Under the pieces are notes generated by a model that worked only from the letters and a program-made list of their open reading frames with translations, ran no database searches and was not told the origin of the DNA. Source: Bacteroidales bacterium (GTDB lineage: Bacteria; Bacteroidota; Bacteroidia; Bacteroidales; GCA-2748055). From it: a DNA stretch of 33,751 nt. Shown here one piece after another: positions 1 through 33,751 of the stretch; positions within the stretch are counted from its first letter, which is position 1, and each line of letters starts with the position of its first letter. Made by a program: the position numbers and the translations under genes. The stretch lies in the NCBI GenBank assembly GCA_029938715.1, contig JAOZUK010000029.1, positions 2,325-36,075 of the forward strand. The letters run 5' to 3'.

Positions 1-1330
1 TCGAGAAAGATTCAAAGTCCATGGTAAGATTGTTGATTTTTGAGATGGGTACCAGCCCGCCTAAAGGGCCTCCAATTTGCAAGGCTTTAACCGGTGTTTT
101 AAATCCACCTCCCAAATCGTTCACGATCACTGACAGAGGTATTCCCATTTCCACTTCATAGATCCCCGGATTATTGAATAAACCATCCAAACATACGAGC
201 TTTGTTCCGGAGGAGCGATCCGTTCCAATTGCTTTCCAGGCTTCTCCTCCCTGTTCAACAATATAATGCAAAGCTGAAAGTGTTTCGACATTAATCACCA
301 TTGTGGGTTTATTGAATAATCCCTGTTGAGCCGGATAGGGAGGTCGAATACGAACTTCAGGACGTTGTCCTTCGATTGAATTAATCAAGGCTGTCTCTTC
401 ACCACATAAATAGGAACCCTGAGCCTGGATTATCTTCATATCAAAACTAAATCCTGTGCCGTCAATATTATTTCCGAGTAAGCCTTCCGAATGGAGTTCA
501 TCGATCGCCTTTTGGACAATAACTGCTGCTCTGGGATATTCTGCCCGAATATATAAAACACCATAGTTTGCATGAGTTACATATCCTGAGATTAACATAC
601 CAAATAGTACTGAATGGGGTCTTTGTTCCATTAAATATCTATCTGAATAGGCTCCGGGATCCCCTTCATCAGCATTACAAATGATGAATTTTGTGTCACT
701 TTCCGTATTGCGACAAAACTCTAATTTTAATCCTGTTGGGAAACCTGCGCCACCACGTCCTCTAATGGCTGAAGATTTTATGTTTTCAAGAACGAGAGAT
801 GAATCCTTCTTTAGTAAATCTCTGAATGGAGCATAATACCGGTTAATATTTGTGAATGGCCTGGTTAGAATCTCTTTACCATACGCTTTAATGCTATATT
901 GATCAAGATTTAATTCATCCTTTCCATTAATTATTTCTGCAAGCTCAGCAATCGCTGTCCCCGAATAGTTTTTTCCATCAAAGTGAAAAGCACTGTTCTC
1001 ATGGCATCTTCCAAGGCAGGTCATCTGACCAATTTCATCATGGGTGAAATGATTATTTAGCTCTTGAGTTACTTTGTCTTGCGTGCCTGAGCAAACACAG
1101 GAAGTTCCATCACAAACATAGACCTTCTTACCCTTGTTCTCCGGTTTTAAGAAATCATAAAATGTAGCTGTACCGTATGTATTGGCTTTACCGACCAGGA
1201 ACTCATCAGCAAGACGATTCAGGTCATCAACACTGGGTGTACCTGTTGGTTTTGCCAATTTCCCAAGTCTGCTAAAAAGGTTATCATCTAATCCTTTTCT
1301 GCCTGACAATTCACTTAAATTCTTTGACAT
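1..1330 (-). CDS. NuoF-like NAD(H)/FMN diaphorase subunit with fused NuoE-like 2Fe-2S domain (formate dehydrogenase beta type), partial
   Basis: This reading frame is open from an ATG at 1328-1330 to the left edge, about 443 codons, so the C-terminus is missing. The first ~150 residues form a thioredoxin-like ferredoxin domain with the four expected cysteines as C-x4-C (VCDGTSC) and C-x3-C (CLGRC). The NuoF part follows: the FMN loop GRGGAGFPTG, the nucleotide-binding CNADEGDPGAYSDR, and SYLCGEETAL. NuoF family proteins transfer electrons between NAD(H) and Fe-S clusters through FMN. The NuoE-NuoF fusion is typical of FdsB and of HydB/HndC hydrogenase diaphorases. fdhD ends 8 bp upstream on the same strand, so I infer a cytoplasmic NAD-dependent formate dehydrogenase. 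The 4Fe-4S end of the protein and the catalytic subunit would lie beyond the left edge. A hydrogenase or another diaphorase is the alternative. Confidence 0.88.
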   Translation of the reverse strand, partial: MSKNLSELSGRKGLDDNLFSRLGKLAKPTGTPSVDDLNRLADEFLVGKANTYGTATFYDFLKPENKGKKVYVCDGTSCVCSGTQDKVTQELNNHFTHDEIGQMTCLGRCHENSAFHFDGKNYSGTAIAELAEIINGKDELNLDQYSIKAYGKEILTRPFTNINRYYAPFRDLLKKDSSLVLENIKSSAIRGRGGAGFPTGLKLEFCRNTESDTKFIICNADEGDPGAYSDRYLMEQRPHSVLFGMLISGYVTHANYGVLYIRAEYPRAAVIVQKAIDELHSEGLLGNNIDGTGFSFDMKIIQAQGSYLCGEETALINSIEGQRPEVRIRPPYPAQQGLFNKPTMVINVETLSALHYIVEQGGEAWKAIGTDRSSGTKLVCLDGLFNNPGIYEVEMGIPLSVIVNDLGGGFKTPVKALQIGGPLGGLVPISKINNLTMDFESFS

Positions 1331-1338
1331 AATATCGT

Positions 1339-2163
1339 TTAACCGGCCTTGATAAATTGTATAGTGTTTTTTGTTCGTTGTGGATGTGAATAGCATGTAG
1401 CTCTATTCTCACGACAAAACGCAAATAGTGTGAGCCCAAGTTCTTTGGCATAATCAACTGCCAATGAAGAAGGTGCAGATATGGCTGCCAGAAATGGAAT
1501 TCTGGCTTTAAAACATTTGATCACAATTTCGTAGGAAACACGTCCACTAACTGTCAGGCATGAAGCCTGATTCAGTTTCTTTGACAAAATAAGGTCCCCA
1601 ATTACTTTGTCCACCGCATTATGTCTGCCAATATCTTCCTTCGAACAAAGCATTTCTCCTTGAATGGTGAAAGCAGCCGCAGCATGTGTTCCTCCCGATT
1701 GACGAAATGCAAACTGTGAAGCATTCATCTTTTGAAATATTTCGTGAATCACATAAAATTCGATTCTTGCCTGATCATCTATCGTCTCTCCCGGGACAGA
1801 CAAATCCTCCAATTCAGTTCGCCCGCAAATACCACACGACGATACTGATAACAGGCTTCTGCTGTTTGCATATCCATAGCCCAGCTCCTTTTCAGGAATT
1901 GACAGGTCCACTGAAGTTACAATTCCCTCATCGCTTTCTTTTTTCAGAAATAAATCAGGGATAGATTTAGTATCCATCAGGATTCCCTCTGAATGAAGCA
2001 ATCCCCTTACCAGGCTGGCATCATCCCCTGGTGTTCGCATGGTTACCGTAAATGGTTTGTTGTTGATATTGATCTGCAAAGCTTCTTCAATGATGAGTGA
2101 ATCAGCAATTTTGTTCACTTCATCCAATTCAAATTTTCTGCCTTCATAAATCCGTGTAATCAT
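1339..2163 (-). CDS. fdhD: FdhD, sulfurtransferase for formate dehydrogenase maturation
   Basis: FdhD moves sulfur from the IscS cysteine desulfurase to the molybdenum cofactor and is needed for formate dehydrogenase activity. The sequence shows the family's CGxC active site (SSCGICGR), the GGTHAAA segment and the SKEDIGRHNAVDKVIG motif, at normal family length. The frame extends upstream to a TTG at 2176-2178, giving 279 aa. I chose the ATG at 2161-2163 (274 aa) because it is the standard codon and still keeps the conserved N-terminus. The NuoF-like gene follows after 8 bp, so the two are probably co-transcribed. A promoter-like TACGTTTG lies at 2198-2205 on this strand. The function is well supported by family; pairing with a formate dehydrogenase is inferred because the catalytic subunit is out of view. 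Confidence 0.93.
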   Translation of the reverse strand: MITRIYEGRKFELDEVNKIADSLIIEEALQININNKPFTVTMRTPGDDASLVRGLLHSEGILMDTKSIPDLFLKKESDEGIVTSVDLSIPEKELGYGYANSRSLLSVSSCGICGRTELEDLSVPGETIDDQARIEFYVIHEIFQKMNASQFAFRQSGGTHAAAAFTIQGEMLCSKEDIGRHNAVDKVIGDLILSKKLNQASCLTVSGRVSYEIVIKCFKARIPFLAAISAPSSLAVDYAKELGLTLFAFCRENRATCYSHPQRTKNTIQFIKAG

Positions 2164-2197
2164 AGAATATCTTTTCAATTCAATATTTCTTCTGTCT

Positions 2198-2205
2198 CAA
2201 ACGTA
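2198..2205 (-). promoter_or_regulatory. Candidate -7 box of fdhD operon
   Basis: The minus strand reads TACGTTTG, a full match to the Bacteroidota -7 consensus TAnnTTTG, 35 bp upstream of the fdhD ATG. The matching -33 TTTG is poor. Confidence 0.45.
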
Positions 2206-2307
2206 AATATAGTTCTTTTGAAGAATGTCACAGAGGGTGAGAGTTTCATGGGAATCTCAAAGTCAATTCGGGGAAAAGGTCCTGAGTTTCATATGACGGT
2301 TCTTCTG

Positions 2308-2319
2308 GGTTCTGTCGCA
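2308..2319 (+). repeat. IS6 left terminal inverted repeat
   Basis: GGTTCTGTCGCA, perfectly inverted relative to 3084-3095. Confidence 0.9.
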
Positions 2320-2348
2320 TCTATTGAAGTAAAACCAATAATTTCTTA

Positions 2349-2367
2349 GTTTAGTGCAGAACTAAAC
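2349..2367 (+). other. Hairpin just upstream of the transposase start
   Basis: GTTTAGT-gcaga-ACTAAAC forms a perfect 7-bp stem with a 5-nt loop, ending 9 nt before the transposase ATG at 2377. Structures near the start codon that limit read-through expression are known in several other IS families. The function here is inferred. Confidence 0.5.
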
Positions 2368-2376
2368 AAAGCATTA

Positions 2377-3042
2377 ATGGATACAAAAGGTCATTGCTTT
2401 CCAAAATCAATTATCATACAAGCAGTATATTTGAAAATACGTTTTTCATTAAGTTATCGGGATGTTGAAGAGATAATGAGAATAAGGGGAGTAGAAGTGG
2501 ATCATGCCACTATCCAGAGATGGGTTTTTAAGTTCATGCCAGAAATTGAAATCCAAATGCGAAAGAGAGAGAAGGAAGTTGGCAAGCGGTGGCGGATGGA
2601 TGAAACTTATATCAAAGTGAAGGGTGTCTGGCGCTATTTATATCGAGCAGTCGATAAGGATGGACATACGATTGATTTTCTTCTGACAAAGCGAAGACGG
2701 CGTTTGAGTACTCAGTCATTTTTAATAAAGGCAATAGAAAACAATGGCACACCAGAGTTAATCAATATTGATAAAAGTGGTTCTAACAAAAGTGCGATCA
2801 AATTATATAACAAAAGATCATTTACCAATATTGAAATCAGGCAATGTAAATACTTGAATAATATAGTGGAACAGGACCACCGGTTTATTAAGTGGCGCAT
2901 TCAACAGGGCTTAGGATTCAAGGAATTTGAGTCAGCAAGAAGAACAATTACAGGGATTGAGATAGTCCATATGATTAAGAAGAATCAACTGAATACTCAA
3001 GAGCAAAGTATGTTTAAATCGTTTAATTCCTTAGCCGCTTAG
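2377..3042 (+). CDS. IS6-family DDE transposase
   Basis: The 221-aa protein appears intact; the family's usual length is about 225-240. An N-terminal helix-turn-helix-like segment (SYRDVEEIMRIRGVEVDHATIQRW, residues 26-49) precedes the DDE catalytic core. The catalytic residues are D75 in RMDETYIKVKG, D132 in NIDKSGSN and E165 in NNIVEQDHR, with the family's usual spacing. The YLYRAVDKDG segment and the basic C-terminal region also match IS26-like enzymes. These transposases catalyse replicative cointegrate formation at the 12-bp ends seen here. There is no frameshift or internal stop, so the copy could be active. A small hairpin lies directly upstream of the ATG. No passenger gene is present. 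Confidence 0.93.
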   Translation: MDTKGHCFPKSIIIQAVYLKIRFSLSYRDVEEIMRIRGVEVDHATIQRWVFKFMPEIEIQMRKREKEVGKRWRMDETYIKVKGVWRYLYRAVDKDGHTIDFLLTKRRRRLSTQSFLIKAIENNGTPELINIDKSGSNKSAIKLYNKRSFTNIEIRQCKYLNNIVEQDHRFIKWRIQQGLGFKEFESARRTITGIEIVHMIKKNQLNTQEQSMFKSFNSLAA

Positions 3043-3083
3043 AACGGGATTTATTTGAATATTTTAGTGGATGGTTGAACAGG

Positions 3084-3095
3084 TGCGACAGAACC
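3084..3095 (-). repeat. IS6 right terminal inverted repeat
   Basis: TGCGACAGAACC on the plus strand, the reverse complement of the left end at 2308-2319. Confidence 0.9.
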
Positions 3096-3171
3096 GCACT
3101 TTCCACCCCAAGAAGAAAGAACAGTTAAAACTCTTTTGATTTTTTCTACCACATTTTCTACTACTATCGAA

Positions 3172-3203
3172 AACCCCCTCAACATCAATGTGTTAAGGGG
3201 GTT
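3172..3203 (-). terminator. Intrinsic terminator of tRNA-Pro
   Basis: On the minus strand AACCCCC pairs with GGGGGTT, and the stem is extended by AACA/TGTT, beginning 6 nt after the tRNA 3' end. Only a short T-rich tail follows. It terminates transcription toward the IS element. Confidence 0.7.
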
Positions 3204-3208
3204 GAAAG

Positions 3209-3282
3209 TCGGGGTAGCGGGATTTGAACCCACGACCTCGTCGTCCCGAACGACGCGCGCTACCGGGCTGCGCCATACCCCG
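3209..3282 (-). tRNA. tRNA-Pro (anticodon CGG)
   Basis: A 74-nt cloverleaf on the minus strand has acceptor arms CGGGGTA/TACCCCG, D-arm GCGC/GCGC with the AGCCCGGTA loop, anticodon stem CGTCG/CGACG and loop TTCGGGA. The anticodon is CGG, reading CCG (proline). The T-arm is GTGGG/CCCGC with loop TTCAAAT, and the discriminator is A. The 3' CCA is not encoded and would need to be added by CCA transferase. The first acceptor base C is typical of bacterial tRNA-Pro. Confidence 0.97.
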
Positions 3283-3292
3283 AATTGGTTGG

Positions 3293-3323
3293 CAAAATTA
3301 CCAAATCTTTACGAATTATTAAA
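3293..3323 (-). promoter_or_regulatory. Candidate promoter of tRNA-Pro
   Basis: On the minus strand a -7 box TAATTTTG (3293-3300) lies 19 bp from a -33-like TTTA (3320-3323). This fits TTTG-N19-TAnnTTTG with one mismatch. It overlaps the end of the heptose kinase gene and would start transcription a few bases before the tRNA. Confidence 0.55.
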
Positions 3324-4313
3324 GTACTCCTCGCACTCAGCCAGTAACTTCTCGGCATTGACTGGCACTACCCCTGCTTTCTCACAAACCTGTCCGCCTG
3401 CAAGGTTTGAAATGGCTGTGGTCTGCTCTGCATTCAGCCCGGCAATCACACATAACGCTGCCACACTGATCACTGTATCACCTGCACCCGATACATCTGC
3501 AATTTCCCTCCTAATGGCCGGGACATGCCTGAATCCATCTGTGCTAGCCGATAGAACGCCATGCTCACTGAGGGTAACCATCAGGGTATCGAATTCCTGT
3601 TTTTTCTGGTACTCCTGAACTGCAATAGATAGCTCCTCAATGTTGTGCTTGGATATATCCAGGTTCAATCCATGAGCCAGTTCCTTGTAATTTGGCTTGA
3701 ACAATTTCACCCGCTTGTAGAGTTCAAAGCTTCGGAATTTGGGATCTACCAACACTGGTACTCCCACCCGCTCTGAGATGGCAATCACCTCTGAAATTAC
3801 TCTGGGGGCCAGAACGCCTTTATCATAGTCCTGCATGATAATCGCATCGATTCCACCGCTGTCCAGCAGGTCGCTAAGTAATTCCAAAAACTGTTCCAGG
3901 ATCCTGCCGCTTAAAAAAATATCCATCTCCTCATCCACTCTGAGCAGGTGCTGATTTCCACTGATAATTCGGGTTTTCTGGGTAGTGACTCTATGCTCAT
4001 CCACAACCAGGCCGACGTCTGTGAGGTACTGTTCCTCCATCAGGTCGAGGAAGAGTTTTCCACGATGGTCTTCTCCAATCACAGAGCAAAGGATGGGCAC
4101 TGCACCCATGGCTTTTACATTTAAGGCAACATTCGCTGCACCCCCGAGCCGGTTTTCCTCAATGACTCCAGAAACTATGGGTACCGGGGCTTCGGGTGAG
4201 ACCCTGCCCACATTTCCCCACAGATAGGTGTCGATCATCACATCACCAATGATCAAAACTTTTTGGTTGCGAAACTCACTGAATAAGGACTCGAAATCTG
4301 TGGAATCAAACAT
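3309..4313 (-). CDS. rfaE1: D-glycero-beta-D-manno-heptose-7-phosphate kinase (HldE kinase-domain type, PfkB family)
   Basis: The protein phosphorylates heptose-7-phosphate at C1, a step in ADP-heptose synthesis for lipopolysaccharide core. The 334-aa PfkB-fold sequence has the HldE/RfaE N-terminal signature (GDVMIDTYLWGNVGRVSPEAP, from residue 23), GGAANVALN at 57-65, VDPK at 189-192, KPN at 206-208, and the catalytic DVSGAGDTV with the base at D279. Enterobacterial HldE is bifunctional at about 477 aa. This protein stops after the kinase domain, so the nucleotidyltransferase must be a separate protein elsewhere. The ATG at 4311-4313 gives a start consistent with the family. It lies 40 bp downstream of priA on the same strand, with its own candidate -7 box at 4335-4342. 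A related sugar kinase activity cannot be excluded. Confidence 0.88.
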   Translation of the reverse strand: MFDSTDFESLFSEFRNQKVLIIGDVMIDTYLWGNVGRVSPEAPVPIVSGVIEENRLGGAANVALNVKAMGAVPILCSVIGEDHRGKLFLDLMEEQYLTDVGLVVDEHRVTTQKTRIISGNQHLLRVDEEMDIFLSGRILEQFLELLSDLLDSGGIDAIIMQDYDKGVLAPRVISEVIAISERVGVPVLVDPKFRSFELYKRVKLFKPNYKELAHGLNLDISKHNIEELSIAVQEYQKKQEFDTLMVTLSEHGVLSASTDGFRHVPAIRREIADVSGAGDTVISVAALCVIAGLNAEQTTAISNLAGGQVCEKAGVVPVNAEKLLAECEEYFNNS

Positions 4314-4334
4314 ATGTCAAAAATAAATCAGGGG

Positions 4335-4342
4335 CAAAGGTA
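4335..4342 (-). promoter_or_regulatory. Candidate -7 box upstream of heptose kinase
   Basis: The minus strand reads TACCTTTG, a full TAnnTTTG match in the 40-bp gap after priA, 21 bp before the ATG. No convincing -33 element is visible. Confidence 0.4.
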
Positions 4343-4353
4343 AAATTTTAAAC

Positions 4354-6831
4354 TCAATTGGGGTCCACATCAATGGAGATCCGGACTGACCTGAATACCT
4401 CATTGGCCGAAAGCTGGTCCAGCACTTCCCGTAAGAGCCCCCTGGCACGCTCATAAGATGCCTCCCGCTCCACCTTCAGAATGATCTGTTTTACAAATAG
4501 ATTGTTGACCTTTCTAACGGGGGGATATTGAGGACCATATACCCGGCTGGAGAAAATTTCCTTCAAATCCTTTCCCACAAGATCGGTAGCGCTATCCAGG
4601 ATTGAAGGAATCTTATGCCTGAATGTAATGCGAATCATTCGCCTGAACGGGGGGTACCCGAAAATCTGACGCTCTTCCATCTGATCGTGATAGAGTCCAT
4701 CGTAATCGCTGTGTAGAATGAAACGTATCACCGGGTGATCGGGATCCATGGTTTGAATAATCACCCTTCCCTGCTTTTCCCTTCTGCCAGCTCTTCCACT
4801 TACCTGGGAAATCAGTTGAAAACTGCGCTCGAAGGCTCTGAAATCGGGGAAATTAAGCATGCTGTCTGCATCCAGCACTCCCACTAAACCCACATTGTCA
4901 AAATCAAAGCCTTTTGAAAGCATCTGTGTTCCGATCAGGACATCCAGGTTCCCGGCTTCGAAATTACCTAAGATCTTCTCATACCCTTTAGCCGACCGGG
5001 TGGTATCTGTATCGAGCCTTCCCACCCTGATCCCTTCAAATACAAGTGCAAGTTCATCTTCAATCTTCTCGGTTCCAAAACCCTTCATGGACATATGTGT
5101 GGAGGAACAGGAGGGGCATGCTCCCGGAACAGCCTCTTTATGGCCGCAATAGTGGCACTCCATCTTACCGCTGATGCGATGGTAAGTCAGACTAACATCG
5201 CAACGCATACACTTAGGTATATAACTACATTCGTTACATATTATGTAGTTGGAATGGCCCCGGCGGTTCTGGAACAGAATAACCTGCTCATTTCCCTCAA
5301 TAGCCTCGGTGATTCCCTTCACCAGCTGGGGTGTAAAATGTGAAACCATCTGCTTCCGTTTGGTGGCCACACTGATGTTGGCAAGGGTGATCTCCGGTGG
5401 GTTCACATTTCCAAACCGCGTAGAGATGGAAACAAATCCGAACTTATTGTTCCTTGAATTATAGAGTGTCTCGAATGAGGGTGTGGCAGTACCAAGCAGT
5501 ACTTTGGCATTGTGGTAAAGCGCCAGAATCTGCGCCGAATCTCTGGCATGATATCGGGGAGCAGGATCGTGTTGCTTAAAGGTGGTTTCGTGCTCCTCAT
5601 CGATTATCACCAATCCCAACTCTTTAAAGGGAAGGAACAGGGCCGACCGAACACCGATTACCACCCTGTAGGGCTCATCTTCGGTAAGCCCAAGCAGGTT
5701 GCGGTGCACATGAACTCGCTCAGAGTCACTGTACCTTGAGTGGTAGACTCCCACCTGGCTGCCATATACCTCCCGCACCCTCCGAATGATCTGCGTGGTA
5801 AGCGCAATCTCGGGGAGCAGGTAGAGCACCTGCCTGTTATTCTTTATCATCTCCCCAATCAGGTGGATATAAAGCTCCGTTTTCCCACTTGAGGTTACTC
5901 CCTGTAACAGCACCGACTGATGGGTTCTAAACTGTTGCCTGACCTGTTCAAGTGCAAGAGATTGCTCTTTATTGAGGGGATATGGGTTCCTTGGTGGCGC
6001 CAGCTCCTTACCAAAAGGGCCCATCTCTTCCCTGTCGATCTGCTCCAGAATTCCTTTCTTTATAAGGGCGGTTAATGCTCCCGGCCCCGCTCCCTCTTTG
6101 AGCAACTCCTTTTTTAAAAGCAAAGGATTCGATCCGGGCCCCTCAACTTCGGTTAACTCCACTATTTTTTCAACCAGCTCTTTCTGTCTGGGGGCTTTCA
6201 GTAGCTGGTCCAGCAAACCATGGAGTGACTCTTCCGACTTGTACCCGGCAGTGAAATGAATATATGAGACTGTTCTTCTGGAAACCGAAGAGCGGACAAA
6301 CTCATTAAGTTCTACCGCTCCTTTTTCGACCAGTTGCTTAAGAATGCGCGTAGGATTTTTGGATATTCCGGTCAGTTGAAGATCGCCCAGGATCACTTCA
6401 CCCTGATCCCTCACCACCTCGAGCAGCAGTCTTTCAAAGCTGTCAAGTTCCCCCTGATCCACATAACCCGCATTGATCCTTACCCTGGATTCGCTTTCAG
6501 GCCTCAATCCCGATGGTATAGCCGCCCTCATCACTTCACCGGGATTACACATATAATAATCGGACATCCAATCCCAGAGTTGCAACTGTTGTTGTCCCAC
6601 CAGAGGTTGCTCATCCAACACATCCAGCAGATGCTTGGGGACAAACCCCACAGGAGGATCGGATCCCATTGAATGGATGATAGCAGTGTAAATCCTTTTC
6701 CGGCCAAAAGAGACAAGTACCCTGCTCCCCGGTGAAACAAGATTTCTCATTGCATCAGGTACAGCATATGTAAATGTTCCTTCAACTGCCAGAGGCAATA
6801 TCACCCTGGCGAATAGATTTTCAACGGTCAT
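4354..6831 (-). CDS. priA: Primosomal protein N' (PriA), replication restart DNA helicase
   Basis: PriA is a 3'-5' superfamily 2 helicase that recognises stalled forks and reloads the replisome. The 825-aa protein has an N-terminal DNA-binding region (about 1-110), then Walker A GVTSSGKTEL (311-320) and Walker B/DEEH (411-414) followed by the aromatic-rich loop. GTATPS (447-452) and the C-terminal helicase half with QVSGRAGR come later. Eight zinc-binding cysteines sit as CNEC, CMRC, CHYC and CPSC between about 532 and 575. Length is somewhat above the E. coli protein (732 aa), as is common in Bacteroidota. All key residues are present. It lies between ispH (64 bp upstream) and the heptose kinase on the same strand. 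Confidence 0.98.
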   Translation of the reverse strand: MTVENLFARVILPLAVEGTFTYAVPDAMRNLVSPGSRVLVSFGRKRIYTAIIHSMGSDPPVGFVPKHLLDVLDEQPLVGQQQLQLWDWMSDYYMCNPGEVMRAAIPSGLRPESESRVRINAGYVDQGELDSFERLLLEVVRDQGEVILGDLQLTGISKNPTRILKQLVEKGAVELNEFVRSSVSRRTVSYIHFTAGYKSEESLHGLLDQLLKAPRQKELVEKIVELTEVEGPGSNPLLLKKELLKEGAGPGALTALIKKGILEQIDREEMGPFGKELAPPRNPYPLNKEQSLALEQVRQQFRTHQSVLLQGVTSSGKTELYIHLIGEMIKNNRQVLYLLPEIALTTQIIRRVREVYGSQVGVYHSRYSDSERVHVHRNLLGLTEDEPYRVVIGVRSALFLPFKELGLVIIDEEHETTFKQHDPAPRYHARDSAQILALYHNAKVLLGTATPSFETLYNSRNNKFGFVSISTRFGNVNPPEITLANISVATKRKQMVSHFTPQLVKGITEAIEGNEQVILFQNRRGHSNYIICNECSYIPKCMRCDVSLTYHRISGKMECHYCGHKEAVPGACPSCSSTHMSMKGFGTEKIEDELALVFEGIRVGRLDTDTTRSAKGYEKILGNFEAGNLDVLIGTQMLSKGFDFDNVGLVGVLDADSMLNFPDFRAFERSFQLISQVSGRAGRREKQGRVIIQTMDPDHPVIRFILHSDYDGLYHDQMEERQIFGYPPFRRMIRITFRHKIPSILDSATDLVGKDLKEIFSSRVYGPQYPPVRKVNNLFVKQIILKVEREASYERARGLLREVLDQLSANEVFRSVRISIDVDPN

Positions 6832-6875
6832 AAAATGATCTTAAACGGAAAGAATCTCCACCATTTTCATCAGAC

Positions 6876-6883
6876 CAAAATTA
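6876..6883 (-). promoter_or_regulatory. Candidate -7 box of priA
   Basis: The minus strand reads TAATTTTG, a full TAnnTTTG match in the AT-rich 64-bp gap between ispH and priA. No clear -33 element is visible. Confidence 0.4.
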
Positions 6884-6895
6884 AATAAAAATGTA

Positions 6896-7783
6896 TTAAG
6901 AGAGGGCTAATTTTTTAACCTGTTCCTTTACCGCTTGAAGTTGATCCATGGAGGTAGAAGTGGCTCCACTGATACCTATTGATTTCACATCTTTGAACCA
7001 CGTGGGATCTATTTCATTTATACTCGAAATCCAATGGGTTAGCGGATTAACAGACCTACAGAACTCAAAAAGCATTTTTCCGTTGGAGGAGTTTTTTCCA
7101 CTTACAAAAAGAATCAACTCATAATCCATGGCAAATGCAGCCAGTCCCGGTTTACGTCTCTTCATCTGTCCACAGATGGTGCAGTCGGATTGGAACAGAT
7201 CTCCTTCCTGCTGATTTGCAGATTGATTCAGATGGGCTTTCAGACCCTCTTCCACCTCTTTGTACAGATCAGGATCCATGGTGGTCTGTGAGAAGAGAAG
7301 AACTTTTTTTGAAGGGTCAATGGCAGGAATATCCTTCACTGAACTTACCACAGTTACATCTCCGTTGACCTGCCCCATAAGGCCTATGGTTTCCGGATGA
7401 TCTGATTTCCCGAAAATGACCAGTTGATGGGTATCCCGATCCATGGCCCAATAGACCTCCTTTATTTTTGTCTGCAGGCGTGCTACAATAGGGCATGTAC
7501 CGTCGATAATCTCCATCCCGTGCTCCCTGGCCAACCGGTACGTGGCAGGAGGTTCGCCATGTGCCCTCAAAAGCACCCTGCCGGGTTTTACCTCACTAAG
7601 CTCGCTGTGATCAATGGTTCTCAATCCCAGGGCTTCAAGTCGCAATACCTCCTGGCTGTTATGAACCATCTCTCCAAGGCCGTATAAAGGGTTGCCTTCC
7701 CGGAGATGAGCCTCCGCAGTTTTAATAACCTGGTCTACTCCAAAACAGAATCCGGCACCCGAATCCACTTCTATCTTCCTCAT
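6896..7783 (-). CDS. ispH: 4-hydroxy-3-methylbut-2-enyl diphosphate reductase (IspH/LytB)
   Basis: IspH catalyses the last step of the MEP isoprenoid pathway, giving IPP and DMAPP, using a 4Fe-4S cluster. The three cluster cysteines are C13 (GFCFGV), C97 (DGTCPIV) and C204 (CTICGQ). Active-site motifs RAHGEPP (73-79), GKSDHPETIG (125-134) and KNSSNG (230-235) are also visible. The 295-aa length is normal. The start codon overlaps the cmk stop (ATGA), so translation of the two is probably coupled; a cmk-ispH pair is common among bacteria. The protein is cytosolic. The GQMKRRKP stretch after C204 differs from the proteobacterial YATTNRQ version but looks like a lineage variant rather than damage. 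Confidence 0.96.
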   Translation of the reverse strand: MRKIEVDSGAGFCFGVDQVIKTAEAHLREGNPLYGLGEMVHNSQEVLRLEALGLRTIDHSELSEVKPGRVLLRAHGEPPATYRLAREHGMEIIDGTCPIVARLQTKIKEVYWAMDRDTHQLVIFGKSDHPETIGLMGQVNGDVTVVSSVKDIPAIDPSKKVLLFSQTTMDPDLYKEVEEGLKAHLNQSANQQEGDLFQSDCTICGQMKRRKPGLAAFAMDYELILFVSGKNSSNGKMLFEFCRSVNPLTHWISSINEIDPTWFKDVKSIGISGATSTSMDQLQAVKEQVKKLALS

Positions 7784-8481
7784 TCTTCAGTCCTTAATCG
7801 GTCAAACTTCTCCCTGAACCATACCATTTGCTCCTCTACAGTCATTTCGCTGTTATCCAGGACAATGGAATCATCTGCCTGTTTGAGTGGACTGTCCTCA
7901 CGGCTGGAATCGATGTGATCACGCTTCTCCAGGTTCAGACGAACCTCTTCCAGTTCAACTAACATTCCCTTTTCAATTAGCTCCTTATATCGTCTTATGG
8001 CCCGAACCTCGGGCGATGCTGTAAGAAATATCTTCAGCTCTGCCTTCGGAAAAACTACTGTGCCTATATCCCGTCCATCCATCACCACTCCCTTTTCTTC
8101 TCCAAGTTTTCGCTGATACTCCACCATCTTTCTTCTCACTGATGAGATGGCCGCTATGTAACTTACATGATCCGCAACTTCCATCCTACGGATCAAATCT
8201 TCGACCATGCGCCCGTTTAAAAATATCTCGGTTCTCTGCTTATGGGGATTAAACCGGAGGTTTAACTCCACAGTTTTAAGTACCTCTTCAATCTGTTCAA
8301 TTGGAGGTGCTTCTGTCTCATCAAACAGCCCCTTTTCCATAGCCGCCAGTGTTACAGATCGGTACATGGCCCCCGTATCAATATAGGCGTATCCTATCTC
8401 TGTGGCGATCCGCTTTGCATAGGTACTCTTTCCACAGGAGGAGTTACCATCAAGTGCAATGATGATTTTTTGATTTTTCAA
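7780..8481 (-). CDS. cmk: Cytidylate kinase
   Basis: Cmk phosphorylates CMP and dCMP in pyrimidine nucleotide recycling. The 233-aa protein begins with the P-loop DGNSSCGKST (11-20) and the CMP kinase signature YIDTGAMYR (33-41). It continues with MDGRDIGTVVFP and the lid/arginine region RREDS-like KRDHIDSSREDSPL. The SSCGKST P-loop replaces the more usual AGSGKST, a variant I associate with Bacteroidota. The gene overlaps ispH by 4 bp at its 3' end. A candidate -7 box precedes it at 8501-8508, so cmk probably heads a cmk-ispH transcript distinct from porQ. Confidence 0.96.
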   Translation of the reverse strand: MKNQKIIIALDGNSSCGKSTYAKRIATEIGYAYIDTGAMYRSVTLAAMEKGLFDETEAPPIEQIEEVLKTVELNLRFNPHKQRTEIFLNGRMVEDLIRRMEVADHVSYIAAISSVRRKMVEYQRKLGEEKGVVMDGRDIGTVVFPKAELKIFLTASPEVRAIRRYKELIEKGMLVELEEVRLNLEKRDHIDSSREDSPLKQADDSIVLDNSEMTVEEQMVWFREKFDRLRTEE

Positions 8482-8500
8482 TTCCGCAGTTTTATCATCG

Positions 8501-8508
8501 CAAATATA
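8501..8508 (-). promoter_or_regulatory. Candidate -7 box of cmk-ispH
   Basis: The minus strand reads TATATTTG, a full TAnnTTTG match 20 bp before the cmk ATG, in the gap after porQ. The -33 region is weak (TTTC at 18 bp). Confidence 0.45.
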
Positions 8509-8534
8509 GTGTTTTGCCTACTGCCGGAAATGCA

Positions 8535-9587
8535 TCAGGGTTGCTTTTTGTAGAACTCGGAAAGGTTTGTGGTGAGAGAGAAGTGATTGGTGCCGCCCAC
8601 CAGGTGATAAGAGGCCCTGCCGAAGGCAAAATGAAACTTTGATATTCTAAATCCAAAACCCGCAGAAAAACCTACCATGCCAGGCTTCGCGTTCACCTTC
8701 ATCTCCTGCCTTCTCTTATAATTGTATCCAAGATCGATATGAAAATTATCTCCCAGAAGGAATTCAACACCAAATACCAGGTGCCTCATCAGTTTATCCC
8801 CAAACACATCAAATCCACTCTTCTCCACTTCATTGCCAGTTGAATTGAATTCGTTGTCACCTGTTTTGGTGTAGGTCAGGTCCCAGCGCTCCAGGTGCTG
8901 ATATGTGAGGTTAAACCGAAAAGGAGCATGGGCCAGTCCCTGCGTAATTCCTGCCTGAATCTCAAAGGGCAGCTTCTCCCTGATTCCGGTATAGGATGTG
9001 ATCTGCATTCCCATATTCTTGGAAACCAATCCAATGGTGGTTCTGGTATTTGGGTTGTTATAAGCAATACCCACATCCATGGCCATCCCAAATGAGTTAT
9101 ATTGTTCAAAGGAAGAGTAGATGGGTTTGAGGTTTATACCTGCTATTAGAAAGGTATCAATAATTGACCTGGAATAGACCAGGTTAAGGGCATATTCCGA
9201 AGCCCGGAATGTGCCAAGATTCTGGCCAAGTTCATCGGTCCGGTCAAAAGTGCCATAGTCCACATAGTGCATCCCTGCCGCAAAATTCCCGATATTCTCT
9301 TTGGAGTAGCCATAGGAAGCGTAGCCATAATTCACACCCGCAAAATAATCTACATAATTAAAATTAAGATGGTTATGCATACCTGGGGAGAGTAAAGCAG
9401 GATTGTGAAATACCAGGTTAATGTCATCGTCCATCAAGGAGACCACCTCCCCTCCCAATGCAGATACCCTGGCCGAGTTGGTCAACCCCAGAAAACTGTA
9501 GGTCGATTCCCCTCCCTTCTGGGCCATCCCCAATTGCGACAACAATAACAACAAACTGATGCTGAGTATGTACTTCCTCATATTCAT
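8535..9587 (-). CDS. porQ: Type IX secretion system protein PorQ-like
   Basis: PorQ belongs to the PorV-like outer membrane proteins of the type IX secretion system, which exports and anchors cargo in Bacteroidota. A signal peptide (MRKYILSISLLLLLSQLGMAQ) is followed by the characteristic GGESTYSFLGLTNSARVSALGGEVVSLMDDDINLVFHNPALL segment, covering roughly residues 25-65. Alternating aromatic beta-barrel strands follow. The frame can be extended to a TTG at 9608, but the ATG at 9585-9587 (350 aa), or the next one at 9579-9581, gives a clean signal peptide. It follows the glycosyltransferase gene by about 26 bp. I recognise the family by its N-terminal pattern. A generic PorV/OmpP1-like outer membrane protein is the alternative. 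Confidence 0.85.
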   Translation of the reverse strand: MNMRKYILSISLLLLLSQLGMAQKGGESTYSFLGLTNSARVSALGGEVVSLMDDDINLVFHNPALLSPGMHNHLNFNYVDYFAGVNYGYASYGYSKENIGNFAAGMHYVDYGTFDRTDELGQNLGTFRASEYALNLVYSRSIIDTFLIAGINLKPIYSSFEQYNSFGMAMDVGIAYNNPNTRTTIGLVSKNMGMQITSYTGIREKLPFEIQAGITQGLAHAPFRFNLTYQHLERWDLTYTKTGDNEFNSTGNEVEKSGFDVFGDKLMRHLVFGVEFLLGDNFHIDLGYNYKRRQEMKVNAKPGMVGFSAGFGFRISKFHFAFGRASYHLVGGTNHFSLTTNLSEFYKKQP

Positions 9588-9613
9588 ATTAAACGACCCA
9601 AAGGTCAACTATA

Positions 9614-10669
9614 TTATTCTGTAAGGCTATTAAGAATGAGCTCTCCGCTCCTTTCCACCCATTTCCTGAACCCGGCAGGGTCGGATCGCCTCATGCGACC
9701 CGTAATACCCGGTTCAATGCGATCTAAATATAATCCAATTCCATGACGCTCGATATCCAGCCCATTACATTTCTGTTCAAAATGATTACCTGCCGGGATC
9801 ACTGCAAGTGGAATGCCATGGTACGCTGCTTCAGCAGCCACATCAAAGCCAGCGGTTGTGATCAAACCCCTGCAAGTGGTCATCAACTCTTTGAATGAAC
9901 TTCCGCTCAAAGAATGAATCCTGAGCCCCGGAGGAAGTTCAATTTCGGGGATCTCTTTTGTAAAAACATCTGCCAGGAACCGGGGGTCCTTCCTGGCCAG
10001 GGAAATTAAGTCATTGATATACCCCTCCTTGAGAAGATATACCAGGAACCTGTCGCCCTGTTGGTATACCATCTCCCTGTATTCCCTGCGCATCAGGGGA
10101 GGCACTGCTTCAATGGTCAAATCTCCCTGTTGCTCACTAAAGGAGAGAGCCAGAATTCGGTCGCATGATTTCATAATGATCCTGGTATGCCACTTCAATA
10201 AAAACCGTTGCCATCGGGCATCCGACTCCCCAAAGTAATCCTTCAGGTGAAGAAGGAAATGGTGACCAATCCCTATTCGCTGAATGGAGTTGTTTACCTT
10301 CCCAAGTGCCAGTGCTCCAACCACATCATAAAAATTAAAAACCACTCCGGGTTTAAGAAGATCTATTTCCCTTCTGATGCGGTGTATTTCACGAAGGTAT
10401 ATGACAGAGCGGAGCAGGTTGAACAACAGGGTTCGTCCCACATAGATCCCTTTTCTGTTTGGAGTACTTAAAAAATAGGGGCTTTGAAAAGTACGGATCG
10501 TGTCAGAAAAACAGGCTCTGAAGTAATCAGGCAGTGGGGCTGCATTTGACGTACCCACAAAGACAGCCTCCACCAGATGGCCTTCCTCTTCCAGGTACTC
10601 TTTCAGGGCCATTGATTGGGACATATGTCCCCTTCCCTCTCCCTGAACAATGAAAACACATTTAGCCAT
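9614..10669 (-). CDS. Putative GT-B fold glycosyltransferase (MurG/GT28-like)
   Basis: The 351-aa soluble protein begins with the nucleotide-sugar transferase-like CVFIVQGEGRGHMSQSMAL, matching the GxGRGH start of GT-B enzymes. It has a C-terminal acceptor/donor half with TTAGFDVAAEAAYHGIPLAVIP and NHFEQKCNGLDIERHGIGL, resembling the donor-binding half of MurG/GT28 proteins. The substrate is not predictable. It overlaps the EamA transporter gene by 8 bp and precedes porQ, so it belongs to the clp-porQ gene string. An envelope glycan or lipid glycosylation role is inference. It is not MurG itself, since the usual mur cluster context and MurG length pattern are absent. Confidence 0.75.
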   Translation of the reverse strand: MAKCVFIVQGEGRGHMSQSMALKEYLEEEGHLVEAVFVGTSNAAPLPDYFRACFSDTIRTFQSPYFLSTPNRKGIYVGRTLLFNLLRSVIYLREIHRIRREIDLLKPGVVFNFYDVVGALALGKVNNSIQRIGIGHHFLLHLKDYFGESDARWQRFLLKWHTRIIMKSCDRILALSFSEQQGDLTIEAVPPLMRREYREMVYQQGDRFLVYLLKEGYINDLISLARKDPRFLADVFTKEIPEIELPPGLRIHSLSGSSFKELMTTCRGLITTAGFDVAAEAAYHGIPLAVIPAGNHFEQKCNGLDIERHGIGLYLDRIEPGITGRMRRSDPAGFRKWVERSGELILNSLTE

Positions 10670-11564
10670 CTCTTCGTATTAATCCTATGCCACTTATCTG
10701 AGACATGAGCAATCCTGCCATTACGACGAAGATACCCCCAATTTTCATAGTTGTCATGGATTCGTTTAAAAGAAGATAAGCCACTATGGCAGTAACAACC
10801 GGGATCAGGTTTCCAAAGACATTGGCTTTGGCTGCTCCCAGCTCTCTGATGCCTATGGTGAGTAGAATGAAACAGATACCCGAGCCAAAAACACCCAGGT
10901 AGGTAACTGCCCAGAGGCTCTCAGAGGATGCAGCCCTTATATCCAGTACCGGGAGTCCAATAGCAATAAACAGGGGGACAAACATGATAAGTCCGTATAA
11001 ACTCTGGTAGGCAGTGATGGTGATGGGATTGTAGTCATCGGCCAGTTTCTTAACTACCATGGTATAAGCCACTGCGGAAAAGACAGCCACAAACATAAGC
11101 AAGACCCCTTTGGGCTGTGCCGATAATCCTCCCGATTTTGCCATCACCACCATAAGAACCCCTGCAAATGAGATTACCAGCCCGATTTGATTCATCAGTG
11201 TAAGTTTCTCCTTAAATATCAGGTAGGAGGCAAACGGAACAAACAGAGGAATGGTTGAGATGATAACAGCACCTACCGTGGCGGTGACCAGGGTTAGACC
11301 AAATGCTTCTCCCAGGAAATAGAAGAAGGGTTCAAAGAGTGCCATCAAAAGGAACCATTTCTGGTCTCTCTTTTTGATGCGCATCAGCCTTTTTAACAGA
11401 AAGGCAAATCCAAACAGGAAAAAAATGGAGACGAAAAGGCGTAAGAATATGATGGAAATGGGATGGAAGGATTCATAGGCAAACTTAAAGGCCACAAATG
11501 TGAAACCCCAGAATACCATGCCCAGAATCACCAGAAAATAGACCCCTGATTTGGTCTTGCTCAT
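10662..11564 (-). CDS. EamA/DMT-family membrane transporter
   Basis: A 300-aa integral membrane protein with about ten hydrophobic helices arranged as two EamA repeats, typical of drug/metabolite transporters (RhaT/YdcZ type). The first helix region reads VYFLVILGMVFWGFTFVAFKF and the second repeat begins near VLLMFVAVFSAVAYTMVV. The substrate cannot be inferred. Its ATG shares one base with the clpX stop codon (TGATG), and its 3' end overlaps the glycosyltransferase start by 8 bp, so it is translationally tied to both. This is a different paralogue from the EamA gene at 26702. Confidence 0.88.
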   Translation of the reverse strand: MSKTKSGVYFLVILGMVFWGFTFVAFKFAYESFHPISIIFLRLFVSIFFLFGFAFLLKRLMRIKKRDQKWFLLMALFEPFFYFLGEAFGLTLVTATVGAVIISTIPLFVPFASYLIFKEKLTLMNQIGLVISFAGVLMVVMAKSGGLSAQPKGVLLMFVAVFSAVAYTMVVKKLADDYNPITITAYQSLYGLIMFVPLFIAIGLPVLDIRAASSESLWAVTYLGVFGSGICFILLTIGIRELGAAKANVFGNLIPVVTAIVAYLLLNESMTTMKIGGIFVVMAGLLMSQISGIGLIRRDG

Positions 11565-12781
11565 CAGGCTGCCTTCAGACGCTTCAGATTGGTTTTTTCC
11601 AGTTTCTCCCTGGCATATTTAATCCCAATGTTCATATCGCCAGGATTCTCATTGGAGGGTAATTCGAACATGGCATCCATAATAATGGCCTCACATATGG
11701 AACGAAGACCCCTTGCTCCCAGTTTGAATTCAAGGGCTTTTTGCACGATATAATCCAGCACCTTCTCATCCCACGAAAGCTTGATGCCATCCATTTCAAA
11801 CAACTTTTCATATTGTTTAATGATGGCATTCCTGGGTTCGGTGAGTATTCTGCGAAGTGCCTTTTCATTTAATGGCTCCAGGTAGGTCAGTACAGGTAAA
11901 CGTCCAATGATCTCAGGAATCATCCCAAACGATTTCAAATCCTGTGGCGCCACATACTGCAGCAGGTTATTCTTATCTACCCTGTCCACTTTCTTTGCAG
12001 CATTATACCCAACAACCTGGGTATTGAGCCGACTGGCAATTTTGGCTTCAATTCCGTCAAAAGCTCCCCCACAAATAAACAGGATATTCTTGGTATTCAC
12101 AGGAATCATTTTCTGATCGGGATGCTTTCTCCCACCCTGAGGAGGAACATTGATAATGGAACCTTCCAGAAGCTTCAGGAGCCCCTGCTGAACGCCTTCT
12201 CCAGATACATCCCTTGTAATGGAGGGATTGTCACTCTTGCGGGCAATTTTGTCTATCTCATCTATAAACACAATGCCCTTTTCAGCTGCTTCCACATTGT
12301 AATCGGCTACCTGTAGTAGCCTCGTAAGTACACTTTCGATATCTTCACCCACATAACCTGCCTCGGTCAGAACCGTGGCATCTACAATGGTGAATGGTAT
12401 ATGTAACATTCTTGCGATGGTTCGGGCCAGAAGTGTTTTCCCGGTTCCGGTTTCACCCACCATAACAATGTTGGATTTCTCAATTTCTATCTCATCCCGG
12501 CTGTCCTGCTGCATCAATCGCTTATAGTGATTGTATACGGCCACGGAGATATACTTTTTTGCTTCGTCCTGACCAATCACATAGAGGTCCAGAAAATTCT
12601 TGATTTCGACGGGTTTAAGCAGTTTGATCTGCCCCATATCAAACTCACCTTGCACCCCCAGTTCTTCCTGAACAATACTGTAAGCCTGTTCGATACAACG
12701 ATCGCAAATATGTCCGGATATTCCGGCTATTAAAAGGTTGGTATCCTTTTTTTCTCTGCCGCAAAAAGAACAACGGTCCAT
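11564..12781 (-). CDS. clpX: ATP-dependent Clp protease ATP-binding subunit ClpX
   Basis: ClpX unfolds tagged substrates and feeds them to ClpP. The N-terminal zinc-binding domain has C4, C7, C26 and C29. The AAA+ core shows Walker A GETGTGKT (109-116), pore-1 loop GYVGED (142-147), Walker B VFIDEID (171-177), the RKH substrate loop (218-220), and the C-terminal sensor-2 GARGLRS. The 405-aa length is close to E. coli's 424. The ATG overlaps the clpP stop by one base (TAATG) and the stop overlaps the EamA start by one base. All catalytic and zinc residues are present. Confidence 0.98.
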
Positions 12782-13464
12782 TATTTCTTCTCTTTGGTCC
12801 TTATTAATACTTCATCAATCATACCATACTCCTTTGCTTCAGCTGCAGTCATCCAGAAATCCCTATCCCCATCTTTCTCCACCTGTTCAATGGCTTTTCC
12901 TGAATGTTCGGCTATGATAGCGTACAGCTCTTTTTTCATTTTGACTATCTCACGGGTGGTAATTTCAATGTCGGAGGCCTGGCCCTGCGTCCCACCCATG
13001 GGTTGGTGAATCATTACACGGCTGTGCTTTAGTGCTGAACGTTTTCCAACAGTTCCGGCAGCCAGCAGTACAGCACCCATGGATGCAGCCATTCCAGTAC
13101 AGATGGTAGCCACATCGCAGTTGGTGTACTGCATCGTATCATAGATGCCCAGTCCGGCATGCACGCCTCCTCCCGGCGTATTAAAATAGACCTGGATATC
13201 TTTATTCGGCTCGGCTGAATCGAGGTAAAGCAGCTGGGCCTGGATAATATTGGCCACATAGTCGTCGATGGGAGCTCCCAGGAAAATGATTCGGTCCATC
13301 ATTAGCCTGGAGAATACATCCATGGAAGCTATATTCAACTTTCGCTCTTCTATAATTGTAGGGGAGATGTAGCTGTTATATTGAGAAGTAAACTGATGAA
13401 GCGAAAGGCTGTTAATGCCCATGTGCTTGGTTGCAAACTTCTTAAAATCGTCCTGCTGGTTCAT
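12781..13464 (-). CDS. clpP: ATP-dependent Clp protease proteolytic subunit ClpP
   Basis: ClpP is the tetradecameric serine peptidase that degrades proteins delivered by ClpX. The catalytic triad is S128 (GMAASMGA), H153 (VMIHQP) and D202 (DRDFWM), with the same His-Asp spacing as in E. coli. The 227-aa protein carries an N-terminal extension of about 30-40 residues before the conserved fold. It shares one base with clpX and starts 12 bp after tig, giving the classic tig-clpP-clpX order. It is probably transcribed from the promoter upstream of tig. Confidence 0.98.
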   Translation of the reverse strand: MNQQDDFKKFATKHMGINSLSLHQFTSQYNSYISPTIIEERKLNIASMDVFSRLMMDRIIFLGAPIDDYVANIIQAQLLYLDSAEPNKDIQVYFNTPGGGVHAGLGIYDTMQYTNCDVATICTGMAASMGAVLLAAGTVGKRSALKHSRVMIHQPMGGTQGQASDIEITTREIVKMKKELYAIIAEHSGKAIEQVEKDGDRDFWMTAAEAKEYGMIDEVLIRTKEKK

Positions 13465-13476
13465 AACAAATGCTCT

Positions 13477-14829
13477 TTATTTTTCGTACAATTTACGGAA
13501 CTTCTCTGAACTGACCTCTTTATCATCAATTTTGACAGCAGATTTAATAAAAGCAATAAGCTTCTCTTCGCCTTTCTGCTCATAGAACTTCCTGGATTCT
13601 TCAGGTTTTGACATCATCTCCCTTGCGTATTTCTCGAGGTAATCTTCAGGAACATCTGAAATCCCATATTGCAGATATTGATTCAGAGCCATTCCTTTGG
13701 CAGCCTCCAGAGCTTCTTCATCCGAAACTTTAATGTCCTGCTGCTTTAACAGATGTTCTTTAATCAATTGCCAGCGAAAGTCATCTTCATACTTCTCAAA
13801 ATCATCTTCTACCTGCTCTTGGGTGATGTTTTCATTGGCCTCAACCATCCAGCGCTTCAAAAACTCAATCGGTAAATCAATTTTAGCCTTCTTAATCATG
13901 GCTTCGCGGGCATCCACCATGAACCGGTATTCGCTCTCACGCTCATAATTTTTGGCTATTTCTTCTGAAATACGCACCATAAACTCCTCTTCCGATTTGA
14001 CTTCACCCTCCCCGTAAAGCTTATCAAACAGCTCCTGGCCAACAATTGCTTTTTCAAACTTCATCACCTCATCAATCACACACTTAAAGGTACCTTCCAA
14101 CATGGCTACCTCTGTCTTCTCAATCCTCAGAAGTGAAGCAAGTTCAGTGTCATTGGGGAAGGCTTTCTTCACATCAAACACCACTTCATCGCCTGCTTTT
14201 GTATTGCTGAAAAGGATTTTCTGATCTTCATCCTTCATCATTTCAAGTGACATGGAGATACTCTCCACCCGGATCCCGTTTTCAACCTCCTGACCCTCTT
14301 TGTCCACTTTGACCAACAATCCTTTAATCAATTCATTATCTCCGGCCTTATCCACTGCTGTAAATTCCCCGTGTTGCTGGAGGATTGAATCCCTGCGCTC
14401 CTCCTGCTGTTTCTTATCCACCTTAATCTTATAATACGGAATCTTATCTTTAGTAGTTACTTCAAGGGTCAGATCAGGGGCAAGACCAAGGTCGAATTTA
14501 AACTCAAACTCCGTGTCTTTTTCAAAATCAATTTTCACATCCTGATCCTTGTGAGGAAGAGGCTCGCCAAGAATTTTTACATCGTTATCCTTCAAATAGT
14601 TAAACAATGATTCGGAGACAAGTTTATTGACCTCGTCCACCAGCACAGGTGTATAGTACATCTTTTTTATAATGCCCATGGGCACTTTTCCCGGCCTGAA
14701 TCCATCTACCTTAGCCTTCCTTCTGTAATCCTTTAATACTTGGGTGACTTTCTCATCGTAGTCCACCTGTTCCACCTTCATATTGAGGATGGCATTTAGT
14801 TGATCGGTGTTCTCTTGTGTAATATTCAT
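13477..14829 (-). CDS. tig: Trigger factor (ribosome-associated chaperone)
   Basis: Trigger factor binds nascent chains at the ribosome exit tunnel. The ribosome-docking signature GFRPGKVP is at residues 43-50 in the N-terminal domain. The 450-aa protein then shows an acidic, divergent middle region where E. coli has an FKBP-type PPIase domain, followed by a long helical C-terminal chaperone domain (about 240-450). Divergence of the middle domain is usual in Bacteroidota, so peptidyl-prolyl isomerase activity is uncertain. It heads the tig-clpP-clpX genes, with a candidate promoter at 14849-14881 lying directly after the tRNA-Leu terminator. Confidence 0.95.
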   Translation of the reverse strand: MNITQENTDQLNAILNMKVEQVDYDEKVTQVLKDYRRKAKVDGFRPGKVPMGIIKKMYYTPVLVDEVNKLVSESLFNYLKDNDVKILGEPLPHKDQDVKIDFEKDTEFEFKFDLGLAPDLTLEVTTKDKIPYYKIKVDKKQQEERRDSILQQHGEFTAVDKAGDNELIKGLLVKVDKEGQEVENGIRVESISMSLEMMKDEDQKILFSNTKAGDEVVFDVKKAFPNDTELASLLRIEKTEVAMLEGTFKCVIDEVMKFEKAIVGQELFDKLYGEGEVKSEEEFMVRISEEIAKNYERESEYRFMVDAREAMIKKAKIDLPIEFLKRWMVEANENITQEQVEDDFEKYEDDFRWQLIKEHLLKQQDIKVSDEEALEAAKGMALNQYLQYGISDVPEDYLEKYAREMMSKPEESRKFYEQKGEEKLIAFIKSAVKIDDKEVSSEKFRKLYEK

Positions 14830-14848
14830 ATGATTAAAAAATAGTATA

Positions 14849-14881
14849 CAAAATTAGAAAAAAAACCGCAATACTAGCGAA
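14849..14881 (-). promoter_or_regulatory. Candidate promoter of tig-clpP-clpX operon
   Basis: On the minus strand -7 box TAATTTTG (14849-14856) is 21 bp from TTCG (14878-14881), matching TTTG-N19-21-TAnnTTTG with one mismatch. The predicted start is about 13 nt upstream of the tig ATG. The -7 box directly abuts the T-run of the tRNA-Leu terminator. Confidence 0.6.
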
Positions 14882-14907
14882 ATTAACATCCGATAGCATA
14901 GCGGTTT
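14858..14907 (-). terminator. Intrinsic terminator of tRNA-Leu
   Basis: On the minus strand AAACCGC (14901-14907) pairs with GCGGTTT (14863-14869), with partial inner pairing (TGCTA/TAGTA), followed by a run of eight T (14858-14865). It begins 12 bp after the tRNA 3' end. Confidence 0.75.
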
Positions 14908-14918
14908 ATGGATTTAAT

Positions 14919-15003
14919 TGGTGCGGATGAAGGGACTCGAACCCACACTCCCGAAGGAACTAGATCCTAAGTCTAGCGCGTCTACCAATTCCGCCACATC
15001 CGC
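14919..15003 (-). tRNA. tRNA-Leu (anticodon TAG), CCA encoded
   Basis: A class II tRNA on the minus strand. Acceptor arms are GCGGATG/CATCCGC, the anticodon stem is CTAGA/TCTAG with loop CTTAGGA (anticodon TAG, reading CTA/CTG-type leucine codons). The long variable arm (TTCCTTCGGGAG) is expected for leucine, and the T-loop is TTCGAGT. The discriminator A is followed by genomic CCA (14919-14921). Without the CCA the gene is 14922-15003. Confidence 0.97.
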
Positions 15004-15014
15004 AAAATTCCCCG

Positions 15015-15044
15015 CAAATTTAATTCTTTTCTTCGGAATACAAA
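15015..15044 (-). promoter_or_regulatory. Promoter of tRNA-Leu
   Basis: On the minus strand a perfect -33 TTTG (15041-15044) and a perfect -7 TAAATTTG (15015-15022) are separated by 18 bp, just below the usual 19-21. It sits immediately upstream of the tRNA, between it and the lptB stop. Confidence 0.7.
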
Positions 15045-15056
15045 GGTGAGTGCCTA

Positions 15057-15779
15057 TTATCGAAGCTCAAAGTTCTGTCCCAGGTACACTTTTCTTACCT
15101 GTTCGTCCTCAGCCAGATCTTCAGCCGTACCAGCTTTTAGAATGGTCCCTTCAAACATCAGGTAGGCCCTCTCTGTGATGGCTAATGTCTCATGTACATT
15201 GTGGTCTGTGATCAGGATTCCTATATTTTTTTCTTTAAGCTTCGATACAATTTCCTGAATATCTTCCACAGCAATGGGGTCGACCCCGGCAAAGGGCTCG
15301 TCCAGAAGGATAAACTGAGGGCTTAAAGCAAGTGCCCTGGCAATCTCGGTTCGCCTGCGCTCTCCCCCGGATAATTGGATTCCCAGACTTTTCCTGATTT
15401 TTTGAAGGCCGAACTCTGCTAACAACCTCTCCACCCTTTCGCTTTGCTCATCACGGGAAAATTTGGACATCTCCAGAACTGCACGAATATTGTCTTCTAC
15501 AGTCAGCTTACGAAACACTGATGCCTCTTGTGCCAGATAGCCTATTCCCATGCGAGCACGCTTGTAAACAGGCTCCCTGGTGATGTCCTTGTCGTCGAGC
15601 ATAATAGTACCCTCGTTGGGAGAGATCAGACCTACAATCATATAAAATGTAGTGGTCTTTCCTGCTCCATTCGGCCCCAGCAGCCCCACAATTTCGCCCT
15701 GCTCCACACTTACCGACACCTCATCCACCACTCTCCGGTTCTTATATTTCTTCACAAGATTGTATGTGTGCAGCTTCAT
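15057..15779 (-). CDS. lptB: LPS export ABC transporter ATP-binding protein LptB
   Basis: LptB is the cytoplasmic ATPase powering the LptFG complex that extracts lipopolysaccharide from the inner membrane. The 240-aa protein has Walker A GPNGAGKT (35-42), the LptB-type Q-loop [17 protein letters not shown] (81-97), signature LSGGE (136-140), Walker B FILLDEP (156-162) followed by FAGVDPIAV, and switch H193 in TDHNV. These LptB-specific segments separate it from generic ABC ATPases. Its ATG is 15 bp downstream of the tatC stop on the same strand, so the two may be co-transcribed. No LptF, LptG or LptC gene is nearby. Confidence 0.94.
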
Positions 15780-15794
15780 GGCATCATGTATGAA

Positions 15795-16763
15795 TTAACT
15801 CAGATCATCTTTGGGCTGATCTTCTCCCGTATCACTCTCCTTGTCTCCTGCACTGTTCTCTTTCGGGACACTCTTCTTATTGCTGGTCACCTCACTGGCC
15901 ACTTTTTTGTCACCTTTTTTGTCACCTTTTTTGTCACCCGACGCGCCAGTGTCACTATACTCTGCTTCCTGCTGACGAATGATTCTTCGGCTAATTCCAA
16001 TGCTGATTTCATAAAGGACCATTAAGGGCAATGCCACAAGAATCTGGCTGAATACATCAGGGGGGGTAATAAGGGCTGACAGGGCAACAATCACAATAAT
16101 AGAGTGCCTCCGGTATCTTTTCAAAAAATCAGGCGTAACCAGTCCAACCTTACTCAGGAAATAGACCAGGATGGGTAATTGAAACACCACCCCTGCTGCA
16201 AGCACCACCGAAGTAACGGTAGAAACGTAAGAACGAAGCGTGGGAGCACTGATCACGCTTTCACTTACTTTATAATTTCCCAGGAAATTGACCGAGAGTG
16301 GAGCAATGATAAAATACCCAAAGGCCACTCCAAGAATAAAAAGAAGGGAGGTGTAAAAAACAGCACCTGAAGCAGTCTGTTTCTCTTTATCATAAAGGGC
16401 GGGTATTATAAACCTCCAGAACTCCCAGAATATATAGGGAAAAGCTATCACAATTCCCGCGATCAGTGAAACCATAATATGCATGGAGAATTGTTCTGCC
16501 ATCTTTACGGTTTGCAGGCTGAATGGGTCCTGGTTGATACAGATACGTTGCAGGTTAAGAATTTCTCCCAGCTGACATAACCACCTGTTTGTAGGAAATG
16601 GAGGTTCCTTAGGCGCAAGAATGATTTTATCAAAAACAATATCCTTAAAAACGAACGCCACGAGAGCTAGAATCACTATGGCAACCATAGAACGCACCAG
16701 GTGCCAGCGCATCACTTCAAGGTGATCAAGAAAGGACATCTCGCCCTCTGGTTTGTTACTCAT
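15795..16763 (-). CDS. tatC: Sec-independent protein translocase TatC
   Basis: TatC is the signal-peptide receptor of the twin-arginine pathway in the inner membrane. Six transmembrane helices are visible. The N-terminal MSFLDHLEVMRWHLVRS motif and the first-loop FAFPYIFWEFWRF-like segment (IAFPYIFWEFWRFIIPAL) are diagnostic. I start at the ATG at 16761-16763 (322 aa) because the open frame upstream (to 16814) is a non-conserved hydrophobic stretch. An extended first periplasmic loop (PTNRWLCQLGEILNLQRICINQ) is typical of Bacteroidota TatC. The C-terminal ~65 residues are a charged, low-complexity tail with three GDKK repeats. No tatA/B gene is adjacent. It is divergent from recQ. Confidence 0.96.
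   Translation of the reverse strand: MSNKPEGEMSFLDHLEVMRWHLVRSMVAIVILALVAFVFKDIVFDKIILAPKEPPFPTNRWLCQLGEILNLQRICINQDPFSLQTVKMAEQFSMHIMVSLIAGIVIAFPYIFWEFWRFIIPALYDKEKQTASGAVFYTSLLFILGVAFGYFIIAPLSVNFLGNYKVSESVISAPTLRSYVSTVTSVVLAAGVVFQLPILVYFLSKVGLVTPDFLKRYRRHSIIVIVALSALITPPDVFSQILVALPLMVLYEISIGISRRIIRQQEAEYSDTGASGDKKGDKKGDKKVASEVTSNKKSVPKENSAGDKESDTGEDQPKDDLS
15903..15938. repeat. 12-bp tandem repeat, 3 perfect copies, inside tatC
   Basis: TTTTTTGTCACC is repeated three times exactly. It encodes the GDKK repeat of the TatC tail and keeps the frame, since 12 is a multiple of three. Confidence 0.95.
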
Positions 16764-16814
16764 TGCAAATTCTTTGTTAAGAAAATGCAAATTAACAAAA
16801 AAAAAACTGACCAA

Positions 16815-16846
16815 GTTGAAACAGAAATCAAAAAATGCTATCTTTA
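16815..16846 (+). promoter_or_regulatory. Candidate promoter of recQ
   Basis: GTTG (16815-16818), 20 bp, then TATCTTTA (16839-16846). Each element has one mismatch to TTTG / TAnnTTTG. It lies 27 bp upstream of the recQ ATG in the divergent tatC-recQ gap. Confidence 0.4.
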
Positions 16847-16873
16847 TTTTGATCAGTCATTTCAAAGGGGAGA

Positions 16874-19057
16874 ATGGAGAATATCGGAGATATACTGCAC
16901 AAAAATCTTAAGAAGTACTTTGGATTTGATAGCTTCAAGGGCAACCAGGAAGCTATCATTACCAATGTACTTAATGGTAATGATTCGTTTGTGCTTATGC
17001 CAACCGGTGGAGGTAAATCTTTATGTTATCAGCTTCCTGCACTTATCGAGGATGGCACCGCAATTGTAATCTCTCCTCTAATTGCCCTTATGAAAAACCA
17101 GGTGGATGCCATGCGAAGCTTTAGCCTGGATGATGGGGTTGCGCATTTTCTTAATTCCTCTCTTACAAAAAGCGCCATTGCCAAAGTCAAAAAAGATGTG
17201 CTTGACCATCGCACCAGGTTATTGTATGTGGCACCAGAAAGTCTTACCAAAGACGAGAATATCACATTCCTGAAACAGGTAAAGATCTCCTTTTATGCCA
17301 TTGATGAGGCACATTGCATCTCCGAATGGGGCCATGATTTCAGACCAGAGTACCGGAGGATCAGGCCCATTATCAATAAGATTGGAAATGCACCCCTAAT
17401 TGCGCTAACTGCAACAGCTACTCCCAAAGTTCAGCATGATATCCAGAAAAACCTCGACATGCTGGATGCCCAGGTATTTAAATCATCTTTCCGCCGGCAT
17501 AACCTCTACTACGAAATCAGGCCCAAGGTGCATGCCACCAAGGAGATCATAAAATTCATTCTAGCCAACCATGGAAAATCGGGCATTATTTATTGCCTGT
17601 CACGAAAAAAGGTTGAACAACTGGCCGAAACACTTAAAGTAAACGGAATCAAAGCCTTACCATATCATGCCGGAATGGATGCTTTAACCCGGTCCTCCAA
17701 CCAGGACCAGTTTCTGATGGAAGAGATGGATGTAATCGTGGCCACCATTGCTTTCGGAATGGGTATTGATAAACCTGATGTGAGATTTGTGATTCATTAC
17801 GATATTCCAAAAAGTCTTGAAGGCTATTATCAGGAGACCGGAAGGGCAGGAAGAGATGGAGGTGAGGGGAAATGTATCGCTTTCTACAGTTATAAGGATA
17901 TACAGAAGCTGGAGAAATTCATGCAGGGGAAACCCGTGGCAGAGCAAGAGATAGGAAAACAGTTATTGCTCGAAACAGTGGGCTACGCAGAATCGGCAGT
18001 CTGTCGCCCGAAATTGTTGCTTAACTACTTCGGCGAGTTCATGGAAGAAGGTTGCGATAACTGTGACAATTGTTTGCATCCCAAGGAAAGATTTGAAGGA
18101 AAATCCGAAGTGCTTCTAAGTTTAAAAGCTATTTTGGGCGTGCAGGAAAAGTTTAAAGCCGAGCACATAGCGAACATCCTATCTGGTATCGCGAATAGTG
18201 CGGTCAAGACATACAACCATCATCATTCGGAGTATTTTGGTGCTGGAAAAGAGAAGGATATAAAGTTTTGGAATGCACTACTGAGGCAGGCCCTGGTAGC
18301 CGGTCTGATCACAAAGGATATTGAGAATTATGGTTTATTAAAAATGACCCCGGCCGGTCATGAGTTTATTGAGAAACCTCATTCGATGATGTTGACTCAG
18401 GATCACGATTTTGATATTGCAACTGAAGAAGGTCCCGCCTCTGGAGGGGCTGGTACAGGAGCGGTGGATGAGGAGCTGCTGCACATTTTAAAGGACCTAA
18501 GGAAGAAGATGGCAAAAAAGCTAAGCCTTCCTCCTTTCGTGATATTTCAAGACCCCTCCCTGGAGGATATGGCCATACAGTATCCCGTGAAAATAGAGGA
18601 ACTCCAGAACATTGTCGGTGTTGGAGTTGGTAAGGCGAAGAAATATGGCCGGGAGTTTGTAGAAATTATCCGGGATTACGTTGAGGAGAAAGATATCATC
18701 AGGCCACAGGATATGGTGGTAAAATCAGTAGTCAATAAATCGGGTGCTAAGGTCTATATTATTCAGAACATCGACCGCAAATTAGCCCTTGATGATATTG
18801 CACATGCCAAGAACCTGGGGCTTATGGACCTGATCGAGGAGGTTGAAGCCATTGTAAATTCAGGGACCAGGCTCAATATCGATTATTACCTTGATGAGAT
18901 TATGGATGAAGAAAAATTAGAAGAGATTTACGAATACTTCAGGGAAGCAGAGACAGAATCGATCAGTGAAGCACTGGCCGAGTTGGGTGAAGAGTATTTC
19001 ACCGAAGAAGAGATAAGGCTTGTCAGAATAAAGTTTTTTTCTGAGCTTGCCAATTGA
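16874..19057 (+). CDS. recQ: ATP-dependent DNA helicase RecQ
   Basis: RecQ is a 3'-5' helicase in recombinational repair. The 727-aa protein has motif I MPTGGGKS (42-49), DEAH (144-147) followed by the aromatic-rich loop CISEWGHDFRPEY, and helicase C-terminal motifs ending QETGRAGRDG. The RQC zinc site (CRPKLLLNYFGE...CDNCDNC) lies around 376-398 and an HRDC domain around 535-615. A C-terminal region of about 110 acidic residues follows HRDC, beyond the E. coli length (609 aa). AAAGGGGA sits 5 nt before the ATG at 16874. The ABC ATPase start follows after one base, suggesting coupled translation. Confidence 0.97.
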   Translation: MENIGDILHKNLKKYFGFDSFKGNQEAIITNVLNGNDSFVLMPTGGGKSLCYQLPALIEDGTAIVISPLIALMKNQVDAMRSFSLDDGVAHFLNSSLTKSAIAKVKKDVLDHRTRLLYVAPESLTKDENITFLKQVKISFYAIDEAHCISEWGHDFRPEYRRIRPIINKIGNAPLIALTATATPKVQHDIQKNLDMLDAQVFKSSFRRHNLYYEIRPKVHATKEIIKFILANHGKSGIIYCLSRKKVEQLAETLKVNGIKALPYHAGMDALTRSSNQDQFLMEEMDVIVATIAFGMGIDKPDVRFVIHYDIPKSLEGYYQETGRAGRDGGEGKCIAFYSYKDIQKLEKFMQGKPVAEQEIGKQLLLETVGYAESAVCRPKLLLNYFGEFMEEGCDNCDNCLHPKERFEGKSEVLLSLKAILGVQEKFKAEHIANILSGIANSAVKTYNHHHSEYFGAGKEKDIKFWNALLRQALVAGLITKDIENYGLLKMTPAGHEFIEKPHSMMLTQDHDFDIATEEGPASGGAGTGAVDEELLHILKDLRKKMAKKLSLPPFVIFQDPSLEDMAIQYPVKIEELQNIVGVGVGKAKKYGREFVEIIRDYVEEKDIIRPQDMVVKSVVNKSGAKVYIIQNIDRKLALDDIAHAKNLGLMDLIEEVEAIVNSGTRLNIDYYLDEIMDEEKLEEIYEYFREAETESISEALAELGEEYFTEEEIRLVRIKFFSELAN

Positions 19058-19058
19058 T

Positions 19059-19952
19059 ATGAAGGAGATCTTATCCATCAGGGGATTATCCAAATCCTAT
19101 AAGAACGTCACAGCCATACAGAACCTGAATCTGGAGATAAGTGAGGGGCAGGCTTACGGAATACTGGGTCCAAACGGAAGCGGAAAGACCACCACTCTTT
19201 CAATTGTCACCGGGATCATCCATCAGGACGAAGGCAGTTTCAACTGGTTCGGAAAGCATCCCCATGCCAATCAACGAAAAAAGATTGGCTCACTTATTGA
19301 AACACCTCATTTCTATCCCTATCTGAACCTCATAAAGAACCTTCAGATCATATGCGATATTAAAGGTATATCCTACAAAGACATTTATCGTGTACTTGAG
19401 TCAGCCCGCCTGGCCGAAAGAAGAAAGAGCCGCTTCTCCACACTCTCGCTGGGTATGAAACAGCGATTGGGTATAGCTGCTGCCCTGTTGGGTGATCCCT
19501 CCGTACTGGTTCTGGATGAACCCACAAATGGCCTCGATCCGGAAGGAATTGCCGAAGTAAGAGAGATTGTGATTCAGCAGGTGGAACAGGGTAAAACACT
19601 AATTCTGGCCTCTCACATCCTCTCGGAGGTAGAGAAGATCTGCAGCCATGTGGCCATCTTAAAAAAAGGAGAGTTATTGGCCAACGGACCGGTAAAAGAG
19701 TTGCTGGCGGAAGATGAGATTATAGAAATTTCCTGCGACAGGAATGAAGAGCTGAAAGGCAAACTGGAGGGATCGGAACTGGTAAATGAGATTGAGACTG
19801 AAAACGGCCTGCTGGTACTTACCTTAAATGGAAACACCACTCCTGCAGATATTAATGCGTTTGCCTTTTCCAACGAGTTGGTCATTCATCATATGTTGAG
19901 TAGAAAACGAAGCCTTGAATCACAGTTCCTCGAACTGGTTAAAGAAGATTGA
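19059..19952 (+). CDS. ABC-2 type transporter ATP-binding protein
   Basis: A roughly 297-aa ATPase with Walker A GPNGSGKTT, the Q-loop IGSLIETPHFYPYLN, signature LSLGMKQRLGIA, Walker B VLVLDEPTNGLDPEG and the switch H in LASHILSEVEKI. The LSLGM signature and the domain layout match ABC-2/bacitracin-type (CcmA/NatA) exporters rather than importers. A TTG 12 bp upstream would overlap recQ; I chose the ATG at 19059 because it directly follows the recQ TGA. The permease gene begins just downstream, so the two form an exporter. The substrate is unknown; lipid, antibiotic or peptide export are all possible. Confidence 0.92.
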   Translation: MKEILSIRGLSKSYKNVTAIQNLNLEISEGQAYGILGPNGSGKTTTLSIVTGIIHQDEGSFNWFGKHPHANQRKKIGSLIETPHFYPYLNLIKNLQIICDIKGISYKDIYRVLESARLAERRKSRFSTLSLGMKQRLGIAAALLGDPSVLVLDEPTNGLDPEGIAEVREIVIQQVEQGKTLILASHILSEVEKICSHVAILKKGELLANGPVKELLAEDEIIEISCDRNEELKGKLEGSELVNEIETENGLLVLTLNGNTTPADINAFAFSNELVIHHMLSRKRSLESQFLELVKED

Positions 19953-19960
19953 AACCGCCC

Positions 19961-20782
19961 ATGAGAAGATTACTGCATATTGAGCAGGTAAAACTACTAA
20001 ACTATAATCCTTTCAGAATAACACTGGGGATCTACTTCATTGCATTTACCCTGGGTCTTCTGATCTATCCGGCTGTGGATAAGGAGATCCCTGTGATCTC
20101 TCTGAGTGATCTTTTCAGGTTCCCCGACGTGTGGATGTTTCTTACCTGGGTTACTGAACCTTACAATGTATTGCTTGCATTGATTATTATTATGATCACC
20201 ACCAAAGAGTTTAACAATCATACGTTTAAAACGCAGCTTATTTTTGGCCTGAGCCGAACCGAGCTGCTCATTCAGAAGCTGCTACTGATCGTGGTTCTCG
20301 CAGTTTTCGCTACTCTACTGCTTGGACTCACATCTCTGACCCTTGGACTAATTTACAGTTATAAGATCACCTTTAAAATAGCCATGGAGAACACCTTGAT
20401 CCTCAGTCGGTACCTGATCTCTTCATTTGCCTATATGACCATGGGACTACTTATTGCACTACTTATTAAAAATACAGCGCTCTCTCTGCTCACCTTCCTG
20501 GCCATGCGGGTTTTTGTGGATCCTGTACTGTTCCTGGTCCTCAGAGAATACGAGGTGAAATGGTACCTTCCCTTCCGCACCACCACCCGGCTTACCCCGG
20601 TGCCCAATTTAATTGAGATTTTCCAGAAGAAGGTGAACAGCAGTGAGACCATTGATGAAACTGCCCTTGATCTCCTTCCCAAAGGGTTGCCCATATGGCT
20701 CAACACAAGCCTGGCACTGCTCTATACAGGCCTGGCCATCTACTTCAGTTACAGACTCATACAAAGAAGAAGATTTACTTAG
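19961..20782 (+). CDS. ABC-2 type transporter permease
   Basis: A 273-aa membrane protein with about six hydrophobic helices and no ATPase motifs, directly after its partner ATPase. The frame could begin at a TTG at 19949 overlapping the ATPase stop, but the ATG at 19961 is the more normal start. Its layout (one helix, a 60-residue gap, then a helix cluster, and a large extracytoplasmic loop before the last helix) resembles ABC-2 permeases. It converges on the glycosyltransferase gene, with only 4 bp between the two stop codons. Confidence 0.85.
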   Translation: MRRLLHIEQVKLLNYNPFRITLGIYFIAFTLGLLIYPAVDKEIPVISLSDLFRFPDVWMFLTWVTEPYNVLLALIIIMITTKEFNNHTFKTQLIFGLSRTELLIQKLLLIVVLAVFATLLLGLTSLTLGLIYSYKITFKIAMENTLILSRYLISSFAYMTMGLLIALLIKNTALSLLTFLAMRVFVDPVLFLVLREYEVKWYLPFRTTTRLTPVPNLIEIFQKKVNSSETIDETALDLLPKGLPIWLNTSLALLYTGLAIYFSYRLIQRRRFT

Positions 20783-20786
20783 GGAT

Positions 20787-21899
20787 TCATTCTTTCCAAC
20801 TGGGTTTACCAAATATGGACCTGATCATGATCATCAGAAAAACCGGATAATAAAAGATCGATGACAGCAGAAACAACCTCATACTCTGCCTTTGTTTGGT
20901 ATACCCTGAAGTTTTGTATATAATCGATCCATCTGCAACTGTTTTCGCTATCCATACTCCCAGAAGCCAGGGCCAAGTGCCCGGAGCAGAAAGAATCCAA
21001 ACTGGAAAAAGTAAAACTGCTACATTGGTAAGAACCACAAGAATGGCCAGAAGCTGGATATCCAATTGCTTATAAAAAGGTGTTTTTGCTCCCCAGCGAA
21101 CCCGCTGTTTTAGATAGGATGACAGGCTTTTTACTGGAGTGGTCCGGACCACCGATTCGGTGGACGAATTAAAAGAGAGGGACCTGCCCAGTTTTCGCGC
21201 TCCTATCATAATAAACATATCATCTCCTGATGCAACAGACTCAGAGGGATCATAAGAACGGGTTTGATGGTAGAGCTCCTTTGAGTAACCCAGATTGGCC
21301 CCACTGCACATCATGGGCCTCTTGTAGAAGAAAGAGGCTGCACTCACACCGCCCAGGCTCAAAAGATCCATTCGTTCAAAATTTTCCATAAATCCATCGG
21401 ATTCTTTCCCTGTGGTAACCAGACCGGCTACCAGATCGGAGGGATGCCTCTCAAGGTGACTGATATGAGAAGCTATAAACCTTTCACCAATTCGGCAATC
21501 TGCATCAACCTGTATAATCCATTCATTTTCTGCCTGTTGTATTCCATGGGAGAGCGCTTCCTTTTTACCATATTTATTCCGGGGAAGAGTCAGAATTGAA
21601 AATCCGGCCCTGTTAACTGTTAATGAGTCAACTACCTTCCTGGAATCATCATCGGAATGATCATCCACAAAAATAACCTGAAACTTAGGGGTTGGATAGG
21701 TCTGAGCTAAAAGATCCTGCACCAGACCACTCAGATTTACACCTTCATTTTTAAATGGAACTACTATGGTTACCCGGACAGTTCCATCAGGATCAACATA
21801 CCCGGAATGCTCTATACGTGAGAGTCCAAATGAAAAAATGGTTGTGATTATTATGTAAAGTGATACAATTAAGAGGGGTATTACTACCAGGAGTGCCAT
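20787..21899 (-). CDS. Membrane-bound family 2 glycosyltransferase
   Basis: A 370-aa GT-A enzyme with an N-terminal transmembrane helix (from the ATG at 21897-21899), catalytic PFKNEGVNLSGLVQDLL, VDDHSDDDS, the DxD-type QVDADCR, the GDDMF acceptor motif and the QxxRW-type KQRVRW. Three to four C-terminal helices follow. This layout is that of processive or polyprenyl-linked GT2 enzymes such as BcsA-like and IcaA-like proteins. A TTG start at 21923 would overlap the response regulator by 17 bp, so I prefer the ATG 7 bp after its stop. The glycan is unknown. It is the last gene of the bfn-nupC-regulator string. Confidence 0.88.
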   Translation of the reverse strand: MALLVVIPLLIVSLYIIITTIFSFGLSRIEHSGYVDPDGTVRVTIVVPFKNEGVNLSGLVQDLLAQTYPTPKFQVIFVDDHSDDDSRKVVDSLTVNRAGFSILTLPRNKYGKKEALSHGIQQAENEWIIQVDADCRIGERFIASHISHLERHPSDLVAGLVTTGKESDGFMENFERMDLLSLGGVSAASFFYKRPMMCSGANLGYSKELYHQTRSYDPSESVASGDDMFIMIGARKLGRSLSFNSSTESVVRTTPVKSLSSYLKQRVRWGAKTPFYKQLDIQLLAILVVLTNVAVLLFPVWILSAPGTWPWLLGVWIAKTVADGSIIYKTSGYTKQRQSMRLFLLSSIFYYPVFLMIMIRSIFGKPSWKE

Positions 21900-21906
21900 C
21901 GCCGGG

Positions 21907-22311
21907 CTAATCTTGCTGGTCAAAAAAAGACTGCATCAATTCGAAGAGCATCTGAAATTTTAAAGGCTTAGTTATAAAGGCATTGCAACCGGCTTTCCTG
22001 CAGGCAATCTCATCTTCTTCATAAGCATTTGCAGTGGTGGCCACCACTACAAGGTCGGGGCGCATTTGCTTGATCACCCGGGTGGCCTCAAGACCATTCA
22101 CTTCAGGCATTTGCATATCCATAAGCACAAGGTCATAATGTCCATCCGTTTCGCACAATTCAATGGCCCTTCTGCCATTGGAAGCATGAACCACTTCAGC
22201 CTGCACCTGTGTCAATACCGCCGAAATCAGTTTAAATGCGATCAAATTATCTTCAACCACAAGAATAATCTTGCCGGAAAAGTCAAATTTATATTTCCCC
22301 CTTGATGGCAT
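21907..22311 (-). CDS. Single-domain response regulator (CheY-like receiver)
   Basis: The 134-aa protein consists only of a receiver domain. Acidic pocket E20/D21, phosphoacceptor D65 (LVLMDMQMPEVNG), T93 (ATTANA) and K115 (ITKPL) are all present, so it should be phosphorylatable. The MDMQMPEMDG/TANA/KP form is typical of receivers attached to hybrid histidine kinases, so this may be a free-standing partner of one encoded elsewhere. There is no output domain and no kinase nearby. It starts 2 bp after nupC and stops 7 bp before the glycosyltransferase gene. Confidence 0.92.
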   Translation of the reverse strand: MPSRGKYKFDFSGKIILVVEDNLIAFKLISAVLTQVQAEVVHASNGRRAIELCETDGHYDLVLMDMQMPEVNGLEATRVIKQMRPDLVVVATTANAYEEDEIACRKAGCNAFITKPLKFQMLFELMQSFFDQQD

Positions 22312-22313
22312 AA

Positions 22314-23669
22314 TTAACCCAATAAAATTCCAATGATGGTAGCTGAAAGAAGTGAAGCAAGCGTTCCTGCAAGCAGGGCACGCATACCCAGTTGTGCGAG
22401 CATTACCCTTCTCCCTGGTGCAAGCGCCCCAATTCCCCCTATCTGTATTCCAATGGAGGCAAAATTAGCAAATCCACATAACATATAGACCGACATAATG
22501 ATCGATTTTGTGTCGGTAAATGCTCCGGCGGCCTTTAAGTCAGATAGTCCAATATAGGCCACAAATTCTGTCAGGATCAACTTTTTACCCAGCAGTGAGC
22601 CAACCAGAGTAATATCTTCTTTTGCCACCCCGATTAACCACATCAGTGGGGACAATGCATAACCCATAATAAACTCAAGGCTAAGTTCGTCATACTTCCC
22701 GTGGGTAATCGTGACTATTTTTTCATTCAGTGCGGTCAGGTCTCCCAGTTTGATAAAGATATAGTTAATCAGTGCTATAAATGCCAGGAATACAAGAAGC
22801 ATGGCCCCTACATTTACTGCCAGCCTCAATCCTTCACTGGTCCCATTGGAAATGGCATCCAGGGCATTCTTACCAATTCCGCTTCGTGAAACCTCAATTT
22901 GCTTATTGATGTTGCTGGTTTGAGGCACAATAATCTTGGAGATCACTATCACACCAGGAGCTGCCATCACTGAAGCTGTCAACAGATGTTTTGCAAAAAT
23001 AATCTGCTGACTTGGTTCACCTCCCCCCAGAAATCCAATATATGCAGCCAGTACTCCCCCGGCCAGGGTTGCCATCCCACCGGACATTACCAGAAGGATC
23101 TCCGAACGATTCATCTTTTCCAGGTAAGCTTTTATCAATAAGGGAGATTCGGTCTGACCAAGGAAAATATTGCCTGCCACTGAAAGACTTTCTGCTCCAG
23201 ATAGGCCCAGGGCCCTGGATAAAAGGTATCCAAATATTTTGACAAAAAACTGAATGACCCCAAAATAGAAAAGCAGGCTCGATATGGCAGAAAAGAAGAT
23301 GATGGTGGGCAATATGGAAAATGCAAAGTTTTGCAATGCAGGATCCACCTTTCCCGTATCACTACGACTCAACAGGAAGGTGACACCTTCATTGGTGAAT
23401 GCAAGGATCTTAACAAAAACTTTCCCAATTATCTCAAAAAACACCTGGAGGAAGGGCACATACAATATTCCAATGGCCAGAACCATTTGAATGAGCAATC
23501 CGGTACCCACGGTTTTCCATGCAATGGACTTTCGGTCGGTACTGAATATCCACGCAATTGAGATGAGAACCACCATACCAAGCAATCCCCTTAAGATCCG
23601 CTCCAGACTGAAATCGAATCCCGACATTTCGGGAAGTATATTGGTCATTTGAGAAGCCTCTGCGATCAT
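22314..23669 (-). CDS. Concentrative nucleoside transporter, NupC/CNT family
   Basis: A 451-aa inner-membrane protein with about ten helices. The CNT signature GQTESPLLIKAYL (171-183) is present, with the following helix-hairpin (MSGGMATLAGGVLAAYIGFLGG) and the C-terminal GFANFASIGIQIGGIGALAP half-helix motif. CNT proteins take up nucleosides with sodium or protons. The start codon overlaps the upstream bifunctional nuclease gene by 4 bp (ATGA), so their translation is probably coupled, suggesting a link between nucleic acid breakdown and nucleoside salvage. The ion and the nucleoside preference cannot be read from the sequence. Confidence 0.94.
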   Translation of the reverse strand: MIAEASQMTNILPEMSGFDFSLERILRGLLGMVVLISIAWIFSTDRKSIAWKTVGTGLLIQMVLAIGILYVPFLQVFFEIIGKVFVKILAFTNEGVTFLLSRSDTGKVDPALQNFAFSILPTIIFFSAISSLLFYFGVIQFFVKIFGYLLSRALGLSGAESLSVAGNIFLGQTESPLLIKAYLEKMNRSEILLVMSGGMATLAGGVLAAYIGFLGGGEPSQQIIFAKHLLTASVMAAPGVIVISKIIVPQTSNINKQIEVSRSGIGKNALDAISNGTSEGLRLAVNVGAMLLVFLAFIALINYIFIKLGDLTALNEKIVTITHGKYDELSLEFIMGYALSPLMWLIGVAKEDITLVGSLLGKKLILTEFVAYIGLSDLKAAGAFTDTKSIIMSVYMLCGFANFASIGIQIGGIGALAPGRRVMLAQLGMRALLAGTLASLLSATIIGILLG

Positions 23670-24286
23670 TTTGCTCTACGGTTTATCTCATCCCTTATCT
23701 CAGAGGCCCCTTCATAATCCTCCTTGGAAACGGCATCGGCAAGCAAAGACCTTAATTCATCCATAGGGGTCTCCGACAGATCGGGCAGTATAGAACGCTT
23801 TTTTCTTTTTTCCGGAGGAGCCTCAATCTCTTCTTCCTTTGGGATTACTGGCGACTCCAGATCGGACCCCTTTTCAAAATCAAGTACAATCCCAGCCTTT
23901 TCCACAATATCATTGGTGGTGTAAATGGGGCATTTAAAGCGCAGAGCCAGGGCAATTGCGTCGGATGTTCGGGCATCGAGTGTAATCTGGATATCCCCAT
24001 TATCGCAGAGAATACTGGCAAAAAAGACACCATCCTCCAGCTTATGAATATTCACCTCTATAATTCGGATTCCATAGGACTGGGCAAAGTTCTTAAACAG
24101 ATCGTGGGTAAGTGGACGGGGTGGTGCCAACCCTTCAAGCTCAATGGCTATTGCCTGTGCTTCAAATCCTCCCACGATAATAGGAATCCTCCTGTTCCCT
24201 TCCTCTTCTGACAGCACCAAAGCATATGCACCTGATTGAGTCTGACTGTAGGAAATCCCAAGAACGTTTAGCTTTATTTTCCCCAT
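23666..24286 (-). CDS. Bifunctional nuclease (BFN/DUF151) domain protein with C-terminal UVR motif
   Basis: A 206-aa soluble protein. The N-terminal 140 residues are a BFN domain, seen in LNVLGISYSQTQSGAYALVLSEEEGNRRIPIIVGGFEAQAIAI and ITLDARTSDAIALALRFKCPIYT. The last ~35 residues form a UvrB/UvrC-interaction-type helix-hairpin (LRSLLADAVSKEDYEGASEIRDEINRRA). BFN proteins have reported RNase/DNase activity in plants and bacteria. The linker between the domains is Pro/Glu/Lys rich. Its ATG lies 25 bp from a -7 box (24311-24318), and the gene overlaps nupC downstream. Confidence 0.93.
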   Translation of the reverse strand: MGKIKLNVLGISYSQTQSGAYALVLSEEEGNRRIPIIVGGFEAQAIAIELEGLAPPRPLTHDLFKNFAQSYGIRIIEVNIHKLEDGVFFASILCDNGDIQITLDARTSDAIALALRFKCPIYTTNDIVEKAGIVLDFEKGSDLESPVIPKEEEIEAPPEKRKKRSILPDLSETPMDELRSLLADAVSKEDYEGASEIRDEINRRAK

Positions 24287-24310
24287 ACCTGAATCCGGTC
24301 TCTTTAATCA

Positions 24311-24318
24311 CAAATATA
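24311..24318 (-). promoter_or_regulatory. Candidate -7 box of the bfn-nupC operon
   Basis: The minus strand reads TATATTTG, a full TAnnTTTG match 25 bp from the bfn ATG, divergent from the rplU promoter. The -33 element is weak. Confidence 0.5.
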
Positions 24319-24363
24319 AAAATAACTGAGACATATTCAGCACTAAATTATTTCCCTCAATTC

Positions 24364-24394
24364 TTTGTCAATCATACAATCTTTTCTATCTTTG
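24364..24394 (+). promoter_or_regulatory. Promoter of rplU-rpmA
   Basis: A perfect -33 TTTG (24364-24367), 19 bp, then a perfect -7 TATCTTTG (24387-24394), the ideal Bacteroidota housekeeping promoter. The predicted transcript starts about 35 nt before rplU. Confidence 0.85.
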
Positions 24395-24434
24395 CAAACC
24401 CAAAATTCTGACATTAAGTAAAAAGCAATCAGAA

Positions 24435-24992
24435 ATGTACGCAATTGTTGATATAGCAGGACAGCAATTTAAGGTTGAAAAGGACCAGAAATTGTATGTG
24501 CACAGACTCGAAGGAGAAGAAGGTAAAAAGGTTTCTTTCCACAAGGTTTTATTGATTGATACAGGAAGTAATGTTTCTGTAGGTGAACCCGTAGTAAAAG
24601 GCGCATCTGTAGATGCAAAAATTGTCGCCCATGTGAAAGGGGATAAGGTATTGGTTTTTAAGAAGAAGCGGAGAAAAGGTTATCAAAAACTGAATGGTCA
24701 CCGCCAGCAATTTACCCAGATCCAGATCGAAGGGATCTCTGAAAAAGCTGCAGCAAAGCCCAAGGCAACTGCAGCCAAAACTGATGCTCCCAAAGCCACC
24801 GCTACAAAAAAGCCGGCAGAAAAAGCTGCAGCAAAGACGGCAGCAAAGACGGCAGAAAAGGCTGCAGCAAAAGCCACTGCCTCTAAACCGAAGGATCTGA
24901 GCGAAGCAAAGAAACCAGCCGCTAAAAAGGCAACTCCCAAAAAAGAGTCTGATGAAAAAGAGTCTGATGAAAAGGAGTCTGGTGAAAAGTAG
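24435..24992 (+). CDS. rplU: 50S ribosomal protein L21 with long Ala/Lys-rich C-terminal extension
   Basis: Residues 1 to about 102 are a normal bL21 ([20 protein letters not shown] start, [28 protein letters not shown] end), which binds 23S rRNA in the large subunit. Residues ~103-185 form a low-complexity tail: Ala/Lys/Pro-rich AAAKP-type repeats, then three [10 protein letters not shown] units. This makes the protein almost twice the usual ~103 aa. The tail resembles histone H1-like basic tails and is probably disordered and extra-ribosomal in function, which is inference. rpmA follows 70 bp later. Confidence 0.96.
24828..24989 (+). repeat. Repetitive tail-coding DNA in rplU (12-bp and 15-bp units)
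   Basis: GCAGCAAAGACG occurs at 24828-24839 and 24840-24851 with a diverged third copy. Three 15-bp GAGTCTGATGAAAAA-type units occupy 24945-24989 with only two substitutions. Both unit lengths preserve the frame. Confidence 0.85.
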
Positions 24993-25001
24993 TAGTACAA
25001 A

Positions 25002-25019
25002 GCTCACGAAGGTGTGAGC
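25002..25019 (+). other. Hairpin between rplU and rpmA
   Basis: GCTCAC-gaaggt-GTGAGC forms a perfect 6-bp stem with a 6-nt loop, 10 nt after the rplU stop. It has no T-run, so it is not a standard terminator; it could be an mRNA processing or stability element. Confidence 0.55.
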
Positions 25020-25023
25020 CGAG

Positions 25024-25060
25024 AAAGTCAAAAGTAAAAGTCAAAAGTAAAAGTCAATAG
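25024..25060 (+). repeat. 13-bp tandem repeat in the rpmA leader
   Basis: AAAGTCAAAAGTA is repeated twice exactly (25024-25036, 25037-25049) with a partial third copy running to about 25057, just before the rpmA ATG at 25063. No Shine-Dalgarno-like site is present in it. Confidence 0.85.
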
Positions 25061-25062
25061 AT

Positions 25063-25323
25063 ATGGCACACAAAAAAGGAGCCGGTAGTTCAAGAAACGG
25101 TCGCGAATCAGAAAGCAAACGTCTGGGTGTAAAGATATATGGCGGCCAGGTGGTTACAGCTGGCAACATCATCGTTAGGCAAAGAGGTACTGTTCATCAT
25201 CCTGGTAAAAATGTGGGTCTTGGAAAAGACCATACCCTGTTTGCTACAGCTGATGGAACCGTAAAGTTTACTAAGAAAAGGGATAACAAATCTTATGTAT
25301 CCATTGAGCCCTTAGAAAACTAG
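25063..25323 (+). CDS. rpmA: 50S ribosomal protein L27
   Basis: The 86-aa bL27 matches full family length: [24 protein letters not shown] at the N-terminus, which reaches the peptidyl transferase centre, then the [20 protein letters not shown] core and basic VKFTKK end. It begins directly at the mature-type AHKKG sequence, without the cleavable extension seen in Firmicutes. It is in an operon with rplU. A strong terminator follows 30 bp downstream. Confidence 0.98.
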
Positions 25324-25353
25324 GAGAAAAATTCACAAACTATATATCATTCA

Positions 25354-25394
25354 CCTGTAATGCACTACCTTTAATGTGTATTACAGGTTTTTTT
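25354..25394 (+). terminator. Intrinsic terminator of rplU-rpmA
   Basis: CCTGTAATGCAC pairs with GTGTATTACAGG (12 bp, one G-T wobble), loop about 10 nt, followed by seven T at 25388-25394. It ends only 11 bp before the serS ATG. Confidence 0.9.
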
Positions 25395-25405
25395 ATGCTT
25401 TCCAT

Positions 25406-26686
25406 ATGCTAACCATCCAGTTTATTCGAGAAAACAGAGAGCGTGTTATTAAAAGATTAGAGGTTAAGAGATTCAAGCAGCCTGAACTAATCGACAGAAT
25501 TATTGAACGCGATAATGATCGGCGTACGTTGCAGGTGAAAACCAATGAACTGCAAGCTGAGATGAATCAGCTCAGCAAAGAAATAGGGTTTCTGTTTAAA
25601 TCGGGAGAGCCGGAGAAAGCAAAAGAGATGAAAGAGCGCACCTCCTCTATAAAAGCAGAACTGGAAACTTTTGAGCGTGATCTACAGGATGCAAACACCG
25701 ATCTTAATAGCTGGCTGGTACAGGTACCTAACATCCCGCACCAGACGGTTCCACCAGGAAACACAGAAGCCGATAACAAGCTGATCCGTGAAGGAGGCAG
25801 GGTCCCCGAACTTCATGAAGGCGCCCTACCACACTGGGAACTGGGAACCAAATATAACCTGATCGATTTCGATCTGGGAGTTAAAATTACCGGAGGTGGA
25901 TTTCCAGTATTCAGGGGGCTGGGAGCACGGTTACAAAGGGCACTTATTTCCTATTTCCTGGACCACAACATCCAGGCAGGTTATGAGGAATACCTTCCTC
26001 CTCTGCTTGTAAATGAAGAGTCTGGATTTGGAACCGGACAACTTCCCGATAAGGAGGGGCAAATGTATCATGTAACTGAGGATAACTTATATCTGATTCC
26101 TACTGCAGAGGTCCCAATTACCAACATCTACAGGGATGTAATCCTCAATCCGGAGGAACTACCCATAAAAAACACTGCCTACACACCCTGTTTCAGAAGA
26201 GAAGCTGGTTCATACGGAAAAGATGTAAGGGGATTAAACCGGGTGCACCAATTCGATAAGGTAGAGATAGTACAGATTTGTCACCCCACCCAATCATATT
26301 CAGCTCTTGAAGAGATGGTGAATCATGTGGAACAGCTTTTAATTAATCTTGGACTACCCTACCGGATCGTTCAATTATGTGGTGGTGATTTGAGTTTTAC
26401 TTCGGCCCTGACCTATGATTTTGAAGTGTATGCGGCCGGTCAGGATAAATGGTTGGAGGTAAGCTCTGTATCTAATTTTGAATCTTACCAGGCCAACCGG
26501 CTAAAGCTTCGTTACAGAGAACCGGGTAAAAAGAGGCCCAGGCTCGCGCATACATTGAATGGAAGTTCACTGGCACTACCCAGGATCATTGCTGCCCTAA
26601 TGGAGAACTTTCAGACGCCAGATGGAATAAAGGTTCCGGAAGTACTTCACAGTTACATGGGTCCGGGAAATGAAATCATTAAATAA
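25406..26686 (+). CDS. serS: Seryl-tRNA synthetase
   Basis: SerRS charges tRNA-Ser (and tRNA-Sec where present). The N-terminal ~110 residues form the tRNA-binding antiparallel coiled coil. The class II catalytic core shows motif 2 FRREAGSYGKDVRGLNRVHQF, the TxE-like PTAEVPITN, SSVSNFESYQANRL and motif 3 HTLNGSSLALPRIIAALMENF. The reading frame begins earlier at a GTG, but the ATG at 25406 (MLTIQFIRENRERVIKRL, 426 aa) matches the family start. A strong terminator lies just upstream, so it needs its own promoter or read-through. Confidence 0.97.
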   Translation: MLTIQFIRENRERVIKRLEVKRFKQPELIDRIIERDNDRRTLQVKTNELQAEMNQLSKEIGFLFKSGEPEKAKEMKERTSSIKAELETFERDLQDANTDLNSWLVQVPNIPHQTVPPGNTEADNKLIREGGRVPELHEGALPHWELGTKYNLIDFDLGVKITGGGFPVFRGLGARLQRALISYFLDHNIQAGYEEYLPPLLVNEESGFGTGQLPDKEGQMYHVTEDNLYLIPTAEVPITNIYRDVILNPEELPIKNTAYTPCFRREAGSYGKDVRGLNRVHQFDKVEIVQICHPTQSYSALEEMVNHVEQLLINLGLPYRIVQLCGGDLSFTSALTYDFEVYAAGQDKWLEVSSVSNFESYQANRLKLRYREPGKKRPRLAHTLNGSSLALPRIIAALMENFQTPDGIKVPEVLHSYMGPGNEIIK

Positions 26687-26701
26687 TCAGTTGCTCAATA
26701 G

Positions 26702-27601
26702 ATGAATGGAAAATCAGCCAGGAAAGCATACATCTTTGCCATCCTGGCTGTGCTTTTCTGGTCCACCTCCCCCACTGCCTTCAAGCTTGGTCTGAAATTT
26801 CAGGACACCTACCAGCTACTTACCGGTGCTTCACTGGCATCCCTTTTGGTGCTGGGTATCATTCTGATCATCCAGGGTAAAATGGGTCAGTTAAGGATGC
26901 TGGGGCTGAAAGATCTTGGATTTTCGGCATTAATGGGACTACTCAATCCGGTAGCCTACTATCTGATTCTATTTAAGGCTTACACCCTTCTGCCTGCCCA
27001 GGTGGCTCAACCTCTGAATATGGTTTGGCCACTGGTGCTTGTACTGATCTCCATTCCCATTTTGGGGCACAGGATTGGATGGAAAAGTATAGGAGCGATG
27101 TTGGTGAGCTTTACAGGGGTGATTCTTATTTCCTACCAGGGGGGAGCCGCGGGACATGACGCCGGAAATCGCCTGGGTATATTCCTCGCCCTCTCCACTT
27201 CCATACTCTGGGCCTTTTACTTCATCTACAATTCAAAGGACAAGAGAGATCCGGTTGTCAGGCTCTTTTTAAACTTCCTGTTTGCTTCTGTTTACCTGTT
27301 GATCGGTGGGTGGTTGAGAGGAGAATGTCTGCCTCCATCCACCGAAGGATGGCTAACTGCCATTTATGTGGGAATATTCGAAATGGGTATTACATTTGTA
27401 TTGTGGTTACTGGCCATGCAATATGCTTCTGCTACAGACCGGATCAGCAACCTGGTATATGTGGCTCCATTTCTGAACCTGGTTATTGTAAATATTGTAT
27501 TGGATGAAAGTATATACAAGACAACTGTTTTTGGCCTCATACTTCTCATTTCTGGCATTGTGATTCAAAATATGAAAGGAAAGCATGCTCAAAAGCCATG
27601 A
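26702..27601 (+). CDS. EamA/DMT-family membrane transporter (second paralogue)
   Basis: The 299-aa protein has ten predicted helices in two EamA repeats, beginning AYIFAILAVLFWSTSPTAFKLGL, with the second half starting near LGIFLALSTSILWAFYFIY. It is distinct from the EamA protein at 10662-11564, with little direct similarity beyond the fold signature. It starts 15 bp after serS and overlaps ruvC by 17 bp, so the three genes are probably co-transcribed. The substrate is unknown. Confidence 0.88.
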   Translation: MNGKSARKAYIFAILAVLFWSTSPTAFKLGLKFQDTYQLLTGASLASLLVLGIILIIQGKMGQLRMLGLKDLGFSALMGLLNPVAYYLILFKAYTLLPAQVAQPLNMVWPLVLVLISIPILGHRIGWKSIGAMLVSFTGVILISYQGGAAGHDAGNRLGIFLALSTSILWAFYFIYNSKDKRDPVVRLFLNFLFASVYLLIGGWLRGECLPPSTEGWLTAIYVGIFEMGITFVLWLLAMQYASATDRISNLVYVAPFLNLVIVNIVLDESIYKTTVFGLILLISGIVIQNMKGKHAQKP

Positions 27602-28142
27602 AAAAATAGTGCTTGGAATTGATCCTGGCACCAACCTTATGGGGTATGGCATTATAAGAGCTAGTGGGAAAGACCCCGGTTATATTGATATGGGTGTGGT
27701 GGATCTGAAAAAGAGTGGGGACCACTATATGAAGCTTCGCAGGATCTATGAGAGCACCATTGGGTTGATTGAAAAGTACCTGCCGGATGAAGTGGCCATA
27801 GAGGCTCCCTTTTATGGTAAAAATGTCCAGTCCATGCTAAAGCTGGGAAGGGCCCAGGGAGTAGCCATGGCTGCAGTGCTGTCGAGAGATATTCCAGTAT
27901 TTGAGTATGCTCCAAGGAAGATCAAGCAGGCCATTACCAGCAGAGGAGATGCTTCTAAAGAGCAGGTTGCCGGTATGCTTTTCCGTATGTTTGATCTCAA
28001 GGAGGTTCCCAAAAACCTTGATGCTACTGACGGACTGGCCGCAGCTGTATGCCACTTCTACCAGAGCAAAGCACCAATTATGAAATCGGGTTCCGATAGT
28101 TGGGAATCATTTATAAAGAAAAACCCAGGAAGAGTAAAGTAA
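27585..28142 (+). CDS. ruvC: Crossover junction endodeoxyribonuclease RuvC
   Basis: RuvC resolves Holliday junctions. The 185-aa protein has the acidic quartet D13 (GIDPGT), E71 (AIEAPF), D144 and D147 (NLDATDGLAAA), with the same D-x2-D spacing as E. coli. GRAQGVA and PRKIKQAITSRGDASKEQV also match. The ATG at 27585 lies inside the end of the EamA gene (17-bp overlap), and no later ATG keeps the conserved GIDPGT. RuvA/RuvB genes are not in view. It converges with the HIT gene, 5 bp apart. Confidence 0.96.
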   Translation: MLKSHEKIVLGIDPGTNLMGYGIIRASGKDPGYIDMGVVDLKKSGDHYMKLRRIYESTIGLIEKYLPDEVAIEAPFYGKNVQSMLKLGRAQGVAMAAVLSRDIPVFEYAPRKIKQAITSRGDASKEQVAGMLFRMFDLKEVPKNLDATDGLAAAVCHFYQSKAPIMKSGSDSWESFIKKNPGRVK

Positions 28143-28147
28143 GATGA

Positions 28148-28543
28148 TTACTTAATGGCCGCAGAAATTTTTGCAGCTGTAGCACGGAATTCGGCCTCTG
28201 AAAATTTCATCTTTGGTTTACTGAACTCTATGTCGTACAGATCATTGATGGGGACCAGGTGAATATGAGCATGCGGCACCTCCAGCCCCAATACAGCCAC
28301 CCCAACCCTTTTGCAATTCATGGTTTGATCGATAGCCAGAGCAACTCTTTTTGCGAAAACCATCATCCCTCCAAGCAGATCGTCCTCCAGATCGAAAAGA
28401 TAGTCAGTCTCCACTTTGGGAATAACAAGCGTATGACCCTCTGATAGTGGATTGATATCGAGGAAGGCATAATAGTTTTCATCCTCACAAATCCGGTAAG
28501 AAGGAATCTCTCCCGCAACGATTTTTGAAAATATGGTAGCCAT
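28148..28543 (-). CDS. HIT family protein (histidine triad hydrolase)
   Basis: The 131-aa protein carries the histidine triad HAHIH (H91, H93, H95) and the family start MATIFSKIVAGEIPSYRICEDENYYAFLDINPLSEGHTLVIPK. HIT (HINT-like) proteins hydrolyse nucleotide conjugates such as AMP-lysine or AMP-tRNA intermediates. It follows greA by 9 bp on the same strand, a greA-HIT arrangement common in Bacteroidota. The exact substrate is not predictable. Confidence 0.94.
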   Translation of the reverse strand: MATIFSKIVAGEIPSYRICEDENYYAFLDINPLSEGHTLVIPKVETDYLFDLEDDLLGGMMVFAKRVALAIDQTMNCKRVGVAVLGLEVPHAHIHLVPINDLYDIEFSKPKMKFSEAEFRATAAKISAAIK

Positions 28544-28552
28544 GATTTTTGC

Positions 28553-29026
28553 TTAGAGTGAGATCTCTATGATCTCAAATGACAATTCACCGGAAGGTAC
28601 TTTGATGCTGACCACATCACCTACCTTCTTCCCAAGCAGGCCTTTGGCAATAGGTGTTCCCACAGATATTTTACCATGCTTAATATCAGCCTCACTTTCG
28701 GATACCAGCATATATTCAACCTGCTGGTTGTTCTTGGTATTTTTAATCTTTACCTTATTGAGAATCTGTACCTGAGAAGTATCGATTCTAGATTCGTCAA
28801 TAATTCTTGCACTGGCCACCATATCCTCCATCCTGGCGATTCTCATTTCCAGCAAACCCTGCGCTTCCTTGGCTGCATCATACTCTGCATTTTCAGAAAG
28901 GTCACCTTTATCCCTGGCCTCTGCAATCTGTCGTGAAATGGATGGTCTTTCCACAGTAGTCAACTGTTCCAAATCCTTCTTCAGGTTGGCCAGTCCTTCC
29001 TCTGTCATATATGAAGTATGTGCCAT
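28553..29026 (-). CDS. greA: Transcription elongation factor GreA
   Basis: GreA enters the RNA polymerase secondary channel and stimulates transcript cleavage to rescue backtracked complexes. The 157-aa protein has the coiled-coil N-terminal domain with the acidic tip in DKGDLSENAEYDAAKE (D/E residues needed for catalysis) and the FKBP-like C-terminal domain (VGTPIAKGLLGKKVGDVVSI). The length equals E. coli's within one residue. A strong Shine-Dalgarno AGGAGG (29035-29040) lies 8 nt before the ATG, unusual for this phylum. A leader hairpin and a -7 box lie upstream. Confidence 0.97.
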   Translation of the reverse strand: MAHTSYMTEEGLANLKKDLEQLTTVERPSISRQIAEARDKGDLSENAEYDAAKEAQGLLEMRIARMEDMVASARIIDESRIDTSQVQILNKVKIKNTKNNQQVEYMLVSESEADIKHGKISVGTPIAKGLLGKKVGDVVSIKVPSGELSFEIIEISL

Positions 29027-29034
29027 ATCAAATT

Positions 29035-29040
29035 CCTCCT
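29035..29040 (-). promoter_or_regulatory. Strong Shine-Dalgarno of greA
   Basis: The minus strand reads AGGAGG, 8 nt before the greA ATG. Most other genes here lack one, so it stands out and fixes the start. Confidence 0.7.
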
Positions 29041-29051
29041 GTTAATGTTCT

Positions 29052-29085
29052 AAAAACAAAAAGAATTCCGCTTAAAGTGGAACTC
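29052..29085 (-). terminator. Hairpin plus T-rich tract in the greA leader (terminator or attenuator)
   Basis: On the minus strand GAGTTCCAC (29077-29085) pairs with GCGGAATTC (29063-29071), nine pairs with one mismatch and one wobble, followed by TTTTTGTTTTT. It lies 27 bp after the stop of the gene at 29112-29582 and 37 bp before greA. Confidence 0.6.
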
Positions 29086-29087
29086 TT

Positions 29088-29095
29088 CAAATGTA
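29088..29095 (-). promoter_or_regulatory. Candidate -7 box of greA
   Basis: The minus strand reads TACATTTG, a full TAnnTTTG match between the upstream gene's stop and the leader hairpin. The -33 element is weak. Confidence 0.45.
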
Positions 29096-29111
29096 AAATT
29101 ACAAAAAATTA

Positions 29112-29582
29112 TTAATAATCAAGACGATTGATTATCGCAGAGTATACAACGGCTGTTCCTGCATCGAAATCCTTAACAATATCGAAATAGTTGGGTCCTG
29201 CATCAGGATCCATATCACCCTCCATTGTTTCACTTATTGGGTCACCATCGGTGAGTAAAATATCTTGATCATCATGGTCAAGACTGCTCATAATTTGGTC
29301 ATAGTCATCCAGAATTGATTTTGAAGGAGCTGCTGATGCTGCAGCCTGTTCAGACTCTTCCAAAACAAGATCATCTTCATAAACTTGCAGGTCTGCAACC
29401 TGAGGATCCTCCTGCCCCATCCTGAGAACCCGCTCTAGGTTTTCCATAAAACCAGGTCGAGCTTTATCATCTGAATCACCGGGGCTTTGATTTACCCGCT
29501 TTTTCTTTTTACCCAGTACCCCTATGATGATTGCTACCAGAGTAATCACTACGTAGAGAATATTTCCTATATCAAAATCCAT
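29112..29582 (-). CDS. Small acidic single-pass membrane protein, unknown function
   Basis: I do not recognise this family. The 156-aa protein has one N-terminal transmembrane helix (ILYVVITLVAIIIGVLG, residues ~8-24) followed by a KKKKR stop-transfer cluster. The remaining ~125 residues are a soluble, very acidic, Asp/Glu-rich and probably largely disordered cytoplasmic tail. It ends in a short more hydrophobic segment (YFDIVKDFDAGTAVVYSAIINRLDY). The layout suggests a membrane-tethered scaffold or regulator, which is only inference. It is oriented with greA and precedes it. Bacteroidota genomes often carry similar short TM-plus-acidic proteins. Confidence 0.75.
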   Translation of the reverse strand: MDFDIGNILYVVITLVAIIIGVLGKKKKRVNQSPGDSDDKARPGFMENLERVLRMGQEDPQVADLQVYEDDLVLEESEQAAASAAPSKSILDDYDQIMSSLDHDDQDILLTDGDPISETMEGDMDPDAGPNYFDIVKDFDAGTAVVYSAIINRLDY

Positions 29583-29651
29583 CTTTTAACTTATGCGAAG
29601 CAATATTTATGAGTTTACAGAGTTAAAAATACAAAAAATAGCTGGTTTTCT

Positions 29652-29659
29652 TACTTTTG
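29652..29659 (+). promoter_or_regulatory. Candidate -7 box of the lipoprotein gene
   Basis: TACTTTTG matches TAnnTTTG and ends only 7 bp before the ATG at 29667. No -33 TTTG is found at the right distance. Confidence 0.4.
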
Positions 29660-29666
29660 CAAAAGC

Positions 29667-30104
29667 ATGCGGCGCATTCAATCCATTTTTACCATAATTT
29701 TGTTCCTGATTCTTCCGGGGATGCTTACTACATCGTGTGAGTCCAACCGGGGACAGGTTATACCTTATGTGAAGGTGGATGTGTACCTGTTTCTCTATGC
29801 AGATCTTGCTGGTGTGGGAATCGGCTCATCCAAACTGATTGCCGGACACGGTGCCAATGGGATTGTACTCTACCGGGCTTCGGACCTGGAGTTTTATGCC
29901 TATGACAGAACCTGCACACTCTGGCCCGAACATACTGCAGCAGTTGTAGAAGACAGTACTTTTTTCGGAGTATTTGAATGCCCGGAATGCAAATCAACCT
30001 ACCTGCTGATGAATGGTGCCGAACCCAATTCTGGACCGGCTACCTACCCCCTGGTTGAATACCACACCTCCATTCGCGGAGATGTCCTGCATATCTTCAA
30101 TTAA
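29667..30104 (+). CDS. Lipoprotein with degenerate Rieske-like domain, unknown function
   Basis: The 145-aa protein starts with a lipoprotein signal peptide with lipobox LTTSC (C24). The rest looks like a Rieske fold: GIVLYRASDLEFYAYDRTCTLW (residues 65-86), FECPECKSTYLLMNG (103-117) and GPATYPLVEY (123-132), which match the cluster-loop and C-terminal GPA-xx-PL-xx-Y pattern of Rieske proteins. A true Rieske site is C-x-H plus C-x2-H. Here the positions are C83/L85 and C105/C108, so both histidines are absent. A normal Rieske [2Fe-2S] site is therefore unlikely; a different metal site or a structural role is possible. It is probably an outer-membrane or periplasmic lipoprotein. No operon partner is visible. 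Confidence 0.72.
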   Translation: MRRIQSIFTIILFLILPGMLTTSCESNRGQVIPYVKVDVYLFLYADLAGVGIGSSKLIAGHGANGIVLYRASDLEFYAYDRTCTLWPEHTAAVVEDSTFFGVFECPECKSTYLLMNGAEPNSGPATYPLVEYHTSIRGDVLHIFN

Positions 30105-30107
30105 ATA

Positions 30108-30190
30108 AATAACCAAGGGCATACAAAAAACGCTTAAATCCTTCCCAAGCAAAGGATTGTAGGCTTATTTGTTGCATGCCCTTGGTTATT
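30108..30190. other. Large imperfect palindrome between convergent genes
   Basis: A perfect 15-bp arm AATAACCAAGGGCAT (30108-30122) is inverted at 30176-30190. Inside it a second stem AATCCTT (30137-30143)/AAGGATT (30152-30158) and roughly 16 of 21 matches between the flanking segments extend the fold. The right arm reaches into the ahcY stop codon (30189-30191). It probably serves as a bidirectional terminator; no strong T-run follows either arm. Confidence 0.8.
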
Positions 30191-31610
30191 AGTAACGGTA
30201 ATGTTCGGGTTTATAGGGACCTTCTGCCTTCACCCCCAAATACTTTGCCTGTTCAGGTGTCAGCGTGGTCAATTTCACACCAAGTTGTTCCAGGTGTAAA
30301 CGGGCTACCTCCTCATCAAGATGTTTGGGTAACATGTAGACATCAGTGGCATACTCATTCTTCCATAGCTCCAGCTGAGCAAGGGTCTGGTTTGAAAAGG
30401 AGTTGCTCATCACGAAGGAGGGATGCCCGGTGGCACATCCCAGGTTTACCAACCTGCCTTCTGCCAGAAGGAAGATGGCGTGACCATCTTCATAAAGGAA
30501 CTTATCCACCTGTGGTTTAATGTTGATCTTCTGAATACCGCTCCACTCTTCCAGCTGTTCCACTTGGATCTCATTGTCAAAATGTCCTATGTTACATACA
30601 ATGGACTGGTCCTTCATGGCTGCCATATGTTCTGCAGTAATGACATCTTTGTTCCCGGTGGTGGTTACATAAATATTACCCTGCTTTACTGCTTCTTCCA
30701 TGGTGGTTACCTCAAACCCTTCCATGGCTGCCTGAAGGGCACATATGGGATCGATTTCAGTAACCAGGACCCTGGCACCATAACTCTTCATGGAGTGTGA
30801 GCATCCTTTGCCTACATCCCCATATCCGGCTATTACAACCACTTTGCCTGCAACCATAACATCGGTGGCACGCTTGATCCCGTCGGCAAGAGATTCGCGG
30901 CAACCGTATAAATTATCAAATTTAGATTTTGTAACTGAGTCATTCACATTGATGGCCGGGAACAGAAGTTTTCCCTCCTCCATCATCTGGTAAAGCCGGT
31001 GTACCCCGGTGGTGGTCTCTTCTGATACCCCCCTGATCCCGGGAACCATGCGATGCCACTTGCCATGATCCTCCTTCAGGATTCCCTTAAGGGTAGAGTA
31101 AACGATCTCCTCTTCGCGGCTTGAAGCCACCACATCCAGCATCGATGCATCATCTTCAGCCTCGAATCCCTTATGGACCAGCAAGGTGGCATCTCCTCCA
31201 TCATCCACAATCAGGTGTGGTCCCTGGCCACCAGGGAAATTAAGTGCCTGTGCAGTACACCACCAGTACTCCTCAAGGGTCTCTCCCTTCCATGCAAACA
31301 CCGGGATCCCACTTGCAGCTATAGCCGCTGCTGCATGATCCTGTGTGCTGAATATGTTGCAACTGGCCCATCGAACATCAGCTCCCAGTTCGGCCAGTGT
31401 TTCGATTAAAACTGCCGTTTGAATGGTCATATGAAGAGAACCCATGATTCTGGACCCTTTCAATGGTTTCTCACTTGCCAGTTTTTTCCTGATGGACATC
31501 AGTCCGGGCATCTCTTTCTCTGCTATCTCAATCTCCTTCCTTCCGAACTCGGCCAGAGATATATCTGCTACCTTATAAGGAAGTGTCTCGTTGTATGTCA
31601 TTGTCTCCAT
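30189..31610 (-). CDS. ahcY: Adenosylhomocysteinase (S-adenosyl-L-homocysteine hydrolase)
   Basis: AhcY hydrolyses S-adenosylhomocysteine to adenosine and homocysteine, keeping methyltransferases active. The protein shows the substrate-region motifs [16 protein letters not shown] and [13 protein letters not shown], the NAD-binding [17 protein letters not shown], the C-terminal [21 protein letters not shown], and the final KPEHYRY. The open frame extends to a TTG at 31629-31631, but a full -7 box overlaps that position (31629-31636), so the ATG at 31608-31610 (473 aa) or the next at 31599-31601 (470 aa) is the real start. It lies 33 bp after the outer-membrane protein gene on the same strand. 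Confidence 0.97.
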
Positions 31611-31628
31611 AATCTCTATTTTGGATTG

Positions 31629-31660
31629 CAAAAGTACACTTTTCTAGAAATATATACTAA
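31629..31660 (-). promoter_or_regulatory. Candidate promoter of ahcY
   Basis: On the minus strand -7 box TACTTTTG (31629-31636) is 20 bp from TTAG (31657-31660), one mismatch to TTTG-N20-TAnnTTTG. It rules out the TTG start at 31631. Confidence 0.6.
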
Positions 31661-32801
31661 GACCCAGTTTAAATCTTACGCTGCTGAATCCAAGCTCATG
31701 CTGAGGTATTGTTATGGGGCTTACACCATCCGGTACATCGAGTTCCCGCTCCGAAATCACAAAGGGCTGAACCAAGTTAAAATCAATGGCGGTCCACAGT
31801 GACAATCCGGGGAAAAAGTAGTAGTGAAAGGCACCCTTGATCTGCGCACCTAACAGGATGTCCTCATAATTGTAATACAAGTACCCGCCTTCAATGTTCT
31901 CGGGATCCTCATAACTATAGTAACTGAAAAAGAACCTCCATTCAGGCTGACCAATGAGCAGTCCGGCACCAGCCAAAACCTCGAATTTCCTGGAAAAAAA
32001 CCGGTCTGTTTTTACGATGGCATACTCAGCATAAACTTTATGCTCTCTGTAACTAACATCCAGGTCATAGTATACATCCCCTTCATCATAGGTATAGGTG
32101 TAGACATTTGTATAAGAAGTTCTCGTAAAAAGCGATCCCCCTAAGATTAGCCGGTCCTTCACCCTGAATGAGAGATCCAGAAATTCCCCATTGATATGCC
32201 CTCCATAACTTTCATAGGACTTAGGCAGTGAAGTTCCCTGAAGCATGCTTTTGATGTCATTGGTGATCACATCACTCCCAAAATTCACACCCAAAGAGTA
32301 CCTGACCCTCTTTCTTCGAAAAGCCTTCCTCATCACCTTTGACTGGCTGATGGCCACCTCCAGATCGGGAGGGTCAAGCAGGGAATCTTTATACACCGAC
32401 CCATTTCTCAACTGGACATGGGGCTTAGAGTATCGGGCATTGGGGGATGGAAAGACCATGACATCGGCTTTCTTATCCCTGAGAAGCTTGTTTCCCCCCT
32501 TCTGGAAAAGTACACTGTCTATTTCATTCACATAAACAGCTTCAAGATCATCAGCCCACTGAGTTCCAACAGGCAATCCATCACCTGGATAGATAAAGAG
32601 AGAATCTGAACTGGCATGTATTTGCTGACCTGCTATCACCTCTCCCGAACTGGTATAGACCACAATGACCGGCTGTGATTCCCTCCATCGCTCTTCAATC
32701 ACCGACCACATCTCAGTAGAAAAGCCGGTTTGTTGAGCGCTGGCCTCTGCCACATGCATCATAAGGGCAAGAAAAAGCAATGCCTTTGTCCTCAGGTTCA
32801 T
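31644..32801 (-). CDS. Outer-membrane beta-barrel-like protein, unknown function
   Basis: I do not recognise this family. The 385-aa protein has a signal peptide (MNLRTKALLFLALMMHVAEASAQ). A domain at residues ~25-110 with SH3-like short strands (PVIVVYTSSGEVIAGQQIHASSDSLFIYPGDG) precedes a long C-terminal half (165-385) of alternating aromatic strands ending in the outer-membrane type terminal aromatic SIYF. The residue ~150-165 KVMRKAFRRKRVR stretch is strongly basic. Its ATG overlaps the ribF stop by 4 bp (ATGA), so the two are probably translated together. Function is unknown; any role in flavin metabolism would be guesswork. Confidence 0.78.
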   Translation of the reverse strand: MNLRTKALLFLALMMHVAEASAQQTGFSTEMWSVIEERWRESQPVIVVYTSSGEVIAGQQIHASSDSLFIYPGDGLPVGTQWADDLEAVYVNEIDSVLFQKGGNKLLRDKKADVMVFPSPNARYSKPHVQLRNGSVYKDSLLDPPDLEVAISQSKVMRKAFRRKRVRYSLGVNFGSDVITNDIKSMLQGTSLPKSYESYGGHINGEFLDLSFRVKDRLILGGSLFTRTSYTNVYTYTYDEGDVYYDLDVSYREHKVYAEYAIVKTDRFFSRKFEVLAGAGLLIGQPEWRFFFSYYSYEDPENIEGGYLYYNYEDILLGAQIKGAFHYYFFPGLSLWTAIDFNLVQPFVISERELDVPDGVSPITIPQHELGFSSVRFKLGLSIYF

Positions 32802-33724
32802 AGCAGTGCCTGAATTAATTTTTTATCTTTTTTAAGTTGTTGCTTCAAAGCCTCCAGGCCACTAAACTTCATTTCATCCCTCACCCGTTTCACAAAATGT
32901 ATCACCACAGGTTCCTCATAAAAATCACCCGATACATCGAACAGGTGTGCCTCAATGGTTTTCACGGCCGATGAACTATCGATGGTGGGCCTGAAACCAA
33001 TGTTTAACATTCCATTGTAGACTTTCCCTTTTAGCTCCATCCTAATGGCATATACCCCATTCATAGGAATCAATTTATAGGGACTATGGGGATGAATATT
33101 GGCCGTAGGGAATCCCATCTGTCGTCCGATATGATTTCCTTCAACAATGCTTCCCTCCAGGTAATAATGGTATCCCAACATCCTCTCTGCATGTCCCAGT
33201 TCTCCTTTCTGAATAGCCTCCCTGATTAAGGTCGAGCTTACCTTTCCATACTCAGGATTGAATTCAGGTAATTTCTCTATCCTGAAATTATTTCGGTTGG
33301 CACATTGGGCCAATCCTTCAGGGTCTCCCTTTCTATCTCTTCCAAATCTGTTGTCATGCCCCACCAGTAACAGCTCAACTCCCAGTCTGTCGACCAGGTA
33401 ATTCTGCACAAATTCACACGCCGTAAAAGAAGCTATCTCCTTATTGAAAGGAACGATGACCAGTTGATCAATACCACTACGTTCCAATTCTCTTATTTTT
33501 TCTTCACGGGTATGCAGCAGCTTGAAGTTTTGAATGTCCCGGTCAAGGATGAGGCGGGGATGAGGCCAGAGTGTCATAACCACCGATTCACCTCCATGCT
33601 TTTGAGCCTTTTGAATCAGCTCATCCAGGATAAACCGGTGTCCGGAGTGAACTCCATCAAATATTCCAATGGTTGCCACAGGATGATTGATTGAAGTGGT
33701 TTCATGAATTAACCTTACTTTCAT
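32798..33724 (-). CDS. ribF: Bifunctional riboflavin kinase / FAD synthetase
   Basis: RibF makes FMN from riboflavin and FAD from FMN. The N-terminal FAD synthetase half shows the nucleotidyltransferase GIFDGVHSGHR, GHDNRFGRDRKG and the KVSSTLIREAIQKGEL ISSTxxR-type motif. The C-terminal flavokinase half has GRQMGFPTANI and the GMLNIGFRPT and EAHLFD segments. The 308-aa length is normal. Start ATG is at 33722-33724, 27 bp from the right edge, so the promoter is out of view. It overlaps the barrel protein gene downstream. Confidence 0.97.
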   Translation of the reverse strand: MKVRLIHETTSINHPVATIGIFDGVHSGHRFILDELIQKAQKHGGESVVMTLWPHPRLILDRDIQNFKLLHTREEKIRELERSGIDQLVIVPFNKEIASFTACEFVQNYLVDRLGVELLLVGHDNRFGRDRKGDPEGLAQCANRNNFRIEKLPEFNPEYGKVSSTLIREAIQKGELGHAERMLGYHYYLEGSIVEGNHIGRQMGFPTANIHPHSPYKLIPMNGVYAIRMELKGKVYNGMLNIGFRPTIDSSSAVKTIEAHLFDVSGDFYEEPVVIHFVKRVRDEMKFSGLEALKQQLKKDKKLIQALL

Positions 33725-33751
33725 AGTGGCATAGTGAATTTAACACTCAAA

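Follow-up and report, generated by a model that had tools for sequence, protein, structure and literature searches.

A Rieske-fold lipoprotein lineage of Bacteroidota that lacks the Rieske ligand set and may carry a remodelled metal site

It is the ligand set that defines Rieske proteins, a well-known class of electron carriers. The gene described here, from a Bacteroidales bacterium, raises the question of what such a protein has become when the fold is kept and the ligands are gone. It lies on the forward strand at positions 29667–30104 of the window, the whole 33,751-nucleotide stretch of DNA that was analysed, as an open reading frame of 145 amino acids plus stop (ATG at 29667, stop codon ending at 30104). 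The product begins with a predicted signal peptide (residues 1–23, MRRIQSIF..., 29667–29735), which appears from its sequence to be of the Sec/lipoprotein and not the Tat type. Cys24 (29736–29738) follows as the putative lipid anchor; it fits a lipobox and is a cysteine in 80/80 aligned members, in agreement with an earlier note on this DNA that had called the protein a lipoprotein. That note had also given the motifs C83-x-L85, C105-x2-C108 and GPATYPLVEY, and all three read as stated. The Rieske ligand motif is given as C-x-H-x(15-47)-C-x2-H in the available part of one account (PMC11138216), and the window protein does not match it. Cys83 (29913–29915) and Cys105 (29979–29981) occupy the first and second cysteine ligand positions, with Leu85 (29919–29921) and Cys108 (29988–29990) at the first and second histidine positions. 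GPATYPLVEY (residues 123–132, 30033–30062) corresponds to the Rieske GPA..PL..Y segment, G123 being found in 73/80, P124 in 69/80 and Y132 in 80/80 aligned members.

The earlier note had proposed a conserved Rieske fold without its histidine ligands and named structure prediction as the check. The AlphaFold model, built from 49 sequences (mean pLDDT 86.8), returned a Rieske fold over residues 36–145 (29772–30101); a second predicted model, of the relative L102, has a pLDDT of 89.7. At E<=0.001 a structure search with the window model matched 28 chains of the PDB, which belong without exception to Rieske-type ferredoxins, bc1/b6f complexes, other Rieske proteins or arsenite oxidase. VIA aligned residues 36–145 of the model with 9rk4_A at the best Z of 12.6, followed by 5cxm (Z 11.2). 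The proposal is supported as well by the profile of the 80 aligned members, which matches the Rieske proteins 5cxm (E 2.6e-6) and 8hn2 (E 2.6e-5) in the PDB. The single window sequence gives no phmmer match in the PDB; it reaches E 0.15 against Pfam Rieske PF00355 (12.5 bits, below the curated cut-off of 20.3) and E 4.8e-5 against NCBIfam PRK09965, far below that model's cut-off. PF00355 is matched at E<=0.01 by 13/80 members. The Rieske layout of the window protein thus exceeds chance, and the predicted fold is that of a Rieske domain.

A Rieske fold without a cluster has a precedent in NirD, the small subunit of nitrite reductase. NirD is a cytoplasmic enzyme subunit, whereas the window protein is probably an exported lipoprotein with conserved cysteines. 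The NirD model (TIGR02378) is weakly matched by 5/80 members at E<=0.01 and is absent from the matches listed for the window protein up to E 10. The resemblance to bc1/b6f-type Rieske proteins (9rk4, 5cxm, 1rfs; PF00355) covers the fold, the loop layout and the GPA..PL..Y segment, and many relatives have a cysteine pair where the disulfide joining the loops sits in those proteins. The window protein differs from them in lacking C-x-H...C-x2-H, in having a lipoprotein signal in place of the Tat-like one, and in having no bc-complex gene among its identified neighbours. Weak NCBIfam matches had also suggested a subunit that carries electrons in a dioxygenase or bc complex; this identity was rejected, as the ligand set is missing and no partner occurs among the identified window neighbours.

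The protein is widespread. A protein search found one match per genome in 82/100 genomes, the window's own included, so that the description of the protein as unusual in the earlier note does not fit this lineage. The 80 aligned members are 80 of those 82 rows, L027 (masked) and L074 (N-terminus missing) being left out. A contig scan gave 54 loci, 53 titled Bacteroidota of some rank and one archaeon, with about 15 of the genomes already among the 82. At E<=0.001 the family profile matches 154/247 genomes of the phylum, a count in which full-ligand relatives are included; 69 loci from this search were examined, 29 as given by the search and 40 hand-picked to spread over groups. The resulting wider set of 207 rows (191 without duplicates, 190 without the masked L027) splits into 36 rows with C-x-H...C-x2-H, among them L002 and L003, both ordinary Rieske proteins encoded in the same genome as the window, and 154 without it, including two that are apparently different degenerate Rieske proteins (L207 and L208). 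These last two (CTHGKRQL...CCSIGTS and similar) have lost the second histidine and look non-orthologous. A conserved family of Rieske-fold lipoproteins without the Rieske ligand set is therefore real, and its wide, single-copy presence suggests a role in the envelope. No paper on a Rieske lipoprotein lacking the histidines was found among the matches listed in the open-licence literature.

The ancestry of the family was approached with a tree of the wider set from which the ligand columns were excluded (190 rows by 104 columns; of 187 inner branches, 91 are open). One branch, with an SH-aLRT of 93 where the tool's mark is 95, separates the rows that have the ligand set from those that lack it. 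The simplest reading is a single change, presumed to run from ligand-bearing to ligand-less forms. The window protein would then most likely have its origin in Rieske lipoproteins of the same phylum that carried the cluster. The family profile covers such full-ligand lipoproteins over about 12–144 in L170, 18–144 in L176 and 11–144 in L177; they differ from the window protein in retaining CTHQG or CTHEG, CxxHG and a Tat-like RK-x-F-L signal. The two groups also differ at residue 80 (Asp80 in the window, 29904–29906), which is Asp or Glu in 152/154 rows without the ligand set and Ser or Thr in 30/36 with it.

The signal peptides divide along the same branch. A Tat-like pattern, defined as RR, RK or KR followed by x-F-hydrophobic and chosen after some sequences had been viewed, occurs in 34/36 relatives with the ligand set versus 3/154 without. 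A strict twin-arginine pattern occurs in 18/36 versus 4/154, one of these four (L020) having it past the lipobox. The window protein has RR followed by I-Q-S and no Tat-like motif by the pattern used. The hydrophobicity of the signal core (Kyte-Doolittle) has a mean of 1.80 in the 36 ligand-bearing rows versus 2.32 in 153 of the others (P 1e-12); the value of the window protein, 2.49, is reached by 1/36 ligand-bearing relatives. Each of the two groups makes up one side of that branch, and the signal and ligand differences therefore count as one event and not as 190. A tatC gene is present in the genome and within the window itself, so an absent Tat route is not the reason for the missing signal. 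Rieske proteins are described as Tat cargo with cofactors inserted before export, and lysine in place of arginine as poorly tolerated, in the available part of PMC7317946. Given that Tat-like signals accompany the ligand set and are mostly absent from the ligand-less rows, the window protein's family probably leaves by Sec, unfolded and without a [2Fe-2S] cluster built in the cytoplasm. Tat export of the Tat-like set is itself a presumption, since about half of that set lacks the strict twin-arginine pattern. On this scheme the 2-Cys/2-His [2Fe-2S] site would have been lost together with its accompanying Tat-like signal, and the lipoprotein would probably cross the inner membrane unfolded and fold outside.

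What the old cluster loops hold now depends on the residues that remain there. The earlier note had asked whether homologues consistently lack the histidines. The second histidine is found in 0/80 aligned members, position 108 being Cys in 78, Thr in 1 and Ser in 1; the first is present in 6/80. The note's refuting condition, homologues without conserved cysteines, has a divided outcome: C83 and C108 are each present in 78/80 and lost together in the other two, and C105 is Cys in 50/80 and Asp in 24/80. Position 107 is Cys in 29/80. Among the 154 ligand-less rows of the wider set the counts are C83 139, His85 41, C105 112, C107 58 and C108 122. C83, C105 and C108 occur together in 89 of them, C83 and C108 without C105 in 33, C83 and C105 without C108 in 17, C105 alone in 6 and none of the three in 9. 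Nine members (L048 3017-3478, L079 3057-3536, L141, L143-L146, L148 and L151) have lost C83, C105 and C108 and keep a second cysteine pair. Another kind (L152, L154-L164) has CxC in loop 2 followed by an acidic or other residue.

Within the window's own family these positions are much more uniform. D80, C83, C105 and C108 are each present in 26/26 rows, and every row combines the three cysteines with one histidine, which is His89 (29931–29933 in the window) in 24 and His85 in the other two (L040, L041). Loop 2 of this family reads CPxC, as in a rubredoxin or zinc knuckle; four candidate ligands for a zinc-ribbon- or rubredoxin-like site occur in 26/26 rows, with exceptions elsewhere. In the window's clade, one ion, Zn2+ or Fe2+, would most likely sit in the old cluster loops, with two loop-1 residues, C83 and H89, and the loop-2 knuckle C105-P-x-C108 as proposed ligands; the protein would then serve as a structural or binding part and not as a Rieske electron carrier. 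This reading as a whole, an envelope lipoprotein of Rieske fold that has lost the cluster site and the Tat-like signal and has a single-metal site in the window's clade, is favoured here at a little short of an even chance. Across the ligand-less rows, His85 or His89 is present in 52/71 three-cysteine members versus 15/83 others, in a three-cysteine sample that was enriched by a pattern-driven scan. Several points count against the metal site. C105 is replaced by Asp in almost a third of the aligned members and is dispensable elsewhere; His85 drifts, position 85 being Tyr or Asn in the close relatives L105, L113 and L128; and 19/71 three-cysteine members have neither His85 nor His89, 11 of those 19 also lacking any other loop-1 histidine or extra cysteine. 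Nor do the histidines and C105 change jointly on the 154-row tree: by parsimony, His85/89 and C105 have 19 and 11 change branches and share 1 (P 0.51).

The same tree gives a different result for the cysteines. C83 and C108 have 8 and 7 change branches and share 5 (P 5e-8), and the additional loop-1 cysteine and C107 have 20 each and share 11 (P 5e-10). These joint changes are parsimony counts over the entire best tree, in which many branches are weakly supported, so the P values are optimistic; an independent-pairs test on well-supported branches only yielded 1 to 4 pairs among the tests listed, too few to inform. C83 and C108 thus change together, a pattern compatible both with a disulfide and with a metal held in common. 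The main rival to the single-metal site is a disulfide between C83 and C108, clamping the loops in place of the cluster and leaving C105 as a spare thiol in a purely structural protein, a reading regarded as possible but on the doubtful side. It agrees with the absence of C105 from 33/122 members that retain C83 and C108, and with the finding that, where C105 and C108 have both been lost, C83 is retained in 0/139 cases. In many relatives it would add a second bridge, between the loop-1 cysteine and C107, equivalent to the bc1/b6f Rieske disulfide; a PDB profile alignment pairs these two residues with the cysteines of the CTHxxC and CPCHG loops, and a bridge links both Rieske loops in A. faecalis AioB according to the part of that report available (PMC3758308). 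But joint loss would also be expected of two ligands of one metal, and a lone thiol would remain in 26/26 rows of the window's family.

The background of thiol oxidation also bears on the disulfide. In the window's genome, searches at E<=0.001 gave neither VKOR nor DsbB, and a DsbD homologue is present; of 100 genomes, this one included, 1 has DsbB and 0 reach the VKOR cut-off, with 1 weak VKOR match. Even and odd cysteine counts were compared by heuristic gene and signal calling in parts of two genomes, with no outside positive control. In G016, of the same genus, represented by 40 of about 90 contigs at <=20 kb each, the even/odd numbers are 24/35 for spI proteins, 18/28 for lipoproteins and 115/115 for cytoplasmic proteins, with no even-cysteine excess among the exported ones; in G041 they are 8/13, 6/5 and 66/78. 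With DsbD present, VKOR and DsbB unmatched and no such excess, free thiols are plausible, and together with His85 or His89 in 26/26 rows these results lean towards the metal in the window's clade. The loop-cysteine/C107 pair is kept and co-changing although DsbB and VKOR are nearly absent from the 100-genome sample. The earlier note had left the choice between a different metal site and a structural or redox-sensing lipoprotein; the first two are narrowed here to a 3-Cys/1-His single-metal site and a C83-C108 disulfide, and for the third there is no specific support. Redox sensing or thiol-disulfide exchange by the three cysteines is considered very improbable. CPxC does resemble redox CxxC pairs, the three thiols occupy both cluster-loop positions and a DsbD homologue is at hand, but the motif sits in a Rieske and not a thioredoxin fold, C105 is often Asp and no thiol-redox gene occurs among the identified window neighbours.

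Engineered Rieske proteins indicate what the loops can tolerate. In the available part of the study of ARF, an archaeal Rieske protein of S. solfataricus (PMC2946596), Rieske loops are described as resembling those of rubredoxin and zinc ribbons, and replacement of the second histidine by cysteine (H64C) kept a [2Fe-2S] cluster with three cysteines and one histidine. The triple mutant H44I/K45C/H64C, in which both histidines were replaced and one cysteine was added, gave a mononuclear, rubredoxin-like centre; H44C by itself was unsuccessful, and cluster assembly was largely defective in H44C/H64C. These differing fates show that the Rieske scaffold permits more than one outcome. The window protein is like these variants in having cysteine for the second histidine and, like the triple mutant, an aliphatic residue for the first (Leu85); it is unlike them in that they are recombinant laboratory mutants, whose fourth ligand is a cysteine three residues past the first where here it is perhaps His89. 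The H64C variant also raises a NEET-like site, in which a [2Fe-2S] cluster would still be bound by three cysteines and one histidine, at least in relatives reading C-P-H...C-P-x-C, such as the L124 type. C83, H85, C105 and C108 are indeed combined in 32/154 members. Such a cluster is nonetheless improbable, as the window protein has Leu85 and His85 drifts among its close relatives, and as the Tat-like signal is absent in 151/154 members when the Rieske cofactor is inserted before Tat export (PMC7317946, available part).

The single-metal site of the window's clade would then be one case of a broader history, proposed here tentatively and as somewhat less than evenly probable, in which a phylum-wide lineage of Rieske-fold lipoproteins dropped the 2-Cys/2-His site and the Tat-like signal once and remodelled the same loops into several sites, among them a metal site of three cysteines and one histidine, mononuclear or NEET-like, and disulfide-paired forms. 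If this is true, the remodelled loops are natural counterparts of the engineered conversion of a Rieske protein into a rubredoxin. With the predicted Rieske shape kept and the cluster-holding residues lost, a former electron carrier has apparently been put to another use, perhaps with a simpler metal site. A kept fold, dropped ligands, ligand-bearing relatives and a matching shift of signal make the family a system for studying how an iron-sulfur protein changes function, and allow one to ask whether cluster loss and exit from Tat coincide. The family is also a caution against labelling these genes as subunits of iron-sulfur or ferredoxin type.

As to where the protein acts, an outer-membrane location is presumed, the lipobox being the one feature that points there. 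The available part of PMC12578637 describes two or more acidic residues among the six after the lipid cysteine in BamH-K, and at least two were adopted here as the rule for Bacteroidota surface lipoproteins. The window protein (CESNRGQ) has one, and 77/150 rows have at least two. Identity with a subunit of the Bacteroidota BAM complex was considered and set aside, as no named subunit is described as Rieske-like in the available parts of PMC12611786 and PMC12578637; the protein could belong to another complex.

The gene neighbourhood offers no partner. The window neighbours with Pfam matches are RuvC, HIT, GreA, FAD synthetase/riboflavin kinase (ribF), seryl-tRNA synthetase and EamA, together with ahcY. 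The ORFs flanking the gene, 29112–29582 and ahcY, are both on the opposite strand, and the earlier note's statement that the gene lacks an operon partner holds for the window. Wherever greA, HIT, ahcY or ribF occurs at a related locus, it too lies on the opposite strand, which gives the gene a monocistronic appearance at those loci. With L003 excluded, 136 loci match the family, many with only 1.5 to 3 kb of flank: 93 of them have greA or HIT, 94 have ahcY, 81 have both sides and 30 show none of the window neighbours. The window's family retains both sides at 26/27 loci; the genome-search set does so in 32/82, with no window neighbour in 28/82. Gene order clearly weakens outside the window's family. 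The contig of L128 is titled Methanoregulaceae archaeon; its gene is adjoined by HIT, greA and ahcY, and it is probably mis-binned.

The Bacteroidota promoter -7 box has the consensus TAnnTTTG. This occurs within 80 bases upstream in 71/118 rows, some genomes being entered twice, versus 6.06 in shuffles. In the window the sequence TACTTTTG (29652–29659, forward strand) is likely the gene's own -7 box. It ends 7 bases 5' of the ATG, as it does in 15 rows in all (some genomes twice), and at this distance the transcript may be nearly leaderless. The divergent ORF 29112–29582, on the reverse strand, encodes a small protein whose N-terminus is hydrophobic and whose tail is acidic; it matches nothing in Pfam or NCBIfam up to E 10 and lies near the gene in 42/137 loci. 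Elsewhere in the window, 2377–3042 is a transposase ORF (DDE_Tnp_IS240, E 4.6e-39).
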